Of a DNA stretch of 64,000 bases, positions 1 through 64,000 are shown piece by piece. The position numbers and the translations under genes were made by a program. This DNA is from Bacillota bacterium (GTDB lineage Bacteria; Bacillota; Desulfotomaculia; Desulfotomaculales; Desulforudaceae): positions 62,001 to 126,000 of the forward strand of contig JBFLXL010000002.1 in assembly GCA_040757205.1 (NCBI GenBank), written 5' to 3'. Below the pieces are notes generated by a model. It was given only the letters and a program-made list of their open reading frames with translations, did no database searches and had not been told where the DNA came from. The first letter of the stretch is position 1. Each line of letters begins with the position of its first letter.

Positions 1-644
1 TGATCGCCGTAGTCCGGGACCGGGCTTTCAGCTTTTACTACCCCGAAAACCTGGAGGCCCTGGAACGGGCCGGGGCCCGTCTGGTTTACATTGATGCCCT
101 GCACGGCACCCTCCCGGAGGTGGATGGGCTTTATGTAGGCGGCGGCTTCCCGGAAGTGTTTGCCGCCGAACTGGAGTCCAATGAGCGCATGCGGGAAGCC
201 GTCCGCAGGCGGGTCGAGGCCGGGTTGCCCGTTTACGCCGAATGCGGCGGGTTGATGTACTTGGGTAAGAGGCTGGCCTGGAAAGGGAAAAGCTACGCCA
301 TGACCGGGGCGCTGCCCTTTGAGGTCGACCTGGATGAGCGGCCCCGGGGGCACGGGTACATGATTGTGGATGTCGTGCGGGACAATCCCTACTTCCCGGT
401 CGGAACCACCATCAGGGGCCATGAGTTCCACCACTCGCGGGTGCACGCCTTGGACACCGGGACCGTCGCCATGGCGTTCAAGGTGCGCAAAGGATACGGC
501 ATTGACGGCGAGCGGGACGGAATCGTTTACCGGAACGTACTGGCGGCCTACAACCACATCCACGCCTTGTCCGTACCCGGATGGGCGCCGGGGTTCGTGT
601 TGCGGGCCGCTGCTTACAGGGTGCAGAAGAACAAGGAGGTTTGA
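1..644 (+). CDS. cbiA: Cobyrinate a,c-diamide synthase, C-terminal part (5' truncated by window edge)
   Basis: The gene enters from the left edge; the first complete codon is at base 3 and 213 residues are visible. CbiA amidates the a and c side chains of cobyrinate with glutamine and ATP in anaerobic cobalamin synthesis. The fragment begins with the family's RDRAFSFYYPENLE-type motif, followed by DGLYVGGGFPE and the class I glutamine amidotransferase nucleophile region AECGGLMYLG (Cys). A later GHEFHHSRV segment supplies the amidotransferase histidine. Its last codons carry the ribosome-binding site of cutA (AAGGAGGT, 633-640), so the two are translationally close. CobB, the aerobic homologue acting on hydrogenobyrinate, is the alternative; CbiA is preferred because the genome looks anaerobic. 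Confidence 0.93.
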   Translation, partial: IAVVRDRAFSFYYPENLEALERAGARLVYIDALHGTLPEVDGLYVGGGFPEVFAAELESNERMREAVRRRVEAGLPVYAECGGLMYLGKRLAWKGKSYAMTGALPFEVDLDERPRGHGYMIVDVVRDNPYFPVGTTIRGHEFHHSRVHALDTGTVAMAFKVRKGYGIDGERDGIVYRNVLAAYNHIHALSVPGWAPGFVLRAAAYRVQKNKEV

Positions 645-648
645 AGCC

Positions 649-969
649 GTGAGCGCGACTCTGGTTTACATTACGGCTCCCAATTTCGAGGAGGCGGAGC
701 GGCTCGCCAGGGGACTGGTGGAAAACAGGCTGGCCGCGTGCGCCAACATCATCCCCCGGATTATGTCCACCTACTGGTGGGACGACCGGGTGCACGAAAC
801 GGAAGAAACCCTGATCATCGCCAAGACCGTCGGCGATCTGGTGGACCGGGTGATTCTCTGGACCAAGGAAAACCATACCTACGAGGTGCCAGCCATCCTG
901 GCCATCAACACCGTTGACGGGGACGCCGATTTCGTGAACTGGCTGCACGCCGAAGTGCGCAAGAAATGA
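649..969 (+). CDS. cutA: CutA1-family divalent-ion tolerance protein
   Basis: A 106-residue protein, the normal CutA1 length. It has the family signatures VYITAPNFEEAERLARGLV at the N terminus, LAACANI, the YWWDDRVHETEE strand with aromatic and acidic residues, and a C-terminal HTYEVPAILAI segment. CutA1 proteins form very stable trimers with a ferredoxin-like fold and were linked to copper tolerance; the real role is unclear. The GTG start at 649 lies nine bases after a strong AAGGAGG inside the end of cbiA. The stop codon overlaps the ATG of the next gene (ATGA), so the three genes are probably co-transcribed. In-frame sequence upstream of 649 belongs to cbiA in another frame. Confidence 0.93.
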   Translation: MSATLVYITAPNFEEAERLARGLVENRLAACANIIPRIMSTYWWDDRVHETEETLIIAKTVGDLVDRVILWTKENHTYEVPAILAINTVDGDADFVNWLHAEVRKK

Positions 970-1658
970 AGATTCATCCCCTGCACCCCTGGACGTTAGA
1001 GCCGGCCGGGGCGCGGGAACTCCAGCGGGAACTGGCCGGGTTGCTCCGGTTCCAGCTTCCGTTGGGGCTTTTGGTCAGGCACGTCTGTGGCGTTGATGTG
1101 TCTTCCGCCCGTAGGGATGACCGGGTTTACGCGGCCGCCGTGGTGCTCTCCTTTCCGGAACTCGACCTGGTGGAGGCGGCGACCGCCGCTTCCACCACTG
1201 CTTTTCCGTATGTGCCGGGCTTGCTGTCTTTCCGGGAAGGCCCAGTCCTGCTGGAGGCCCTGCAACACTTGCGCCGTGTTCCTGACGTGGTGCTGTGCGA
1301 CGGGCAGGGTGCCGCTCATCCCCGGGGCCTGGGGATTGCGAGTCACCTTGGGCTTTTCCTGGACCGGCCCACCATAGGTGTGGCCAAGACGGTTCTGGTG
1401 GGGGAGTACCACCCCCCGGGGCCCGAACCCGGGGCCAACTCGCCCCTGGTCTACCGGGGACGCGTCGTCGGCGCCGTCCTCAGGACCAGGCGCGCGATGA
1501 AGCCGGTGTTCATCTCCCCCGGGCATCTTATCGATCTAAATACCGCCTGTGAGCTGGCGTTCGCTTGCTGCCGCGGTTACCGCCTGCCGGAACCGGTCCG
1601 CCGGGCGCATCTTTTGTCCAACCGGCTGCGCACGGGGCATTTGAGAGGTGAGAAGTGA
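966..1658 (+). CDS. nfi: Endonuclease V (deoxyinosine 3'-endonuclease)
   Basis: A 230-residue protein of the Nfi family, which nicks DNA at the second phosphodiester bond 3' of deoxyinosine and so starts repair of deaminated adenine. Visible motifs are CGVDVS (first catalytic Asp), the YVPGLLSFREGP block that recognises the lesion, VLCDGQGAAHPRGLGIASHLG (second acidic site) and IGVAKTVLVGEY. The C-terminal LRTRRAMKPVFISPGH matches the family's conserved end. It starts within the cutA stop codon, which implies translational coupling. The last codons run into a GAGAGGTGAGAAGTGAGAGG purine-rich stretch resembling the repeats after the aminotransferase near 8.8 kb. Confidence 0.93.
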   Translation: MKIHPLHPWTLEPAGARELQRELAGLLRFQLPLGLLVRHVCGVDVSSARRDDRVYAAAVVLSFPELDLVEAATAASTTAFPYVPGLLSFREGPVLLEALQHLRRVPDVVLCDGQGAAHPRGLGIASHLGLFLDRPTIGVAKTVLVGEYHPPGPEPGANSPLVYRGRVVGAVLRTRRAMKPVFISPGHLIDLNTACELAFACCRGYRLPEPVRRAHLLSNRLRTGHLRGEK

Positions 1659-1735
1659 GAGGTTAGAAGTGAGATGCGGACTGCCTGCCGGTCAATCGGC
1701 TCCCGCCACTTATCTCCCGGGTACACCCGCCAAAC

Positions 1736-1827
1736 CCTACCCTGACCCTCTCCCTCTGGGAGAGGGTCAGGGTGAGGGGTTATTTTCATCCTTCCGGTGG
1801 TGCCGCTAGAGCGGCATGGTTGTCTGT
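1736..1827 (+). repeat. Dispersed hairpin repeat, copy 1 of 4
   Basis: An intergenic copy of a roughly 95-bp repeat also found at 17276-17330 (partial), 19915-20012 and, inverted, at 49320-49423. Its core is a perfect inverted repeat (CCCTCTCCC-tct-GGGAGAGGG), then TCAGGGTGAGGGG, a TATTTTCATCCTTCCG block, and a second short hairpin (GCCGC-taga-GCGGC) ending in GGTTGTCT. It fills much of the nfi-sleB gap (1659-1954); nothing that looks coding is seen in the rest of that gap. Confidence 0.85.
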
Positions 1828-1954
1828 TGGGTCTTTCAGCGCGTGCTCCAGTCACGCCTACCCGTCGGCCGTTACCGAAGCCCGTACCCTTCTGTAATTT
1901 TTTTGACCGTAACCGTGCACAATAACCGAAATAAACCAACGGAGGATTAGTCAC

Positions 1955-2527
1955 GTGAGTCGCCTACGCATACGCCGTGAGAGCGCGTTCTTCGTAGCGG
2001 TCGTCTTGACGGTCGCGCTGGTGGGACTGCTGGTGGCCTGGCTCACCGGAAGGTGGTACCAGTACCCGCCCGCGATTGAATGGCTCGATCTGCCGGGCGC
2101 GCCTGCCCTCCAGGAGTATACGCCGGCGCCTTTCGAAGTCGACGAGGCTATTCCAGTGGCTGGGAGGGTGGGCGGACAAGATGCCGTCCAGTTGCTGGCG
2201 CGCATAATTCAGGCCGAAGCCGCCAACGAGCCCTACGTCGGCAAGGTGGCCGTAGGAGCGGTGGTTCTCAACCGGGTGCGGCATGCCTCCTTCCCCAAGA
2301 CCATTCCCGGGGTGATCTTCCAACCGCGGGCCTTTCAGCCGGTGGCCAACGGGCGGATCTGGCTGCCGGTCGAACAGGAATCCTACCGGGCGGCCCGGCA
2401 CGCCCTGGCTGGGTGGGATCCCAGCCACGGAGCCCTTTATTTCTGGAATCCGGCCAAGTCGACCAGTCCCTGGATCTGGACCCGCACGATCATCACCAGA
2501 ATCGGCCGGCATGTTTTCGGCCGTTAA
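1955..2527 (+). CDS. sleB: Spore cortex-lytic / cell-wall hydrolase SleB family
   Basis: A 190-residue membrane-anchored hydrolase. Residues about 10-31 form one membrane segment or signal anchor. Residues about 70-190 are the SleB catalytic domain with ARIIQAEAANEPYVGK (catalytic Glu), VAVGAVVLNRVRH and a C-terminal ALYFWNPAKS block. Members act as lytic transglycosylases on muramic-lactam cortex peptidoglycan during germination. The N-terminal peptidoglycan-binding domain of Bacillus SleB is missing, so this is a short-form protein. The GTG start at 1955 follows GGAGG at 1941-1945. It is followed 40 bp later by ypeB, its usual partner, which stabilises or localises SleB in spores. This pair is direct evidence for an endospore former. 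Confidence 0.9.
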   Translation: MSRLRIRRESAFFVAVVLTVALVGLLVAWLTGRWYQYPPAIEWLDLPGAPALQEYTPAPFEVDEAIPVAGRVGGQDAVQLLARIIQAEAANEPYVGKVAVGAVVLNRVRHASFPKTIPGVIFQPRAFQPVANGRIWLPVEQESYRAARHALAGWDPSHGALYFWNPAKSTSPWIWTRTIITRIGRHVFGR

Positions 2528-2567
2528 GACACCTCCGGCCGGGTGAAATAAACCTGGAGGCGAGTAT

Positions 2568-3935
2568 ATGAAACGCCCCATACTGGTTGCGCTCGTGTCC
2601 CTGGCGGTCTTGGCGGTGATTTCCGCCTGGGCCTTTGAACAGTGGAGCGCGCGGCGCCACTTCGAAAATCTGCTGAATGCCGAGTACCAGCGATCCTTTT
2701 TTGACACGGTGCTGAACGTGCGTAGTCTGGAGGTGCTCCTCGGCAAGGCCCTGGTCGGTGACGGCGGTCCCCAGGATGCCGGCCTGCTGGGGGAGACCTG
2801 GCAGGAGGCCGTGCTGGCCCAGCGGGATCTAAGCCGGCTCCCGGTACAGCCGGCGGTCATCGGCCGGACCAGCCAGTTTCTGAACCAGGTGGGCGAGTTC
2901 ACGAACCTGCTGATGCGGCAAACGGCTGCCGGCCGACCTCCGTCTCCGGACCAATGGAACACGCTTGAGGAGTTGCACCGGCAGGCTGGTATCCTGAACA
3001 CCCAGCTTCAGGCGGTGCAGCGCCGCGTGGAGGCGGACGGCGCCCGCTACTGGGAAATAGCTCCGGAGTTGCGTGCGCACCGAGGTGCCCTTCGACCGGC
3101 CCCGCCGGACCCGGCGAACAACGAATTGGAAACGGTAAACCGGGAGATGGAACAATTTCCGACGCTGGTCTATGACGGGGCCTTTTCCGAGCATATGGAC
3201 CGCCGGGTGCCGCGGGCCGCCACCGGTGCGCCCACTAGTGAGACGGAGGCCCGGGAACGGGCGCTGGCCGTGGTTGACCGGCCGCGCACGCAACTCGCGG
3301 CGCGGGTGACTGGGACGACCAAAGGCCGGATCCCGTCTTACCGGGTGGAAGTCACGGAACGTAACGGCCGTAACGGCGACCGGTTTCTGGTCGACGTGGC
3401 CCGGCGGGGCGGGGAAGTAGTCTGGATGCTGGACACCAGAACCCCCGGCACGCCTACGGTGTCTGTGGCCGAGGCCCGGCGCAGGGCGCAAGCGTACTTG
3501 AATCGGCTGGGGCGGCCGGATATGGAGGCGGTGTCCTCGGAGCAGCAGGGCCGGGGCACGGTGCTGTTTACCTTTGCGCCGCGGCAGGAGGGCGTCCTCC
3601 TGTACACGGACATGATTAAAGTGACGGTGGCCCTGGACGAGGGGCGTGTCAGCGGCTTAAACGCCATAGACTACGTGATGTACCACCAACCCCGGGAATT
3701 GCCGGCCCCCGCCATAAGCGCCGCCGCCGCTCGCCGGGGTCTCAACCCGGATTTCGCGGTCCGGTCGGCCCGCCTGGTGCTCATTCCCACCACCGGCGGA
3801 GGAGAGGCCCTGGCCTGGGAACTTAGGGGTGAGCGGGTCGGAAACCAATACTTGGTGTACGTCAACGCCGAGGATGGACGACGGGAGAAGATTCTCCAGG
3901 TGGTGGAAACCGAGGACGGAACCCTGACCATATGA
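2568..3935 (+). CDS. ypeB: Germination protein YpeB
   Basis: A 455-residue protein with an N-terminal membrane helix (about residues 5-23), a helical domain (about 30-220) and a C-terminal half with PepSY-like repeats (for example the stretches around RVSGLNAIDYVMYHQPREL and LVYVNAEDGRREKILQV). YpeB is needed for assembly and stability of SleB in the dormant spore. The ATG at 2568 has a good CTGGAGGCGAG site. Length and layout match the family (about 450 residues). Expression would be expected in the forespore; no clear sigma-G promoter was identified by eye. It ends just before the AT-rich 4.0-6.8 kb island. Confidence 0.9.
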   Translation: MKRPILVALVSLAVLAVISAWAFEQWSARRHFENLLNAEYQRSFFDTVLNVRSLEVLLGKALVGDGGPQDAGLLGETWQEAVLAQRDLSRLPVQPAVIGRTSQFLNQVGEFTNLLMRQTAAGRPPSPDQWNTLEELHRQAGILNTQLQAVQRRVEADGARYWEIAPELRAHRGALRPAPPDPANNELETVNREMEQFPTLVYDGAFSEHMDRRVPRAATGAPTSETEARERALAVVDRPRTQLAARVTGTTKGRIPSYRVEVTERNGRNGDRFLVDVARRGGEVVWMLDTRTPGTPTVSVAEARRRAQAYLNRLGRPDMEAVSSEQQGRGTVLFTFAPRQEGVLLYTDMIKVTVALDEGRVSGLNAIDYVMYHQPRELPAPAISAAAARRGLNPDFAVRSARLVLIPTTGGGEALAWELRGERVGNQYLVYVNAEDGRREKILQVVETEDGTLTI

Positions 3936-4070
3936 AACCTTTCACGTTCCCTTTGATATTTCTAAACAGAGTTTTGACATAATTCTTCTCTAAATCAGGG
4001 GAAACATGGCAGGAGAAGTGAATCTAAGGGGAGAAAATTTTAAATACAGGGGTGTAGTTATTTACATAAT

Positions 4071-4523
4071 ATGGGTGACTATATGTCAAGAGTCAAAAGC
4101 ATCTTCGGTACGGCGGAAGCCGCTCGACTGGCAGGATTGACCAAGAGGCAGTTGGATCATTGGGATCGAACGGGGTTGTTTAAACCTTGTATTCCCGCGT
4201 TCGGACGGGGTACAGTGCGTCAGTACTCCTTCACTGACATAGTTCAGCTAAGAGTTGCCCGTAGATTGCTGGACTTAGGACTGTCACCTCGAAGGCTACG
4301 GTTAAGCCTGGAATGCCTGAGGGAGAACTTTCCCGCAAGAAACCTGACGGAGTTCTCCCTAGTGACTGATGGAAAGGACGTTTATCTGTCAAGTGATTCG
4401 TCATTCGTCGTTAGTTTGTTAACGAACGGGCAACTCGTGTGGGCTGTGCGACTAGAAGACCCGACGCTGGAGGATCCCGAACCTTTAAGGGACAGCGAAG
4501 ATAACAGGGCATCAGGACATTAA
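4071..4523 (+). CDS. MerR-type HTH transcriptional regulator (R-M island)
   Basis: A 150-residue protein whose N terminus (about residues 12-75) reads as a MerR winged helix-turn-helix: FGTAEAARLAGLTKRQLDHW, then the Y-x-F-TDIVQLRVARRLLDLGLS wing and helix. The rest lacks a recognisable effector domain or metal-binding cysteines, and the short C terminus (VYLSSDSSFVVSLLTNGQLVW) resembles compact MerR-like regulators next to defence or phage genes. Start choice is uncertain: ATG 4071 and ATG 4083 are both in frame and neither has a strong ribosome-binding site. It lies immediately upstream of a DNA methyltransferase and a nuclease, on the same strand, in DNA clearly richer in A+T than the flanks. 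A regulatory role for that pair is inferred. Confidence 0.75.
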   Translation: MGDYMSRVKSIFGTAEAARLAGLTKRQLDHWDRTGLFKPCIPAFGRGTVRQYSFTDIVQLRVARRLLDLGLSPRRLRLSLECLRENFPARNLTEFSLVTDGKDVYLSSDSSFVVSLLTNGQLVWAVRLEDPTLEDPEPLRDSEDNRASGH

Positions 4524-4552
4524 TAATTTTTGTGGTGGAGAGGAGGATGGTT

Positions 4553-5656
4553 ATGGGGCGGTCAAGTTTGTTCAGATACAACGGCACGACTATTGGTACT
4601 GCAAAGCACTATGTTTCAATTGATCGTGATACGGCACTACGCTATGTGGAAGTAGTACTTCAAGAAGCTAGTCTGGACAGCCTTAAGGACAGAGTGAAGG
4701 CACTAAGGGCTTCAATAGAGGCTGGCGAGCTTCAGAGCGACAATGGTAACGGAATGGTCGTTAGGCGAGAAGCCCTTCTAGACGAGCTAGATCAGATTAT
4801 TGAAGCACGTTCTTTTGATCGAGCGAGCTACTATACAAAACGACTTAGGCGGGGGTTGTCAGTGGTTAAGACTAACGGTGTCAATGACATCAATCTTAAC
4901 CGGTGGAAAGAATATGATGAGGTTTTTACTGATAGTCTTTGGAACATAGATAGGAGAGATGGCTCAGGCACACACTTAGCCTGGTATTGGGGCAATTTTA
5001 TTCCACAAATACCCCACCAATTAATGCTTCGTTACACAAAGAGAGGCGACCTAGTGCTTGACCCGTTTGTTGGCAGCGGGACGACACTTATTGAGTGTCG
5101 GAGACTAGGACGACACGGAATAGGTCTAGATATTAACAGCGAAACGCTGACAAAGGCACGTGAAAGGATAGAAGCCCAAGCAAATCCATACTTAGTTAAC
5201 ACAACAATACGGGCTGGTGATAGCAGAGACCACGACCTGTTAACTCTCGTCCAGGAAATGGGGTTTAACATTGTTGATCTTCTCATCCTGCACCCCCCAT
5301 ATCATGACATTATCAAGTTCACCTCTGACAGGCGTGATCTTTCTAACGCCCAGACTACTGACGAGTTTCTGGAGATGTTTGGTCAGGTTCTAGACAATAC
5401 TTTACCCCTTGTCAAGAAAGGGGGATATGTCGGGATAGTCATCGGTGACAAATATCACCAAGGCAAGTGTATACCTCTGGGCTTCCACTGCATGCAAGAG
5501 GCCATTGCCCGTGGGTTGCTACTGAAGGGGATCGTAGTAAAGAACTTTGAAGAAACTAAGGGCAAGCGTAACCAGAAGGAACTATGGCGCTATCGGGCAC
5601 TGACGGGAGGGTTTTATGTATTCAAGCATGAATACGTTCAGGTGTTCCAAAAATAA
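4553..5656 (+). CDS. DNA methyltransferase (N4-cytosine/N6-adenine type)
   Basis: A 367-residue protein with a class I S-adenosylmethionine fold in its centre. DLVLDPFVGSGTTLIECRRLG (about residues 167-187) is the SAM-binding motif I with the preceding helix, then GIGLDINSETL (motif II), and LLILHPPYHD (about 244-253) is the catalytic motif IV of the (D/N/S/H)PPY kind that marks amino-methyltransferases. Motif I precedes motif IV, unlike beta-class enzymes. The N-terminal 130 residues and the last 110 residues are candidates for target recognition. ATG 4553 is chosen because AGGAGG at 4541-4546 is correctly spaced; GTG 4532 and ATG 4547 are also in frame. It is probably co-transcribed with the regulator upstream and the nuclease downstream. 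Confidence 0.85.
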   Translation: MGRSSLFRYNGTTIGTAKHYVSIDRDTALRYVEVVLQEASLDSLKDRVKALRASIEAGELQSDNGNGMVVRREALLDELDQIIEARSFDRASYYTKRLRRGLSVVKTNGVNDINLNRWKEYDEVFTDSLWNIDRRDGSGTHLAWYWGNFIPQIPHQLMLRYTKRGDLVLDPFVGSGTTLIECRRLGRHGIGLDINSETLTKARERIEAQANPYLVNTTIRAGDSRDHDLLTLVQEMGFNIVDLLILHPPYHDIIKFTSDRRDLSNAQTTDEFLEMFGQVLDNTLPLVKKGGYVGIVIGDKYHQGKCIPLGFHCMQEAIARGLLLKGIVVKNFEETKGKRNQKELWRYRALTGGFYVFKHEYVQVFQK

Positions 5657-5691
5657 GCAAAGAGGAGGGGGGTGGCGTTCTGGTTACCAGA

Positions 5692-6801
5692 ATGCACCTA
5701 TTTATCGTGTCACAGAATACTTTGCCGGTGCATTTGGAACACGGATTTCTCGGGCTCAGAAAGGACAATAGTCGAGCTTGGAATAATGCTGGAGAGTTAC
5801 ACCCAACTGCTGAAAGATCTCAAGCATCAATGTATGCAGACATTTGCCGTGTACACAGAGGAGACGAAGTGCTCTTCTATCTAGAGAAACCCTCCCAAGA
5901 TGTTGGAAGAGAAGGGGGCAGGTTCTTCGGGACCTTTCGAGTCATTAGTCCTCATCCTTTTTTTGAGTCCGGGGGTACCCATCTATTAGGTGAGCTAGGT
6001 ATGCCATTGCCGTACAGGCTTCTCATAGAACCTAACATGGTCTACACAGAAGGCCTGACTGAATGGCAACTGATGGATGAAATGACGGACTTCAAGTCCA
6101 CCCACGATATTCCGTGGACGGTTATCTATCGCAAAATGGAGGGTGGACGAGGTTGTACCCCGTTGCTGCCTCACGAGGCGGACAAGATCAAGGCAATGCT
6201 GGACTTGCGTAACTCGGGGCAGACTTTACACTTTGAAAGGATAGGGTTTTGTGCTGATACGATTAGTCTGTGTCCCTCTGATGCCCGGACGGCGTATGGC
6301 GGAGTAACCGACGTTTTTGACCGAATAGACCTAAGGCTCAGGCAACTCATGCAAATTGGTCGGGCCTGTGAACTCCATATGCAGGCGTATTTAATGCAGG
6401 AGATCGGAAGAAATCGGGAACTTACGAGGCTACTTTTCCCCAATGTACAAATCACTTGGATTGGAAACGAAGTCTATTGTGGGGCAGGGAAACAGTGTAT
6501 CGATATTCTTGTGTTCTCACAAAACGAATACAATAACTTTGTACACCTTCTGGAAATCAAGTCGGGCATTGCTGGTCAGGAAACAGCTACCCAACTTAAT
6601 AGATATATCAAATGGCTGAAGGCTCATATTCCAGAAATTTCTGTTCACCAGATTATCCCTACAGTCGTAGCTCGTGGTACAGCAGACCAATTACATGGAG
6701 AACTGCAGAATTTTCTGAGAGGCCACGGTATTACGCAATATCGTGAGGTTACCTTCGATAGCGAGCTCCGCTTTGCAGTAGTAGTACACCGGGTACGCTA
6801 G
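5692..6801 (+). CDS. Probable restriction endonuclease: EVE/PUA-like domain plus PD-(D/E)XK nuclease
   Basis: A 369-residue two-domain protein. Residues 1-90 look like an EVE/PUA-type domain: a first strand MHLFIVS, GFLGLRKDNSRAW, the RGDEVLFYLE segment and GRFFGTFRVISPHPFF, as in domains that bind modified or flipped bases. The C-terminal half has the layout of RecB/NucS-like PD-(D/E)XK nucleases: ELHMQAYLMQEIG (about 227-239), an acidic residue in CIDILVFS (Asp271), and LLEIKSG (Glu288, Lys290), followed by a QLNRYIKWL helix. The ATG at 5692 is 19 bases from GAGGAGGGGGG (5662-5672); a CTG at 5680 would be better spaced, so the start is open. Its position behind a methyltransferase suggests the restriction half of a type II-like system. 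Confidence 0.7.
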   Translation: MHLFIVSQNTLPVHLEHGFLGLRKDNSRAWNNAGELHPTAERSQASMYADICRVHRGDEVLFYLEKPSQDVGREGGRFFGTFRVISPHPFFESGGTHLLGELGMPLPYRLLIEPNMVYTEGLTEWQLMDEMTDFKSTHDIPWTVIYRKMEGGRGCTPLLPHEADKIKAMLDLRNSGQTLHFERIGFCADTISLCPSDARTAYGGVTDVFDRIDLRLRQLMQIGRACELHMQAYLMQEIGRNRELTRLLFPNVQITWIGNEVYCGAGKQCIDILVFSQNEYNNFVHLLEIKSGIAGQETATQLNRYIKWLKAHIPEISVHQIIPTVVARGTADQLHGELQNFLRGHGITQYREVTFDSELRFAVVVHRVR

Positions 6802-6836
6802 TGAGCCGGGCAATGCCTCCGGCCGCGGCGCGGCCC

Positions 6837-6865
6837 TTGACAAAACCGGGCACAGGTGCTAGGTT
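6837..6865 (+). promoter_or_regulatory. Sigma-A-type promoter of the T-box operon
   Basis: TTGACA (6837-6842), a 17-bp spacer and TAGGTT (6860-6865) preceded by TGC. It sits directly upstream of the structured T-box leader. Confidence 0.6.
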
Positions 6866-6874
6866 TTTAAGCAT

Positions 6875-7131
6875 ATATATGGATCAAAGGCCACGAAGGG
6901 AATAAGGGCGTTTTTTCTCCCCCACAGCGAGCCGGGGCCGGTGTGAGCCCGGTGGGGAGGGCGCCTGTGCCGTCCCGGAGCTGGATGTGAGGCGGGCCGA
7001 TAAGCCCGCGGAAGCACTCCCGGGTCCCGCCGTTAACGGGAAGAGTGGGCCGGTTGCGCACCGGCCAATTAGGGTGGTACCGCGAGATCGGCGCTCTCGT
7101 CCTTAAATAGGGGGGAGAGCGCCTTTACCTT
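6875..7131 (+). promoter_or_regulatory. T-box riboswitch leader
   Basis: The diagnostic T-box sequence AGGGTGGTACCGCG is at 7071-7084. It is followed by a 9-bp terminator stem (GGCGCTCTC 7090-7098 with GAGAGCGCC 7115-7123 and a T-rich tail). Upstream is a GC-rich Stem I with the typical GAGCCGGGG...GGTGTGAGCCCGGTG distal portion (about 6928-6955), and the CCGTTAACGGGAAGAGTG stretch (7030-7047) typical of the region before the antiterminator. Uncharged tRNA would pair with the specifier loop and with the TGGT of the T-box, favouring the antiterminator. I could not assign the specifier codon by eye. The leader controls an Lrp-type regulator and an aminotransferase, so an amino acid biosynthetic response is likely. 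Confidence 0.92.
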
Positions 7132-7171
7132 TATCGTCCAAGATTCTATTTTTTTGAGGAGGAGAGAGCGG

Positions 7172-7660
7172 GTGGACAAAACCATTGAAATCCTGGAGCT
7201 TCTAGCGAACAACTGCCGCCTGGGAGCTGACCAGATCGCCGCGATGGTTGACCTTCCGGCGGCCGAGGTGCAGCGGATCATTGCTGACCTCGAAGCGAAC
7301 CACACCATCCTGAGCTACCGGACCATGGTTAACTGGGACCGGGTCGGCAAGGAACGGGTGTTGGCGCTGATCGAGGTCCGGGTCACGCCCCAGCGGGACG
7401 TTGGCTTTGAAGCCATCGCCAAACGGGTGGGCCGTCACCAGGAAGTGAAGAACCTCTACCTGATGTCCGGCGCCTATGATCTGGCCGTCTTCGTGGAAGG
7501 GCGGACGATGAAAGACGTGGCCAACTTCGTGGCCACCAAGTTGGCTCCCCTCGACGGCGTGACCGGCACCACCACCCACTTTGTGCTCCAAACCTTCAAG
7601 GAAGAAGGGGTTTTGCTGGGTGACGGGGAAGACGACCGGAGGTTGGTGGTGTCGCCGTGA
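7172..7660 (+). CDS. Lrp/AsnC-family transcriptional regulator
   Basis: A 162-residue protein with an N-terminal winged helix-turn-helix (about residues 5-60; ILELLANNCRLGADQIAAM then VQRIIADLEANHTILSY) and a C-terminal RAM (ligand-binding, oligomerisation) domain starting at ALIEVRVTP and including VKNLYLMSGAYDLAVFVEG. Such regulators sense amino acids. The start is set at GTG 7172, nine bases after the GAGGAGGAGAG site; a TTG at 7154 would overlap that site. Its stop overlaps the GTG of the aminotransferase (GTGA), so both are translated from the T-box-controlled message. Confidence 0.88.
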   Translation: MDKTIEILELLANNCRLGADQIAAMVDLPAAEVQRIIADLEANHTILSYRTMVNWDRVGKERVLALIEVRVTPQRDVGFEAIAKRVGRHQEVKNLYLMSGAYDLAVFVEGRTMKDVANFVATKLAPLDGVTGTTTHFVLQTFKEEGVLLGDGEDDRRLVVSP

Positions 7661-8862
7661 CTGATGGTGTGTGGGCCGGCAAACTAAACCCGACCGTCCG
7701 GAGGATCAAGCCTTCCGGCATCCGCCGGTTCTTCGACCTGGCGGCCGAGACGAAGGGGATCATTTCGCTCGGCGTCGGCGAACCGGATTTCGTCACGCCC
7801 TGGCACGTGCGGGAGGCATGCATGTTCGCCCTGGAGCAGGGTTACACCACTTACACCGCCAACAGCGGAATGCCGGCGTTGCGGCGGGAAATCGCCCGCT
7901 ACACCGCCGGCTACCTGGGCCTGAACTACCGTCCGGAAGACGAGGTGCTGGTCACCGTCGGGGTGAGTGAGGCGCTGGACCTGGCGCTGCGCGCGGTGGT
8001 CGCCCCCGGGGACGAGGTTTTGGTGCCCGAACCGTGTTACGTTTCCTATCAGCCCTGCACCGAGTTGGCCGCCGGCGTGCCGGTACCCGTGCCCTCGACC
8101 GCGGACCGGGGTTTCCGGGTCCGGGCGCTGGACCTGGAACGGGCGGTCACGCCCCGGACCAAGGCGCTGTTGCTCTGCTTCCCCAACAACCCCACGGGCG
8201 CGGTTATGCCGCGACCGGAACTCGAGGCCGTGGCCGAGCTTTGCGCGGCCCGCGACCTGGTGGTGATTGCCGACGAGATCTACGCGCAGCTGACCTATGA
8301 CGGCGAACACGTCTGCTTTGCCGGCCTGCCGGGAATGCGCGACCGCACGATCTTGCTTCAGGGTTTTTCCAAGGCTTTTGCCATGACCGGGTGGCGCGTC
8401 GGCTACGCCTTGGGGAATTCCGACTTCATCGGGGCCATGACCAAAATACACCAGTACACCATGCTCTGCGCGCCGGTGATGAGCCAGATGGCGGCGCTCG
8501 AGGCCCTGCGGCACGGGCAGGACGAAATGCGGCGGATGGTCCGCGAATTCTCTTACCGGCGCCGACTGGTGGTCAAAGCCTTCAACGACATGGGCCTGCC
8601 TTGCTTCAACCCCGGGGGCGCCTTCTACGCCTTTCCGGATATCCGCTGCACCGGGCTTTCGTCCGAGGAGTTCACCGAGCGCCTGATCCGGGAGGAGCAA
8701 GTGGCCGTGGTGCCCGGCAACGCGTTCGGCGACTGCGGCGAGGGGTTTATCCGCTGTTCGTACGCCGCCTCGGTGGAGAACCTCACGGAGGCCTTCAAAC
8801 GGATGCACCGGTTCGTGAGCCGGTACCGCGATGAGAGGTGTGAGGTGAGAGGTTGGAGGTGA
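7657..8862 (+). CDS. Class I/II pyridoxal-phosphate aminotransferase
   Basis: A 401-residue fold-type I aminotransferase. The PLP lysine lies in LQGFSKAFAMTGWRVGYALG. Other family marks are the N-terminal LGVGEPDFVTPWHV, the NNPTGAV turn, IADEIYAQLTYDG (the Asp that pairs with the PLP ring nitrogen) and a C-terminal FIRCSYAAS with the substrate-binding Arg. It resembles aspartate/aromatic/alanine-type enzymes; exact substrate is not clear from sequence alone. Co-regulation with an Lrp-type regulator by a T-box implies a biosynthetic role for the amino acid whose tRNA is sensed. The last ten codons fall in the first copy of a 31-bp direct repeat (8831-8861), so the natural C terminus may have been replaced. 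Confidence 0.88.
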   Translation: MTDGVWAGKLNPTVRRIKPSGIRRFFDLAAETKGIISLGVGEPDFVTPWHVREACMFALEQGYTTYTANSGMPALRREIARYTAGYLGLNYRPEDEVLVTVGVSEALDLALRAVVAPGDEVLVPEPCYVSYQPCTELAAGVPVPVPSTADRGFRVRALDLERAVTPRTKALLLCFPNNPTGAVMPRPELEAVAELCAARDLVVIADEIYAQLTYDGEHVCFAGLPGMRDRTILLQGFSKAFAMTGWRVGYALGNSDFIGAMTKIHQYTMLCAPVMSQMAALEALRHGQDEMRRMVREFSYRRRLVVKAFNDMGLPCFNPGGAFYAFPDIRCTGLSSEEFTERLIREEQVAVVPGNAFGDCGEGFIRCSYAASVENLTEAFKRMHRFVSRYRDERCEVRGWR

Positions 8863-8952
8863 GAAAATCCAACCAAGTGGCCATGATGAGAGGTGTGAGG
8901 TGAGAGGTTGGAGGTGCGCCTCCCACATCCCACATCCCACCTCCCACCTCTC
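8831..8952 (+). repeat. 31-bp direct repeat with inverted pyrimidine-rich partner
   Basis: An identical 31-bp purine-rich unit (beginning ATGAGAGGTGTGAGG) occurs at 8831-8861 and 8885-8915. The segment 8919-8952 (CTCCCACATCCCACATCCC... ending CACCTCTC) is nearly complementary to it, so the transcript can form a hairpin. The first copy contains the stop codon of the aminotransferase. Confidence 0.85.
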
Positions 8953-9006
8953 AAGCGGACGCAGGAGGATTTCCGCTAAAAGACGTCCTGGAAGCATCAG
9001 GCTTAC

Positions 9007-9035
9007 TTGACATGCGTCTCTGGAGATATTAATCT
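9007..9035 (+). promoter_or_regulatory. Candidate sigma-A promoter for argS
   Basis: TTGACA (9007-9012), a 17-bp spacer and TAATCT (9030-9035) lie 57 bp before the argS start, separating argS from the T-box operon. Confidence 0.55.
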
Positions 9036-9091
9036 AATCTAGGTTCCTGGTGTCAGTCTCCAGTCCCAGCGCTCACGGCCGGGAGGTTTTT

Positions 9092-10783
9092 ATGAGCTAT
9101 TTGTTGGCCGGACTGCGGGCGGGTATCGAGCGGGCGTTGCGCGGCGCCTTTGAGGCTGCCCGGCCCGGCCTCGGCCTTGACTCCGGTACGGTGATTCCGC
9201 CATTCACGGTGGAGGTGCCCCGGGATAAAGACCACGGGGATTTTGCCACCAATCTGGCTCTGCTGCTCACCAAGGCGGCCCGCCGCTCCCCGCGTCAGAT
9301 CGCGGAGGTCCTGGTCTCCCACCTCTCGCTGCCGGAGCTCTCGGTGAAAGAAGTGACCATCGCCGGGCCGGGTTTCATCAACTTCAGACTTGACCCGGAC
9401 TGGCTGCACGGCGTCCTGCCCGAGATTGCCGCGTGGGGAGACCGTTACGGCCGAAGAAACCTCGGGGGAGGGCGCAAAGTCCAGGTGGAATTCGTGAGCG
9501 CCAATCCCACCGGACTTTTGCACATGGGCAACGCCAGGGGGGCGGCGCTGGGGGACGGCATCGCCGCCCTTTTATCGTTTATGGGCTTCGACGTCTCACG
9601 TGAGTTCTATGTCAACGATACCGGGCACCAGGTCGAGAACCTGGCCCTGTCGATGGAGGCCCGCTACTTCCAGGCCCTGGGCCGGGATTGGCCCGTGCCC
9701 GAGGATGGTTATCACGGGGAGGACCTGGTCGAAACCGCCGGCCGGTTTGTGGCCGAACACGGCGACCGCTTCGCTGCTCACGCTCCGGACGAGCGGCGGG
9801 AGGCCCTCTTGCGGTTCGCCCTGGAGGAGAAGCTGGCCGCAATGCGGGCCACCCTGGATGACTTCGGCGTGCGCTACGACGTCTGGTTCTCGGAGCGGTC
9901 TCTTTACGTCCGGGGGGCGGTGAGAGAGACTCTGGAGCTTTTAAAGGCCCGGGGTCACCTGTACGAAAGGGACGGGGCCCTGTGGTTCAAGGCCGGTGCT
10001 TTCGGGGGGGACAAGGACGAGGTGCTGGTGCGCCAGAGCGGTGTGCCCACTTATTTTGCCGCCGACATCGCCTACCATAAGGACAAGTACGACCGGGGAT
10101 TTGACTGGGTGATCAACGTGTGGGGGGCCGACCACCACGGGCACGTGCCCCGAATGAAGGGCGCGCTGGCCGCCTTGGGCTACGACCCCGACGCCCTGGA
10201 CGTGGTGATCATGCAGTTGGTGCGCCTCTACCGCGGCGGCGAAATGGTCCGCATGTCCAAGCGCACCGGCCAATATGTCACCCTGGATGAACTCCTCGAG
10301 GAGGTCGGCCGGGACGCGGCCCGGTATTTCTTTGTAACCCGGGGGGCCGACAGCCACCTCGACTTTGACCTTGACCTCGCCAAGAGCCGGACCAACGAGA
10401 ACCCGGTTTACTATATTCAGTACGCGCACGCCCGTATTTCGAGCATCTTCCGGCAGTTGGAGGAGCGGGGAGGGACGGTGCCGGGCTACCAGGGTATTCC
10501 CGACGTCACCCTCCTTGAAGAGGAGGCGGAACGGGCTCTCATCAGGCGGCTGGCCGACTTCCCGGATGAAGCGGCCCTGGCGGCCCACGACCTGGCCCCG
10601 CACCGCATCGCCCACTACGTGCACGACGTCGCCGGGCTGTTCCATCATTTTTACAATGCCCACCGGGTCCTGGGCGCCGGGGAGAAACTTGAAGAAGCCC
10701 GCTTGATGCTGGTGCACTGCACCCGCGTGGTACTAAAGAGCGCATTGGCGCTGCTGGGCGTATCCGCGCCCGAAAGGATGTAG
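9092..10783 (+). CDS. argS: Arginyl-tRNA synthetase
   Basis: A 563-residue class I synthetase that charges tRNA-Arg. It has the N-terminal additional domain typical of ArgRS (to about residue 110), the HIGH-type motif in SANPTGLLHMGNARG, the KMSKS-equivalent VRMSKRTG, and a C-terminal DALR anticodon-binding domain beginning near YYIQYAHARISSIF. ATG 9092 follows GGGAGGT (9081-9087); in-frame GTG 9050 lacks a site. It ends 46 bp before pyrG and probably forms a transcription unit with it. Confidence 0.96.
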   Translation: MSYLLAGLRAGIERALRGAFEAARPGLGLDSGTVIPPFTVEVPRDKDHGDFATNLALLLTKAARRSPRQIAEVLVSHLSLPELSVKEVTIAGPGFINFRLDPDWLHGVLPEIAAWGDRYGRRNLGGGRKVQVEFVSANPTGLLHMGNARGAALGDGIAALLSFMGFDVSREFYVNDTGHQVENLALSMEARYFQALGRDWPVPEDGYHGEDLVETAGRFVAEHGDRFAAHAPDERREALLRFALEEKLAAMRATLDDFGVRYDVWFSERSLYVRGAVRETLELLKARGHLYERDGALWFKAGAFGGDKDEVLVRQSGVPTYFAADIAYHKDKYDRGFDWVINVWGADHHGHVPRMKGALAALGYDPDALDVVIMQLVRLYRGGEMVRMSKRTGQYVTLDELLEEVGRDAARYFFVTRGADSHLDFDLDLAKSRTNENPVYYIQYAHARISSIFRQLEERGGTVPGYQGIPDVTLLEEEAERALIRRLADFPDEAALAAHDLAPHRIAHYVHDVAGLFHHFYNAHRVLGAGEKLEEARLMLVHCTRVVLKSALALLGVSAPERM

Positions 10784-10811
10784 CTGGAGGGGCAAGAATA
10801 TAGAATTCTGA

Positions 10812-12437
<1,626 letters not shown>

Positions 12438-12584
12438 TTATCGGGCAAACTAGACCCGATGACGCATATTGCGTGCAACTGAGCTTTTAGGTTTCTATTT
12501 TGCCTGATCCATTCCGAATTCTGGATTTGCGACTCCTGAATTCTGAAAGCTGAGGTTTCTATTCCGGCTAAGGAGGTTTGACCT

Positions 12585-13487
12585 TTGCAGAAAAAACTGC
12601 TTGCGGGGCTGATCCTGGGGGCGATTGTTCTGTCGCTGATTCTGGTGGCCGTGCTTGGCGGCCGCACCGGACCGGAAGGCCGGCGCGCGACCGGAGAACA
12701 GATCGGCCTGATCCGGATTGAGGGTGTGATCGCCGGAGGTGATCAAGGGGGTTTCTTCGGGTTGGGAGGCGCCGAGGAAACCACGGCCAGGCTGCGGGAG
12801 GCGGCGGACAACCCGAACATCCGGGCGGTGGTGCTGCGTTTGAACAGCCCCGGCGGCACGGCGGCCGCTTCCCAGGAAGTGAGCGAAGCGGTGGTCCGGC
12901 TGCGGCAGGCCGGGAAACCGGTGGTGGCCTCCATGGGTGATATGTCGGCCTCGGGCGCGTACTGGATCGCGTCTCATGCCGACACCATCGTGGCCAACCC
13001 GGCCACCATCACCGGCAGCATCGGGGTGATCATCCAGACCACGCACCTCACCGGCCTGTACGATATGCTCGGGGTCGAGACAAAGACCTTCAAGAGCGGG
13101 CCCCACAAGGATATGGGCAGCCCCGACCGGATGCCTACCCCCGAAGAACAGGCCATCTTTCAGGGAATGGTGGACGATATCTACGCCCAGTTCGTCACGG
13201 TGGTTGCTCGGGGCCGGGACCTGCCCGAAGACCAGGTGCGGGAATTGGCCGACGGGCGCATTTTCACCGGGCGCCAGGCTTACGAACTGGGGCTGGTGGA
13301 CGAGCTCGGAGACCTCCACGACGCCGTGCGGACGGCCGCCGAACTGGGCGGCCTGGACCCGGACGCCCCGGTGGTGGTGGAACTGGGTCCGAGGCCCTTC
13401 TTCCAGGATTTCTGGGGAGGACTTTCGTCCCTGTTAAGACCGCAAGCGTCCTGGCTGTTGACCGCCCCTGCCGTGGAACAGCGCTAA
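12585..13487 (+). CDS. sppA: Signal peptide peptidase SppA (S49 family)
   Basis: A 300-residue membrane-bound serine protease that clears signal peptides after their release. An N-terminal membrane anchor (about residues 5-22) is followed by a single S49 domain: RLNSPGGTAAASQEV, the catalytic Ser in GDMSASGAYWIASHAD, and the general-base Lys in the ETKTFKSGPHKDMGS loop. The length fits the short, single-domain SppA of Gram-positive bacteria. The TTG start at 12585 is preceded by AAGGAGGTT at 12570-12578. Confidence 0.93.
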   Translation: MQKKLLAGLILGAIVLSLILVAVLGGRTGPEGRRATGEQIGLIRIEGVIAGGDQGGFFGLGGAEETTARLREAADNPNIRAVVLRLNSPGGTAAASQEVSEAVVRLRQAGKPVVASMGDMSASGAYWIASHADTIVANPATITGSIGVIIQTTHLTGLYDMLGVETKTFKSGPHKDMGSPDRMPTPEEQAIFQGMVDDIYAQFVTVVARGRDLPEDQVRELADGRIFTGRQAYELGLVDELGDLHDAVRTAAELGGLDPDAPVVVELGPRPFFQDFWGGLSSLLRPQASWLLTAPAVEQR

Positions 13488-13504
13488 AGAGTGATGCAAA
13501 ACCA

Positions 13505-13692
13505 GAAATCGTTCTAAACGCTTGGAGGCCGCGAAAAACAAGCATGGCGCGAAAGGCGAAGCTGGACGGCGCGGAGCGTACTGGGTGGTACGTGAGCACC
13601 GGACGGCGAGCCTGACAAAGCCAGGCGCAGTTTTGCAGCGGTCTCTTAGAAGAGCACCACGGATGGTTATCCGTGCCCCGGAAAGGAGCAAG
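13505..13692 (+). ncRNA. Candidate structured leader upstream of the Yip1-like gene
   Basis: No convincing gene lies between sppA and the next start. The segment holds several short stems: around GCGTAC...GTACGTGAGC (about 13576-13594), GCCTG-acaaagc-CAGGC (about 13610-13626) and CACGGAT-ggtt-ATCCGTG (about 13659-13676), with a TTTTGCAGCGGTCTC stretch between them. The last stem ends just before the AAAGGAG site of the following gene. My recollection is that GAGCGTACT...GTACGTGAGC-type sequences recur in leaders of related Clostridia; this is memory, not a search. It could be a cis-acting RNA or part of a dispersed element. Confidence 0.4.
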
Positions 13693-13696
13693 CATC

Positions 13697-14344
13697 TTGG
13701 GCAGCCTCGGTTTTTTGGAAATCATCTACGGTGTGCTTTTTGACCCGGTCAACACTTTCCGGCGGTTGGCCGAGGACCCGCCGTTTCCGTTGGTCCTCAT
13801 CATCGTGACTCTGGTCAATGCCGCCGGGACACTGATGGGCATGCTGACCGTGAACACCATCGCGCTTTCCGGGCTGGGAACGGAATACGACCCGATCATC
13901 GCCGGTTTGGGTCCTTTCCTGGCGCTCACCGGCTTTTTTCTGTGGTACGCCAAGTGGCTGGGTTACGGCGCCGTACTGCACCTGGTGGCGCAGTTGCTGG
14001 GGGGGCAAAACGGGCCCAAGGCCACCCTGACCGTGTATGGCTTGGCCGGTTTGCCCGCCGTTCTGATGCTGCCGGTGCAGGGTTTCGTTGTGGTGGCCGG
14101 TGTCGCCGAGACCCCGGCCTCGGCTGTCTTGGGCCTGATCGGGCTGGGGGTGTTTGTCTGGAGCCTGGTCCTCCTGATTATCGGCCTGCGGGAGGCACAT
14201 GGATTTGTCACCGGCCGGGCGGTGACCGTGGTTTTCGTGCCGGTGGCCGCTGTGGCCGCGTTGCTCCTGATACTGCTGATCATTATGGTCGCCGGTCTGG
14301 CCCCGGTGGTGCCCCGCCCACCCGGGGTCCCCTTGGGGTTCTAA
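13697..14344 (+). CDS. Yip1-family integral membrane protein
   Basis: A 215-residue protein with five or six predicted membrane segments and the Yip1-domain opening LGFLEIIYGVLFDPVNTFRRLAEDPP (Yip1/YIF1 domain; bacterial members are of unknown function). TTG 13697 is preferred because AAAGGAG (13682-13688) is correctly spaced; GTG 13673 overlaps that site. The last 17 bases (CCCCTTGGGGTTCTAA-like) are repeated just after the stop (14349-14365). No functional assignment is offered. Confidence 0.75.
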   Translation: MGSLGFLEIIYGVLFDPVNTFRRLAEDPPFPLVLIIVTLVNAAGTLMGMLTVNTIALSGLGTEYDPIIAGLGPFLALTGFFLWYAKWLGYGAVLHLVAQLLGGQNGPKATLTVYGLAGLPAVLMLPVQGFVVVAGVAETPASAVLGLIGLGVFVWSLVLLIIGLREAHGFVTGRAVTVVFVPVAAVAALLLILLIIMVAGLAPVVPRPPGVPLGF

Positions 14345-14487
14345 GGCGCTCCCTTGGGGTTCTAATATTTTCCGTTCGGTTTTAGCCCGGCAGGAATTTG
14401 ATTCGGCCGTCCAGAATACAGGGTATCACCGGATCAAGGGCCCCGGCATTGACTGCACACCGGGAATAATCGGAGGTGAGGCGGGGG

Positions 14488-14850
14488 ATGCTGTTGGTCG
14501 TGGATGACCAGCCGGCGATCAGGCAACTGCTTGCCGAAGCCTTGGAAAGCGAAGGTTTCGCCGTGATTGCGGCGTCCAACGGTTATGAGGCCGTCAACAT
14601 CACGCGCCGGCAAAAACCCGAGCTGATCCTTCTCGACCTCAAGATGCCCGGGCTGGGTGGACTGGAGACGCTCCGGGAGATTCATCGGTTTTCCCCCGAT
14701 ATACCGGTAATCCTGGTTACGGCTTACGGAGAGTTGTCCGACCCCGGGGAGGCTGAAAAATTGGGCGTCCGGCGTCTGATTATCAAGCCTTTCGACCTGA
14801 ATGAAGTGCGGTCCGTGGTGCGGAGCGTCCTCGGCGCAGTTGCGGTCTGA
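14488..14850 (+). CDS. spo0F: Spo0F-like single-domain response regulator
   Basis: A 120-residue stand-alone receiver domain. The acidic pair is in LLVVDDQPAIRQLL, the phospho-acceptor Asp in LILLDLKMPGLGGLETL, Thr in VILVTAYGE, and Lys in LIIKPFDLNEV. Spo0F carries phosphate from sensor kinases to Spo0B in the Bacillus phosphorelay; many Clostridia lack that relay, so the role here is uncertain. The name rests on sequence type plus position, since spo0F also precedes fbaA-tal in B. subtilis. ATG 14488 has GGAGGTGAG upstream; GTG 14476 overlaps that site. Confidence 0.8.
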   Translation: MLLVVDDQPAIRQLLAEALESEGFAVIAASNGYEAVNITRRQKPELILLDLKMPGLGGLETLREIHRFSPDIPVILVTAYGELSDPGEAEKLGVRRLIIKPFDLNEVRSVVRSVLGAVAV

Positions 14851-14933
14851 TTGTGGCCCGCAGAAAAGGATACGGTATTTTTTTGGCGAAGAAGGTCTTT
14901 TATAGAGGTCTTTCTTCAAGGAGGTTTGTCGGG

Positions 14934-15596
14934 GTGCTCGTCAAGACCGAGACAACGCTGGCTCTGCGGTGTTCGGACTGCGGCCGTTCGGTTGTACAGA
15001 CCGTATCCCGTTTCGCTCTGGGTCCGGAAAGGCCGATTGAAGTCCTGTGCAAGTGCCAAAGCCGGCTTCTGGTTGTGAGCACCAAAAGCCGGAAATCATA
15101 CTGGTTGGACGTGAATTGCGTCATCTGTGAGTCCACACACATGTACCGCCTGACGGCCTCCGAATTCTGGTCCCGGGAGGTTTTCTACCTTTCCTGCCAG
15201 GAAACCGGTCTCGAATTGGGCTGCGCAGGCCCGTACGAGAGGGTGCGGAATTACCTCCAGAGCAAGGAGCAGGCCCTGGAAATCCTGGTGGAGGAAATGG
15301 GCGGGCAAAACTACTTCCGCGATGCCGAGGTCATGCTCAGCGCCCTGACCATTGTCCACACCCTGGCGGAGGAAGGCAGCCTCTATTGCCCCTGTAAGGA
15401 GAACCGCATCGAATTGGAGATTTTCCCGGATCATATTGAGCTTCACTGCCGTCATTGTCTTCGCATGTGCCTGCTCGCGGCTGAAACCGAGGATGATATG
15501 GCGAAACTGGAGCAATGCGAGTCTTTAGAACTGAAGCGGCAGGTGTTTGGCGAGAAAAAGCCCAAGACCCACCGGCGCAACCACGATAACAAGTAA
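14934..15596 (+). CDS. Conserved cysteine-rich protein of unknown function
   Basis: A 220-residue soluble protein with several CXXC/CXC pairs: LRCSDCGRSV, LCKCQSRLLV, NCVICESTHMYRL, LYCPCKENR and LHCRHCLRMC. They suggest two or three structural zinc sites. The C terminus is very basic (GEKKPKTHRRNHDNK). GTG 14934 is selected because AAGGAGG (14919-14925) is ideally spaced; in-frame codons further upstream lack a site. I do not recognise a named family. Its place between the Spo0F-like gene and fba, with strong translation signals, suggests a conserved role. A nucleic-acid-binding or regulatory role is conceivable but only inferred. Confidence 0.7.
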   Translation: MLVKTETTLALRCSDCGRSVVQTVSRFALGPERPIEVLCKCQSRLLVVSTKSRKSYWLDVNCVICESTHMYRLTASEFWSREVFYLSCQETGLELGCAGPYERVRNYLQSKEQALEILVEEMGGQNYFRDAEVMLSALTIVHTLAEEGSLYCPCKENRIELEIFPDHIELHCRHCLRMCLLAAETEDDMAKLEQCESLELKRQVFGEKKPKTHRRNHDNK

Positions 15597-15618
15597 CCGA
15601 CGGAGGCGCTCCTCACAA

Positions 15619-16485
15619 ATGACCCTGGTCAACCTGGCCACTTTATTGAGACCGGCTGAGGCCGGCGGTTGGGCCGTCGGCGCTTTCAACTGCAACAACC
15701 TGGAACTGGTTCAAGCCATCATTCAGGCCGCCGAGGCCGAGGCGGCGCCCGTGGTCCTTCAGGCCAGCCAGGGGGCGATCAAGTACGCCGGGCTGGGCTA
15801 CATATCGCTGTTGGCCCTGGAAGCGGCCCGGACCGCTCGTGTGCCCGTCGCCGTGCACCTGGATCACGGAACCAGCTTCGAGCAGGTCATCCGTTGCCTG
15901 TGTTCGGGGTTCAGTTCCGTAATGGTCGACGCCTCCCACCTGCCGTTCGCGGAGAACATCGCCTTCACGCGCCGGGTGGTGGAAACCGCCCGGCCGGTGG
16001 ACGTATCGGTGGAGGCGGAGCTGGGGCGGATCGGCGGTACTGAGGACGATATCAGCGTGGATGAACGGGAGGCCTTGTTCACCGACCCGGACGAGGCGGG
16101 GCATTTCGTGCGGGCCACCGGGGTGGACGCCCTGGCGGTGGCCGTCGGTACCGCCCACGGGTTGTACCGGGGTACGCCCCGGCTTGATTTTGACCGCCTG
16201 GCCCGCATCCGGGACCGAGTTAAGGGAACGCCGCTGGTTCTGCACGGCTCCTCCGGGGTACCCGCGGACGCCGTCCGGGAAGCCATTGCTCTGGGTATCC
16301 GTAAGGTGAATATCGACACGGACATCCGGCAGGCGTTCACCGGAAAGATCCGGGAAGTGCTGGCCCTAACCCCCGAGGAAATCGACCCGCGCAAAGTGCT
16401 GGGTCCGGCCCGGGAGACGGCGGTCGAAATAATCCGCGGGAAAATCCGTCTTTTCGGCAGTTCCGGCCGGGCGCGCGCCATCTAG
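15619..16485 (+). CDS. fba: Class II fructose-1,6-bisphosphate aldolase
   Basis: A 288-residue zinc-dependent aldolase that cleaves or forms fructose 1,6-bisphosphate. GAFNCNNLELVQAI, the zinc-binding VPVAVHLDHGTSFE, VSVEAELGRIGGTEDD, VAVGTAHGLYRG and LHGSSGVP are class II motifs. ATG 15619 follows CGGAGGCGC. An earlier in-frame start at 15547 overlaps the upstream gene and is rejected. Neighbour of tal, as in B. subtilis. Confidence 0.95.
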   Translation: MTLVNLATLLRPAEAGGWAVGAFNCNNLELVQAIIQAAEAEAAPVVLQASQGAIKYAGLGYISLLALEAARTARVPVAVHLDHGTSFEQVIRCLCSGFSSVMVDASHLPFAENIAFTRRVVETARPVDVSVEAELGRIGGTEDDISVDEREALFTDPDEAGHFVRATGVDALAVAVGTAHGLYRGTPRLDFDRLARIRDRVKGTPLVLHGSSGVPADAVREAIALGIRKVNIDTDIRQAFTGKIREVLALTPEEIDPRKVLGPARETAVEIIRGKIRLFGSSGRARAI

Positions 16486-16541
16486 GACACCGCCGGCTTC
16501 ACTGCACTGTCGACCATCAAAGGCAGGAGGTCTAGTCTCAT

Positions 16542-17189
16542 ATGGAATTGTTCCTCGATACGGCCAACGTGGACGAAATCAGGGAGGCGGCCGCCTTGGG
16601 TGTAATCTCCGGCGTGACCACCAACCCAAGCCTCATCGCCAAGGAGGGGCGCGATTTCACGCAGGTGGTCCGTGAAATCACCGCTTTGGTGGACGGACCG
16701 GTAAGCGCGGAAGTCATTAGTACGGCTGCGGAGGCCATGGTGGCTGAAGCCGAAGAACTGTCCCGGATCCATCCCAATGTGGTCATCAAGATCCCCATGA
16801 TCCCCGAGGGCCTGAAGGCGGTGAGCAATCTGGAACCCCGGGGCATCCGGACCAACGTGACCCTCGTTTTTTCCGCCAACCAGGCGCTTCTGGCCGCGCT
16901 GGCCGGAGCCAGTTACGTCAGCCCGTTTGTCGGGCGCCTGGACGATGCGGGGCACGACGGCATGGAAGTGGTCCGGGACACCGTGGAGATCTTTGACCTG
17001 TACGAGTTTGAGACCCGGGTGATCGCCGCTTCGATCCGGCACCCCCTGCACGTGTTGACGGCGGCCAAGGCGGGTGCGCACATCGCCACCGTGCCCTATC
17101 AGGTGTTGATGCAGATGGCCGGACACCCGCTCACTGACGTGGGCCTGCAAAAGTTCCTGGACGACTGGGCCAAGCTCAAGGGACGCTAA
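16542..17189 (+). CDS. tal: Transaldolase (short TalC/fructose-6-phosphate aldolase-like form)
   Basis: A 215-residue protein of the short transaldolase group. Signatures are [29 protein letters not shown] and the Schiff-base Lys in [16 protein letters not shown], with SPFVGRLDD later. It transfers dihydroxyacetone units in the non-oxidative pentose phosphate pathway; some relatives act as fructose-6-phosphate aldolases. CAGGAGG precedes the ATG. It follows fba by 56 bp. Confidence 0.93.
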
Positions 17190-17275
17190 GGTTGGCTGGC
17201 ATCCGGCTTCCAGGCCCCGTATTTGTCCCCGCGGGTTCCACCAGGCAGCTTCTCGCAGGACTGGCCCATCATAGG

Positions 17276-17330
17276 AAAATCCCCTCTCCCTCTGGGAGAG
17301 GGTCAGGGTGAGGGGTATTTTCATTCTTTG
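17276..17330 (+). repeat. Dispersed hairpin repeat, copy 2 (partial)
   Basis: Contains the core hairpin CCCTCTCCC-tct-GGGAGAGGG and GGGGTATTTTCAT block but lacks the second hairpin and the GGTTGTCT end. It lies in the tal-rho gap (17190-17427), which otherwise shows no gene. Confidence 0.8.
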
Positions 17331-17427
17331 GGCGGGTTTCACACAAGGGCTTTTAGCTCGTTATTGAATAAAAACCTTCGCGGGTGGTAATAAGAATAAC
17401 GACCCTAGTCGGGAAGGAGGGTTGCTT

Positions 17428-18927
17428 TTGTCCGCAACCGCACTGGAGGATAAGACGCTCGCCGAACTGCAAAACCTGGCCAAAGAACTCAAAATCCCAG
17501 CCTACTACCGTTTCCGAAAAAAGGAGCTGATTGCTGAAATAGAGCGAACCCAACAGGATCTTGGGCAGGTTGTACAACCGCCCCCACCGGAAGCAGGGGA
17601 ACCCACCGAAGACGGGTCGGTTCAGCACACACCCCCCACGGCGCTGGTGGAGAGAGAACACCAGGAACCCCGAGAGACAGCGCGGCAATATCACCAACAC
17701 ACTCCACACCACCCGTACCCGCATACCGACGCCGGCCGGACGCTGCTGGACCGGAGCCGGTTATTCCAGGCGCAAGGCTATCTGGAAATCCTGCCGGAGG
17801 GCTACGGGTTCTTAAGGCCGTCTCAGTTCCTGCCGTCAAACGACGACATCTACGTGTCGGCCTCGCAAATCCGCAAGTTCGACCTGCGTACCGGAGACCT
17901 GGTTTCCGGCCAGGTACGGCCGCCCAAAGACACCGAGAAGTACATGGCGCTGTTGCGGGTGGAGAGCGTGAACGGGGAAGAGGCGAACCTGGCCGGCCGC
18001 CGCCGGCACTTTGACGAACTCACACCGCTGTATCCCCAGGAGCGGCTTACTCTGGAGACCACCCCCGACCGTACGGCGGCCCGGATCATCGACCTGATCT
18101 CGCCGCTCGGGAAAGGGCAGCGGGGGCTGATCGTCGCGCCGCCCAAAGCCGGGAAGACCACGCTTCTTAAAGAAATTGCCAACAGCATCACGACCAACCA
18201 CCCGGAAGTGGTCCTGATGATCCTCCTGATCGACGAGCGCCCCGAGGAAGTCACCGATATCCAGCGTTCGGTCAAGGCCGAAGTGATCGCCTCCACCTTC
18301 GACGAGCCGGCGGACAACCACGTCCGGGTGACGGAGATGGTGCTGGAGCGGGCCAAGCGGCTCGTGGAGCACAAGAAGGACGTGGCCGTCCTGCTGGACA
18401 GCATTACGCGCTTGGGGCGGGCGTACAACCTGGTGGTGCCCACTTCCGGTCGGACCCTGTCGGGCGGGGTGGACCCCGCGGCCCTGCACAAGCCCAAGCG
18501 TTTCTTCGGCGCGGCCCGCAAAATCGAGGAAGGCGGGAGCCTGACCATCCTCGCCACGGCCCTGATTGAGACCGGCAGCCGGATGGACGAGGTCATTTTC
18601 GAGGAGTTCAAGGGCACCGGGAACATGGAGCTGATTCTGGACCGGAAGATCTCGGAACGGCGCATCTTCCCGGCGATTGACGTGCAGCGTTCCGGCACGC
18701 GCAAGGAGGAACTGTTGCTCACCAACGACGAGCTGGAACTGATGTGGTACTTCCGCAAGACCACGAACCAGATGTCCTCTTCGGACGCGATGGAACACCT
18801 GATTGAAGAGATGCGGCGCACCCGGTCCAACCGCGACTTGCTGCGCAACTTCCAGGCCTTCAAGCAGGCGGCCGGCGGGCCGCCGGAAGGGTGGATGATG
18901 CCGGGTCCCCCAATTCACCGCAAATAG
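17428..18927 (+). CDS. rho: Transcription termination factor Rho
   Basis: A 499-residue hexameric RNA helicase. Residues about 1-42 are the Rho_N helix bundle ([15 protein letters not shown]). A Pro/Gln/His-rich, probably disordered insert spans about 43-105. The cold-shock-like RNA-binding domain begins with [20 protein letters not shown]. The ATPase domain has Walker [12 protein letters not shown], Walker [15 protein letters not shown] and the secondary RNA-binding region near [18 protein letters not shown] 17428 is chosen over TTG 17422 for spacing from GGAAGGAGG (17411-17419). The insert makes it longer than the typical 420 residues, as in other GC-rich bacteria. Confidence 0.95.
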
Positions 18928-19017
18928 GGCCAGGGCCCAAAATCTCCGTTTAAACCGGGCCGGTTACGGAAAAACTAGCTAGCGAATGCTTGAATTCAGG
19001 AGTGTGGTGACCAATCA

Positions 19018-19872
19018 ATGTTGAAGCGTTTGCTAGTGACCGGCTTGGCCGGTACGTTGCTGGCGGGTGCCTTCCTGTATCCGGCCGGCGCCCGGTTGGA
19101 CGAATGGATTTTGGCCGACCGGCCTTACGAGCACCCGGCGGCTCAAGACCTTCCGCAGAGCCGCTACGTGGTGAAAGAGGGCGACAGCCTGTGGAAGATC
19201 GCCGCGGATCACCGCGTGGACATGGATACCCTGCTGGAGCTGAATACCATCGCCAACCCGGACTTCCTCCGTCCCGGCCAGTTGTTGACCGTTCCGGGCA
19301 CCCGCCTGCCGCACCTGGTGCAGGAGGGTGAAAACCTGACCGCCATCGCGGCGATGTATCAGGTGACGGTGGCCGACCTGGTGCGGGAGAACGGGCTTGA
19401 CGACCCGGACCGGCTGTTTCCCGGCCAGCGGCTCTCTGTGCCTGTGCGCGGGCACGGCGGCCCGGCGGCCCCGGCGGTCGGTTGGAGAAGCCTTTTGATG
19501 CCGGCGGCCGGACCCGTATCCGATGTTTTTGGCACGCGTGCGGACGGGCAACCCCATTACGGTATCGACTTCGCGGCCGATCACGGCGCGCCGATCCGGG
19601 CGGCCGAGGCCGGTCAGGTCGTATTCGCCGGCCCGGCGGGCACCTTCGGGCTGTTGGTGATCCTGGACCACGGCGACGGGCTCACCACCTACTACGCCCA
19701 CTGCTCGGAGATCGCGGTCGCTTGCGGGGACCGGGTCAACGCCGGGGAGATCATCGCCCGGGTAGGCGACACCGGCCGCTCCTTCGGCCCGCACTTGCAC
19801 TTTGAGGTGCGCTGGAACGGCGAGCCTTACGACCCGATGCTTTACCTGACCGGGGTAGGCCACGAGACCTAA
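19018..19872 (+). CDS. Secreted peptidoglycan endopeptidase: two LysM plus M23
   Basis: A 284-residue secreted protein. A signal peptide or anchor covers residues 1-25. Two LysM peptidoglycan-binding repeats follow (about 51-97, YVVKEGDSLWKIAADH, and 100-143, HLVQEGENLTAIAAMY). The C-terminal M23 zinc peptidase domain holds HYGIDFAADHGAPI (first His/Asp) and PHLHFEVRWNG (HxH). Such enzymes cut peptide cross-links and in spore formers are often SpoIIQ- or YgeR-like. It sits between rho and rpmE, which are adjacent in B. subtilis, and is followed directly by a strong terminator. Confidence 0.9.
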   Translation: MLKRLLVTGLAGTLLAGAFLYPAGARLDEWILADRPYEHPAAQDLPQSRYVVKEGDSLWKIAADHRVDMDTLLELNTIANPDFLRPGQLLTVPGTRLPHLVQEGENLTAIAAMYQVTVADLVRENGLDDPDRLFPGQRLSVPVRGHGGPAAPAVGWRSLLMPAAGPVSDVFGTRADGQPHYGIDFAADHGAPIRAAEAGQVVFAGPAGTFGLLVILDHGDGLTTYYAHCSEIAVACGDRVNAGEIIARVGDTGRSFGPHLHFEVRWNGEPYDPMLYLTGVGHET

Positions 19873-19897
19873 AAAAGGGGGACAGTCCCCCTTTTTC
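19871..19897 (+). terminator. Intrinsic terminator after the LysM/M23 gene
   Basis: A symmetric hairpin AAAAAGGGGG-acagt-CCCCCTTTTT immediately after the stop codon. It should work in both directions. An identical hairpin occurs at 20073-20098. Confidence 0.85.
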
Positions 19898-19914
19898 CAA
19901 CCCTTTTTTCAGTG

Positions 19915-20012
19915 CCGCTACCCTGAAAATCCCCTCTCCCTCTGGGAGAGGGTCAGGGTGAGGGGTATTTTCATCCTTCCGATGGTGCCCGCAAGAGCGG
20001 CATGGTTGTCTT
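19915..20012 (+). repeat. Dispersed hairpin repeat, copy 3 (full length)
   Basis: The most complete direct copy. It starts GCTACCCTGAAAATCC, then the perfect core hairpin, TCAGGGTGAGGGGTATTTTC, a small second hairpin (CGC-aaga-GCG) and the GGTTGTCTTTT end. Confidence 0.88.
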
Positions 20013-20072
20013 TTTCAGGTTTGACCGGGCCGGGGTTCCTCGGTTATTCTGTACGCGTCCTGATATTCTGGG

Positions 20073-20098
20073 AAAAAGGGGGACAGTCCCCCTTTTTC
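20073..20098 (+). terminator. Second copy of the AAAAAGGGGG-acagt-CCCCCTTTTT hairpin
   Basis: Identical to the hairpin at 19871-19897 but placed only 22 bp before the radical SAM start. It could act as an attenuator, or as a boundary for transcription from upstream. Confidence 0.6.
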
Positions 20099-20119
20099 CC
20101 TGCGGACGGGGGTGGGGCC

Positions 20120-21415
20120 GTGAAACTTCTCTATGCCGACGGCGAGGGTGTGCTTTACGAGGACCCCGAGCTAGGGGCGGCGGCCTGGACCGGGGCCGAG
20201 ATCATCCCTTTTCCGGAGCGGGAGGCCATCCCCTTGCCGCCCGGCTCGGACCTGGTGCTGCTTGACCAAAGGGCGCCGGTCGGCTGGGCGGGGAGGCCCG
20301 TCAAAGACGTCCGGCGACTCGAGGGCGGCGGAAAGCTTTTCGCGGTGGCCGCGCTCCTGCCGGCCGGTTTTACCCGGACCCTGCTGCCGGCTTACCGGGT
20401 TTACGGGCCGACGCCCGACCTGGGCCTTTTCGGTTACACCGCGGTGGGTGCGCGGGACGGGGAACTTTTCGCGGCGGCCCTGCATACCGACGAGGAATAC
20501 CGTTGGAACCCGCTGCTGTACAATGACCCGACCCTGCCCCGCCGGATCAAGACCAAGCGCCGTCAATTCCCGACAAACCGCCTGGTGGAACACCTGGCCC
20601 ACTGCGCTTGCGCCTACCACTGCCTGACGGCCCAGAACATCTTCTACGCCCGCTGGGAGGCCGGCATCCCGGTATCTCCGGCTTGCAACGCCGATTGCCT
20701 GGGCTGCATCTCGAGACCAGCCTCCGGGCGGCGCCCTCCGGCCGGGCGGTGCCCTCCGGCCGAGTGCCCTCCCTCCGGGCGCCCTCCCGCCCCGCAGGAG
20801 CGGATCGGCTTCGTTCCCACGGTGTCCGAGGTGGTTGAACTGGGTGTCTCCCACCTGCAGGACGGGGTGGAGCCGATCATCAGTTTCGGCCAGGGTTGTG
20901 AGGGGGAGCCCTTGCTGCAGTCAAAACTGCTTGCCCAGGCCGTCCGGGGGATTAGAAAGGCCACCGGCAGGGGGAGCATCAACCTCAACACCAACGGGGG
21001 TGACCCCGCGGCGTTGGCCGCGTTGGGCGAAGCCGCACTCGACAGCGTTCGGATCAGCCTGATCAGCGCGCACGAGGAGACTTACACCGCTTATCACCGG
21101 CCCCGCGGCTTCGGTCTTGCCGACGTCCGCCGGAGCATAGCCGCCGCCCGTACCCGGGGTGTGTTCGTGAGCCTAAACCTCCTGATCCTTCCCGGACTTA
21201 CCGACCGGGAAGAGGAAGTCAAGGCGCTTCTCGAGCTCGTGCGTTCCGAAGGAGTCCATATGGTCCAACTCCGCAACCTGAACGCGGATCCGTACCGGCT
21301 CCTCAAAACCCTGCCCCCCGCGCGGGGCCGGATTCTCGGCATACCGGCCCTCGTCTCGCGCCTGCGCCAGATCCCGGGCTTGCGCGTGGGCAACTTCACC
21401 ATCAACATCCCGTAG
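20120..21415 (+). CDS. Radical SAM protein with repeat insertion after the cluster motif
   Basis: A 431-residue protein. The N-terminal 170 residues show no known domain beyond a conserved HCACAYHC segment. The radical SAM cluster motif CNADCLGC (CxxxCxxC) lies near residue 194. It is followed by a low-complexity Pro/Arg/Gly/Cys insert of about 25 residues, encoded by an irregular GC-rich tandem repeat (20721-20792). After the insert come the SAM-binding EPIISFGQGCEGEPLL (GGE-like) strand, a SINLNTNGGDP segment and SVRISLISAHEETYTAYH. It is probably an uncharacterised COG-type radical SAM enzyme. GTG 20120 is chosen after GGTGGGG; a long upstream in-frame stretch overlaps the repeat element and is rejected. 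Confidence 0.8.
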   Translation: MKLLYADGEGVLYEDPELGAAAWTGAEIIPFPEREAIPLPPGSDLVLLDQRAPVGWAGRPVKDVRRLEGGGKLFAVAALLPAGFTRTLLPAYRVYGPTPDLGLFGYTAVGARDGELFAAALHTDEEYRWNPLLYNDPTLPRRIKTKRRQFPTNRLVEHLAHCACAYHCLTAQNIFYARWEAGIPVSPACNADCLGCISRPASGRRPPAGRCPPAECPPSGRPPAPQERIGFVPTVSEVVELGVSHLQDGVEPIISFGQGCEGEPLLQSKLLAQAVRGIRKATGRGSINLNTNGGDPAALAALGEAALDSVRISLISAHEETYTAYHRPRGFGLADVRRSIAAARTRGVFVSLNLLILPGLTDREEEVKALLELVRSEGVHMVQLRNLNADPYRLLKTLPPARGRILGIPALVSRLRQIPGLRVGNFTINIP

Positions 21416-21528
21416 GAATCCCGCCAATCGACGCCCATTCCGGCGAGATCGCCGCTCCTGACAATTAATAATCAACCGGGCGGGAGCAACGGAGAGAATG
21501 AATGATTCCGAGAGCGAATGGTAGTCGG

Positions 21529-21556
21529 TTGACTGGTTTTAAGCAGATACTATAAA
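21529..21556 (+). promoter_or_regulatory. Sigma-A promoter of the antiporter operon
   Basis: TTGACT (21529-21534), a 16-bp spacer and TATAAA (21551-21556). It is followed by a leader with a hairpin at about 21583-21608 (AGCC-ttCCGGC-acaa-GCCGG-cttagGGCT) and TTTT, which could be an attenuator. The gap 21416-21660 holds no gene. Confidence 0.65.
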
Positions 21557-21660
21557 ATGTTTTTTAGGACCTTACCAATTGAGCCTTCCGGCACAAGCCG
21601 GCTTAGGGCTTTTGCATCAGCGCGGGGTCAGAGCCGCCTTTTATTTTGGAGGCAGACAAA

Positions 21661-22272
21661 ATGGCGGAACCCAAAAAGGCCATCAGCTTCCGCCTTCCCC
21701 TGGGGGCGGATCTTAAGTACAGCCTTCTTCTGACGCTCTTTCTTTTTGCTTTCTGGGTGGTGCTGTCCGGAAGGCTTGAAGCGCGATACTTGATTATCGG
21801 TTTTCTGACGGCGCTGGGCGTGACGGTGATCACCAGGCCTTTCTCCGTTTTGCCCCGGGATGGCACCGCCGGCGGCACGCCGGTTTCGGTCTGGGGTTTG
21901 CCCTGGCTGCGCCTGTTGGCCTTTTTGCCTTGGCTCTTCTGGGAGCTGGTGAAGTCCAGCGTGTCGATGGCCTGGCTGATCCTGCACCCGAAAATGCCCG
22001 TCGACCCGCAGGTCATCCGGTTTGAAAAGCACTTTCCGCACCCGGTCGGTTACCTCGTGCTGGCCAACTCCATCACCCTGACTCCGGGGACCCTCACCGT
22101 GGACGTGCAAGACGGCCGGTTCACCGTCCACTGCGTGCAGAAGGCGATGGCCGAGTCGCTGGCGCCCGCGGAACGCGAGGGCGAAATGCCGCGGCGGGTC
22201 GGTCTTGTCTTCGGTGCCGCACGTGCAGTCGACCTGGCCCTGGAAGACGACGACAACGGCGAGGAGCAATAG
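21661..22272 (+). CDS. mrpE: Mrp/Mbh-type antiporter subunit E
   Basis: A 203-residue membrane protein of the MnhE/MrpE (MbhA) family: two or three N-terminal membrane segments, LEARYLIIGFLTALGVTVI, and the conserved GYLVLANSITLTPGTLTVDV motif near residues 130-150. It is the first gene of a ten-gene operon. ATG 21661 follows TTGGAGGC at 21646-21653. The stop lies in the first of two GAGGAGCAATAGGAGGAGCAATAGG copies. Confidence 0.9.
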   Translation: MAEPKKAISFRLPLGADLKYSLLLTLFLFAFWVVLSGRLEARYLIIGFLTALGVTVITRPFSVLPRDGTAGGTPVSVWGLPWLRLLAFLPWLFWELVKSSVSMAWLILHPKMPVDPQVIRFEKHFPHPVGYLVLANSITLTPGTLTVDVQDGRFTVHCVQKAMAESLAPAEREGEMPRRVGLVFGAARAVDLALEDDDNGEEQ

Positions 22273-22351
22273 GAGGAGCAATAGGCTGGGATTTTCTAGC
22301 AAACACTCCGGGGAGTGTCTGGCGGCGAGGAGCAATAGGAGGAGCAATAGG
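22258..22351 (+). repeat. Junction duplication between mrpE and mrpF
   Basis: An exact 28-bp sequence at 22258-22285 is repeated at 22324-22351 (offset 66). The first copy carries the mrpE stop, the second serves as the mrpF ribosome-binding site. A small hairpin (ACACTCC/GGAGTGT, about 22302-22319) lies between them. Confidence 0.92.
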
Positions 22352-22353
22352 CC

Positions 22354-22635
22354 GTGCATTACTTTCTGCTGGCGCTTATCGTGGCCATCGGGGCCCTGAA
22401 TATCCTGGTGCTCTTCGGCCGGATCATTCCGGGGCCGACCGTTTTCGACCGCCTGGTCGGGATGAGCATCATCGGCAGCAACACCATCATCCTGTTCCTG
22501 TTGCTGGGGGCCGTGTGGGAGCGGCTGGACATGGTGGTCGACGTGGCCCTGGCCTACACGGTGGTAGGGTTCATCACCCTGTTGGTGCTGGCCAAGTATT
22601 TCGAGGGCAAGAGCGAGGAGGATGCCGAATCATGA
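22354..22635 (+). CDS. mrpF: Mrp/Mbh-type antiporter subunit F
   Basis: A 93-residue protein with three membrane segments and the MrpF (MbhB) signature RIIPGPTVFDRLVGMSIIGSN followed by DVALAYTVVGFITLLVLAKY. GTG start at 22354. The last codons overlap mrpG (ATGA). Confidence 0.9.
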   Translation: MHYFLLALIVAIGALNILVLFGRIIPGPTVFDRLVGMSIIGSNTIILFLLLGAVWERLDMVVDVALAYTVVGFITLLVLAKYFEGKSEEDAES

Positions 22636-22940
22636 CTTATGTGGCCGCTGCCCTGATGCTGGCCGGGTTTTTTCTGCTGCTGGTGGGGACCATCGGTGTG
22701 CTGCGCCTCCCCGACTTCTTCACCCGCCTGCACGCCGTGGGCAAGTGCGACACCCTGGGGATGCTCTTGTTTATCGCCGGGCTGATGGTTTACGAAGGAT
22801 TGAGCCTTATTGCCCTGAAGCTTGCGTTCATCTGGGTTTTCTTGGCCATCGCCAATCCCACGGCGACCCACATCTTCAGCCGCGCGGCCTACCGCGCCGG
22901 CCTGAAGCCGTGGACCCGCGGCAAGGAGGAAGCCGGCTGA
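22632..22940 (+). CDS. mrpG: Mrp/Mbh-type antiporter subunit G
   Basis: A 102-residue, three-helix protein. It has the MrpG (MbhC) signature GTIGVLRLPDFFTRLHAVGKCDTLG and the NPTATHIFSRAAY end. ATG 22632 overlaps the mrpF stop, and its own stop overlaps the next ATG, so translation is coupled throughout. Confidence 0.92.
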   Translation: MTYVAAALMLAGFFLLLVGTIGVLRLPDFFTRLHAVGKCDTLGMLLFIAGLMVYEGLSLIALKLAFIWVFLAIANPTATHIFSRAAYRAGLKPWTRGKEEAG

Positions 22941-23179
22941 TGGAAATTGTACAGGTGGTATTGCTGCTGGTCCTGATCGGCTGCGCCCTGGTGGCCCTGG
23001 GGGTGACCGACCTGCTGGTCGCCGTGATCCTTTTCGGGTCCTTCAGCTTCGCGTCGGCCATACTATTCGCCCTGATGAACGCGGTCGATGTCGGCTTTGT
23101 CGAGGCCATCATCGGGACGGTCATGAGTGTGATTTACATTTCCGTCCTGTTCGGCTTGGAGAGGAGGTCGTCCCGTTGA
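22940..23179 (+). CDS. MbhD-like (DUF4040) subunit, equivalent to part of the MrpA C terminus
   Basis: A 79-residue, three-helix hydrophobic protein. The pattern GVTDLLVAVILFGSFSFASA followed by ALMNAVDVGFVEAIIG matches the DUF4040/MbhD domain, which in MrpA is fused to the large NuoL-like part. Here it is a free-standing subunit. It overlaps both neighbours by a few bases. Confidence 0.85.
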   Translation: MEIVQVVLLLVLIGCALVALGVTDLLVAVILFGSFSFASAILFALMNAVDVGFVEAIIGTVMSVIYISVLFGLERRSSR

Positions 23180-23469
23180 AAAGGGTCACCCTGTTTTTCC
23201 TGGCGCTCATCGGCGGCCTCTTCATCTACGTCTCTTTCGACCTGCCCCGCGTGGGCGACCACCAGTCGCCGCCCGCGGTGCACGTTTCGCCGCGGTATAT
23301 CGAATCGGCCTACGAGGAGACGGGCACGCGGAACATGGTCAGCGCGGTGCTGGCGGACTACCGCAGCTTCGATACGTTGGGCGAAGTGCTGGTCATCGTC
23401 ATCGCCGGCCTGGCCATCGTCTCCATTCTCAGTGCCAGGGGACCGCACTGCCCGCTGGACGACCACTGA
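23176..23469 (+). CDS. MbhE-like subunit, equivalent to the end of the MrpA C terminus
   Basis: A 97-residue protein with two membrane helices. The features YVSFDLPRVGDHQSPP, HVSPRYIESAYEETGTRNMV and VLADYRSFDTLGEVLVI are diagnostic of the MbhE domain. The TTG start at 23176 overlaps the previous stop region. In canonical Mrp systems this domain is fused at the end of MrpA. Confidence 0.88.
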   Translation: MKRVTLFFLALIGGLFIYVSFDLPRVGDHQSPPAVHVSPRYIESAYEETGTRNMVSAVLADYRSFDTLGEVLVIVIAGLAIVSILSARGPHCPLDDH

Positions 23470-23474
23470 CTAAA

Positions 23475-23598
23475 AGCGTCCGGATGAAGCAGGGCTGTTG
23501 CCTGAACATGAATGGCAACGGGTCGGATACTCTGTCCGGCAGCGTCCGGATAAAGCACAGACTTGTTGCCTGAACATAGTGGCTTGTTGCCTGAATCC
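23475..23598 (+). repeat. Junction duplication between the mbhE-like gene and mrpB
   Basis: An AGCGTCCGGAT(G/A)AAGCA...TTGCCTGAACAT unit occurs at 23475-23509 and 23541-23577 (offset 66). A third partial unit (CTTGTTGCCTGAA) starts near 23583. Confidence 0.85.
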
Positions 23599-23631
23599 GG
23601 CTCGGTGGACTTTAGGAGGCGCGTGACCAAA

Positions 23632-24063
23632 ATGCGCAGGGGATTCGGCGGTATCGTCCTGAACATGGCTTTTCGTTTGCTGCTGCCCTTCATCATTGTG
23701 TTCGCCGTCGCCGTCCTGGTGCACGGCCACTACAGCCCCGGCGGGGGCTTCCAGGCCGGGGCGCTCCTGGGCGTGGCGGTGATTCTCGTCCAGCTCGTCC
23801 AGGGCCAGGACGCCAAGTGGGTGGGCCGCCGGGACGCGGTGACCCTCTCCTGCATCGGCGCCTTGATTTACCTGGGTATCGGCACGCTCTCCTTCTTTTG
23901 GGGCGGCAATTTTCTGGACTACGGGGTGATCCCCGTGGAGGCGACGGCGGCCAAGGCCCGCGCGCTGGGCATCCTGGGCATTGAAGTCGGGGTCACCCTG
24001 GCGGTGATGGGGGTCACGATCATCATGTTCGACTCGCTGACCCGGGAGAGGGGAGAAGAGTAG
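23632..24063 (+). CDS. mrpB: Mrp/Mbh-type antiporter subunit B
   Basis: A 143-residue, four-helix protein with the MnhB/MbhF hallmark VLVHGHYSPGGGFQAGAL. ATG 23632 and GTG 23623 are both in frame after TAGGAGG (23613-23619); spacing is 12 and 3 bases respectively, so the start is uncertain by three codons. Confidence 0.92.
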   Translation: MRRGFGGIVLNMAFRLLLPFIIVFAVAVLVHGHYSPGGGFQAGALLGVAVILVQLVQGQDAKWVGRRDAVTLSCIGALIYLGIGTLSFFWGGNFLDYGVIPVEATAAKARALGILGIEVGVTLAVMGVTIIMFDSLTRERGEE

Positions 24064-24065
24064 CG

Positions 24066-24458
24066 ATGCTCGGCCAGTATTACCACTTGCTCGACCACCT
24101 CGCCGGCTACGTGAGCTGGTGGCTGATCGGGGTTCTTTTTTTGATCGGCCTCTACGGCATCATAGTAAAGGAAAACCTGCTGAAAAAGATCATGGCCTTG
24201 AACGTGATGCAGGTGGCCGTGATCCTGTTCTTTCTGAACACGGCGCAGAAATCCGGGGCCACGCTGGCGGTGCTGCTCCCCGGAGAGACGGCCGGCGCCG
24301 TGGACGTCTACGTTAATCCGCTGCCGCACGCCCTGATGCTCACCGCGATCGTGGTCAGCCTGGCGGTGGTGGGCGTGGCCATGGCCCTTTTGATCCAGGT
24401 GTACCGCTGCTACGGCAGCCTGGAGGAGCCCGAGGTGCTCAGGAGGATGCGCAAATGA
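24066..24458 (+). CDS. mrpC: Mrp/Mbh-type antiporter subunit C (NuoK-like)
   Basis: A 130-residue, three-helix NuoK-like protein. It has the family segment GLYGIIVKENLLKKIMALNVMQVAVILFF and VNPLPHALMLTAIVVSLAV. It starts two bases after mrpB and its stop overlaps the next gene. Confidence 0.92.
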   Translation: MLGQYYHLLDHLAGYVSWWLIGVLFLIGLYGIIVKENLLKKIMALNVMQVAVILFFLNTAQKSGATLAVLLPGETAGAVDVYVNPLPHALMLTAIVVSLAVVGVAMALLIQVYRCYGSLEEPEVLRRMRK

Positions 24459-25963
24459 ACCAACACCTCCCGATCCTCATCGTCATCATCCCCCTGTTCG
24501 TGGCCATGGCGGCGCGCCTGTCGGTCCGGCTGTCCGTTCCGTTCACCCGGGGCCTGGTCCTGGCGGCGGCACTGGCCGTGTTGGCCTGCGGGGCCGGGGC
24601 GCTGGCCGAAACTCTGGCCCGGGGGGAACCGTGGCCCTACCACGTGGCCGGTTGGCCGCCGCCCTGGGGCATCGAACTCGTCATCGATCCCCTGTCGGGC
24701 GGCATGGTCGTCCTGGTCGCTTTCTTCGGCCTGGCCGCCCTGGTGTATGCCGGGCCGTACCTGCAGGGCCGGACGCCGCGGGAGCAAGGGTCTTTCTACG
24801 CCCTTTTCCTGCTCGCCTTGGCCGGCCTCTTGGGTATCTGCGTCACCGGCGACCTCTTCAACCTGTTCGTGTTCCTGGAGATCTCTTCCCTGGCGGCGTA
24901 CGCCCTGATCGCTTTCGGGGGGCGCCGGGCGATCGTGGCCGCCCTGCGCTACCTGATCATCGGCACGGCCGCCGCCTGTTTCTATCTCTTGGGGGTCGGC
25001 TACCTCTACGCGGTGACCGGCTCCCTGAACATGGCCGACCTGGCGGTACTGTTGCCGCCGCTTATGGATTCACCGGCGGTCATCCTGGCCGTGGTCTTCA
25101 TCGTGGCCGGCCTGGGCGTCAAGACGGCGCTCTTCCCGCTCCACGGCTGGCTGCCGGACGCGTACAGCTACACGCCGGCCCCGGTGCTGGCCTTTATGGC
25201 CGCCGTGATGACCAAGGTGAGCGCGTACGCCCTGTACCGGATCCTGTACTTCGTGACCGAGGCCGCCGGACCGGTGTCCGTGACCCTGGAGGCGCTCGGG
25301 TGGATGGCGGCCGCGGGCATACTGTTCGGTTCGGTCATGGCCATCGCCCAGCGCGATTTCTGGCGGATGCTGGCCTATTCCAGCGTGGCCCAGGTGGGGT
25401 ACATCGTTCTCGGGCTGGCGCTGGGCAACGTCTTGGCGCTGTACGGCGCGCTTCTGCACGTCGTCAGTCACTCGCTCGTGAAGGGCGGGCTCTTTTTCAT
25501 CGCCGGGGGCGTCAGTTGGGAAACCGGTGTGCGGCGGGTGCCGGACTTCGTGGGCATGGCCAAAAAGATGCCGCTCACCATGGCCGCCTTTGTGGTCGCC
25601 GCGTTCTCCATGATCGGGTTGCCGCCCACGCTGGGGTTCTTCAGCAAGTGGTACCTGGTGCTGGGATGCCTGGAGGCGCGTGCCTGGGGGTTCGCCGCCG
25701 TGCTCGTCGTGAGCAGCCTTTTGACAGCGGTCTATTTCTTCCGGGTGATTGAGAACGCCTACCTGAAGGGCAGGCCGGAGGCGGGGGCGGCGGGGGCCGA
25801 ACAGCCGGTCCGGCCGCGCGGGCGGCGGTTCAGGCTGGAGCTGCCGGCCGGCATGCTGCTGCCGATCCTGGTGTTGAGCCTGGGCGTGGCGGTCCTGGGC
25901 CTTTTCAACGAGCAGATCATCAGCAACGTGATCCACTACGCGCTGCCGTGGAGGTTGCCTTAA
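24455..25963 (+). CDS. mrpD: Antiporter-like subunit D, first copy (NuoL/M/N family)
   Basis: A 502-residue protein with about 14 membrane helices. Key charged residues of the proton-antiporter fold are present: Glu in NLFVFLEISSLAAY, Lys in GLGVKTALFPLHGWLPDAYS, and Lys in AAVMTKVSAYALYRI. Its position after mrpC matches MrpD/MbhH. The ATG at 24455 overlaps mrpC. The gene ends in a sequence duplicated 72 bp later at the start of the next gene. Confidence 0.92.
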   Translation: MNQHLPILIVIIPLFVAMAARLSVRLSVPFTRGLVLAAALAVLACGAGALAETLARGEPWPYHVAGWPPPWGIELVIDPLSGGMVVLVAFFGLAALVYAGPYLQGRTPREQGSFYALFLLALAGLLGICVTGDLFNLFVFLEISSLAAYALIAFGGRRAIVAALRYLIIGTAAACFYLLGVGYLYAVTGSLNMADLAVLLPPLMDSPAVILAVVFIVAGLGVKTALFPLHGWLPDAYSYTPAPVLAFMAAVMTKVSAYALYRILYFVTEAAGPVSVTLEALGWMAAAGILFGSVMAIAQRDFWRMLAYSSVAQVGYIVLGLALGNVLALYGALLHVVSHSLVKGGLFFIAGGVSWETGVRRVPDFVGMAKKMPLTMAAFVVAAFSMIGLPPTLGFFSKWYLVLGCLEARAWGFAAVLVVSSLLTAVYFFRVIENAYLKGRPEAGAAGAEQPVRPRGRRFRLELPAGMLLPILVLSLGVAVLGLFNEQIISNVIHYALPWRLP

Positions 25964-26057
25964 ATGCCGGCTGAAGTTGTGTTCTACAGACCGCGCGGAA
26001 AAGGTGTCCGGGCTAACCAGTGGAGGTTGCCATAAATGCAGGCTGAAGTTGTGTTCT
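25948..26057 (+). repeat. Junction duplication covering the start of the second antiporter subunit
   Basis: A 38-bp sequence at 25948-25985 is repeated at 26020-26057 with two mismatches. Each copy holds the end of GGAGGTTGCC(T/A)TAA and an ATG, so the start site has been duplicated. Confidence 0.93.
25964..26035 (+). other. 23-codon micro-ORF created by the start duplication
   Basis: From the first ATG (25964) the frame encodes MPAEVVFYRPRGKG... and ends at TAA immediately before the ATG of the next gene (TAAATG). The first residues resemble the true N terminus downstream (MQAEVVFS). It may couple translation between the two antiporter genes, or be an accident. No evidence that the peptide itself is functional. 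Confidence 0.5.
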
Positions 26058-27559
26058 CCGTAGCGCCCCTGGTGGCCGTGCTCATCTCCCTGGCCGCCGC
26101 CGGGCTGATCCTGTTCTGCGACCGGCGTCCGGACCTGCGGGAGGGCGTGACCATGGTCGCGGCGGCGGCCAAGTTCGCCGTCGTCCTGTCCATGCTGCCG
26201 GCGGTCCTCGGCGGGGCGGTGGTGGAGACGGCGCCGCTCGACATCGCCAAGGGCATCGCCCTGCACTTCCGGGTGGACGCCTTCGGCCTGCTGTTTGCCC
26301 TGCTGGCCTCATGCTTGTGGATTATCACTTCGGTGTACTCCATCGGGTACATGCGTTCCCTGAAATACGGACACCAGACCGGCTATTTCGCCAGTTTCGC
26401 CGTGTGCCTCTCGGCGGCGGCGGGTATCGCCATGTCCGGCAACCTGCTGACGTTCTTCATCTTCTACGAAATCCTGACCATCGCCACCTACCCGCTGGTC
26501 ATTCACCGGCGGAACGCGGCGGCGGTGTCCGGGGGCCGGGAGTATCTGGTGTACCTGCTTCTGGCCGGTCAGGTGCTCTTCATCGCCGTGGCTTGGGCCC
26601 ACTGCCTGGCGCCCGGCGCCGCGTTCACCCCGGGCGGGTTCCTGGCGGACACCGGGGCGTCGGTGCTGGCGCTGCAGGTGTTGTTCGTGCTGTTCATGGT
26701 CGGGGTGGGCGTGAAGGCGGCCGTCATCCCTTTGCACGGCTGGCTGCCGACGGCGATGGTGGCGCCCACACCGGTGAGCGCCCTGCTGCACGCGGTGGCG
26801 GTCGTGAAAGCGGGGGCGTTCGCGGTGGTGCGGGTGACCGGCTTCGTGTTCGGGCCGGAACTGATGGGTGAGTTGGGCGTGGGCGTGATCCTGGCCTGGC
26901 TCGCGGCGGCGACGATCATCTTCGCCTCGCTGCGGGCGCTGTCCGAGGACCACTTAAAGCGGCGGCTCGCCTACTCGACCGTCAGTCAACTGTCGTACGT
27001 GGTGCTGGGCGCCGCCCTGGCCACGCCAGCGGCGATGCTGGGGGCGATGTTCCACATCGTGGCCCACGCCTTTATGAAGATCACCCTGTTCTTCTGCGCC
27101 GGGGCGATCTACGCCACCACCCACAAGGAATATATCCGGGAGCTGGACGGGCTGGGCCGGCGGATGCCGTACACCATGGGCGCCTTCGCGGCCGCCGCGC
27201 TGGCCATCACCGGCATGCCGCTTCTGGTTGGGTTCATCAGCAAATGGAACCTGGGCGTCGGCGCGGTCCAGGCCGGGCAACCGGTGTTCATCGCCGTGCT
27301 GATCGGCAGCGCGCTCCTTAATGCCGCCTACTTCTTCCCGATCGTGTACCGCGCCTATTTCGGGCGGGCCGGGGAAGAGGCGGCGGTGGCGGGCGGGGAG
27401 GCGAAGCCGAGCATGCTGGTGCCGCTTTTGATCACCGCGGCGGCGGCGCTGGTGCTGGGCGTGCTTCCGAACCTCGGCCTGCAGTTCTACACGCTGGCCC
27501 AGATGGCGGCCGCGGCCGTGGCGGGCGGCGCCCCGGGTCCGGCCGGAGGGGGAATGTGA
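26036..27559 (+). CDS. Antiporter-like subunit D, second copy (NuoL/M/N family)
   Basis: A 507-residue, multi-helix protein. It keeps the Glu in FFIFYEILTIATYPL, the Lys in GVGVKAAVIPLHGWLPTAM, and the Lys in HAVAVVKAGAFAVVRV. It is similar to MrpD and to the NuoL-like part of MrpA. With MbhD- and MbhE-like proteins separate, this could be the counterpart of the MrpA N-terminal domain. Its end is duplicated at 27605-27632. Confidence 0.9.
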   Translation: MQAEVVFSVAPLVAVLISLAAAGLILFCDRRPDLREGVTMVAAAAKFAVVLSMLPAVLGGAVVETAPLDIAKGIALHFRVDAFGLLFALLASCLWIITSVYSIGYMRSLKYGHQTGYFASFAVCLSAAAGIAMSGNLLTFFIFYEILTIATYPLVIHRRNAAAVSGGREYLVYLLLAGQVLFIAVAWAHCLAPGAAFTPGGFLADTGASVLALQVLFVLFMVGVGVKAAVIPLHGWLPTAMVAPTPVSALLHAVAVVKAGAFAVVRVTGFVFGPELMGELGVGVILAWLAAATIIFASLRALSEDHLKRRLAYSTVSQLSYVVLGAALATPAAMLGAMFHIVAHAFMKITLFFCAGAIYATTHKEYIRELDGLGRRMPYTMGAFAAAALAITGMPLLVGFISKWNLGVGAVQAGQPVFIAVLIGSALLNAAYFFPIVYRAYFGRAGEEAAVAGGEAKPSMLVPLLITAAAALVLGVLPNLGLQFYTLAQMAAAAVAGGAPGPAGGGM

Positions 27560-27632
27560 ATTGAAACGCCCAACGCCAAACCCGTCTCGCGGGCGATTTC
27601 GGGGCCCGGGACCGGCCGGAGGGGGAATGTGA
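27532..27632 (+). repeat. Junction duplication after the second antiporter subunit
   Basis: A 28-bp unit (CCCGGGTCCGGCCGGAGGGG...) at 27532-27559 is repeated with one mismatch at 27605-27632 (offset 73). The first copy contains the stop codon, the second supplies the ribosome-binding site of the next gene. Confidence 0.92.
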
Positions 27633-27633
27633 C

Positions 27634-27855
27634 GTGAAGAAGTGGCCTTTAATCGCGCTCGTGGGGGCGCTGGCGTTGAGTTTCGTGGCCGACCTCCTGC
27701 TCCGGGAGAGCTACGGTCACGGTAAATTCTGGTGGAGTGAGCTTTACGGCTTCGACCTCCTGTTCGGCTTTTTGGGCTGTCTGGCCATTGTGTGGGTGTC
27801 CAAGGCGCTGGGCAAGCACTTCGTGCAGCGCGGCGAAGACTACTACGACAGGTGA
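27634..27855 (+). CDS. Small two-helix membrane protein in the antiporter operon
   Basis: A 73-residue protein with two hydrophobic segments (about residues 5-21 and 33-53) and a charged C terminus (LGKHFVQRGEDYYDR). I do not recognise a named family. It lies between two antiporter subunits and its stop overlaps the next in-frame GTG, so a small accessory subunit is likely. The start GTG 27634 has GGAGGGGGAATG upstream from the duplicated junction. Confidence 0.7.
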   Translation: MKKWPLIALVGALALSFVADLLLRESYGHGKFWWSELYGFDLLFGFLGCLAIVWVSKALGKHFVQRGEDYYDR

Positions 27856-29636
27856 GCGCGGGTTTTATGCCGATGATGCATCCTTCAGTATTCCTGGCGG
27901 CCGGGGCGCTATTGGTCCTGGTCCTGCCGGCCAAATGGCGCCACCTGGGCCTCCTGGGTGGGCCGGTATTGGCCGTGCCGGCGGTTTTGGGCCTCCAGCC
28001 GGGCACGGTCGTGCCTTTCCCGTTCCTGGACTTCGAGCTCCAGGTACTGCGCGTGGACGCCTTGGCCCGCGTGTTCGGGATTGTTTTCGCCGTGACGGCC
28101 CTCCTCGGGGCCGTATACGCGCTGCACGTGAAAACGCGGGGCGAGCACGCGGCGGCGCTTCTCTACGCCGCCGGTTCCCTGGGCGTGGTTTTCGCCGGCG
28201 ATTGGCTGACGCTTTTCCTCTGCTGGGAAGTGATGGCCGCCTCGTCGGTGTTTTTGATCTGGTTCCGGGGGCGGCCCGCATCGCTGGCCGCGGGTTTTCG
28301 CTACCTTCTGGTGCACTTTTTGGGCGGGAACCTCTTGCTGGCCGGCATTCTGCTGCTGATGAGCCAGGGCAGCCTGACCGTGACCTCCCTGACGGGGACC
28401 GGCGGCCCGGCCTACTGGCTGATCCTGGCCGGGGTGGCCATCAACGCGGCGATCGTGCCCCTGCACGCCTGGCTGACCGACGCCTACCCCGAGGGCACCG
28501 TGACCGGCAGCGTTTTCTTAAGCGCCTTCACCACCAAGGTCGCCGTGTGCGTTTTGATCCGGGTGTTCCCCGGCACTGAACTTTTGATCTGGGCCGGCGT
28601 GGTTATGGCGCTCTACGGGGCGGTGTACGCCCTCCTGGAGAACGACGCCCGGCGCCTGCTGGCCTATTCCATCATCAGCCAGGTGGGGTACATGGTGGCC
28701 GCGGTCGGCATCGGCACGGAGTTGGCCATAAATGGCGCCACGGCCCACGCCTACAGCCACATCCTGTACAAGGCGCTCCTCTTTATGGGCGCCGGCGCGG
28801 TGCTCTACGCCACCGGCCGGAGCCGGCTCACCGAACTGGGGGGCATCGCCCGGGCGATGCCCGCGGTCGTGGTGCTGTTTATGATCGGCAGCCTCTCCAT
28901 CTCCGGGGTGCCGCTTTTGAACGGGTTTATCAGCAAGTCGCTCGTGGTGTACGCGTCGGAGGCGAGCGGGCTGGCCCTGGTGACCCTGCTCCTGCAATTG
29001 GCCGGCGTGGGGACCTTCCTGCACACCGGGTTGAAGCTGCCGTACCTGATGTTCTTCGGCGAAAACCGCCATGGCTTGCGGCCGGCGAAACTGCCGCTGA
29101 ACATGTACGCGGCCATGGCCGGCGGCGCTTTCTTGTGTACCCTTTACGGCGTTTACCCGGCGCTATTGTACGCCGAGCTGCCCTATCCGCTGGCCTACGA
29201 GCCGTTCGCGGCGTCCAAAGTGCTGGCCGGCGTGCAGCTTCTGCTGGCGGCCGCCGCGGGTTTCTGGCTTTGCCGGCCCGGATTCGGCGCCGAACCGGCT
29301 ATTTCGCTTGATTTCGACTGGTTCTACCGCAAGCCGGCCGCCGCCCTGCTCGGGCGCACGCTCCACGGTATGCGCGGGGTCAAGGGCACGGTGGAGGGCT
29401 GGGGCGCGGCGTTTTTCCGGATTGCGGCCCCTTACGTGCGCAACCCGCTCCTGGTGGGGGTGGACCTGTTGCGGAACACCAGCTACCGGGCGGCCCGCCG
29501 ACTTGACCAGGACGGCTGGAGCGGCCGGGTTCCCTACGATGAGAACCGGCACCGCTTCCCGACCGGGTTCAGCGTGCTCTGGAGCCTCATGTTCCTGGGC
29601 CTGATGGCGGTGCTCCTGTACACCGGGGTGCTGTAG
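27852..29636 (+). CDS. Antiporter-like subunit D, third copy, with altered helix 7 lysine
   Basis: A 594-residue multi-helix protein of the NuoL/M/N family. The helix-5 Glu is kept (TLFLCWEVMAASSVF) and a Lys is kept in SAFTTKVAVCVLIRV. The usual Lys before PLHxWLxDAY is Asn (AINAAIVPLHAWLTDAY). A long hydrophilic stretch (about 480-570, with FDWFYRKPAAALLG) precedes one last membrane helix, an arrangement seen in some large D-type subunits. GTG 27852 overlaps the previous stop (GTGA) and ATG 27867 is an alternative; no strong ribosome-binding site is visible, so coupling is likely. The 3' end is tandemly duplicated. Confidence 0.87.
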   Translation: MSAGFMPMMHPSVFLAAGALLVLVLPAKWRHLGLLGGPVLAVPAVLGLQPGTVVPFPFLDFELQVLRVDALARVFGIVFAVTALLGAVYALHVKTRGEHAAALLYAAGSLGVVFAGDWLTLFLCWEVMAASSVFLIWFRGRPASLAAGFRYLLVHFLGGNLLLAGILLLMSQGSLTVTSLTGTGGPAYWLILAGVAINAAIVPLHAWLTDAYPEGTVTGSVFLSAFTTKVAVCVLIRVFPGTELLIWAGVVMALYGAVYALLENDARRLLAYSIISQVGYMVAAVGIGTELAINGATAHAYSHILYKALLFMGAGAVLYATGRSRLTELGGIARAMPAVVVLFMIGSLSISGVPLLNGFISKSLVVYASEASGLALVTLLLQLAGVGTFLHTGLKLPYLMFFGENRHGLRPAKLPLNMYAAMAGGAFLCTLYGVYPALLYAELPYPLAYEPFAASKVLAGVQLLLAAAAGFWLCRPGFGAEPAISLDFDWFYRKPAAALLGRTLHGMRGVKGTVEGWGAAFFRIAAPYVRNPLLVGVDLLRNTSYRAARRLDQDGWSGRVPYDENRHRFPTGFSVLWSLMFLGLMAVLLYTGVL

Positions 29637-29734
29637 CTGAGAACCGGCACCGCTTCCCGACCGGGTTCAGCGTGCTCTGGAGCCTCGTGTTCCTAGGCCC
29701 GATGGCGGTTTTTCTTTACGCCGGGGTGCTGTAG
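29539..29734 (+). repeat. 98-bp tandem duplication of the 3' end of the third antiporter gene
   Basis: The last 98 bp of the gene (29539-29636, stop included) are followed at once by a diverged copy (29637-29734) that also ends in TAG. Differences include CATGTTCCTGGGCCTG versus CGTGTTCCTAGGCCCG. The second copy is not translated. Confidence 0.95.
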
Positions 29735-29878
29735 CTTCGTTCGTTACCGGGTACGTCCGTCGCTCCGGTTTTTCCAACCGTGAACCCACGCCCGTTGCAC
29801 GGAGGAAAAGTCGTGAAGATGAAGATTTGAGCCGCCCCTGCCAACCAAGCCTTTTTCTAAAAATCGCACTGAATAAAG

Positions 29879-29907
29879 TTGACTAAATCGCACATGATGC
29901 GTATGAT
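29879..29907 (+). promoter_or_regulatory. Promoter of the Phd/PIN toxin-antitoxin pair
   Basis: TTGACT (29879-29884), a 17-bp spacer and TATGAT (29902-29907). It lies 37 bp before the antitoxin start. Confidence 0.65.
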
Positions 29908-29944
29908 ATAAGTGAACACAACACAAGCGAAAGGAGTGAATGAC

Positions 29945-30178
29945 ATGCGTGTGTCAGCCACCGAATTCAAGATGAACATGGGCAAGTATATCGAGCGCGC
30001 CGCCGTTGAGGACATCATCATCACCCGCAACGGAAAGGATGTTGCGCTCCTCACAAACGTCGAGGGCAAAAAGAAAGACGCGCTCAAATCCCTGCGCGGC
30101 ATTATAAAGGGTGCCGAACTCACCTGCGGCCAAATCCGCGAGGAAAGGTTGGGCAGGTACCGTGAAAATTCTAATTGA
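29945..30178 (+). CDS. Phd/YefM-family antitoxin
   Basis: A 77-residue antitoxin. The N-terminal DNA-binding fold starts MRVSATEFKMNMGKYIERA and continues IIITRNGKDVALLTNV, the Phd/YefM pattern. The C-terminal tail (IKGAELTCGQIREERLGRY) would wrap the toxin. ATG 29945 follows AAAGGAGTG. The stop lies inside the toxin gene (start GTG 30162), the usual overlap in type II modules. The segment 29735-29878 holds no gene. Confidence 0.87.
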   Translation: MRVSATEFKMNMGKYIERAAVEDIIITRNGKDVALLTNVEGKKKDALKSLRGIIKGAELTCGQIREERLGRYRENSN

Positions 30179-30605
30179 CACCAACGTCATCATTGATTAC
30201 CTTGCCGACCGGGCACCCTTCGCGGATCATTCCGAACAGGTGCTGGCTCTCTGCGAGAGCGGAGAGGTCGACGGTTTGGTTACGGCCAACGCAGTTACCG
30301 ACATCTACTACGTGATGCGCAAGGTGGCCGGGAGAGAAAAAACGCTGGAAGCCATCCAGACGCTCTGTTCCATCTTGGATATTGCGGACGTAGGGAAAGC
30401 CGATATCCTGAACGCGATGGAACTTGATATGCCCGACTATGAGGATGCTCTGGCCGCACAGTGTGCAAAGCGTAACAAGGCCGACTGCATCGTCACGCGT
30501 GATGTCACCGGCTACGCCAACTCGCCGGTTCCGGCAAAAGAACCGGCTGCCTTCCTGAAACAATTTGGGGCGTCCACCGGGGGTCATAGCGAGGAGGTCA
30601 GCTGA
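30162..30605 (+). CDS. PIN-domain toxin (VapC-like ribonuclease)
   Basis: A 147-residue PIN nuclease. Acidic site residues are in KILIDTNVIIDYLAD, a DIYYVMRK segment, MPDYEDALAAQCA and ADCIVTRD, matching the four-acid PIN active site. VapC-type proteins cleave tRNA or rRNA; the target here is unknown. Paired with the overlapping Phd-type antitoxin. The module is inserted between the antiporter operon and rpmE. Confidence 0.87.
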   Translation: MKILIDTNVIIDYLADRAPFADHSEQVLALCESGEVDGLVTANAVTDIYYVMRKVAGREKTLEAIQTLCSILDIADVGKADILNAMELDMPDYEDALAAQCAKRNKADCIVTRDVTGYANSPVPAKEPAAFLKQFGASTGGHSEEVS

Positions 30606-30743
30606 TCCCCGGCTAAGATGGGTTCAATCTTGGGGCATGCGTCAGCCCTGCTTTTTGCGCTCTTTTCTTGCGCCGGGTAGCGCCGGTGTGTTAACATTAA
30701 AACTGCGGTTTTGAAAGTTCCGGATAGAGAGAGGTGACGAACG

Positions 30744-30947
30744 ATGAAGGAAAAGCTTCACCCGGGCTACCAGAAGGCCAAGATAGTGTGTGTGTGCGGG
30801 GCGCAGTTCGAGGTTGGGTCCACCAGGAAGGAAATGCGCGTGGATATCTGCTCGAAGTGTCACCCCTTTTATACCGGCCAGCAGCGCACGGTGGAGACCC
30901 ACGGCCGGGCCGACAAGTTCCGCCGCAAGTACGGGCTCACTAAGTAG
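30744..30947 (+). CDS. rpmE: 50S ribosomal protein L31 (zinc-binding form)
   Basis: A 67-residue L31. The cysteines in IVCVCGAQF and [14 protein letters not shown] form the C+ type zinc site. It starts [14 protein letters not shown] after GAGAGGTGACG. Follows rho in B. subtilis; here about 12 kb of inserted genes lie between them. Confidence 0.95.
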
Positions 30948-31019
30948 CAGGCATCAAAAGGATTCGGGCCGAAATAGCAGAGCGAAGCTCTGCTATCTGC
31001 TTGACGGGAAGAGAGTGTA

Positions 31020-31946
31020 ATGAAAAAACCCTTCAGCTATGGGGGTCAGGCGGTCATCGAGGGCGTAATGATGCGGGGGCCCCGCACCTGGGCGGTCGCC
31101 GTCCGGTGCCCGGACAATACGGTGGAGGTGGAGACCCAGGCGGTGGAAACGGTCACCACCCGGTACCCCTTTTTGAAGTGGCCGCTCATCCGGGGTACGG
31201 TGGTACTGGTGGAATCTTTGGTGATCGGCGTCCGCGCCTTGAGCTTTTCGGCCACTAAGGCGGCCGGCGAGGAGGAGAAACCCATCTCCCCGCTGGAGAT
31301 GGCGTTCACCATCGGGCTGGCGTTCGGGCTGGCCATTCTGCTGTTCATCGTCCTGCCCGTGTTTTTGGCCCACCTCTTGACGCCGCTGGTGGAGGGGCGG
31401 GTCGGCCAGAACGTGATCGAGGGCCTGCTCCGGGTCGGCGCTTTTTTGGCCTACGTGGCGGGGGTCGGCCTGATGCCCGACATCAAGCGGGTGTTCCAGT
31501 ACCACGGGGCCGAACACAAGGTCATCAACGCCTACGAGGCGGGGTCCGAACTGAGCCCCGAGGCGGTGCAGCGGTTCTCGCCCCTGCACCCGCGCTGCGG
31601 CACCAGCTTTTTGCTGGTGGTAATCGTGCTCAAGATCTTTGTTTTCAGCTTTTTGGCCACCGACCCCCTCTGGTGGCGCGTGTCCTCGCGGATACTGCTG
31701 CTGCCGGTGGTGGCCGGCCTGGCTTACGAGCTGATCAAGCTCACGGCCCTGTACGCCCGGTTTCCGTTGGCCAGGCTGTTGCTGGCGCCGGGGCTGGCGG
31801 TGCAGCGGCTGACCACGCGGGAGCCCGACGACGACCAGGTGGAAGTGGCCCTGACGGCCTTCGAGGCCGTGCGGGCAAGAGAAGAGGGAGAAGAGGGAGA
31901 AGAGGGAGTCGCTCACGATGATTCCTCGTCGCTCATGCGGGGATGA
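31020..31946 (+). CDS. DUF1385 membrane protein (YqhQ-like)
   Basis: A 308-residue protein. It begins with the DUF1385 hallmark GGQAVIEGVMMRGPRTWAVAVR, then has about four membrane helices, a VFQYHGAEHKVINAYEAG motif and HPRCGTSFLLVV. Function is unknown. Next to prfA, as in many Clostridia. The C terminus contains an EEGEEGEEG run encoded by a 9-bp tandem repeat (31881-31908), which could vary in length. Confidence 0.88.
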   Translation: MKKPFSYGGQAVIEGVMMRGPRTWAVAVRCPDNTVEVETQAVETVTTRYPFLKWPLIRGTVVLVESLVIGVRALSFSATKAAGEEEKPISPLEMAFTIGLAFGLAILLFIVLPVFLAHLLTPLVEGRVGQNVIEGLLRVGAFLAYVAGVGLMPDIKRVFQYHGAEHKVINAYEAGSELSPEAVQRFSPLHPRCGTSFLLVVIVLKIFVFSFLATDPLWWRVSSRILLLPVVAGLAYELIKLTALYARFPLARLLLAPGLAVQRLTTREPDDDQVEVALTAFEAVRAREEGEEGEEGVAHDDSSSLMRG

Positions 31947-31985
31947 AAATATTGCCTGGCGATTCTATTTTTGGAGGAGACTTGG

Positions 31986-33053
31986 ATGTTCGCCAAGTTG
32001 GACCATCTGGAAGCGAAATACGAGGAACTCAATAGGCTGATTTCCGACCCGGCGGTGCTCCAGGACCAGGAGCGCTGGCGGGGCTACGTGAAGGGCCACG
32101 CCGAGATCATTGATGTGGTCGCCGTCTACCGGGAATACAAGCGGGTGGCCGCCGAGATGGAAGGCGCGCGGCAGATGCTCCGGGACGAGCAGGACGCCGA
32201 GATGCGCGCATTGGCCGAGAGCGAGGTCGAGGTGCTGCGGGAGCGGTCGGACGAGCTGATGCGGCGCCTGCGCGTTCTTTTGCTGCCGAAGGACCCGAAC
32301 GACGAGAAGAACGTCATCATCGAGATCCGGGCGGGCACGGGAGGGGAGGAGGCGGCCCTTTTCGCGGGGGACTTGTTGCGGATGTACCTGCGCTACGCCG
32401 AGCGCCGGGGCTGGCGGGCCGAAATGTTGAACGTCAACGAGACCGACCTTGGGGGGATCAAGGAGGCGATCGTCCTGCTGGAGGGCCGGGGGGCCTACAG
32501 CGAGTTGAAGTTCGAAAGCGGCGTCCACCGGGTGCAGCGGGTGCCGGCCACCGAATCGGGCGGGCGGATTCACACCTCGGCGGCCACCGTCGCCGTGCTG
32601 CCGGAGGCCGAGGAAGTGGACGTGGAAATCCGGCCGGAGGAACTGCGGGTCGACGTGTTCTGTTCCACCGGCCCCGGGGGCCAGTCGGTGAACACCACCC
32701 AGTCGGCGGTGCGGGTCACCCATCTGCCCACCGGCATCGTGGTCAGTTGCCAGGACGAGAAGTCGCAGCACAAGAACCGGGACAAGGCGATGAAGGTGCT
32801 GCGGGCGCGGCTCCTGGACAAGGCGCAGCAGGAGCAGCAGGAGCAGATCGCTTCGAGCCGGAAGACCCAGGTCGGCACGGGCGACCGGAGCGAGCGGATC
32901 CGAACGTACAACTTCCCGCAGAACCGGGTGAGCGACCACCGCCTGAACCTGACCCTCTACCGCTTGGAAGAAGTGCTGCAGGGCGACCTGCACGAGTTCG
33001 TCAGCGCCCTCATCACCAGCGACCAGGCCGAAAAACTCAAATCCCTCGACTAA
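31986..33053 (+). CDS. prfA: Peptide chain release factor 1
   Basis: A 355-residue class I release factor for UAA and UAG codons. The GGQ loop is in [36 protein letters not shown] segment fits RF1 rather than RF2. ATG 31986 follows TTGGAGGAG; TTG 31971 lies inside that site. PrmC, which methylates the GGQ glutamine, follows after a small insertion. Confidence 0.95.
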
Positions 33054-33080
33054 AAGTGGTCCGGACGGATCGAGTCAGAG

Positions 33081-33102
33081 AAAACCGGGCGTCGCCCGTT
33101 TT
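33081..33102 (+). terminator. Terminator after prfA
   Basis: AAAACCGGGC-gtc-GCCCGTTTT hairpin, 28 bp after the prfA stop. It separates prfA from the antitoxin and prmC, which are thus likely transcribed from another promoter. Confidence 0.7.
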
Positions 33103-33194
33103 CAGTTGAGAGACCAACAATTCAATGATATGATAAAAACAAGGAAATGTGTATATTTTTGAAAGCATGAGCATATACTAAAGAGGGAGTATTA

Positions 33195-33569
33195 ATGCTG
33201 CAGTCTGCCATCAGAGGTGATACGAAAATGGAGCGTAAGATCATCAGCGTTTCGGTGAGACGCCAGATTACAATACCGCAGAAATACTTTGAGGCTTTAG
33301 GCTTTAACAATGAGGCCGAATGTATTTTGCAGGATGGCGGCATATTCATCAGGCCAATCCGTGAGGCGGGAGGCGGCGAGTTTTCAGAGCAGATTCTCGC
33401 TGATCTGATCGCACAGGGTTTTTCGGGCTCGGAGCTTTTGGAGAAATTCAAGCAGCAGAGCAAAAAGGTACGACCCGCCGTGCAGAAGCTGATAGAGGAA
33501 GCCGATGCTTTCGCGCAGAGCGGCGCCGGAAAAATATCTGTGAACGAGCTGCTCGGAGCAGAGGAATAG
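33195..33569 (+). CDS. AbrB/SpoVT-type antitoxin-like protein
   Basis: A 124-residue protein. A swapped-hairpin DNA-binding domain is visible near the N terminus (IISVSVRRQITIPQKYFEALGF), followed by a helical tail. ATG 33195 has AGAGGGAG upstream; ATG 33228 (MERKIISV) also has a site (GAGGTGA), so the start is uncertain by 11 codons. No intact toxin follows, only a short start-like remnant at 33573. It interrupts the prfA-prmC pair. Confidence 0.75.
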   Translation: MLQSAIRGDTKMERKIISVSVRRQITIPQKYFEALGFNNEAECILQDGGIFIRPIREAGGGEFSEQILADLIAQGFSGSELLEKFKQQSKKVRPAVQKLIEEADAFAQSGAGKISVNELLGAEE

Positions 33570-33572
33570 GCC

Positions 33573-33596
33573 ATGTATGAAGTGTGTCCACTATAG
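33573..33596 (+). pseudogene. Possible toxin remnant after the AbrB-type antitoxin
   Basis: A seven-residue frame MYEVCPL then stop, placed two bases after the antitoxin end. RelE/ParE toxins often begin MYEV-. The evidence is weak: only the first residues fit. Confidence 0.3.
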
Positions 33597-33611
33597 AGAG
33601 CGAGTAGATCA

Positions 33612-34472
33612 ATGCCTGACCCCCTGCTTACGGTTGGAGAGGCGCTGGCTTGGGCGCGGACGGTGCTCCGGACCGGTGAAGGCCGGACCCCGGCCCTTGA
33701 TGCGGCCGTACTCCTATGCTCGACTATCGGGTGTGACCGGGCGGACCTGTACCGGGAGCCGGAACGGGTTCTGACTGATATTGAACGGGGTCGGTTTGAG
33801 CAAATGGTGAGTGACCGGCTTGAGGGACGACCGGTGGCTCACCTCACCGGGCATCGGGAGTTCATGGGCTTGGATTTTTTGGTAACGCCCGAGGTGCTGG
33901 TGCCGCGGCCCGAGACCGAGTTGATTGTCGAAGAGGCGCTCCGGCTAATGAGCGGTGGACCGGAGGGCTCGATAATAGTGGACATTGGAACAGGCAGCGG
34001 GGCCATCGCCGTCAGCCTGGCTCGGTATGCCCCGGCGGCGCGCGTACTGGCCACCGATCTGTCGGAAGCAGTCCTTACCGTAGCCCGGCTGAACGCCGTT
34101 CGCCACCGGGTCAAGGTCGAGTTCCTGCTCGGCGACCTCCTGGAATCCATCCCGGATACACTGGCCGGCCAAATAGACGTAATTACGGCCAACCTGCCGT
34201 ACATCCCAACCACCGAAGTGGATACCCTGCCCCGGGCGGTAAGAGCCGAGCCGCGTGCCGCCCTTGACGGCGGGCCGGACGGGTTGGACCTCTATCGAAG
34301 GTTGGTTCCGCAGGCGTATCGGTTTTTACGCCCCGGCGGGTATCTTTTGTTTGAAATCGGCCTTGGGCAGGGCCGGGCCGCACTGGCTTTGGTGCCGCGG
34401 GCGAGGTGGGAAAGCAAAATCCTTCCGGACTTGGCGGGGTGGGAGCGCGTGGTTGTAGCCCGCAGAATCTAG
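33612..34472 (+). CDS. prmC: Release factor glutamine methyltransferase PrmC
   Basis: A 286-residue methyltransferase that modifies the GGQ glutamine of RF1/RF2. The N-terminal helical domain covers about 1-75. Then come GREFMGLDFLVTPEVLVPRPETE (family signature), motif I VDIGTGSGAIAVSLA and the catalytic loop VITANLPYIP. The usual NPPY is NLPY here. Follows prfA as expected apart from the inserted antitoxin gene. Confidence 0.93.
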   Translation: MPDPLLTVGEALAWARTVLRTGEGRTPALDAAVLLCSTIGCDRADLYREPERVLTDIERGRFEQMVSDRLEGRPVAHLTGHREFMGLDFLVTPEVLVPRPETELIVEEALRLMSGGPEGSIIVDIGTGSGAIAVSLARYAPAARVLATDLSEAVLTVARLNAVRHRVKVEFLLGDLLESIPDTLAGQIDVITANLPYIPTTEVDTLPRAVRAEPRAALDGGPDGLDLYRRLVPQAYRFLRPGGYLLFEIGLGQGRAALALVPRARWESKILPDLAGWERVVVARRI

Positions 34473-34552
34473 ATACGGCGGCACGTACTTAGCGCGGAAC
34501 GAATGAAGACAACAATCGTCTCAGGGAAAGTCAAAGAAAGTAAAAAGTATTA

Positions 34553-34577
34553 GGGGCCAGGCTCTGTGCCCCTTTTT
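34553..34577 (+). terminator. Terminator after prmC
   Basis: GGGGC-caggctctgt-GCCCC followed by TTTTT. Confidence 0.7.
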
Positions 34578-34583
34578 CGGGGT

Positions 34584-34642
34584 ATGATGAGGATGAAGTC
34601 GCTTAGATGGTGACACGGATAGATGATGAGGATGAAATCGCT
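34584..34642 (+). repeat. Start-region duplication before the tsaC-like gene
   Basis: A 20-bp unit ATGATGAGGATGAAGTCGCT (34584-34603) recurs with one mismatch at 34623-34642. From the first copy a nine-codon frame (MMRMKSLRW) ends at TGA 34611-34613. The second copy opens the real gene. Confidence 0.9.
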
Positions 34643-35711
34643 GGAAGAGGGTCGGGAGACGACCATTCACTGGCGGGTTGACCCGTACTTCCCCGACCCC
34701 CGGGCTGTGGCGGCGGCCGCCGCCCTGATCCGCGGGGGCGGGCTGGTCGCCTTCCCCACCGAGACCGTCTACGGCCTCGGGGCCAACGCCCTGGACCGGA
34801 ACGCGGTTAGGCGCATCTTTGCGGTGAAGGGGCGGCCCGACGACAACCCCCTGATCGTGCACATCGCCGAGCGCGCCGAAATCACCAGCTTGGTGCGGGA
34901 CCTGCCGCCGCAGGCCGAAAAGCTCATCGGCCTTTTCTGGCCCGGCCCGCTTACCCTGGTGCTGCCGCGCTCCGACCGGGTGCCCCCGGCGGTCACCGCC
35001 GGCCTGGACAAAGTGGCGGTCCGCATGCCCGCCCACCCGGTGGCCCTGGCCCTGATCCGGGAGGCCGGCGTTCCGGTGGCGGCGCCCAGTGCCAATACCT
35101 CCGGCCGTCCCAGCCCCACCACGGCCGCGCACGTGCTGGAGGACCTGGACGGGCGGATCGAGGCCGTTCTGGACGGCGGCCCGGTCCCGGTCGGCGTGGA
35201 GTCCACCGTGCTCGACCTGACCGTGTCGCCGCCGGTGATCCTGCGTCCCGGCGGTGTAACCGGGAAACAGTTGGCTGCGGTACTTGGAACGGTCGTCCAC
35301 CATCCGGAAAAAGCGCCCGGGCGGCCCCAGGCTCCCGGGATGAAATACCGGCACTACGCGCCCCGGACTCCGCTCATCCTGGTGGAAGGCCCGCCGGGCG
35401 CGGTGACCGCCCGCATCCGCGAGCTGGCCGCCGAGGCGCGCGCGGCGGGGGAGCACGTGGCCGTTTTGGCCCGGACGGATACAGCCGCCTCCTATGCGGA
35501 CGTCCCGGTCGTCCCCTGCGGCAAAAGCGGTGACGCCGGCAGCACCGCCGCCGCGTTGTACGGTGCCCTGCGGGAGTGCGACGCTTTGGGGGCCGATCTG
35601 ATTCTGGCCGAAGGTCTGGCGGCTGAAGGCCTGGAAGGCCTGGGACGGGCGGTGATGAACCGGTTGCGCAAGGCGGCCGCCAAAATCATCGTCGTGGAGG
35701 CCGGGTCTTGA
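34623..35711 (+). CDS. ywlC: Threonylcarbamoyl-AMP synthase (Sua5/YwlC type)
   Basis: A 362-residue protein. The YrdC-like catalytic domain has LVAFPTETVYGLGANALD, FAVKGRPDDNPLIVHI and VAVRMPAHPVALALIREAGVPVAAPSANTSGRPSPT. The C-terminal Sua5 domain starts near PGMKYRHYAPRTPLILV. It makes threonylcarbamoyl-AMP for t6A37 in ANN-decoding tRNAs. In-frame ATGs at 34623, 34626 and 34632 make the precise start uncertain. Confidence 0.93.
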   Translation: MMRMKSLEEGRETTIHWRVDPYFPDPRAVAAAAALIRGGGLVAFPTETVYGLGANALDRNAVRRIFAVKGRPDDNPLIVHIAERAEITSLVRDLPPQAEKLIGLFWPGPLTLVLPRSDRVPPAVTAGLDKVAVRMPAHPVALALIREAGVPVAAPSANTSGRPSPTTAAHVLEDLDGRIEAVLDGGPVPVGVESTVLDLTVSPPVILRPGGVTGKQLAAVLGTVVHHPEKAPGRPQAPGMKYRHYAPRTPLILVEGPPGAVTARIRELAAEARAAGEHVAVLARTDTAASYADVPVVPCGKSGDAGSTAAALYGALRECDALGADLILAEGLAAEGLEGLGRAVMNRLRKAAAKIIVVEAGS

Positions 35712-36247
35712 CCACCGGCACGGTCCTCCTGTTGGCGGGCGCGCTGGGCACGGACGCCTTCTCCCTGTGCCTGGGGCTCGGGTTGAATGGATTCCGGCAG
35801 CGGCTGGTCTGGATGCTGGTCGGCCTGATCGTCGCGCTGCACATAATACTGCCGATCGCCGGCTGGTACGCCGGAGAGTTTACCGGCCGGTTGGTGGGCC
35901 GCTGGGCCGCCTATCTCGGCGCCGCCGTACTGTTTTACCTGGGTGTGAAAATGGTCCGGGAGTCACTGGCGCCAGCGCAGATGTCCCGCAAGTCAATGAG
36001 ACCCGGCTTTTTGGGACTCACCGTCTTGGCGGGCAGCGTGAGTATGGACGCCTTAAGCGTGGGCTTCACGCTGGGTACGGCCGGCGCCGCGCTGCTGTTC
36101 ACCGCGGTCGTGATCGGCCTGGTGGCCGGTTTGATGTCGGCGGGCGCTTTCATCCTGGCGCACCGGGTGGAAAACTGGGTCGGGCGCCGGGCGCAACTGC
36201 TGGGGGGTCTGGTGCTCATCGGGGTGGGCCTGCGCCTGCTGTTCTGA
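35708..36247 (+). CDS. mntP: Putative manganese efflux pump MntP
   Basis: A 179-residue, six-helix protein. Two half-repeats each contain an acidic membrane motif: ALGTDAFSLCLGLGL and AGSVSMDALSVGFTLG. MntP exports Mn2+. TTG 35708 overlaps the previous stop. Position matches B. subtilis ywlD. Confidence 0.9.
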   Translation: MTTGTVLLLAGALGTDAFSLCLGLGLNGFRQRLVWMLVGLIVALHIILPIAGWYAGEFTGRLVGRWAAYLGAAVLFYLGVKMVRESLAPAQMSRKSMRPGFLGLTVLAGSVSMDALSVGFTLGTAGAALLFTAVVIGLVAGLMSAGAFILAHRVENWVGRRAQLLGGLVLIGVGLRLLF

Positions 36248-36336
36248 TTTAGGACAAACGTTTCGGCCGGCCGGGAGGGGTGCGCCACCGCCGGCCCGCG
36301 GCTTGGCGGGGGGTTGAGTGGGGGGGTGGTGTTTAC

Positions 36337-36813
36337 TTGAAGAAGAAACGGATTCTTTTCGTCTGCAGCGGCAACACCTGCCGTTCGCCGATGGCCGAGG
36401 CCCTGGCTCGGGAGATCAGCCGCCGGGAATACGGCGAGGCGGTCCGCGTCTCCTCGGCCGGGGTGTTCGCTCTGCCTGGCGCGCCCGCCACGCCCGAGGC
36501 GGTCGAGGCGCTTCTCGCGGCGGGCATCGATCTCCAAGGGCACCGGGCGGCCCTGCTCAGCACCGCGCTCGTTGAAGAGGCGGACCTGGTGCTGACCATG
36601 ACCGCCGTGCACCGCCGCCAAGTCCTGCAACTGATGCCGAACGCCGCGCACAAGGTGCACGTTTTGGCTGACTACGCCGGGTGGGGCGGCGACTTGGAAG
36701 ACCCGATCGGCCGGCCCCCGGCCGTTTACCGGGAGTGCGCCTCCCGCCTGCGGACCCTGGTGACGGCGGCGCTGGCCCGGTTCGCCCGGACGGGACCCAC
36801 CGGGGAAAGCTGA
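36337..36813 (+). CDS. ywlE: Low-molecular-weight protein phosphatase (YwlE-like)
   Basis: A 158-residue phosphatase. The P-loop is FVCSGNTCRSPMAEALA (CX5R) and the general-acid Asp is in LEDPIGRPPAVY. A Thr in the CSGNTCRS loop matches the arginine-phosphatase YwlE rather than tyrosine-specific enzymes with Ile there. TTG 36337 follows a G-rich site. The gene end is duplicated just after the stop. Confidence 0.88.
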   Translation: MKKKRILFVCSGNTCRSPMAEALAREISRREYGEAVRVSSAGVFALPGAPATPEAVEALLAAGIDLQGHRAALLSTALVEEADLVLTMTAVHRRQVLQLMPNAAHKVHVLADYAGWGGDLEDPIGRPPAVYRECASRLRTLVTAALARFARTGPTGES

Positions 36814-36868
36814 CCGCGGCCCGGTAGGGGGAGCTTGATCGCGAAAGCTTGACCGCGGGCCGGTGGGA
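36805..36868 (+). repeat. Junction duplication after ywlE
   Basis: GAAAGCTGACCGCGGCCCGG at 36805-36824 is repeated in modified form at 36843-36863 (offset 38). The first copy contains the stop. Confidence 0.75.
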
Positions 36869-37034
36869 GAACCAGCCGTCGATCAGGAAAAACATCCCCG
36901 CTTTGGTGATGCGCCGGGGAAAGCATCTCGCGGCCCGGCGGAAGGAAGGAGATCTTGGCGGCGATGTAGAAAGCTTCCGAAGACCGTCTTTTTTTGCCGA
37001 GGGATTGGGAACCGTATCAATCAGCGGTCGGAGT

Positions 37035-37132
37035 CGGAGAATCAGCTCGGAGGGTCCTCTTTCCCCGGCACAAAAAGCAGAAGGCGCAGTCTCGTGCCAA
37101 TCGCCGACCGGAGAATCAGCGAAGGGAGTCCT
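37035..37132 (+). repeat. Duplicated ribosome-binding-site region before rpiB
   Basis: CGGAGAATCAGC plus a GGAG..TCCT tail occurs at 37035-37058 and at 37109-37132 (offset 74). The second copy supplies GAAGGGAG for rpiB. The 36814-37137 gap holds no other gene. Confidence 0.82.
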
Positions 37133-37137
37133 GGTGT

Positions 37138-37638
37138 TTGCGCATCGCGATCGCTTGTGACCACGGCGGGTTCAGACTCAAGCAGGAAGTGCTGAACTAC
37201 TTGAAAAACAGCGGTTTTCAGGTTGAGGACTGCGGGACGTTCTCCGAGGCCTCGGTGGACTACCCGGACGTGGTGCTGCCGGTGGCCGAGGCCGTGGCCC
37301 GGGGCGAGTGGGACCGGGCCATCCTGTTGTGCGGCACCGGCGTCGGAGTGGCGATGGCGGCCAACAAGGTGCCGGGGGTCAGGGCGGCGGTCGCCCACGA
37401 CCCTTATTCGGCCCGTCATTCGCGGGCCCATAACGACGCCAACGTCCTCGCCCTCGGCGAACGGGTCGTAGGCGCGGGCCTGGCCCGCGACATCGTGGCC
37501 GTCTGGCTGAAAACCGAATTCGAGGGCGGCCGGCACGCCCGGCGGGTCGGCAAGATCACCGCCATCGAAGAAAAGTACGCCCCCAGGAGTTGTGCAGCAG
37601 GAGTTAGTCTCCTTAAAGGACGGCACGATAAGCAGTGA
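37138..37638 (+). CDS. rpiB: Ribose-5-phosphate isomerase B
   Basis: A 166-residue RpiB. RIAIACDHGGFRLKQEV, the catalytic Cys in AILLCGTGVGVAMAANK, and HSRAHNDANVLALGERV are family motifs. TTG 37138 is nine bases from GAAGGGAG. It is about 17 residues longer than usual: the tail after AIEEKYAP is altered and resembles a frame-shifted copy of sequence found again before glyA. The stop lies in another duplicated junction. Confidence 0.92.
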   Translation: MRIAIACDHGGFRLKQEVLNYLKNSGFQVEDCGTFSEASVDYPDVVLPVAEAVARGEWDRAILLCGTGVGVAMAANKVPGVRAAVAHDPYSARHSRAHNDANVLALGERVVGAGLARDIVAVWLKTEFEGGRHARRVGKITAIEEKYAPRSCAAGVSLLKGRHDKQ

Positions 37639-37739
37639 GTGCCAAAAGCGGTTGAAGAAGAAGAATGCGCCCCATCGGAATCAAAGTTTTGGCAAGCCAG
37701 GAAATCCCGGAGTGAGTGCCAAAAGCGGTTGAAGAAAAA
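37634..37739 (+). repeat. Junction duplication between rpiB and glyA
   Basis: AGTGAGTGCCAAAAGCGGTT and the next nine bases occur at 37634-37662 and at 37711-37739 (offset 77). After the second copy, 37731-37771 (GAAGAAAAATACGCCC...GGAGTTAG) also resembles the rpiB end at 37566-37607. Confidence 0.88.
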
Positions 37740-37774
37740 TACGCCCAGTGGGGAGTTAAGAAGGAGTTAGTGAT

Positions 37775-39022
37775 ATGGACTGGAACCGGCCCTTGGCCGA
37801 AACCGACCCCGAGATCGCCCGGGCGATCGCGCTGGAAATCGCCCGTCAAGGCACCAAGCTTGAACTGATCGCTTCCGAGAACTTCGTCAGCCGCGCCGTC
37901 CTGGAAGCCCAGGGTTCGGTGCTGACGAACAAATACGCCGAGGGCTATCCCGGCGCGCGCTACTACGGCGGCTGCGAGTACGTGGACATCGCCGAGAGCG
38001 TGGCCATCGAGCGGGCGAAGGAGATCTTCGGTGCCAGGCACGCCAACGTGCAGCCCCATTCCGGAGCTCAGGCCAACATGGCCGCCTACTTCGCCCTCCT
38101 TGAACCGGGCGACGTGATTATGGGGATGCGCCTGGCTCACGGGGGGCACCTGACCCACGGCGCCAAGATCAATTTCTCGGGCCGGTATTTCCGGTACGTG
38201 CCCTACGGGGTGGAGGAGGAAACCGGCCGGATTGACTACGACCGGATGCATGCCATCGCCCGCGGGCACCGCCCGAAACTCATCGTCGGCGGGGCCAGCG
38301 CCTACCCGCGCGCACTGGACTTCGCCCGCATGCGCGCCATCGCGGACGACGTCGGGGCGCTCTTGATGATCGATATGGCCCACATCGCCGGCCTGATTGC
38401 CGCCGGGCTGCACATGTCCCCGGTGCCGTACGCCGACGTGGTGACCACCACCACCCACAAGACCCTGCGCGGCCCGCGGGGCGGGATGATCCTGTGCCCG
38501 GAGGAACACGCCGCCGCCGTCGACAAGGCGGTGTTCCCGGGCATCCAGGGCGGCCCCCTGATGCACGTGATCGCGGCCAAGGCCGTGGCCCTGGGCGAGG
38601 CCCAGCGCCCCGGGTTCAAGGCCTACCAGGAGCAAATCGTGAAGAACGCCCGCGCCCTGGCGGCAGCCCTGAAAGAACGGGACTTTGAGCTGGTGGCGGG
38701 CGGTACCGACACGCACCTGATCCTGGTCGACCTTCGGAACAAGGACCTGACCGGCGCCATGGCCGAGGACCTGCTCGACCGGGTGGACGTCACCGTGAAC
38801 AAGAACATGATCCCGTTCGATCCCCAGCCGCCCCGGGTCACCAGCGGCATCCGGATCGGCACCCCGGCGGTCACCACCCGCGGGATGAACGAGGAGAGCA
38901 TGGTGCAGATCGCCGAAGTGATCAGCCTGACCTTGGACCACCCGGAAGACCAAAGCATGCACGTCCGGGCCAAGGCCATCGTCGCTGAGCTATGCGCCAC
39001 CCACCCGTTCCTGAGACTGTAG
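37775..39022 (+). CDS. glyA: Serine hydroxymethyltransferase
   Basis: A 415-residue PLP enzyme joining serine-glycine exchange to tetrahydrofolate one-carbon units. [38 protein letters not shown], and the PLP Lys in [19 protein letters not shown] are diagnostic. ATG 37775 follows AAGGAGTTAG. Confidence 0.97.
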
Positions 39023-39041
39023 CGCCCCTTGCGCCCGGGGG

Positions 39042-39068
39042 AAAAATAGGGGATTGTCCCCCTTTTTG
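39042..39068 (+). terminator. Terminator-like hairpin between glyA and wecB
   Basis: AAAAATAGGGG-attgt-CCCCCTTTTT, overlapping the start of the wecB ribosome-binding site. It is related in sequence to the hairpins at 19871 and 20073. Confidence 0.65.
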
Positions 39069-39083
39069 GGGAGGTGGGGGGCT

Positions 39084-40331
39084 GTGAAGCGGCGGAAGAA
39101 GGTGCTGGTGGTCTTCGGCACCCGGCCGGAGGCCATCAAGATGGCGCCGGTGGTGAAAGAACTGGAGCGTTCCCCCTGGTTCGACCCGCGGGTGGTGGTC
39201 ACGGCCCAGCACCGGGAGATGCTCGACCAGGTGCTCGACCTGTTCGGCATCGTCCCGGCGCACGACCTGGACATCATGCGCCCCGGCCAGTCCCTTTTCG
39301 ACGTGACCGCCCGGGCCTTGCGCGGGCTGGAAGAGGTGTTCAGCCGGGAGTCCCCGGACTTCGTCCTGGTGCACGGCGACACCACCACCACCTTCGTGGG
39401 CGCGCTCGCCGCCTACTACCTCCGGATTCCGGCCGGCCACGTGGAGGCCGGCCTGCGCACCCGCGACAAGTTCTCCCCGTTTCCCGAGGAGCTGAACCGG
39501 CACCTGACCGGGGTGCTGGCCGACCTGCACTTTGCGCCCACGGCGCGCGCCCGGGCGAACCTTTTGGCCGAGAACGTGCCCCCGGAGCGGATCGCCGTCA
39601 CCGGCAACACCGTGATCGATGCCCTCCTGGAGACGGCGCGCCGCGAATTCGATTTCACCAGCCTCGTGGAGACCGCCGGCCCGGCCGCACCGGCCGCCGC
39701 CCCGGCCCCGGACACAGCCACGGATCCCGACCGGGAGGGACTCGCCCGCCTGGCCGCGCTCGCCGCCCGCGCGCCCCGCCCCTTTGCCCCGTACCGGGTG
39801 CTTCTCGTGACCACGCACCGCCGCGAGAACCTGGGCGCCCCCCTGCGCGGGGTGTACCGGGCACTGCGGCGCATCCTGCTGGAATTTCCCGATACCCTGG
39901 CCGTTTTCCCGGTGCACCCCAACCCGATCGTGCAAGCCGCGGCCGCCGCCGAATTGGGCGGCACCGAGCGCGTGCTCCGCACCCCGCCGCTCCCCTACCT
40001 GCCCTTCGTGAAGCTGATGGCGACCGCCCACTTGGTGCTCACCGATTCCGGCGGCCTCCAGGAAGAAGCGCCCGCCCTGGGCAAGCCGGTGCTGGTGCTG
40101 CGGGATACCACCGAGCGTCCCGAGGCGGTCGAAGCCGGCACCGTCAGACTGGTGGGCCTCGCCGAAGAAGACGTGCGGCGGGAGACAGCGCGGCTTTTGT
40201 CCGACGCGCACGCCTACCGCCGGATGGCTGAAGCGGTGAACCCCTACGGAGACGGCGAAGCCGCCCGGCGCACCGTCGGGTTTCTCGCCGCTCACTTCGG
40301 TCTGGCGGCGCCACCCGACGAATTTGGCTAA
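39084..40331 (+). CDS. wecB: UDP-N-acetylglucosamine 2-epimerase (non-hydrolysing)
   Basis: A 415-residue epimerase making UDP-ManNAc for wall polymers. Key motifs are VFGTRPEAIKMAPV, VHGDTTTTFVG, GHVEAGLRT, TTHRRENLG and LTDSGGLQEEAPALG. A linker of about 35 residues rich in Ala/Pro (about 195-230) is longer than usual. Position matches B. subtilis mnaA before the atp operon. GTG 39084 follows GGGGAGGTGGGG. Confidence 0.93.
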   Translation: MKRRKKVLVVFGTRPEAIKMAPVVKELERSPWFDPRVVVTAQHREMLDQVLDLFGIVPAHDLDIMRPGQSLFDVTARALRGLEEVFSRESPDFVLVHGDTTTTFVGALAAYYLRIPAGHVEAGLRTRDKFSPFPEELNRHLTGVLADLHFAPTARARANLLAENVPPERIAVTGNTVIDALLETARREFDFTSLVETAGPAAPAAAPAPDTATDPDREGLARLAALAARAPRPFAPYRVLLVTTHRRENLGAPLRGVYRALRRILLEFPDTLAVFPVHPNPIVQAAAAAELGGTERVLRTPPLPYLPFVKLMATAHLVLTDSGGLQEEAPALGKPVLVLRDTTERPEAVEAGTVRLVGLAEEDVRRETARLLSDAHAYRRMAEAVNPYGDGEAARRTVGFLAAHFGLAAPPDEFG

Positions 40332-40465
40332 AAATTTTTGCACCAGGCGTCACAAAAAGTTGCTTCCCCGGCAGGAATAAGTCTATCTCCGTAGAAAAGT
40401 AACTAGCGTTAAGTAATTAGCGTATGAAAACAGAGCATTAAGTGAAGTGAAAACGGCCAGGTACT

Positions 40466-40498
40466 GAAGCAGACCGCCTGGTCTTCGCTTCGGTTTTT
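40466..40498 (+). terminator. Terminator-like hairpin in the atp operon leader
   Basis: GAAGC-AGACC-gcct-GGTCT-tc-GCTTC followed by GGTTTTT. It lies 135 bp after wecB and 36 bp before the first atp gene, so it is either the wecB terminator or an attenuator for atp. A TAACTAGCG...TAATTAGCG repeat (about 40400-40423) lies just upstream. Confidence 0.6.
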
Positions 40499-40533
40499 GG
40501 CAGGGACCGGGTTCTCAGGGGGAGGCATACCAA

Positions 40534-40797
40534 GTGCAAGATAAAGGCGGCTTCGCCAAAGGTATGCGGGCCTTCGCGCTCGGTTCCACGATCGCTGTCC
40601 AGTTCGCCGTCAGCCTGGTTCTGGGTATCCTCGGCGGGCGCTATCTCGATGAGTTATGGGGGACCGGCCCGTGGTTGTTGTTGCTGGGGTTGCTTTTAGG
40701 ACTTGCAGCCGGCACGATGGGCATCTACCGCACGGTATCCCGGTTCATGCCGAACAAGGAGTCCGGCGGCGGCAAGGACAAGGACGACCGGTCCTGA
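40534..40797 (+). CDS. atpZ: AtpZ/AtpI-family small membrane protein
   Basis: An 87-residue protein with two membrane helices and the AtpZ pattern FALGSTIAVQFAVSLVLGILGGRYLDELW. Such proteins sit at the head of atp operons and help with c-ring assembly or Mg/Ca transport. The GTG at 40534 follows GGGGGAGGC. Confidence 0.85.
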   Translation: MQDKGGFAKGMRAFALGSTIAVQFAVSLVLGILGGRYLDELWGTGPWLLLLGLLLGLAAGTMGIYRTVSRFMPNKESGGGKDKDDRS

Positions 40798-40809
40798 GGA
40801 GTGTGGCCC

Positions 40810-41211
40810 TTGCGCGAGAAGGAATACCACAGTCACGTGGAAAGAACCCTCAAGAAAACCCTGGTGCTTTTGATCGTGGCCTTGGTCGCGGTTTTTTTCG
40901 ACCGGCAGAGCACCTTCCTCTGGGGCTTGGCGGCCGGCCTCGTGGTCGGCGCCGTCAATACTTTCTTCCTTGGTCTGCGCATCGACAAGATGATCAAAAT
41001 TGTGCTGAACCACGGCGAAGCCGCCGGCGGCGCTTTCGTGATGATGGGTTTTTTCAGCCGCTGGGGGCTGATCATGCTGGCCTGCCTGTTTGCCGTCAAG
41101 ACGGGTTGGTTCAGTCTTATCGGTATGCTGGCCGGGTTCTTGGCGCCTTCCGTCCTTAGTGTGGGCGAGGGCATCCGGGACCTGCGGGCGGTGTCCGGTA
41201 AGAAGGCTTAA
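40810..41211 (+). CDS. atpI: ATP synthase subunit I (AtpI)
   Basis: A 133-residue, four-helix protein of the ATP_synt_I type, considered a c-ring assembly chaperone. The AGLVVGAVNTFFLGLRIDKM and FSRWGLIMLACLFAV stretches fit the family. TTG 40810 is preferred over GTG 40801, which overlaps the GAGGAG site at 40796-40801. Confidence 0.85.
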   Translation: MREKEYHSHVERTLKKTLVLLIVALVAVFFDRQSTFLWGLAAGLVVGAVNTFFLGLRIDKMIKIVLNHGEAAGGAFVMMGFFSRWGLIMLACLFAVKTGWFSLIGMLAGFLAPSVLSVGEGIRDLRAVSGKKA

Positions 41212-41254
41212 ATAAATAGCTGAAAAGAGCTTGGGAAGGAGGTGAGTACACGCG

Positions 41255-42019
41255 GTGGCGGCGGACTATGCAGGACAAGGCGAAAAAACGGTGCTGGAAA
41301 AGATGCATCACGACCTGAACATTTACGGAATTCCAAAACACTGGGATTTGGGGGAGTTTCTGGGTTTTCCGATCCAGTTGAACGCGGAAACTATCTTCCA
41401 CACCTGGGTGGCGATGGCGGTAACCCTGCTGATCGCCTGGGTGGCCGTGCGGCGGATCGACATGCGCCGGCCGGGGAAGATGCAGGTTTGCTTCGAGATG
41501 CTGTTCGATTTTCTACGCGGCCTGATCAATCAGAGTATGAGCCCGAAGAAGGGTGCCGGGCTGTTCTCGATCGTCGTGACCTTTTTCTTGTTCATCGCCG
41601 TGATGAACGTGATGGGTGTGGTGCCCACCTACGTCAAACCCACGGCCGACATCCAGACCACATTTGCCTTTGCGTTGATCACGGTATCCCTGATCTACAT
41701 CTGGGGCATCAAGTACAAGGGTGCCAAATACTTCAAGCACTACGTCTCCCCAAGCCCGATCTTCCTGCCGATCACCCTCATCGAAGACATCGCCAAACCG
41801 GTAACCCTGGCCTTCCGGCTTTTCGGCAACATGAAGGGCAAGGAAATCATGATTTTATCGCTTTTGGCCCTCATCAGCGGCACGAGTTGGCTGGCCGGCG
41901 GGTTCCTGGCGGGGACGCTCTGGTTGCTGTTCTGCATCTTCATCTCGTTGATCCAGGCTTTCGTGTTTACAATGCTGACCATTGCTTTTGTAAGCAGTGC
42001 GGTAAGTGAAGATCACTAG
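41255..42019 (+). CDS. atpB: ATP synthase Fo subunit a
   Basis: A 254-residue membrane protein with about six helices. The essential Arg is in VTLAFRLFGNMKGKEI. The ATIFHTW and FVFTMLTIAFVSSAV segments are typical. GTG 41255 lies 11 bases from GAAGGAGGTGAG. Immediately after the stop lies a 3-fold TGAAGACG repeat (42020-42043). Confidence 0.95.
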   Translation: MAADYAGQGEKTVLEKMHHDLNIYGIPKHWDLGEFLGFPIQLNAETIFHTWVAMAVTLLIAWVAVRRIDMRRPGKMQVCFEMLFDFLRGLINQSMSPKKGAGLFSIVVTFFLFIAVMNVMGVVPTYVKPTADIQTTFAFALITVSLIYIWGIKYKGAKYFKHYVSPSPIFLPITLIEDIAKPVTLAFRLFGNMKGKEIMILSLLALISGTSWLAGGFLAGTLWLLFCIFISLIQAFVFTMLTIAFVSSAVSEDH

Positions 42020-42135
42020 TGAAGACGTGAAGACGTGAAGACGTGAAAACTTTGAGACTTGAAGACGTAACGGGGCGGGGTCGTCGGCAAATGCGGGATC
42101 TACCCGCAAGAACTCATAAAAACAAACAGAAATAA

Positions 42136-42384
<249 letters not shown>

Positions 42385-42419
42385 GTTCGTATGTGTTCCA
42401 TTCAATTTAGGGTCTGATG

Positions 42420-42456
42420 AGCAGGTTTTAGTCTCCTCCAGGCGCTAAAACCTGCT
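42420..42456 (+). promoter_or_regulatory. Strong intercistronic hairpin between atpE and atpF
   Basis: A perfect 12-bp stem AGCAGGTTTTAG/CTAAAACCTGCT with a 13-base loop, and no T-run after it. It may protect or process the 3' end of the atpE message so that subunit c is made in excess; it could also be a partial terminator. Confidence 0.75.
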
Positions 42457-42507
42457 TCACCCTATCTTTATGTTCTCATGTCACCAAGGAAGGAGGAGAA
42501 CGGGTAG

Positions 42508-42999
42508 GTGGTAGATCTCAGTTTTAACGCCACAGTGTTCATGCAGATGTTCCACTTCCTCCTCATGCTTGTAGTCTTGCGCTTGTTTGCCTACCGGCCG
42601 CTGATGAACGTGATCGAGCAGCGGCAGGTCTACATCGCCGACGAGATTGAAGCGGCCGAGAAGCAAAAAGTTGCGGCGGCCGAACTCCGCAGCCGGCTGG
42701 AGGCCGACCTGGCCAAAGCCCGTGACGAAGCCAAGGCGATCGTGACCCGGGCCACCAAGGCCAGTGAGGAGCAGGCACAGGCGATTATGGAACAGGCCCG
42801 TACCGAGGCCCAGCGCCTGAAGGAAGAGGCCCTGGCCGAGATCGGACGCGAGAGGGAGAAGGCGATCGCCCAGTTGAGGGATGAAGTGGCGTCGCTGGCG
42901 GTACTGGTGGCGGCCAAGGTGGTCAAGGACGCCCTGACCATCGACGCGCAGCACAACCTGGTACAGAATGCCATTAAAGAGGTGGGGCAACTGCAATGA
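42508..42999 (+). CDS. atpF: ATP synthase Fo subunit b
   Basis: A 163-residue protein with one N-terminal helix (about 8-26; VFMQMFHFLLMLVVLRLF) and a long charged coiled coil that forms the stator. GTG 42508 follows AAGGAGGAGAA. It overlaps atpH by four bases. Confidence 0.94.
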   Translation: MVDLSFNATVFMQMFHFLLMLVVLRLFAYRPLMNVIEQRQVYIADEIEAAEKQKVAAAELRSRLEADLAKARDEAKAIVTRATKASEEQAQAIMEQARTEAQRLKEEALAEIGREREKAIAQLRDEVASLAVLVAAKVVKDALTIDAQHNLVQNAIKEVGQLQ

Positions 43000-43544
43000 T
43001 TAAGGGAGCGGTTGCCGCGCGTTACGCCCAGGCGCTTTTCGACGTGGCACGAGACAACAACCGGGTAGCCGAGACCGAGAATGAACTTCGCGGGTTCATG
43101 CGGTTGGTTGACGAGTCTCGTGACCTGCAGCAGGTGCTGTATAACCCCCAGGTCCCGGTCGAACTCAAGAAGGAGATCGTCAGGGAGGCCTTTGGGAAGG
43201 CGCTTTCCGGGACCACCCTCAATTTCCTCTGCTTAGTCCTGGACCGCCGCCGGGAGCCGTATTTGAAGGGCATTGCGGAGCGTTTCTTTGGCCTGGCCAA
43301 CGAAACCCGCAATATCGTCGAGGCGGAGGTGACCACGGCCCTCGAGCTTTCGGTGGTGCACAAGGTCAACCTCATGCAGGTTCTTTCCCGGATGACCGGC
43401 AAGGAACTCCGGATTCGCTACCAGGTTGATCCCGACATCCTCGGCGGCCTGGTGGTTCGTTTGGGGGATCGCATTATCGACGGCAGCGTCAAGAGGCAAC
43501 TTGAGCGGTTGAAGGACAGCATCCGCGAAACTAAAGTTGGATAG
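42996..43544 (+). CDS. atpH: ATP synthase F1 subunit delta
   Basis: A 182-residue delta subunit linking the stator to F1. AARYAQALFDVARDNN opens it and the C-terminal DPDILGGLVVRLGDRIIDGSVKRQL is the family signature. Confidence 0.95.
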   Translation: MIKGAVAARYAQALFDVARDNNRVAETENELRGFMRLVDESRDLQQVLYNPQVPVELKKEIVREAFGKALSGTTLNFLCLVLDRRREPYLKGIAERFFGLANETRNIVEAEVTTALELSVVHKVNLMQVLSRMTGKELRIRYQVDPDILGGLVVRLGDRIIDGSVKRQLERLKDSIRETKVG

Positions 43545-43559
43545 GGGTGACAGAGGGGT

Positions 43560-45083
43560 ATGAATCTGAGGCCAGAAGAAATCAGTTCCATCATCCGGCA
43601 ACAGATTGAAAAATACGAAGTACAAGTAGAGGTAGCAGACGTCGGCACGGTCATCCAGATCGGTGACGGCGTATCGCGGGTGTATGGACTGAAAGATTGC
43701 ATGTATTCCGAGTTGCTGGAGTTTCCGGGGGGCACCCTGGGAATGGCCCTCAACCTGGAAGAGGACAACATCGGTTGCGTTATCCTGGGCCGCTACCTGC
43801 ACATCAAGGAAGGCGACGTGGTCCGGCGGACCGGCCGCATTGCGTCGGTGCCGGTGGGCGACGCGCTGATCGGGCGCGTGGTCAACCCGGTCGGCGAGCC
43901 GCTGGACGGCAAGGGGCCCATCAAGTCCGACAAGTTCCGCCCCATTGAAAAGATCGCCCACGGCGTGGTGTTCCGGTCTCCGGTGGACACCCCGGTGCAG
44001 ACCGGCATTAAGGCCATCGACGCTATGATCCCGGTCGGCCGCGGCCAGCGCGAGCTGATCATGGGCGACCGCCAGACCGGCAAGACGGCGATCGCCGTGG
44101 ACACCATCATCAACCAGAAGGGTCAGGACTGCCTCTGCATTTACGTGGCCATCGGCCAGAAATCCTCCACCGTGGCGAACGTGGTGCAAAAACTGCACGA
44201 AGAGGGCGCCATGGACCACACCATCGTGGTCGTGGCCGGCGCCTCGGACCCGTCCCCGCTCCTGTACATCGCCCCCTTCGCCGGCGCGGCGATGGGCGAG
44301 GAGTTCATGGAAGCCGGCAAGGACGTCCTGATCGTTTACGACGACCTTTCCAAGCAGGCGGCCGCCTACCGCGAGCTGTCGCTCCTCTTGCGGCGCCCGC
44401 CCGGCCGCGAAGCCTACCCGGGCGACGTGTTCAACCTGCACTCCCGGCTCCTGGAGCGGGCCGCCAAGTTGCACCCGAATATCGGCGGCGGTTCCCTGAC
44501 CGCGCTGCCGGTCATCGAGACCCAGCAGGGCGACGTGTCCGCCTACATTCCGACGAACGTGATCTCCATCACGGACGGACAGATCATCCTGGAGCCCGAC
44601 CTGTTCTACGCCGGCGTGCGCCCGGCCGTCAACGTCGGCCTTTCGGTGTCGCGCGTGGGCGGCAAAGCCCAGCGGACCGCGATGCGCCAGGTGGCCGGCC
44701 AGCTCCGCCTCGACCTGGCCCAGTACCGGGAACTGGCGGCTTTCGCCCAGTTCGGATCCGACCTCGACCGGGCCACCCGGGCGCGGTTGACCCGCGGCGA
44801 GCGCATGGTCGAACTCTTAAAGCAGGGCCAGTACAACCCGATGCCGCTCGAGGACCAGGTCATGTCCATCTACACCGGGGTGCGCGGTTTCCTGGACAGC
44901 CTCCCGGCGGACAAGGTGGCCGTTTTCGAGACTGAGTTCCTGAAGTACATGCGTACCGAGAAGCCCGAGATCGGCGGGGACATCAGGGCCAACCTGAAGA
45001 TTACCCCGGAAAACGAGCCCAAGCTGAAGGCCGCTGTGGAAGAATTCAAGCAGATGTTTATTACACAGCACGGGCTAAGCTAG
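43560..45083 (+). CDS. atpA: ATP synthase F1 subunit alpha
   Basis: A 507-residue subunit. Walker A is [35 protein letters not shown] and the [35 protein letters not shown] stretch are conserved. Confidence 0.97.
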
Positions 45084-45105
45084 AAGCGGAAGGTGAGGTG
45101 TTAGG

Positions 45106-45999
45106 ATGCCTGCGCTTCGCGACTTTCGGCGGCGCATCAAGAGCGTAAAGAGTACCCAGAAGATCTGCAAGGCCATGAAGGCCGTGGCCACGGCCAAGAT
45201 GGCCCGGGCCCAGGCGACCGTGGTCGCCGCGCGGCCTTACGCCCGGCAGCTGCACGAGGTGCTGGGCCGGGTGGCTTCCGCGGCCACTGACGTGCAGAAT
45301 CCCCTGTTGACGGTACGTGAACCGAAAAAGGTGTGCTACATCGTAATTACCGCCGACCGCGGTTTGTGCGGCGGTTTCAACTCCAACCTCCTGCGCACCG
45401 CCGTCCGGGAACTGAACAAGTGGGACGACTTCAGCCTGGTGGCTGTGGGCCGCAAGTGCCGGAACTTCTTCCGCTTCCGGGAGTGGGAGCGGGATGCGGA
45501 GTTCATCGGCCTGGGCGAGGACATCCGGTTTGAGCAGGGCCAGGAGATCGCCCGGTTTGCGATCAACAAGTACATCGCCGGCGAGTACGACGCGGTGTAC
45601 ATGGTGTACAGCAAATTCGTGAACATGCTGGTCCAGCAGCCGACCGTGGTGAAGCTCCTCCCGGTGGAGCCGCCGGCCGAGGAGGCCGTCGCGGCAAAGG
45701 CCGGGGAAGGGGAAGAGGCGGCCGCCCCGAAAAAGACGAGGGTCGACTACATCTTCGAGCCCTCCGCCGCGGACGTCCTGGATTACCTGTTGCCCAGGTA
45801 CGTGGAGAACAGCGTGTACCATGGTTTGATCGAGTCCAAGGCCAGCGAGCAGAGTGCCCGCATGATGGCGATGGATGCGGCCACCAAGAACGCGGGTGAA
45901 ATGATCGATCGCCTGACGCTCCAGATGAACCGGCTGCGCCAGGAAGGCATCACCAAGGAGTTGCTGGACATCGTCGGCGGCGCGGCGGCACTCGAATAA
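45106..45999 (+). CDS. atpG: ATP synthase F1 subunit gamma
   Basis: A 297-residue rotor shaft subunit. LRDFRRRIKSVKSTQKICKAM opens it; ITADRGLCGGFNSNLLR and AMDAATKNAGEMIDRLTLQMN are conserved. An acidic, Ala-rich insert (about 190-210, EEAVAAKAGEGEEAAAPKK) makes it slightly longer than usual. Confidence 0.96.
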   Translation: MPALRDFRRRIKSVKSTQKICKAMKAVATAKMARAQATVVAARPYARQLHEVLGRVASAATDVQNPLLTVREPKKVCYIVITADRGLCGGFNSNLLRTAVRELNKWDDFSLVAVGRKCRNFFRFREWERDAEFIGLGEDIRFEQGQEIARFAINKYIAGEYDAVYMVYSKFVNMLVQQPTVVKLLPVEPPAEEAVAAKAGEGEEAAAPKKTRVDYIFEPSAADVLDYLLPRYVENSVYHGLIESKASEQSARMMAMDAATKNAGEMIDRLTLQMNRLRQEGITKELLDIVGGAAALE

Positions 46000-46008
46000 T
46001 GTTCGTGA

Positions 46009-47442
<1,434 letters not shown>

Positions 47443-47498
47443 AGCGGCGGCGGGGATCGCGGGAACCGGTCAACGAGCAAGTAAGGATGTGGATATGA

Positions 47499-47912
47499 AT
47501 GGCGGATTCCACCCAAAAGGTTTCCATCGTTACCCCTGAGCGGGTGATCTACGGAGACGAGGCCCGTTTCGTCCACGTCCGGGGTACCGACGGCGATCTG
47601 GGTTTCCTGCCGGGGCACACCGCGCTTATTTCCAGCTTGAGGCCCGGCCTGCTCCGCATCCAGAAAGAGGGCCAGTGGAACACGTTCGTAGTTGCGGGCG
47701 GCTTCGTGGAGGTCCGTGACAGCCGGGTGGTCGTGCTGGCCAACGCTGCGGAGCGCCCCGAGGAGATCGACCTCGCCCGGGCGGAAAAGGCCAGGGAGCG
47801 CGCCGAGAAGCGCCTGGCCGCCAAGGACCCCGAGATCGACGTGGTCCGGGCCAAGGCGGCGCTGGCGCGCGCCACGGCCAGGATCGAAGCGGCCGGACAG
47901 ATCAGGCGCTAA
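47499..47912 (+). CDS. atpC: ATP synthase F1 subunit epsilon
   Basis: A 137-residue subunit. The N-terminal beta-sandwich includes SIVTPERVIYGDEARFVHVRGTDGDLGFLPGH. The C-terminal helical hairpin starts near IDLARAEKARERAEKRL. Last gene of the operon. Confidence 0.95.
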   Translation: MADSTQKVSIVTPERVIYGDEARFVHVRGTDGDLGFLPGHTALISSLRPGLLRIQKEGQWNTFVVAGGFVEVRDSRVVVLANAAERPEEIDLARAEKARERAEKRLAAKDPEIDVVRAKAALARATARIEAAGQIRR

Positions 47913-47945
47913 AAGCTAAAGAGTCCGAAAGGGCAGCGAGCGGGA

Positions 47946-47979
47946 AAAAGACCGAGGTAGGGCATCACCTCGGTCTTTT
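47946..47979 (+). terminator. Terminator of the atp operon
   Basis: AAAAGACCGAGGT-agggcatc-ACCTCGGTCTTTT, a long perfect stem 33 bp after atpC. Confidence 0.9.
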
Positions 47980-48116
47980 CACGCGCGAAAAAAGGGGCCT
48001 GGCCCCTTTTGGGGCTCCCGTAAGCGTCAAATACTCCCCACCCAGTAAAACAAGCGATAACTAGACTGGTGATTATTCACCCGATCACGCGCGAAAAAAG
48101 GGGCCTGGCCCCTTTT
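47979..48116 (+). repeat. Duplicated terminator-like hairpin after the atp operon
   Basis: TCACGCGCGAAAAAAGGGGC and the next 12 bases occur at 47979-48010 and 48085-48116. Each forms AAAAGGGGCC-tGGCCCCTTTT. More GGGGGACTGTCCCCC-type hairpins follow at about 48141-48206. The gap 47980-48290 contains these hairpins and no gene. Confidence 0.88.
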
Positions 48117-48290
48117 TTGGAATCCCTCCTCCGCCGGGTGAAAGGGAACAGTCCCCTTTGGGCCTTAGGGGGACTGTCCCCCCTAGGGTACCCTGTCCCC
48201 CTAGGGTGTCCTCGTCGTATAATTTACGCCCAAAAGACATAAACTCCTGGGTAAAGAGCCAGATATTGGCATACGGAGGGATAAACCCTG

Positions 48291-49319
48291 GTGCGGAGAT
48301 TGTTCTGGGGCCTGGTACTGCTGGCCGTCGCGGCGGCGATCGCCTTTCCCGACGCCGCGCAGGAATACGCCCGGCGGTTGGCGGACACCGGGAAACCGGA
48401 GGTCCGGACCGACGTGCGGTTGTACCGCCACCAGACCGGCCAACTGACAGACCTGTCCCTGGAGGACTATGTGGTTGGAGTGGTGGCCGCCGAAATGCCG
48501 GCCGGCTTTCACCCGGAGGCCCTGAAAGCCCAGGCGGTGTGCGCGCGCACCTATATGTTGAAACGCCTGATGGCCGGCGGCGTGGCCAACAGCCCGCACC
48601 CCGGGGCGGACGTGAGCGATGACCCGCGCCTGGGCCAGGGGTGGGTATCCCGCGAGGAGCTGCGGGAACGCTGGACCACCTGGGATTATTACCGGAACTA
48701 CTACAAGATCAAGCGGGCGGTGGACGCCACCGAGGGATTGGTGCTCACCTTTGAGGAGCAGCTTATCGATCCGTTGTACCACTCCTCCTGCGGCGGGGTG
48801 ACCGAGAATTCCGAAGACGTGTGGAAATTCAGGGTGCCTTACCTGCGGAGCGTGATCTGCCCTTATTGCACCGACCCGTACCCCGGCGAGCGGCGCGTCT
48901 TCGCGCTGGAGGACGCGGACGAAGCGCTCGGCACCAATCTGGCGGCCGTGGCGGTGGCCAAAGTACCTGCGGCTGCGGAAGTTCCCACGGGCGTCGGAGG
49001 CGGTACGCCCCCCACCAAAGCGTCCGACGCTGCTGTTGGGCTCATTGAAGTCCTGGCGTACACATCCACCGGGCGTCCCAAGCTGCTGTCGTTCAACGGG
49101 CGGGAGGTCACCGCCACCACGGTGCGGGACCGCCTGGGCTTGCGTTCGACAAATTTCACGCAGACCATCGAAGGCGGGCGACTCATCATTGAGACCAGCG
49201 GGCACGGCCACGGCGTGGGCCTTTGCCAGTACGGCGCCCGGGGTCTGGCCGAGGCCGGGCATGACTTCCGGAGTATCCTGGAACACTACTACACCGGCGT
49301 CCGCGTCGAACCCTTCTAA
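48291..49319 (+). CDS. spoIID: Stage II sporulation protein D
   Basis: A 342-residue lytic transglycosylase needed for septal thinning and engulfment. N-terminal membrane anchor; LEDYVVGVVAAEMPAGFHPEALKAQAVCARTYML is the SpoIID signature with the catalytic Glu; YHSSCGGVTENSEDVW and HGHGVGLCQYGARGLAEAGHDF follow. GTG 48291 follows CGGAGGG. It is expected to be under sigma-E; no clear promoter was identified. Confidence 0.95.
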   Translation: MRRLFWGLVLLAVAAAIAFPDAAQEYARRLADTGKPEVRTDVRLYRHQTGQLTDLSLEDYVVGVVAAEMPAGFHPEALKAQAVCARTYMLKRLMAGGVANSPHPGADVSDDPRLGQGWVSREELRERWTTWDYYRNYYKIKRAVDATEGLVLTFEEQLIDPLYHSSCGGVTENSEDVWKFRVPYLRSVICPYCTDPYPGERRVFALEDADEALGTNLAAVAVAKVPAAAEVPTGVGGGTPPTKASDAAVGLIEVLAYTSTGRPKLLSFNGREVTATTVRDRLGLRSTNFTQTIEGGRLIIETSGHGHGVGLCQYGARGLAEAGHDFRSILEHYYTGVRVEPF

Positions 49320-49423
49320 AAAGACAACCAGGCCCCCGCCTTCGGCGGCGGCACCATCGGAAGGATGAAAATACCCCTCACCCTGACCCTCTCCCAGAGG
49401 GAGAGAGGATTTTCAGGGTAGCA
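49320..49423 (-). repeat. Dispersed hairpin repeat, copy 4 (inverted)
   Basis: Complement of the repeat at 19915-20012, with both ends recognisable (AAGACAACC at 49321 and the complement of GCTACCCTGAAAATCC at the other side). The second hairpin has a different sequence (CCGCC-ttc-GGCGG type) but still pairs. The gap 49320-49706 otherwise shows no convincing gene. Confidence 0.85.
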
Positions 49424-49706
49424 GAAAAAGATGTCAGACATCTTTTCACCTTCGAGCAGACTGCCAATTCTACATCTCAAAGAAAAGGGAAAAAGGTGTG
49501 TCGCCCCTTTTATTCAAGACACCTCTCTTGTGCACCTTTCTCCTGAATCTGCTTGACTCCGGTGCTCCGGCGCCTGACGGCCCCAAGACCTGCCGGCACA
49601 CCGGCGGTTTCCTGCCGCCAGGAACCCATTTTGTTTTTGTGGCCAAGCATTACGGCGTTTTTGCCGCATATAAATCACCTAACCAGCCTGACCGGGAGGT
49701 AAGGTG

Positions 49707-49958
49707 ATGCAGGAATATATTCAGAAGCGGGTGCTGGACATCTGCGCCTACATTCTGGACTCCAAGGCGACGGTCCGCCAGGCGGCCACCGTTTTCAAAG
49801 TCAGCAAGAGCACGGTTCACAAAGACATGACCGAAAGACTGCCCTCATTGAACAAGAAATTGGCCAACCGCGTGCGCATAGTCCTGGAACACAACAAATC
49901 GGTACGGCACCTGCGGGGGGGCGAGGCCACCCGCAAGAAGTATAAAGAAACAGGGTAA
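49707..49958 (+). CDS. spoIIID: Stage III sporulation transcriptional regulator SpoIIID
   Basis: An 83-residue DNA-binding protein of the mother cell. The helix-turn-helix is in TVRQAATVFKVSKSTVHKDMTERL, with a basic C-terminal helix (RHLRGGEATRKKYK). ATG 49707 follows GGGAGGTAAGG; GTG 49704 is also in frame. Confidence 0.95.
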   Translation: MQEYIQKRVLDICAYILDSKATVRQAATVFKVSKSTVHKDMTERLPSLNKKLANRVRIVLEHNKSVRHLRGGEATRKKYKETG

Positions 49959-50226
49959 GTTTTTGGGGAAACGGGAGGAATATATCCATATTATGTAGAA
50001 TCAACAAAGATTAAGGATCACCACCGTGGTTTTGACCTCCGGTAGCTTGCGGCACGTCGCCTTGGCGTGCCCCTGAGTGTGGTTTCACCCCCACATTTCT
50101 TTTTTCGGCGCCGGTTTGGACAGGCCTGTAAATCGAAATCGGGTTTCCCATTATTCAGGATGTCTGTATAGACACATAGACATCCAAGGGTTTCGGGAAC
50201 TAGTAACAGAAACGGAGGCAGACAGC

Positions 50227-51258
50227 GTGTTGAACTTCGTGCCCGATATCGGCGTCGACTTGGGAACGGCCTCGGTCCTGGTGTTTGTGAGGGGCCGGGG
50301 CATAGTGCTGCGCGAACCATCCGTCGTGGCGATCAACAGGGACAGCGGACAAGTCATTGCCGTGGGCACCGAGGCCCGGCGCATGCTGGGACGGACTCCC
50401 GGGAACATCGTGGCCGTGCGCCCTATGCGGGACGGGGTGATCGCTGACTTCGACGTCACCGAGAAGATGCTCCGTTACTTCATCAGTAAGGCGGGTGCCC
50501 GCCGCTTTCTGTTCCGGCCCCGGGTGATGGTCTGCATTCCGGCCCAGGTGACCGGCGTGGAGGAGCGGGCGGTGCGCCAGGCGGTGGTGCAGGCCGGGGC
50601 GCGCCAGGCCCACGTGATCGAGGAGCCGATGGCCGCCGCGCTGGGAGCGGGCATGGACGTGTCCCAGGCCTCCGGGTCCATGGTCGTGGACATCGGCGGC
50701 GGGACGACCGACGTGGCCGTGCTGGCCCTGGGCGGCATTGTCTGTTCGCTTTCGCTCAAGCTGGGCGGGGACAAGTTCGACGACGCCATCGTCCGGTACG
50801 TGCGCCGGGAGTTTAACCTCCTGATCGGGGAGCGCACGGCCGAGGAATTGAAGATCGAGGTCGGCAGCGCCTATCCCCGGCGCGCGGAGTTGAAGTCGAT
50901 GACCATCCGCGGGCGGGACGTGATGAGCGGCCTCCCCAAGGCGGTGGAGGTGTCCACCACTCAGGTCTGGGAGGCGATCGTCGAGCCGCTGCAACTGGTG
51001 GTCGCGGCGGTGAAGGAAGTCCTCGAGCGCACCCCGCCCGAACTTTCGGCCGACCTGGTCGACAAGGGGATCATCCTTACGGGCGGCGGATCGCTACTAA
51101 ACGACATGGACAGACTTCTCTCCGAGGAGACCAAACTGCCGGTCGTCTTAGCGGACGATCCCGTTTCGTGCGTGGCGATGGGCACCGGAAGGGCCCTATC
51201 CATGTTGAACTACCTGCCCCGCCCCAAGAAGGACAAACTCTTCCGCCGCGTCGTCTAA
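50227..51258 (+). CDS. mbl: MreB-family rod-shape protein (Mbl)
   Basis: A 343-residue bacterial actin. Phosphate 1 loop DIGVDLGTASVLVFV, EEPMAAALGAGMDV, phosphate 2 MVVDIGGGTTDVAVL, and the adenosine-binding IILTGGGSLLNDMD are all present. It directs lateral wall synthesis. GTG 50227 follows GGAGG at 50214-50218. Called Mbl because it follows spoIIID, as in B. subtilis. The leader 49959-50226 holds no gene that I can support. Confidence 0.93.
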   Translation: MLNFVPDIGVDLGTASVLVFVRGRGIVLREPSVVAINRDSGQVIAVGTEARRMLGRTPGNIVAVRPMRDGVIADFDVTEKMLRYFISKAGARRFLFRPRVMVCIPAQVTGVEERAVRQAVVQAGARQAHVIEEPMAAALGAGMDVSQASGSMVVDIGGGTTDVAVLALGGIVCSLSLKLGGDKFDDAIVRYVRREFNLLIGERTAEELKIEVGSAYPRRAELKSMTIRGRDVMSGLPKAVEVSTTQVWEAIVEPLQLVVAAVKEVLERTPPELSADLVDKGIILTGGGSLLNDMDRLLSEETKLPVVLADDPVSCVAMGTGRALSMLNYLPRPKKDKLFRRVV

Positions 51259-51304
51259 CTGAAACAAAAGCAATGACTACCTGAAGAGAGGAGCTCCAAA
51301 CAAC

Positions 51305-51865
51305 ATGCACTTTCCCACCAAAGGCCCCGCCAACACCGACGCCGCCGTCCGGGCTGCCGTCGCCCGCGCCCGCGAGCTGGGCATAGCCCGGATAATTGTC
51401 GCTTCCAACAGCGGGCAGACCGCTGAAAAACTCCTGGCCGCAAAACTCCCGGACTTCGGCCTGGAGATCGTCTGCGTCACCCACCAGGTCGGCTTCGCCC
51501 GTCCCGGAGAGGACGAGATGGCGCCGGAGACGCGCGCTAAACTCGCCGCTTCCGGAGTGAAGCTCTTGACCACCACCCATCTCCTGGCCGGGATCGACCG
51601 CGCCGTGCGGTTCAAATTCCAGGGCCTTTACCCGGCCGAAATCGTGGCCGCCGCCTTGCGCATGCTCGGCCAGGGCGTGAAGGTCTGTGCCGAGATCGCC
51701 GGCATGGCCTGCGACGCCGGGCTCACCCCGCCCGGAGAAGACGTGGTCTGCATCGCCGGCAGCGGCACCGGCGCCGACACCGCCTGCGTCGTCAGCCCGG
51801 CCCACTCGCAGCACTTCTTCGATCTCAAGATCCGCGAGATCATCTGCAAACCCCGGGATTTCTAA
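51305..51865 (+). CDS. Stand-alone pyruvate-kinase alpha/beta-like (C-terminal) domain protein
   Basis: A 186-residue soluble protein matching the pyruvate kinase C-terminal alpha/beta fold as a single domain: NTDAAVRAAVARARELGIARIIVASNSGQTAEKL, IVCVTHQVGF and VVCIAGSGTGADTACVV. It lacks the catalytic barrel, so it is not a pyruvate kinase. An allosteric or nucleotide-binding role is possible; the function is unknown. It is last in the conserved block. ATG 51305 has AGGAGCTCC upstream. Confidence 0.8.
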   Translation: MHFPTKGPANTDAAVRAAVARARELGIARIIVASNSGQTAEKLLAAKLPDFGLEIVCVTHQVGFARPGEDEMAPETRAKLAASGVKLLTTTHLLAGIDRAVRFKFQGLYPAEIVAAALRMLGQGVKVCAEIAGMACDAGLTPPGEDVVCIAGSGTGADTACVVSPAHSQHFFDLKIREIICKPRDF

Positions 51866-52071
51866 CCCCGGGCCATACCCGCATGCAACCCCCACTGCGG
51901 TGTAGGTTTCCGACCCGGAACATATCATTTGCAGCCCTTGAAATAACTTAAACAGCAATGCCGGTTACCAGCACTGCTGTTCTTGCACACATTTTCGGCA
52001 CCTCGAAGGCCTGCCTTGGTCGAGTACCAAGGGAACTATCGATGACTTATTGAAAAACCTGGATGCGGCTT

Positions 52072-52500
52072 CTAAGCCCGGGGCCCGGCTTCCATCCGCA
52101 CCTGCCGGAGACCAAATCTTTCGAAGTCATAGTCGAGGGCCAGGGCTTCTTCAATCTTCAGTGCTTCCATAATCGCGAAGCTTGTGCAGTCGGTATAGGA
52201 AAAATACTGATCGCCATAGGAGACAAAAATCTCCAGCGCCCGGTCATGATGGGCCGGAGAAACAAAGACCATCTTGGCTGCCTTTTCGGAAAACAATTCC
52301 TGCGCCAGATCGGCCGCCACCTTATGATTCTTCAGCCGCACCCTGGTCAGAGTGATAGCTTCATCGGCGATGTAATCCGAAGTGAAAAAAAGCGCTTGGC
52401 CCTGCTGTTCCCTGAAGAAGTCCAATACCGCCCGGTGGTGTGGATCTTGGGAATTCTTCAAGGAATACCAGGCACTGGTATCCACGAAAATCCGTCTCAT
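52072..52500 (-). CDS. vapC: PIN-domain toxin (VapC-like)
   Basis: A 142-residue PIN nuclease. FVDTSAWYSLKNSQDPHHRAV carries the first Asp; YIADEAITLTRVRLK the second acidic residue; SYTDCTSFAIME and ALDYDFERFG the others. The ATG overlaps the end of the antitoxin. The interval 51866-52071 shows no gene. Confidence 0.87.
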   Translation of the reverse strand: MRRIFVDTSAWYSLKNSQDPHHRAVLDFFREQQGQALFFTSDYIADEAITLTRVRLKNHKVAADLAQELFSEKAAKMVFVSPAHHDRALEIFVSYGDQYFSYTDCTSFAIMEALKIEEALALDYDFERFGLRQVRMEAGPRA

Positions 52501-52721
52501 TTGTACAGGACCTCGTCGTGGGGAATACTTTCGTCCGGACCGGGAACGGCTCCACCGGCGATTTCCACCGCGCCATTGGCCTGTGCCTTGGCCAACTCCT
52601 TTTCCTTATCGTTTACAAGCTGCCTGATAACCTCGGACATGCTGATTCCTTTCCTTCGTGATTCCTCGAGTAAAAAGCGGTGCTGTTTTTCTTCCAGCAT
52701 GATTTGAGTTCTCACCAGCAT
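52497..52721 (-). CDS. vapB: Ribbon-helix-helix antitoxin (VapB-like)
   Basis: A 74-residue antitoxin. VRTQIMLEEKQHRFLLEESRRKGISMSEVIRQLV is a ribbon-helix-helix pattern (strand, two helices). The tail presumably wraps the PIN toxin. Read from the minus strand with a TATAAT box and palindrome upstream. Confidence 0.87.
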   Translation of the reverse strand: MLVRTQIMLEEKQHRFLLEESRRKGISMSEVIRQLVNDKEKELAKAQANGAVEIAGGAVPGPDESIPHDEVLYK

Positions 52722-52740
52722 GACGCCACCCCCTCAATCT

Positions 52741-52756
52741 TAATGTAATTACATTA
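52741..52756. promoter_or_regulatory. Perfect 16-bp palindrome, probable VapB operator
   Basis: TAATGTAATTACATTA lies 19 bp upstream of the vapB start and next to TATAAT on the minus strand (TGTTATAATG). Good candidate for autoregulation. Confidence 0.6.
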
Positions 52757-52763
52757 TAACACA

Positions 52764-52795
52764 AAACCCATACCAATCATCCATACCAATCATCC
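52764..52795 (+). repeat. Short tandem repeat
   Basis: CCATACCAATCAT occurs twice in tandem. A further GAGCACGGGGTGAGGCACA / GAACACGGGGTGAGACACA pair lies at about 52882-52923. The region 52757-52963 shows no gene. Confidence 0.7.
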
Positions 52796-52963
52796 GCTGC
52801 ACCTGGACATGCAATGGAGGTGGCGGCATCGGCGGCATGCTTATCAAAAGCACCGGTGTTATGCAAATGCAGAGAGTTCATGGAGCACGGGGTGAGGCAC
52901 AATGGAACACGGGGTGAGACACATATGGAAGGCGGGGGAAATCGGCTGGAGCGGGGTGGGCTG

Positions 52964-52991
52964 TTGTCAGCATTGGGACTCAGGGTATAAT
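52964..52991 (+). promoter_or_regulatory. Promoter of the RHH/PIN module
   Basis: TTGTCA (52964-52969), a 16-bp spacer and TATAAT (52986-52991). Confidence 0.6.
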
Positions 52992-53019
52992 ATGGATTAT
53001 AGTAAAGGGGGAGATAGTC

Positions 53020-53130
53020 GTGGGCCTGCTTGAACGGATTGTGGCTGATCCCGCTGTTTGCCACGGGGAGGCCCGCTTGACAGGACTGCATCATGGGGAT
53101 AATGTATATATAGGGGTGATGACATCATGA
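53020..53130 (+). pseudogene. Truncated DUF433-like antitoxin fragment
   Basis: A 36-codon frame after AAAGGGGGAG. Its first residues LLERIVADPAVCHGEARLTGL match the start of DUF433 (VapB-like antitoxin) proteins, but it stops early. Its end overlaps the next antitoxin start (ATGA), so it may now serve as a leader cistron. Confidence 0.5.
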
Positions 53131-53366
53131 TCCGGGAACGCCTTGTTCGTAAACAAACGTACATCAGTAAGCAGCAGGATACGGCAATCAAAAAGATCGC
53201 CCTGCAACAAAGGATCACCGAGGCGGATGTTATCAGGAAGGCCATAGATGCCTATATTAAACCGCTGAAAGACGAAGAAAACCCGCTTTTAGAGTTAGAA
53301 GGCATAGGAAAGAGCGGAAGCAGGGACGGAGCAGAACGTCATGACCAATATCTCTATAACCGGTAA
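53127..53366 (+). CDS. Ribbon-helix-helix antitoxin
   Basis: A 79-residue protein. RLVRKQTYISKQQDTAIKKIALQQRITEADVIRKAIDAYI is a ribbon-helix-helix pattern. The end (GAERHDQYLYNR) overlaps the toxin start by 26 bases. Confidence 0.83.
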   Translation: MIRERLVRKQTYISKQQDTAIKKIALQQRITEADVIRKAIDAYIKPLKDEENPLLELEGIGKSGSRDGAERHDQYLYNR

Positions 53367-53787
53367 ACAAGTATTTGTCGATACCGGGGCCTATTACGCG
53401 TTTATGGACCAGGACGACCGTTATCACCACTTGGCTTCCAAAGTGTTTAAAACGCTTAGGTATACGCTTCAGGTAACAACGGATTTGGTGATTGCCGAGT
53501 GCTTTTCTTTGACGCGGTACCGTTTGGGATTATCTCAGGCACTGTCCTTCCTGGACAGAACATATGCAGCAAGAGACAAAGGGTTTATACGTGTTTTTTA
53601 TCATGGGCCGGAATACGAATCTGCGATACGTGAATTGCTTCTTAGATTTTCGGATCAGCAATTATCTTATGTGGATGCTTTCAGCCTGGTTTTATTAAAC
53701 AAAAAAGAGGCGCCCGGGGATGTCTTTACCTTTGACCGCCACTTTTATCTTGCCAAATGCACCATTATCCCAGGTGACCTGCGTTAG
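53341..53787 (+). CDS. PIN-domain toxin
   Basis: A 148-residue PIN nuclease. Acidic residues are in VFVDTGAYYAFMDQDDRYH, TDLVIAECFSLTRYR, LSYVDAFSLVLL and VFTFDRHF. A related fragment occurs at 60312-60350. Confidence 0.85.
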   Translation: MTNISITGKQVFVDTGAYYAFMDQDDRYHHLASKVFKTLRYTLQVTTDLVIAECFSLTRYRLGLSQALSFLDRTYAARDKGFIRVFYHGPEYESAIRELLLRFSDQQLSYVDAFSLVLLNKKEAPGDVFTFDRHFYLAKCTIIPGDLR

Positions 53788-53847
53788 ATGTACACCGCCA
53801 AATACTCCCCCCGGAGCGGTTTTTAGGCCATTTATTCTATATATTAC

Positions 53848-53873
53848 CAAGGGACAAACAGTCCCGGTTTTTG
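53848..53873 (+). terminator. Terminator after the RHH/PIN module
   Basis: GGGAC-aaaca-GTCCC followed by GGTTTTTG. A TAGAAT box (about 53884) downstream may drive the subtilase gene. Confidence 0.65.
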
Positions 53874-54015
53874 TAATTCTGTGGTAGAATATGAGCGATC
53901 CTGCCAGTTGACGAATAGGCACGATGGATAACACGGGCAACCCTGTAAACCGGCTGACCGGATAAACCCTGGTGTCCGCCCTGATGCCGGACTTCGTTAC
54001 GAGACCGGAGGCCGC

Positions 54016-56815
54016 ATGCATAAGCAAAGGCGTCTTTCAGCGCTCGGCGCGCCGGCCGCGCTCGGCGTGTTGCTTTTCACTGTTTTCCTGCTCGCCGCGG
54101 GGGGCCGCTGGCTCTTCGGCTTGGTAGCCGACCCGGAGACCGGACCCGGCGGACCCGACCGCACCGGCCCCGCCGCCGTCCTTGAACCGGCCCCGCCGCC
54201 GTCTTCCGGCGCGGCGCCGTTCGTCGCCCGCCCCGGACCGGGTGGCGGCCGTAGTGCGCGCGCACGGCGGCACCGTCCTGCGCGGCCTGGACGAGGATGA
54301 CGGTCGCGTCCTGCGGGTGAGCCTGCCCCAGCCCGACCCACTGGCGTGGATGCCCCGGGCGGCCGCCCCGCTGCCCGAGGCGCTCGCCGACAGCCCGGAC
54401 GTCTTCGCGCTCGAACTTTATGAAGCGCCCGTTTTCCTGAACGACCGGGTGCGCGCGGTCATCGGGGCGGATTTCTTGACCGTGCCCGGCTTTGCCACGC
54501 CCGCCGGCCTGACCGGGGCCGGCCAGACCGTGGCCATAGCCGATAGCGGCCTGGACCGCGGCCGACCCACCGACCCGCTGACGCGGGTACCCCGGGGTGC
54601 CCCGGACGAGATCCACCCCGACCTGGCCAGCACCCCCGGAGAGATGCCCAAGGTACCTTTGCTCCGCTCCTGGTCCGGCGGCGGCACGGCCGACCCCGTC
54701 GGCCACGGCACCCACGTCGCGGCCACGGTGGCCGGGACCGGCGCCGCCTCCGGCGGGAAGCACCGCGGCGTGGCTCCGGGAGCGAGCATCTACTTCCAGG
54801 CCCTCCTGAACCCGGCCGGTGAACTCGAACCGCCCGCCGACCTGGTGTCGCTTTTCCGCCCGGCCTACGAGGCCGGCGCGCACGTGCACGTGAACGGCTG
54901 GGGCGGCCGCACCAACGCCTACCAGAGCGTCAGCGCCCAGATCGACCGCTTCGTGCTCTACTACCGCGATTTTCTGCCGGTGTTCGGCGCCGGGAACAAC
55001 GGCCCGGCCGCGCGCACCCTCACCCCGGAGGCGAACAGCAAGAACGCCCTGGTGGTCGGGGCGTCCCAAAGCCCCCGCCCGGCCTACGGCCCGGACAGCC
55101 TGGACGCCGACCAAACGGCTTCCTTCTCCAGCCGCGGCCCGACGGCCGACGGACGGATCAAACCGGACCTCCTGGCGCCCGGGACCGCCGTCGTCTCGGC
55201 CCGCTCGGCGCTCGTGGCGGGCAACTACCCGCCCCTCCCGGCCTACCAGCGGATGGACGGGACCAGCATGGCCGCGGCCGCCGCCGGCGGGGCCGCCGTC
55301 CTGCTGCGCGAGTACTTCCGGACCGAGGAACGCCTGGCCCGGCCCTCGGCCGCGCTCCTGCGCGCGGCCCTGGTGAACGGCGCCCGACCCACTTACGTGG
55401 GTACCCCGACCGGCGCAGGTACCCCGACCGGCGCGGATACCCCGCCGCCGGACCCGCGGCCGGACCCGGCGCCGAACGGAACTTTCGGCATCCTGGACCT
55501 CGGCGCCACCATCCTCGCCCTGCGCGAGAAAACCTTTCGCCACGTCGACGCGCGCGAGGGCCTGACCGAGGGCGGGACGGCCTCCTACACCTTCGCGGTG
55601 GAACACCCCGGCGCGCCCGTCTCAGCCACCCTGGCCTGGACCGACCCGCCGGCCGCCCCGGGGGCGGCCCGCACCCTGGTGAACGACCTGAACCTCACCG
55701 TCACCGCGCCGGACGGCCGGGTCCTCCGCGGCAACGACTTTTTGAGGGCCGGCCGACTCGCTGACGTGGGTGCCCCAACCGACGTGGGTGCCCCGGACGA
55801 GGTGAACAACATCGAGCGGGTATTCATCGTGCGGCCGCAGCCCGGCACCTATACCGTGACCGTCCGGGCGGCGCGCGTCGCGGAAAACACTGTTTTCACC
55901 CCCGGACCGGCGTCCGCCCAGGACTTCGCCCTGGTGTTCGGCTGCCTGCCGGTGCGGGAAGTAGCCTTGGGCGTCAGCGGCAACATCCTGGAGACCGCTG
56001 GCGGCGAGCTGGTCGAACTCCCGCGCGCCGGGGCAAAGAACCTGGTGGACGGGGTACGCGCCGGCAGCGCCGCGCGGGATATTCTGCCCGGTGCCGACCT
56101 CTACCTGTTCGGACCGTCCGCCGAAAAGCCCCGGGGCACCCGTGCCGAACGGTATGGGTCGGCCTACGCGGTGTCCGGCATGTGGCGCGCACCGGCGGTC
56201 AAGACGCTGGACTTCGGGGGCCGGACCGTGTTTGCGGCCATCAATCCGCTGGAACGGGAGGGCGGGCGAAATCTCGCCCCGCAGGGCCGAGGCGCCGTTT
56301 GGATCAACGGGGCGCCGGGAACCCCCGGGGAACTCCCCCCGGGGTCGAAATCGCCGCTACGGTCAACCCCTCCACCCAGACCCTGTGGCGGGTGGAGGCC
56401 TTCTACCGGGAGCGGGACGGCCTCCTGGCCGCCATCGACCCCGCCGCCGGGGAAATGCGGCTGGTGGGGGACACGGAGCCCCTGCGGATTGCGTCAGCGG
56501 CCGCCGTCTCCATCGACGACATCGTGGCGGACGGCTGCTGGCTCGACCGGCCCTTCGGCGCGGCCGGCGCGGCCGAGTTGGGGGAACTGCGGGCCGGCAT
56601 GACCGTGCACCTGGTGCTGTCCGCCCTACCCGTCCTACCCGCCCTACACCGACTGGCACCGCGTGCCTTCCTGGGCGCAAGCGCCCGTCTCGCGCGCCTA
56701 CGAGGCCGGCATCTTCCGGGGCCGCGCCGCCGGCGCCTTCGCGCCGGACGCCCCCGTCACCCGTGCCGAGCTGGCCGCCGCCTTAAACCGCTTCCTCGCC
56801 GCCGGCCGCCGGTGA
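54016..56815 (+). pseudogene. Subtilisin-like serine protease with SLH end, interrupted by three frameshifts
   Basis: A large secreted S8 protease. The signal peptide (HKQRRLSALGAPAALGVLLF) is in one frame from ATG 54016. The protease domain continues in the +1 frame from about 54235, with the full triad: Asp in VAIADSGLD, His in VGHGTHVAATVAGTG, Ser in DGTSMAAAAAGG. At about 56335 (C6G4 run) the frame moves again, reading GVEIAATVNPSTQTLWRVEAF onward. At about 56625 it returns for a PYPSYPPYTDW linker and an SLH-type surface-anchoring end (APVSRAYEAGIF, TRAELAAALNRFLA), ending at TGA 56813-56815. The homologue at 62586 reads without shifts over the N-terminal part. Either a decaying gene or sequence errors in homopolymers. 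Confidence 0.75.
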
Positions 56816-56866
56816 GCAATAACGATTTCGGGGTTAGCTTGTTTATGCTTAAAGTGGTAAGCGCTG

Positions 56867-57115
56867 CTATAATCCCAAGTAACGGTCGTGCTCCTCGGCC
56901 AGGTCTGCCGGACCTTCGCCCCGCCCGATTAACCGAAAGATGTTGTCCTCGCGGGAGGCCTTTCTGAAAGGGGAAACCCGCCGCAGGATGATGTCCTCGC
57001 CCTCGACGTACACCGCCAAATACTCCCCTTCCTTAATGGACAATACTTTGCGAACTTTCACCGGCAGGGTCATCTGTCCCTTGGAAGTGACCTTGACGAC
57101 TTCAAACTCCGCCAT
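56867..57115 (-). CDS. AbrB/MazE-like antitoxin, orphan
   Basis: An 82-residue protein with a swapped-hairpin domain: VVKVTSKGQMTLPVKVRKVLSIKEGEYLAVYV. The end EEHDRYLGL resembles antitoxins that precede PIN toxins, but no toxin follows. The upstream region holds CTTACATGTAAG and seven ATTAC copies. Confidence 0.82.
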   Translation of the reverse strand: MAEFEVVKVTSKGQMTLPVKVRKVLSIKEGEYLAVYVEGEDIILRRVSPFRKASREDNIFRLIGRGEGPADLAEEHDRYLGL

Positions 57116-57127
57116 ATCACCATCATC

Positions 57128-57178
57128 CTTACATGTAAGAAATATTACATTACATTACATTACATTACATTACATTAC
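57128..57178 (-). repeat. ATTAC pentanucleotide array and palindrome before the orphan antitoxin
   Basis: CTTACATGTAAG (57128-57139) is a 12-bp palindrome; seven exact tandem ATTAC units cover 57144-57178. Both lie just upstream of the antitoxin on the minus strand, where a promoter would be. The 57179-57247 gap has no gene. Confidence 0.9.
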
Positions 57179-57247
57179 AACTAGTAGTTTAAACCAATAA
57201 ACCCGGTAAAACAACATTAGATCAGGAAAGAGTCCGATCAGACTTTC

Positions 57248-57501
57248 TTATTTTCTTACATTATTACCCGGATTGCATTCTAACTTTTGGGTGCCGTGGT
57301 TGCGCACCGTGACAAAAAGCTCAATCGTCCGGGTTTCGCCGTCAACCGCGTAGCTGGTGCTGCCGATTGCGAAAACGGCCTGACGGGCTTCGGCATACGA
57401 AGCCGAAACGAGAAACAATACCAATGCCAGAAGAATTGCCAAGCCGCCTGGCCGCACTAAAAACCGCCTCCAGCGTCCAGCGGAAGAAGCGCTATTTGGT
57501 T
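57248..57501 (-). pseudogene. Internally deleted copy of the copper-amine-oxidase-like/transglutaminase-like gene
   Basis: A 149-bp block (57324-57472) is identical to 60117-60265, covering the ribosome-binding site, GTG start (57457) and signal peptide of the large gene at 58853-60250. At 57323 it joins a short copy of a downstream part (GGTGCCGTGGTTGCGCACCG, compare 59075-59098, encoding VTVRNHGT). About 1 kb is thus missing. The remaining frame encodes 69 residues and ends in unrelated sequence. Confidence 0.85.
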
Positions 57502-57577
57502 TCGCCGCGCTTCGATCAACGAATTCCCCGCCTCCGGCCAAAGAGTCGGAGCAGCCGGGAATCCGCCCCCCGCCTTC

Positions 57578-57880
57578 CTACTTTTCCTTGAACTCCCTTT
57601 CCAAGCCTTCCGCAATCCAGAGCTGGATCAGCGTTTGGTAGGGAATGCCCTTGCGCCGGGCTATGCGGCGCACACTTTCCAGATGCGGTGCCGAGACCCG
57701 CAAAGTCACCATCTGCTTGCGTTCTCTCTGCGTCCGGAGCCGTTCTTTTAGGTCGGGATCGACCGTCAACTGCTCCGGCAGGGTATCTTCGAGAAAATCC
57801 ACGGTACTGTGGCGATCAAAAAACTCCCGGGCTTCCACCTCGGTCCGCAATTCAGGAATGGTTTTCTTCTTGCCCCCCAT
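57578..57880 (-). CDS. CopG-type antitoxin, orphan
   Basis: A 100-residue protein. EAREFFDRHSTVDFLEDT and the C-terminal VTLRVSAPHLESVRRIARRKGIPYQTLIQLWIAEGL (ribbon-helix-helix) fit the CopG/BrnA-like antitoxin family. ATG at 57880 follows AAGGAGG. No BrnT-like toxin is adjacent. Divergent from the next vapBC pair. Confidence 0.8.
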   Translation of the reverse strand: MGGKKKTIPELRTEVEAREFFDRHSTVDFLEDTLPEQLTVDPDLKERLRTQRERKQMVTLRVSAPHLESVRRIARRKGIPYQTLIQLWIAEGLEREFKEK

Positions 57881-57920
57881 TCTGAGCGCCTCCTTAAACT
57901 TTATCTTTGGCAAGAATAGC

Positions 57921-57961
57921 TTGACAGTCTTTTGCTGGTGGTATATACTATGGTATATACC
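57921..57961 (+). promoter_or_regulatory. Promoter and overlapping operator of vapBC (58.0 kb)
   Basis: TTGACA (57921-57926), 17-bp spacer, TATACT (57944-57949). The self-complementary half-sites GGTATATACT (57940-57949) and GGTATATACC (57952-57961) overlap the -10 box, as expected for autorepression. Confidence 0.75.
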
Positions 57962-57979
57962 TAATTGGGGGGGGTTGCC

Positions 57980-58207
57980 ATGGATATCGCCAAAGTATTT
58001 TTGAACGGGAGAAGTCAAGCCGTACGCTTGCCGAAAGACTATCGCTTAGAAGGCTCCGAGGTGTACGTTAAGAAAATCGATGATGTTGTACTTTTGATTC
58101 CAAAAGATAGTGCCTGGAAAACACTCAAAACCAGTCTAAAGTATTTTTCAGATGATTTTTTGTCCGATAGAAATCAGCCGGACGTGGATCAACGAGATGG
58201 TCTTTAA
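57980..58207 (+). CDS. vapB: VapB-type antitoxin (SpoVT/AbrB fold)
   Basis: A 75-residue antitoxin. DIAKVFLNGRSQAVRLPKDYRLEGSEVYVKKI is the VapB swapped-hairpin. ATG 57980 follows a G8 run. Two bases separate it from vapC. Confidence 0.88.
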   Translation: MDIAKVFLNGRSQAVRLPKDYRLEGSEVYVKKIDDVVLLIPKDSAWKTLKTSLKYFSDDFLSDRNQPDVDQRDGL

Positions 58208-58209
58208 CG

Positions 58210-58617
58210 ATGAAGTATATGCTTGATACCAATATCTGTATTTACATCATCAAGAAGAAGCCGCCTGAAGTCTTTCGGAGATTTGAGTCTCTGGAAGTCG
58301 GCGACCTATGTATTTCTTCAATTACCTTTGCCAAGCTTCAATACGGTGTTTATAAAAGTCAATACCCCGAAAGAAACAAGATTGCTTTAGCCGGTTTTCT
58401 TGCCCCTATTGAAATTCTTCCTTTTTCGGATAGAGCTGCTTCTTTCTATGGCCGTATACGGGCAGACCTAGATAAAAAGGGTCGGCTCATTGGGGCTTAC
58501 GACTTATTGATTGCGGCGCATGCTCTTGCGGAAGATTTGATTTTGGTTACGAACAATACAAAAGAGTTCAGCAGAATTCCGGATTTGCATCTCCAATGCT
58601 GGGCTGAATCATCGTAA
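58210..58617 (+). CDS. vapC: VapC-type PIN toxin
   Basis: A 135-residue PIN nuclease. YMLDTNICIYIIKKKPPEV, SSITFAKLQYG, GAYDLLIAAHALA and LVTNNTKEFSRIP (with DL) give the VapC site. It resembles tRNA-fMet-cutting VapC of enterobacteria; target not proven. Confidence 0.9.
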   Translation: MKYMLDTNICIYIIKKKPPEVFRRFESLEVGDLCISSITFAKLQYGVYKSQYPERNKIALAGFLAPIEILPFSDRAASFYGRIRADLDKKGRLIGAYDLLIAAHALAEDLILVTNNTKEFSRIPDLHLQCWAESS

Positions 58618-58644
58618 AGCAGGTGCCCTGTTTAGGGAACCAGC

Positions 58645-58851
58645 TTACCGTTCCTCACGCATCCGGCGCACCCTCTCCGGCATCGCGACGGGTACCCGGG
58701 ACATTAGGCGACGGGCTTTATCCAGGTCGGCTTCTTGGGTGTTTTCCCGGCAGTATTCCAGAAGCGTTTCCTTGTCGTTTTCTTGGGTTACGGGTCTTAG
58801 CACCAACTCGGTGCCGCGGATGTGGGCTTCAAGGAAAGTCCCTGTCCGCAA
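58645..58851 (-). pseudogene. Probable antitoxin C-terminal fragment
   Basis: A 68-codon frame from TTG 58851. TFLEAHIRGTELVLRPV resembles the second half of an AbrB-type domain, and the tail is helical and charged. The first half is missing; its start abuts the stop of the gene at 58853. Confidence 0.4.
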
Positions 58852-58852
58852 C

Positions 58853-60250
58853 TCAGGTCCTGAGCCAGTTTGATGTGCTTTCGTCCATCAGGAGGCCGTT
58901 GCTGACAATCTTTACGATCAAGCGCGTGTTCACATTCGCCGGCGGCCTCAAGCGCAGGGTGTAAACGCCCTGCGCGCGCGGTTCCAGATCCAGCGGGTCG
59001 GACCATTGCGGATCGTACACCATGCCGCCTCCGGCGTCCCAAGCGGCGTAAACCTTCGTTTCCCGCGCTGCGGCGGTGCCGTGGTTGCGCACCGTGACCT
59101 TGAGCTCAAGTTGGCCGCCCGGGACGCCACGGAAGGCCCACTCGTGGGCGATCACCGCCCTGGGCGTCAGCGACAGTATGCGGGCCTCCCTGTTCCGGTA
59201 CTCGTCGGGAATCTCACCAATCGACCAGCGGGGATTCGTTGTTTCTACGTAGTAATAGCGTGCGCCGCCATATTCGTAGTACACGCCGGGCAGGTTTTCG
59301 CCTTTGACCCCCACGGCCATGTGCCCGGCGGGATCGCCGGACAAATGGATCAACACCGCACCGATACTCATTCCTTGGAGAAGGGACGCCAGCAGGATAC
59401 TCGTATCCTCACAGTCTCCCTCCCATTCCACCAACGTTTCCAGCGGGTAGCGGGGGTACTCGCCGACTCCTTTGGAAACGTTGTCGTCCACATACTTCAC
59501 GCTTTGCACGAAAGCCGTCACGAACTCGGCAGTCTGTTTCGGCGAGTACGCCTCCCGGCGCGCCGCTTCCAGGAACCGGCCGGCCAGCGCCGCAATGAAC
59601 CGGTCGTCCGCCGGGTCGGTTACATACACCGAATAGTCGTCCGTGGGCGGGCGTTCCAGGCCGGTGTAGTATGCATACGCCTCCCGCGGCACCTGCAGAT
59701 CCCAGGTCCAAGGCTTTCCGCCGTAGTTCCAGGAGTATTTCTTTTTAATGGGGTCCGGCGCATCCGGCGTTACATTCGGCGCCACATCCAACGCGATGGA
59801 AGCCGCGGTCATTGTTATTGTTCGCGCGGCACCGTTCCACTCCACCTGGGCACCAAGGGCGAAGGCCACCCAGCGGAAGGGCAGCATGACCCGGCCGTTG
59901 ACAATCTCCGGGGCCGCATCGATAGCGACGAAAGTGCCGCCGCTAAGCATGGTCGTTTGACCGACGGTGAATGCCGCCACCCGGTCGCCCTTGACCAAGG
60001 TGACGGTGCCGGCGGCGTTGTCCCAGCCGATGTGCTCTTGGGCGACACCCAGCGCCTGGCTTGCGAAGCGGACCGGCAGGTAAGCGCGGCCGTTCTTGAG
60101 GTACGGGGCCACGTCCATCGTCCGGGTTTCGCCGTCAACCGCGTAGCTGGTGCTGCCGATTGCGAAAACGGCCTGACGGGCTTCGGCATACGAAGCCGAA
60201 ACGAGAAACAATACCAATGCCAGAAGAATTGCCAAGCCGCCTGGCCGCAC
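58853..60250 (-). CDS. Secreted copper-amine-oxidase-N-like/transglutaminase-like protein
   Basis: A 465-residue exported protein. Signal peptide (LAILLALVLFLVSASYAEA), then two copper-amine-oxidase N-terminal-like repeats (about 30-145: APYLKNGRAYLPVRFASQALG; INGRVMLPFRWVAFALGA type). A transglutaminase-like region follows with the Cys in EWEGDCEDTSILLASLLQG and His in PAGHMAVGVKG. The end has a VTVRNHGT beta-sandwich-like part. GTG 60250 is chosen because GGAGGCGG is nine bases upstream; longer frames lack a site. Likely binds or remodels surface polymers; inferred. Confidence 0.82.
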   Translation of the reverse strand: MRPGGLAILLALVLFLVSASYAEARQAVFAIGSTSYAVDGETRTMDVAPYLKNGRAYLPVRFASQALGVAQEHIGWDNAAGTVTLVKGDRVAAFTVGQTTMLSGGTFVAIDAAPEIVNGRVMLPFRWVAFALGAQVEWNGAARTITMTAASIALDVAPNVTPDAPDPIKKKYSWNYGGKPWTWDLQVPREAYAYYTGLERPPTDDYSVYVTDPADDRFIAALAGRFLEAARREAYSPKQTAEFVTAFVQSVKYVDDNVSKGVGEYPRYPLETLVEWEGDCEDTSILLASLLQGMSIGAVLIHLSGDPAGHMAVGVKGENLPGVYYEYGGARYYYVETTNPRWSIGEIPDEYRNREARILSLTPRAVIAHEWAFRGVPGGQLELKVTVRNHGTAAARETKVYAAWDAGGGMVYDPQWSDPLDLEPRAQGVYTLRLRPPANVNTRLIVKIVSNGLLMDESTSNWLRT

Positions 60251-60311
60251 TAAAAACCGCCTCCAACGGAAGAAGCGCTGTTTGGTTCTGCTGTTGTTAA
60301 TAATATAGTAG

Positions 60312-60478
60312 AACAAAGGGTTTGCACGTGTTGTTTATCACGGGCCGGCAGTAGGGATCGGGAGCAAGAAGCTCAGAAATGGCTCAACAAAGCGAGAAGC
60401 GATCTGCGTGTTGCCGGGCTCCGAAAGAAAAAACGGCTGTTACTTGCCGGAAGGTGCATAAATAACAAGGGAGCTTGA
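60312..60478 (+). pseudogene. Fragments of a PIN toxin and a HEPN-domain protein
   Basis: NKGFARVVYHGP (60312-60347) matches the toxin at 53341 (DKGFIRVFYHGP). From 60362 another frame reads EQEAQKWLNKARSDLRVAGL then a stop at 60478, like the first helix of a HEPN domain. Both are relics. Confidence 0.5.
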
Positions 60479-60490
60479 TCTCAAGCTCCC
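60469..60490 (-). terminator. Terminator after the anti-sigma gene
   Basis: GGGAGCTTGA-ga-TCAAGCTCCC read on the minus strand, followed by TTGTTATTT. Confidence 0.65.
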
Positions 60491-60496
60491 GGCTTT

Positions 60497-61594
60497 CTAG
60501 TTCTGCTGCAGCATCAACACCAGGATGTGCCGTTCGGCGTCCTGATCCCACTCGCTCAACTGCTGTTCTAAAGACCTGATGCGCACGTCCAGCGCCGCCC
60601 GCTCTTCAGGGCCGGCCGCCTGCTGCCGCTGGGCCAACAAGGCCTGGTACTGCTCCAATGTCCTGGCGAACTGCTCCGTAATGTCCCACTGGTTGCGCTG
60701 CTGGTCGAGCACCCGGCCCAAGCCTCCCAGCCCGGCCGCAAACCCGTCCACCTGGCCCGACTCGAGGTCAAAACGCAACACTTCGACCGGCGTGCTGTGA
60801 TTCTGCACGGTCTGCGCCTGGTAGCCCACGCCCAGGTTCCCGGCCATGCCGACCGCCTTCTCCCGTGCCTGCCGGGGATCGTCGACCTTGACCTTCAGCA
60901 GCGTGCTGCTGATACTGCGGGGCTTGTTGAGGAACACTTTCGGTTCGAGGTCTGGAACCGTGGTGATCTGGGTCTTGCCGGGTTCCGGCGCCGGCCGCGT
61001 TCCTTCCGGCTTAGCCGCCCCGCCCGTTCCCGTTACAGGATTGCTCCCGCCGTCGCCGCCCGCGGCCCCGCCCGGTTCGCCGGCGCCCGGAACCGGCACG
61101 TCCGGGTCAACGGCCTGAGGGACCGGAGCCCCGGGAGTTGTTCCTTCCGAACCCGGGCCGGGTACTACCTCAGTGATTTCACCCGTTGGTTCCTGCGCCA
61201 CCAAAAACGCCCGGTTCAGCCACTGCTGCGCGCCGTACCCAAGTGCCGTGACAGTGATCAGCAAGGAAGCCGCCACCGCGGCCATCGCCGGACGCCACCC
61301 GGCGACCCATCCGGCCAACCGGCCCGGCCGACGCCCCTCGTGCTCGAGCGCGTCCATTACGCCCCGCGCAAAACCCTCCGGCGCCTGGAGCACCCGGGGG
61401 TACCCGCTTTGACGGGTCAGCGGGTCGGCTATCACGGATTCCCGCAGCACGGCACACACCTCGCGCTCCAGCTCGAGGTCGGCCGCACACGCCGGGCATC
61501 CCGCCAGGTGCACCCGCAAAACATCAGCCTCGGCCGGGGACATTTCCCCGTCCAAGTACGCTGAGAATAGTTGTCTGGCCTCCAGGCACTTCAC
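60497..61594 (-). CDS. Zinc-finger anti-sigma factor, membrane-bound
   Basis: A 365-residue protein. The N-terminal zf-HC2 domain (CLEARQLFSAYLDGEMSP, HLAGCPAC) binds the sigma factor. One membrane helix lies near 107-124. An outer part has a Gly/Pro-rich linker (about 140-215) and a long coiled coil (LEQYQALLAQRQQAAGPEERA). The start overlaps the stop of the sigma gene (ATGA), the usual arrangement. Confidence 0.87.
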   Translation of the reverse strand: MKCLEARQLFSAYLDGEMSPAEADVLRVHLAGCPACAADLELEREVCAVLRESVIADPLTRQSGYPRVLQAPEGFARGVMDALEHEGRRPGRLAGWVAGWRPAMAAVAASLLITVTALGYGAQQWLNRAFLVAQEPTGEITEVVPGPGSEGTTPGAPVPQAVDPDVPVPGAGEPGGAAGGDGGSNPVTGTGGAAKPEGTRPAPEPGKTQITTVPDLEPKVFLNKPRSISSTLLKVKVDDPRQAREKAVGMAGNLGVGYQAQTVQNHSTPVEVLRFDLESGQVDGFAAGLGGLGRVLDQQRNQWDITEQFARTLEQYQALLAQRQQAAGPEERAALDVRIRSLEQQLSEWDQDAERHILVLMLQQN

Positions 61595-62208
61595 TGACTG
61601 TCACCACCCCGGCGCTCCCGATTAACCGGGAGCGTCACGCCCGCCTGTTCGGCCAGCGCGCAGGCCTTTTCCTTCAGGGCCGTCCGCGCCCGGCTGATAC
61701 GGGACTTCACCGTGCCCAGAGAACAATCCAGGACACGGGCGATTTCCTCATAACTGTAGTCGTGCATCTCTCGCAGCACCAGCACCACCCGGTGTTCCCG
61801 GGAAATCTCCCCCAGCGCCCGCTGCACGAACCGCTGAAACTCCTTGCGCTCCAGCACCTCCGGCGGCTCCTCGGCCGTGGCCGCCAACTCCCGCTGCACT
61901 TCACCGTCCCCGGTCTGTACCGGCTCGTCAAGGGAGACCGTCTGGCGTTCACGGCGCCGCACGTTGATCCACAGGTTCACCGTAATCCGGTGCAGCCAGG
62001 TGCCGAAATCGGCTTCGTTACGGAAACCCTTCAGCCCGTAAAACGCTTTCACGAAAGCTTCCTGCGCCAGGTCCTCAGCGTCCGCCTGGTTCCCGGACAG
62101 GTGATAGCTTAGTGCATATATTCTATCCTGATACTGCCGGACCAGTTCCTCGAAGGCGGCGGTATCACCGCGCTGCGCGCGCTGGACCAGCTTCCTGACG
62201 TTGTCCAA
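61591..62208 (-). CDS. ECF-type RNA polymerase sigma factor (SigW/RpoE-like)
   Basis: A 205-residue sigma factor. Region 2 includes FEELVRQYQDRIYALSYHLSG, DAEDLAQEAFVKAFYGL and FGTWLHRITVNLWIN. Region 4 includes HRVVLVLREMHDYSYEEIA and LDCSLGTVKSRISRAR. TTG 62208 is chosen for spacing to GGGGAG; further upstream codons are in frame but lack a site. Upstream, GGGAACC on the minus strand (about 62384-62390) could be part of an ECF-type -35 element, which is only a suggestion. Confidence 0.9.
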   Translation of the reverse strand: MDNVRKLVQRAQRGDTAAFEELVRQYQDRIYALSYHLSGNQADAEDLAQEAFVKAFYGLKGFRNEADFGTWLHRITVNLWINVRRRERQTVSLDEPVQTGDGEVQRELAATAEEPPEVLERKEFQRFVQRALGEISREHRVVLVLREMHDYSYEEIARVLDCSLGTVKSRISRARTALKEKACALAEQAGVTLPVNRERRGGDSQ

Positions 62209-62585
62209 AGGAGAACACTCCCCTGGGCAACGGAACTTTCCAACCTTTACCCTTTTGACAGAACGCGCGGGAAAAAAGTTCCGGCCCAGTTCACAATTTT
62301 GTAATATTCCCAATTAGTTTACCTGGTTAATAATTTAGTACATTTCCTTCCAATAGGAAAGGGTTTAATTATTTCCAGATCGGACCGGTTCCCTGGAAAA
62401 CAAAGGACGGCTGCGAGCGGCCGATTAGGGGGCGACACCGGGGTCGAACCGTGGTAAAATGCTGGAGAAGCTGTCAACTAGTTGGGATATAGCAATAGAG
62501 CGGCAAACCAGGAAGCGCCGCCATACGTCTGTCTTAATGTAGGCCATCTGTCAAGATGTCGCGAAATCGTGGACAAGGAGCCATC

Positions 62586-64000
62586 ATGTCCAGAAGATAC
62601 CTACCGGGGCTGGCCTTTCTCGGCCTCGTGCTGTTTGCCTTGGCCGGGGTTCTTCTTGCCGGCGGCCGGTCCTTTCCTACGGCTGTTTCTCCGCCAGACC
62701 AGATACCGGCCCCGGACGGGCCGGCCTTTGCCGTTGACGCGGACGAACTCGCCGCGGGCGGGCTGTTTCTGCTGCGTCCGGGAGAAGGCACCCCGCCGGA
62801 TTGGGCGGCGCGCCTTAAGGCCCAGGGCATCCAGGTCGGCAGCGCCACCGGGGACGGTGCCCACCTGGTCCGGGTTCCGGGAGGAACGGCGCTCGACACC
62901 CTGCTGCCCGCCGGGGCCGTTCTGGAACCGCCCAGGGCCGCCAGCCGCTTGTCTCCTCACCTTTTAGCCGTTGACGGCCCTTCGGAGCTTACGGTGAACG
63001 TGTCCCTTTTTGAGCCGGCGGACAAGCCGTCCGTCGCCGAAAGGACGCACGCCTTAGGGGGTACGGTCGTGCGGGGCCTGGACGAGGAAGAGGGTGCCGC
63101 CCTGCGGGTGCGCCTGCCCGCCGGCCGTCTGCCGGAGCTGGCGGCCGCTCCCGGGATTGTCTACGTCGAAGCTCATACCGCCACCGAACGTTTGAACGAC
63201 CGGGCCCGTGACGTCATCGCCGCCACTCCGGTTACCGTACCCGGTTTTATCACCCCGGCGGGCCTTTCCGGCGCCGGGCAGATCGTCGCCCTGGCCGACA
63301 GCGGCCTGGACAAGGGCTCGCTCACCGACGTCCATCCCGACCTGGCCAGCACCCCCGGGCAGATGCCCAAGATCGTGTTCTTAAGCCCCTTATCAGGGCA
63401 TGACCCGTCAGACCCCGTCGGGCACGGCACCCACATGGCCGCGACCATCGCCGGCACGGGCCGGGCCTCGGGGGGGCAGCACCGGGGCGTGGCTCCGGAG
63501 GCCAGCCTCTTCGTCCAGTCTATTCTCAACCGGAAGGGGAAGCTCGACCCGCCGGCGGACCTGGTGACCCTGTTCCGCCCCGCATACGAGGCCGGCGCGC
63601 GTGTCCACGTCAACGGCTGGGGCGGTCACACCAACGCCTACCTTGGCGCCGCTTCCCAGGTCGACCGCTTCGTGCGCTATTACCCCGACTTTCTAGTTGT
63701 ATTCGGAGCCGGCAACAGCGGCCCCGGCGCTGCCACCCTGACCCCGGAAGCCAACAGCAAGAACTCCCTGGTGGTGGGCGCGAGCCAGAACCCGCGGCCC
63801 GCCTTCGGGCCGGACAGCCAGGACGCGGCGAGCCTGGCCTCGTTCTCCAGCCGCGGGCCCACCGGCGACGGCCGCCTCAAACCCGACCTGGTGGTGCCGG
63901 GGAGCGCGGTTGTCTCCGCCTGTTCCAGCCTGGTCCAGGGGAACTTCGAGGCCCACCCGGACTACACCCGGCTGCAGGGAACCAGCATGTCCGCCGCCCT
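62586..64000 (+). CDS. Subtilisin-like serine protease, second copy (3' truncated by window edge)
   Basis: An open frame runs from ATG 62586 to the end of the window with no stop (471 codons visible). It begins with a signal peptide (YLPGLAFLGLVLFALAGVLL), a propeptide-like region, then an S8 domain: Asp in VALADSGLDKGS, His in VGHGTHMAATIAGTG, FGAGNSGPGAATLTPEANSK, SFSSRGPTGDGRLKPD, Ser in LQGTSMSAA. It is closely related to the broken gene at 54016-56815. A spacing GGAGCCATC precedes the start. The 62209-62585 gap holds a TAAAAT box near 62454 and no other gene. Confidence 0.92.
   Translation, partial: MSRRYLPGLAFLGLVLFALAGVLLAGGRSFPTAVSPPDQIPAPDGPAFAVDADELAAGGLFLLRPGEGTPPDWAARLKAQGIQVGSATGDGAHLVRVPGGTALDTLLPAGAVLEPPRAASRLSPHLLAVDGPSELTVNVSLFEPADKPSVAERTHALGGTVVRGLDEEEGAALRVRLPAGRLPELAAAPGIVYVEAHTATERLNDRARDVIAATPVTVPGFITPAGLSGAGQIVALADSGLDKGSLTDVHPDLASTPGQMPKIVFLSPLSGHDPSDPVGHGTHMAATIAGTGRASGGQHRGVAPEASLFVQSILNRKGKLDPPADLVTLFRPAYEAGARVHVNGWGGHTNAYLGAASQVDRFVRYYPDFLVVFGAGNSGPGAATLTPEANSKNSLVVGASQNPRPAFGPDSQDAASLASFSSRGPTGDGRLKPDLVVPGSAVVSACSSLVQGNFEAHPDYTRLQGTSMSAA

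Follow-up and report, generated by a model that had tools for sequence, protein, structure and literature searches.

The window, that is, the whole stretch of 64,000 nucleotides from a Bacillota bacterium that was analysed, harbors at positions 21661-29636 of the + strand a run of genes which profile matches and open reading frames revealed to be in the order MrpE-F-G-MbhD-MbhE-MrpB-C-D1-D2-(73 aa ORF)-D3. All Pfam matches for the operon subunits were above the cut-off. A promoter-like site (TTGACT-18-TAAAAT, 21529-21558, + strand), derived from a consensus scan only, lies just 5' of the operon. The first gene, MrpE (21661-22272; PF01899, MNHE, 2e-35), is the only MrpE of the genome and is followed by MrpF (22354-22635; PF04066, MrpF_PhaF, 1.8e-11) and MrpG (22632-22940; PF03334, PhaG_MnhG_YufB, 7.9e-26), which in the alignment retain the motifs GPxxxDR and RLPD, respectively. 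Next come two free genes, each with homology to a section of the MrpA C-terminus, one MbhD-like (22940-23179; PF13244, 1.7e-12) and one MbhE-like (23176-23469; PF20501, 1.8e-12; FDTLGE retained). MrpB, or MbhF-like (23632-24063; PF04039, MnhB, 1.4e-27), has its PGGGF motif retained in the alignment and a start inferred from relatives, and MrpC, or NuoK-like (24066-24458; PF00420, Oxidored_q2, 1.5e-20), completes the set of small Mrp subunits. D1 (24455-25963; PF00361, Proton_antipo_M, 7.5e-62) adjoins the MbhD/E/C core, D2 (26036-27559; PF00361, 6.7e-57) is the second antiporter-like subunit, and D3 (27867-29636; NCBIfam PRK12668, 704.7 bits with a cut-off of 564) is the terminal one. Between D2 and D3, a conserved alignment marks a small two-helix membrane subunit of 73 aa (27634-27855) with a GTG start and the C-terminal sequence GEDYYD. 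All these genes lie on the + strand, and F/G, G/MbhD, MbhD/MbhE, and C/D1 overlap.

The initial annotation had suggested an ion exchanger that stands alone, with three antiporter-like subunits and no hydrogenase genes, ordered E-F-G-MbhD-MbhE-B-C-D as in MbhA-MbhH. This description was borne out, as every subunit is present in that order, MbhD and MbhE are single genes and not parts of a fused MrpA, and no redox or oxidoreductase gene was found within the run. Its label of D2 and D3 as two more D-type subunits accompanied by a small membrane protein was right as to their presence, but understates the two, each of which forms a deep clade of its own. The gene order is far beyond chance: the comparison of operons that had been suggested recovered nearly the full set in 43 of the 96 loci examined, from many bacterial phyla and archaea. 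Congener loci display the same order with about 85-95% protein identity for most subunits.

Group 3 Mrp antiporters are defined by MrpB, C, E, F, and G together with at least one mrpD and no mrpA (PMC8415708). Here, MrpB, C, E, F, and G are encoded in one operon along with three D-type genes, and no mrpA was detected in the genome. The operon thus very probably encodes a cation/proton antiporter of group 3 Mrp (CPA3) that is complete and stands alone, with three antiporter-like subunits plus one small additional subunit. A group 3 Mrp of this make-up is an already known and widespread type. The stand-alone Mrp of P. furiosus (mrpEFGBB'CD) and haloarchaeal Mrp share the same subunit families, lack mrpA, and have at least one mrpD, but P. 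furiosus has a single D subunit where our operon has three. The annotated haloarchaeon Halomontanus rarus shows the matching order E-F-G-DUF4040-B-C-D1-D2-D3, though, as annotated, its D2 and D3 have no separate small gene between them. A further difference from the Mrp of P. furiosus and haloarchaea is that our operon has MbhD and MbhE as two genes. In group 1/2 Mrp (Bacillus, Anoxybacillus, Dietzia), the logic is the same, a horizontal helix clamping antiporter-like subunits beside the cation module, but MrpA is one large protein, whereas our operon has no such protein, its parts being separate genes (22940-23469), and has one more antiporter-like subunit. The order shared with MbhA-H of P. 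furiosus MBH and MBS comes without any MbhJ/K/L/M/N-type redox module in the operon, and the number of antiporter-like subunits rises from one in MBH and two in MBS to three here. Locus comparison and genome searches likewise revealed no set of NuoA-D, H, and I, as complex I or green complex I would have. A specifically archaeal or Mbh-like nature, as first proposed, is not supported, because this order is nothing out of the ordinary for group 3 Mrp of bacteria and haloarchaea.

According to the residue alignment, TM5 Glu and TM12 Lys are present in D1, D2, and D3, TM7 Lys is present in D1 and D2, and at TM8, D1 has Lys and D2 a NuoL/MrpA-type His. The TM7 lysine is missing from D3, where Asn occupies this position in 19 of 20 sequences (N193 here), and because of this Asn a third proton path, through D3, is doubtful. 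In the tree, D1 falls into a clade of its own together with haloarchaeal D1, while D2 and D3 lie outside the MrpA and MrpD groups, with D2 weakly placed beside MrpA/NuoL/EchA (support 85); the three subunits represent three old clades and not recent duplicates. The AlphaFold model of D3 (pLDDT 92.6) predicts, after a 14-TM core, a horizontal helix (residues 485-548) and a last TM (566-585), as in terminal subunits of the NuoL/MrpA type. Foldseek and VIA-align matched this model to NuoL (8e9g_L, Z 45.5) and MrpA (7d3u_A, Z 43.3), and the best match among PDB sequences was MbsH' (6u8y_X). Due to this predicted helix and last TM, D3 probably covers the role of the N-terminal part of MrpA. Helix length was also considered as a ruler for the number of subunits and rejected, as DWFYR and the C-terminus lay about equally far apart in both settings, with no clear difference (median 104 in three-antiporter Mrp and 101 in four-antiporter complex I settings).

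In nearly all relatives inspected, D2 and D3 flank a relative of the small ORF. Some loci escaped a regular expression for the EDYY tail, but in most of them a small ORF could still be read in the D2-D3 gap, mostly with variant or cut tails. Its alignment comprises 54 sequences, dN was 0.098 against a dS of 0.357 in comparison with locus L037, and AlphaFold predicts helices at residues 3-22 and 40-64. Judged from these sequence data, the ORF is a real gene, and its product is a conserved subunit of two helices with EDYY at its end. Pfam and NCBIfam gave no trustworthy match, and PDB sequences gave none at E up to 10; scattered weak family matches (lowest E around 1e-3, each seen in one to four members) were inconsistent and were judged to be chance. 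In records of S. meliloti and Ensifer, the small protein is labeled hypothetical.

Most likely, the encoded complex would use the proton motive force to power Na+/H+ antiport. In the assembly that we infer, E-F-G-B-C-MbhD-MbhE would form the cation-translocating end, D1, in place of MrpD/MbsH, would dock on MbhD/MbhE/C, and D2 would follow, with D3 at the far end. The horizontal helix of D3 would run back over D2 towards D1 and clamp both, like HL of NuoL, MrpA, or MbsH', and the small two-helix protein would probably pack either where D2 meets D3 or along this helix. Proton entry via the D subunits would power the export of Na+, or of a different monovalent cation, by way of E/F/G/B, and the direction could be reversed when a Na+ gradient is available. 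The putative role is pH and Na+ homeostasis; deletion of the stand-alone group 3 Mrp of P. furiosus showed a Na+-linked pH homeostasis (PMC8415708). An electron-transfer partner would not be needed.

A complex that works mainly in the other direction, using a Na+ gradient for exporting protons, or that exchanges K+ or Ca2+, we regard as unlikely, since the usual motifs of the Mrp small subunits are retained and the sequence holds nothing pointing to K+ or Ca2+. Nevertheless, in the c subunit of the ATP synthase encoded in the window, Asp stands where the Gln of a Na+ site would be expected, and Ser follows the helix-2 Glu, which makes this subunit an ambiguous guide to the main coupling ion of the cell. 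Moreover, the P. furiosus Mrp was proposed to run both ways (PMC8415708), and K+ or Ca2+ is the ion transported by some Mrps (PMC5703873).

The suggestion that the operon might team with a redox module elsewhere, as the membrane arm of a two-piece pump of the Mbh/Mbs/complex I type, gains some ground from the Ech hydrogenase of this genome and from the D2-small-D3 genes, which belong to complex I operons in many bacteria. At two loci, the Mrp operon even has EchB/EchE-like genes (L058) or a complex I operon (L103) beside it. However, these two were the only Mrp-context loci with complex I or hydrogenase catalytic or anchor genes in the fetched stretches, and nearly all relatives with an Mrp setting are stand-alone. 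The genome (2.03 Mb, assembly 97.5% complete) was surveyed by family searches and fetched stretches, which revealed one Mrp set, no second Mrp, and a single complex-I-like redox module, namely Ech with its own EchA and EchB. The proposed search for an MbhJ-N-like module led to the same Ech operon, which contains the only NuoH/MbhM-type membrane anchor and the only strong MbhL/NuoD-like gene; as that anchor has its own EchA there, teaming is very unlikely. Among the other four Oxidored_q6 matches, one was examined and turned out to be a hydrogenase small subunit of the VhuG type. A separate intact MrpA, which together with subunits in ordinary clades would have spoken against the initial annotation, was rejected, and the subunits lie outside the ordinary MrpA and MrpD clades. 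The only other NuoL-family gene is EchA, on another contig, whose best NCBIfam match is antiporter subunit A, although only the N-terminal part of that profile is covered. Rnf and Nqr, considered as Na+ partners, were not found in the family searches of the genome and were rejected. A decayed or hybrid locus, descended from an Mbh-type hydrogenase operon by loss of the hydrogenase genes and gain of duplicated antiporter genes, as the MbhA-H order might suggest, is hardly tenable and largely refuted by phylogeny and distribution, given the order kept between congeners and across phyla, the old clades of D1, D2, and D3, and a D3 tree in which complex I contexts nest inside Mrp contexts.

Beside the stand-alone Mrp, the D2-small-D3 trio was found in the place of NuoL in 31 complex I operons. 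The pumping arm of complex I is believed to derive from Mrp antiporters. In the rhizobial green complex I, NuoL is reported to be replaced by two MrpD-like subunits (PMC9040806). The S. meliloti nuo2 operon and ours have the gene trio in common, in which the small EDYY protein is flanked by two MrpD-like subunits from the same clades, but there it is joined to a full NADH:quinone oxidoreductase and in our operon to an Mrp core devoid of redox genes. The replacement of NuoL by this trio extends beyond rhizobia, and D2-small-D3 appears to be a portable module. That it is an exchangeable end module with a dedicated, uncatalogued two-helix EDYY subunit, which arose in Mrp and passed, perhaps repeatedly, into complex I, replacing NuoL in many phyla, is a tentative reading that we hold somewhat short of probable. 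Under this same reading, D3, lacking the TM7 lysine, would transmit or clamp in a manner unlike a standard antiporter-like subunit.

The EDYY protein is a conserved subunit overlooked by annotation and unnamed in the family libraries searched. In D3, the Asn is a natural variant at the position of the TM7 lysine, and the subunit is widely kept all the same. Present in both Mrp and complex I operons, and with the complex I cases nested in the tree, the trio offers a testable instance of the modular step from Mrp to the complex I pumping arm.

The run at 21661-29636 on the + strand of the window holds eleven genes in the order MrpE, F, G, MbhD, MbhE, MrpB, C, D1, D2, an ORF of 73 residues and D3, with D1, D2 and D3 denoting antiporter-like subunits. 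No oxidoreductase gene lies within it, which confirms the initial annotation in so far as it had described an antiporter operon of this order without a hydrogenase. Pfam matches above cut-off were obtained for every catalogued small subunit as well as for D1 and D2, and D3 passed the NCBIfam PRK12668 cut-off of 564 with a score of 704.7 bits. Most of the genes overlap or are separated by short gaps, those between D1 and D2 and between D2 and the small ORF measuring about 75 bases; the motifs GP..DR of MrpF, PGGGF of MrpB and FDTLGE of MbhE are all kept. A TTGACT-18-TAAAAT site is located about 100 bases 5' of the run, the gene on that side being radical SAM-like. Directly 3' of the operon (29912-30605), a Phd-family antitoxin (TIGR01552) is overlapped by a partner ORF of 164 aa, which matched no NCBIfam model and looks like a PIN-type toxin.

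D3 exceeded the PRK12668 cut-off in 14 of 113 genomes of the same class, including the window's own; of the stretches from the other 13, 11 revealed the Mrp order, one contained a truncated D1-D2-small-D3 and the last a complex I operon. A search of 84,980 species genomes with a D3 alignment yielded at least 578 relatives, of which the best 80 were kept. Altogether, 96 loci were compared: 45 displayed an Mrp setting, 31 a complex I setting and three were near both, while 17, many of them on short contigs, were not assigned; nearly the full gene set of the window was present at 43. Settings of the window type were found in Bacillota, Chloroflexota, Thermodesulfobacteriota, Pseudomonadota, Myxococcota, Acidobacteriota, Spirochaetota, Verrucomicrobiota, Nitrospirota, Elusimicrobiota, Bacteroidota and Balneolota, and in archaeal genomes labelled Methanophagales and Methanomicrobiales; the annotated haloarchaeon Halomontanus rarus shows the order E-F-G-DUF4040-B-C-D1-D2-D3. 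What had been called an archaeal Mbh order is therefore rather a common Mrp order of bacteria and archaea.

In the complex I operons, D2-small-D3 occupies the position of NuoL (J-K-[D2-sm-D3]-M-N). One study describes a rhizobial "green" complex I with two MrpD-like subunits replacing NuoL, and a likewise replaced NuoL in Manganitrophaceae (PMC9040806); no NuoL is annotated in the nuo2 region of S. meliloti. Our loci extend the replacement by D2-small-D3 to desulfobacteria, verrucomicrobia, planctomycetes, acidobacteria and others. In a D3 tree from which the C-terminal helix region was left out, with haloarchaeal D3 as the root, the complex I cases fall inside the Mrp cases, requiring three changes of setting versus 25.7 with shuffled labels. 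This nesting suggests that the module was transferred from Mrp to complex I, a direction that hinges on an outgroup with a long branch and on a rapid tree search. At one locus (L103) the two settings are neighbours: an Mrp operon is directly followed by a complex I operon, and each carries a separate D2-small-D3.

In a tree of 88 antiporter-like subunits, D1, D2 and D3 each formed one clade including the matching haloarchaeal subunit (support 97, 100 and 100), all of them outside the NuoL, NuoM, NuoN, MrpA and MrpD groups; D2 adjoins MrpA/NuoL/EchA with weak support (85). The TM5 Glu, the Lys equivalent to NuoL K342 and the TM12 Lys occur in all three clades, and the TM8 Lys in all D2, all D3 and 10 of 12 D1. 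The TM7 Lys is kept in D1 (12/12) and D2 (20/20); in D3 the position (193 in the window protein) is Asn in 19 of 20, in Mrp and complex I settings alike. Only D2 has the NuoL/MrpA-type His (20/20). An AlphaFold model of D3 from 68 aligned sequences (mean pLDDT 92.6, pTM 0.86) comprises the antiporter core together with a helix spanning residues 449-468, a long one (485-525) that runs on to 548 with brief interruptions, and a final helix at 566-585; its structure matches were NuoL, MrpA, MrpD and MbsH'. According to the paper on MBS (PMC7684303), the long helix ties the antiporter-like subunits to one another and is longer the more of them there are. From the DWFYR landmark to the end, D3 measures about the same in both settings (median 104 residues in Mrp, 101 in complex I), which fits poorly with a simple scaling of helix length to subunit number.

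The 73-residue ORF is a genuine gene and not noise. Nearly every locus with sequence in the D2-D3 gap has a relative of it: a strict tail pattern identified one in 75 of 95, and inspection of the gap sequence revealed one in most of the others. Among 54 aligned members, Gly45, Lys57, Tyr70 and Tyr71 are invariant, Cys49, Glu68 and Asp69 nearly so, and dN was lower than dS in each of the three congeneric pairs (e.g., 0.098 versus 0.357). AlphaFold predicts helices at 3-22 and 40-64 and leaves the tail loose (pLDDT 84, pTM 0.54); no trustworthy match was found in Pfam, NCBIfam or PDB sequences. That it accompanies D2 and D3 in Mrp as well as in complex I suggests membership of the D2-small-D3 module. 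The tail is of DPYTGE type instead of EDYY at three loci of SAR202 and other Chloroflexota (L079, L068, L111); at another (L115:6960-7401), the ORF is part of a longer protein in which an apparent lipoyl- or glycine-cleavage-H-like tail takes the place of EDYY, either a fusion or an assembly error.

The initial annotation had also considered pairing with a distant redox module. The 2.03 Mb assembly (97.5% complete) contains a single MrpE and four NuoL-family domains, namely D1, D2, D3 and a 655-residue protein on contig 12, where its sole NuoH/MbhM-like and sole strong MbhL/NuoD-like genes also lie. Both belong to an operon with EchA, EchB, EchC, EchE and a NuoI-like ferredoxin, EchE retaining CERICGIC and DPCMSC, the pair of Ni-ligand motifs known from [NiFe] hydrogenases; the genome therefore encodes an Ech hydrogenase that brings along an antiporter subunit and an anchor of its own. 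No orphan redox module awaiting a membrane arm was found in the genome, nor were Rnf or Nqr. The same genome has a soluble VhuG-type [NiFe] hydrogenase small subunit (locus L009). Elsewhere, in a Spirochaetia locus (L058), genes labelled D1-like, EchB-like, D1-like and EchE-like follow the Mrp operon, possibly a linked redox pump.

Most likely, the operon encodes a Na+/H+ antiporter driven by the proton motive force, in which E, F, G, B, C, MbhD and MbhE would join D1-D2-D3. P. furiosus has a stand-alone group 3 Mrp, which demonstrates that such an antiporter can have a Na+-linked physiological activity without a redox module (PMC8415708). A proton gradient from Ech or other H+ exporters could be exchanged for Na+ by Mrp. 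An F1Fo ATP synthase-like operon lies 12 kb downstream (41242-47912); its c subunit (42154-42384) has Glu-Ser in helix 2, and an Asp that presumably sits at the Gln position of the Na+ site, a combination that does not discriminate between H+ and Na+ coupling. The system is of a known kind and a real feature, with a variant architecture, for Mrp not described in the literature examined, and an uncatalogued conserved subunit. The value of the finding lies in a module common to Mrp and complex I, rather than in a hydrogenase-less Mbh.
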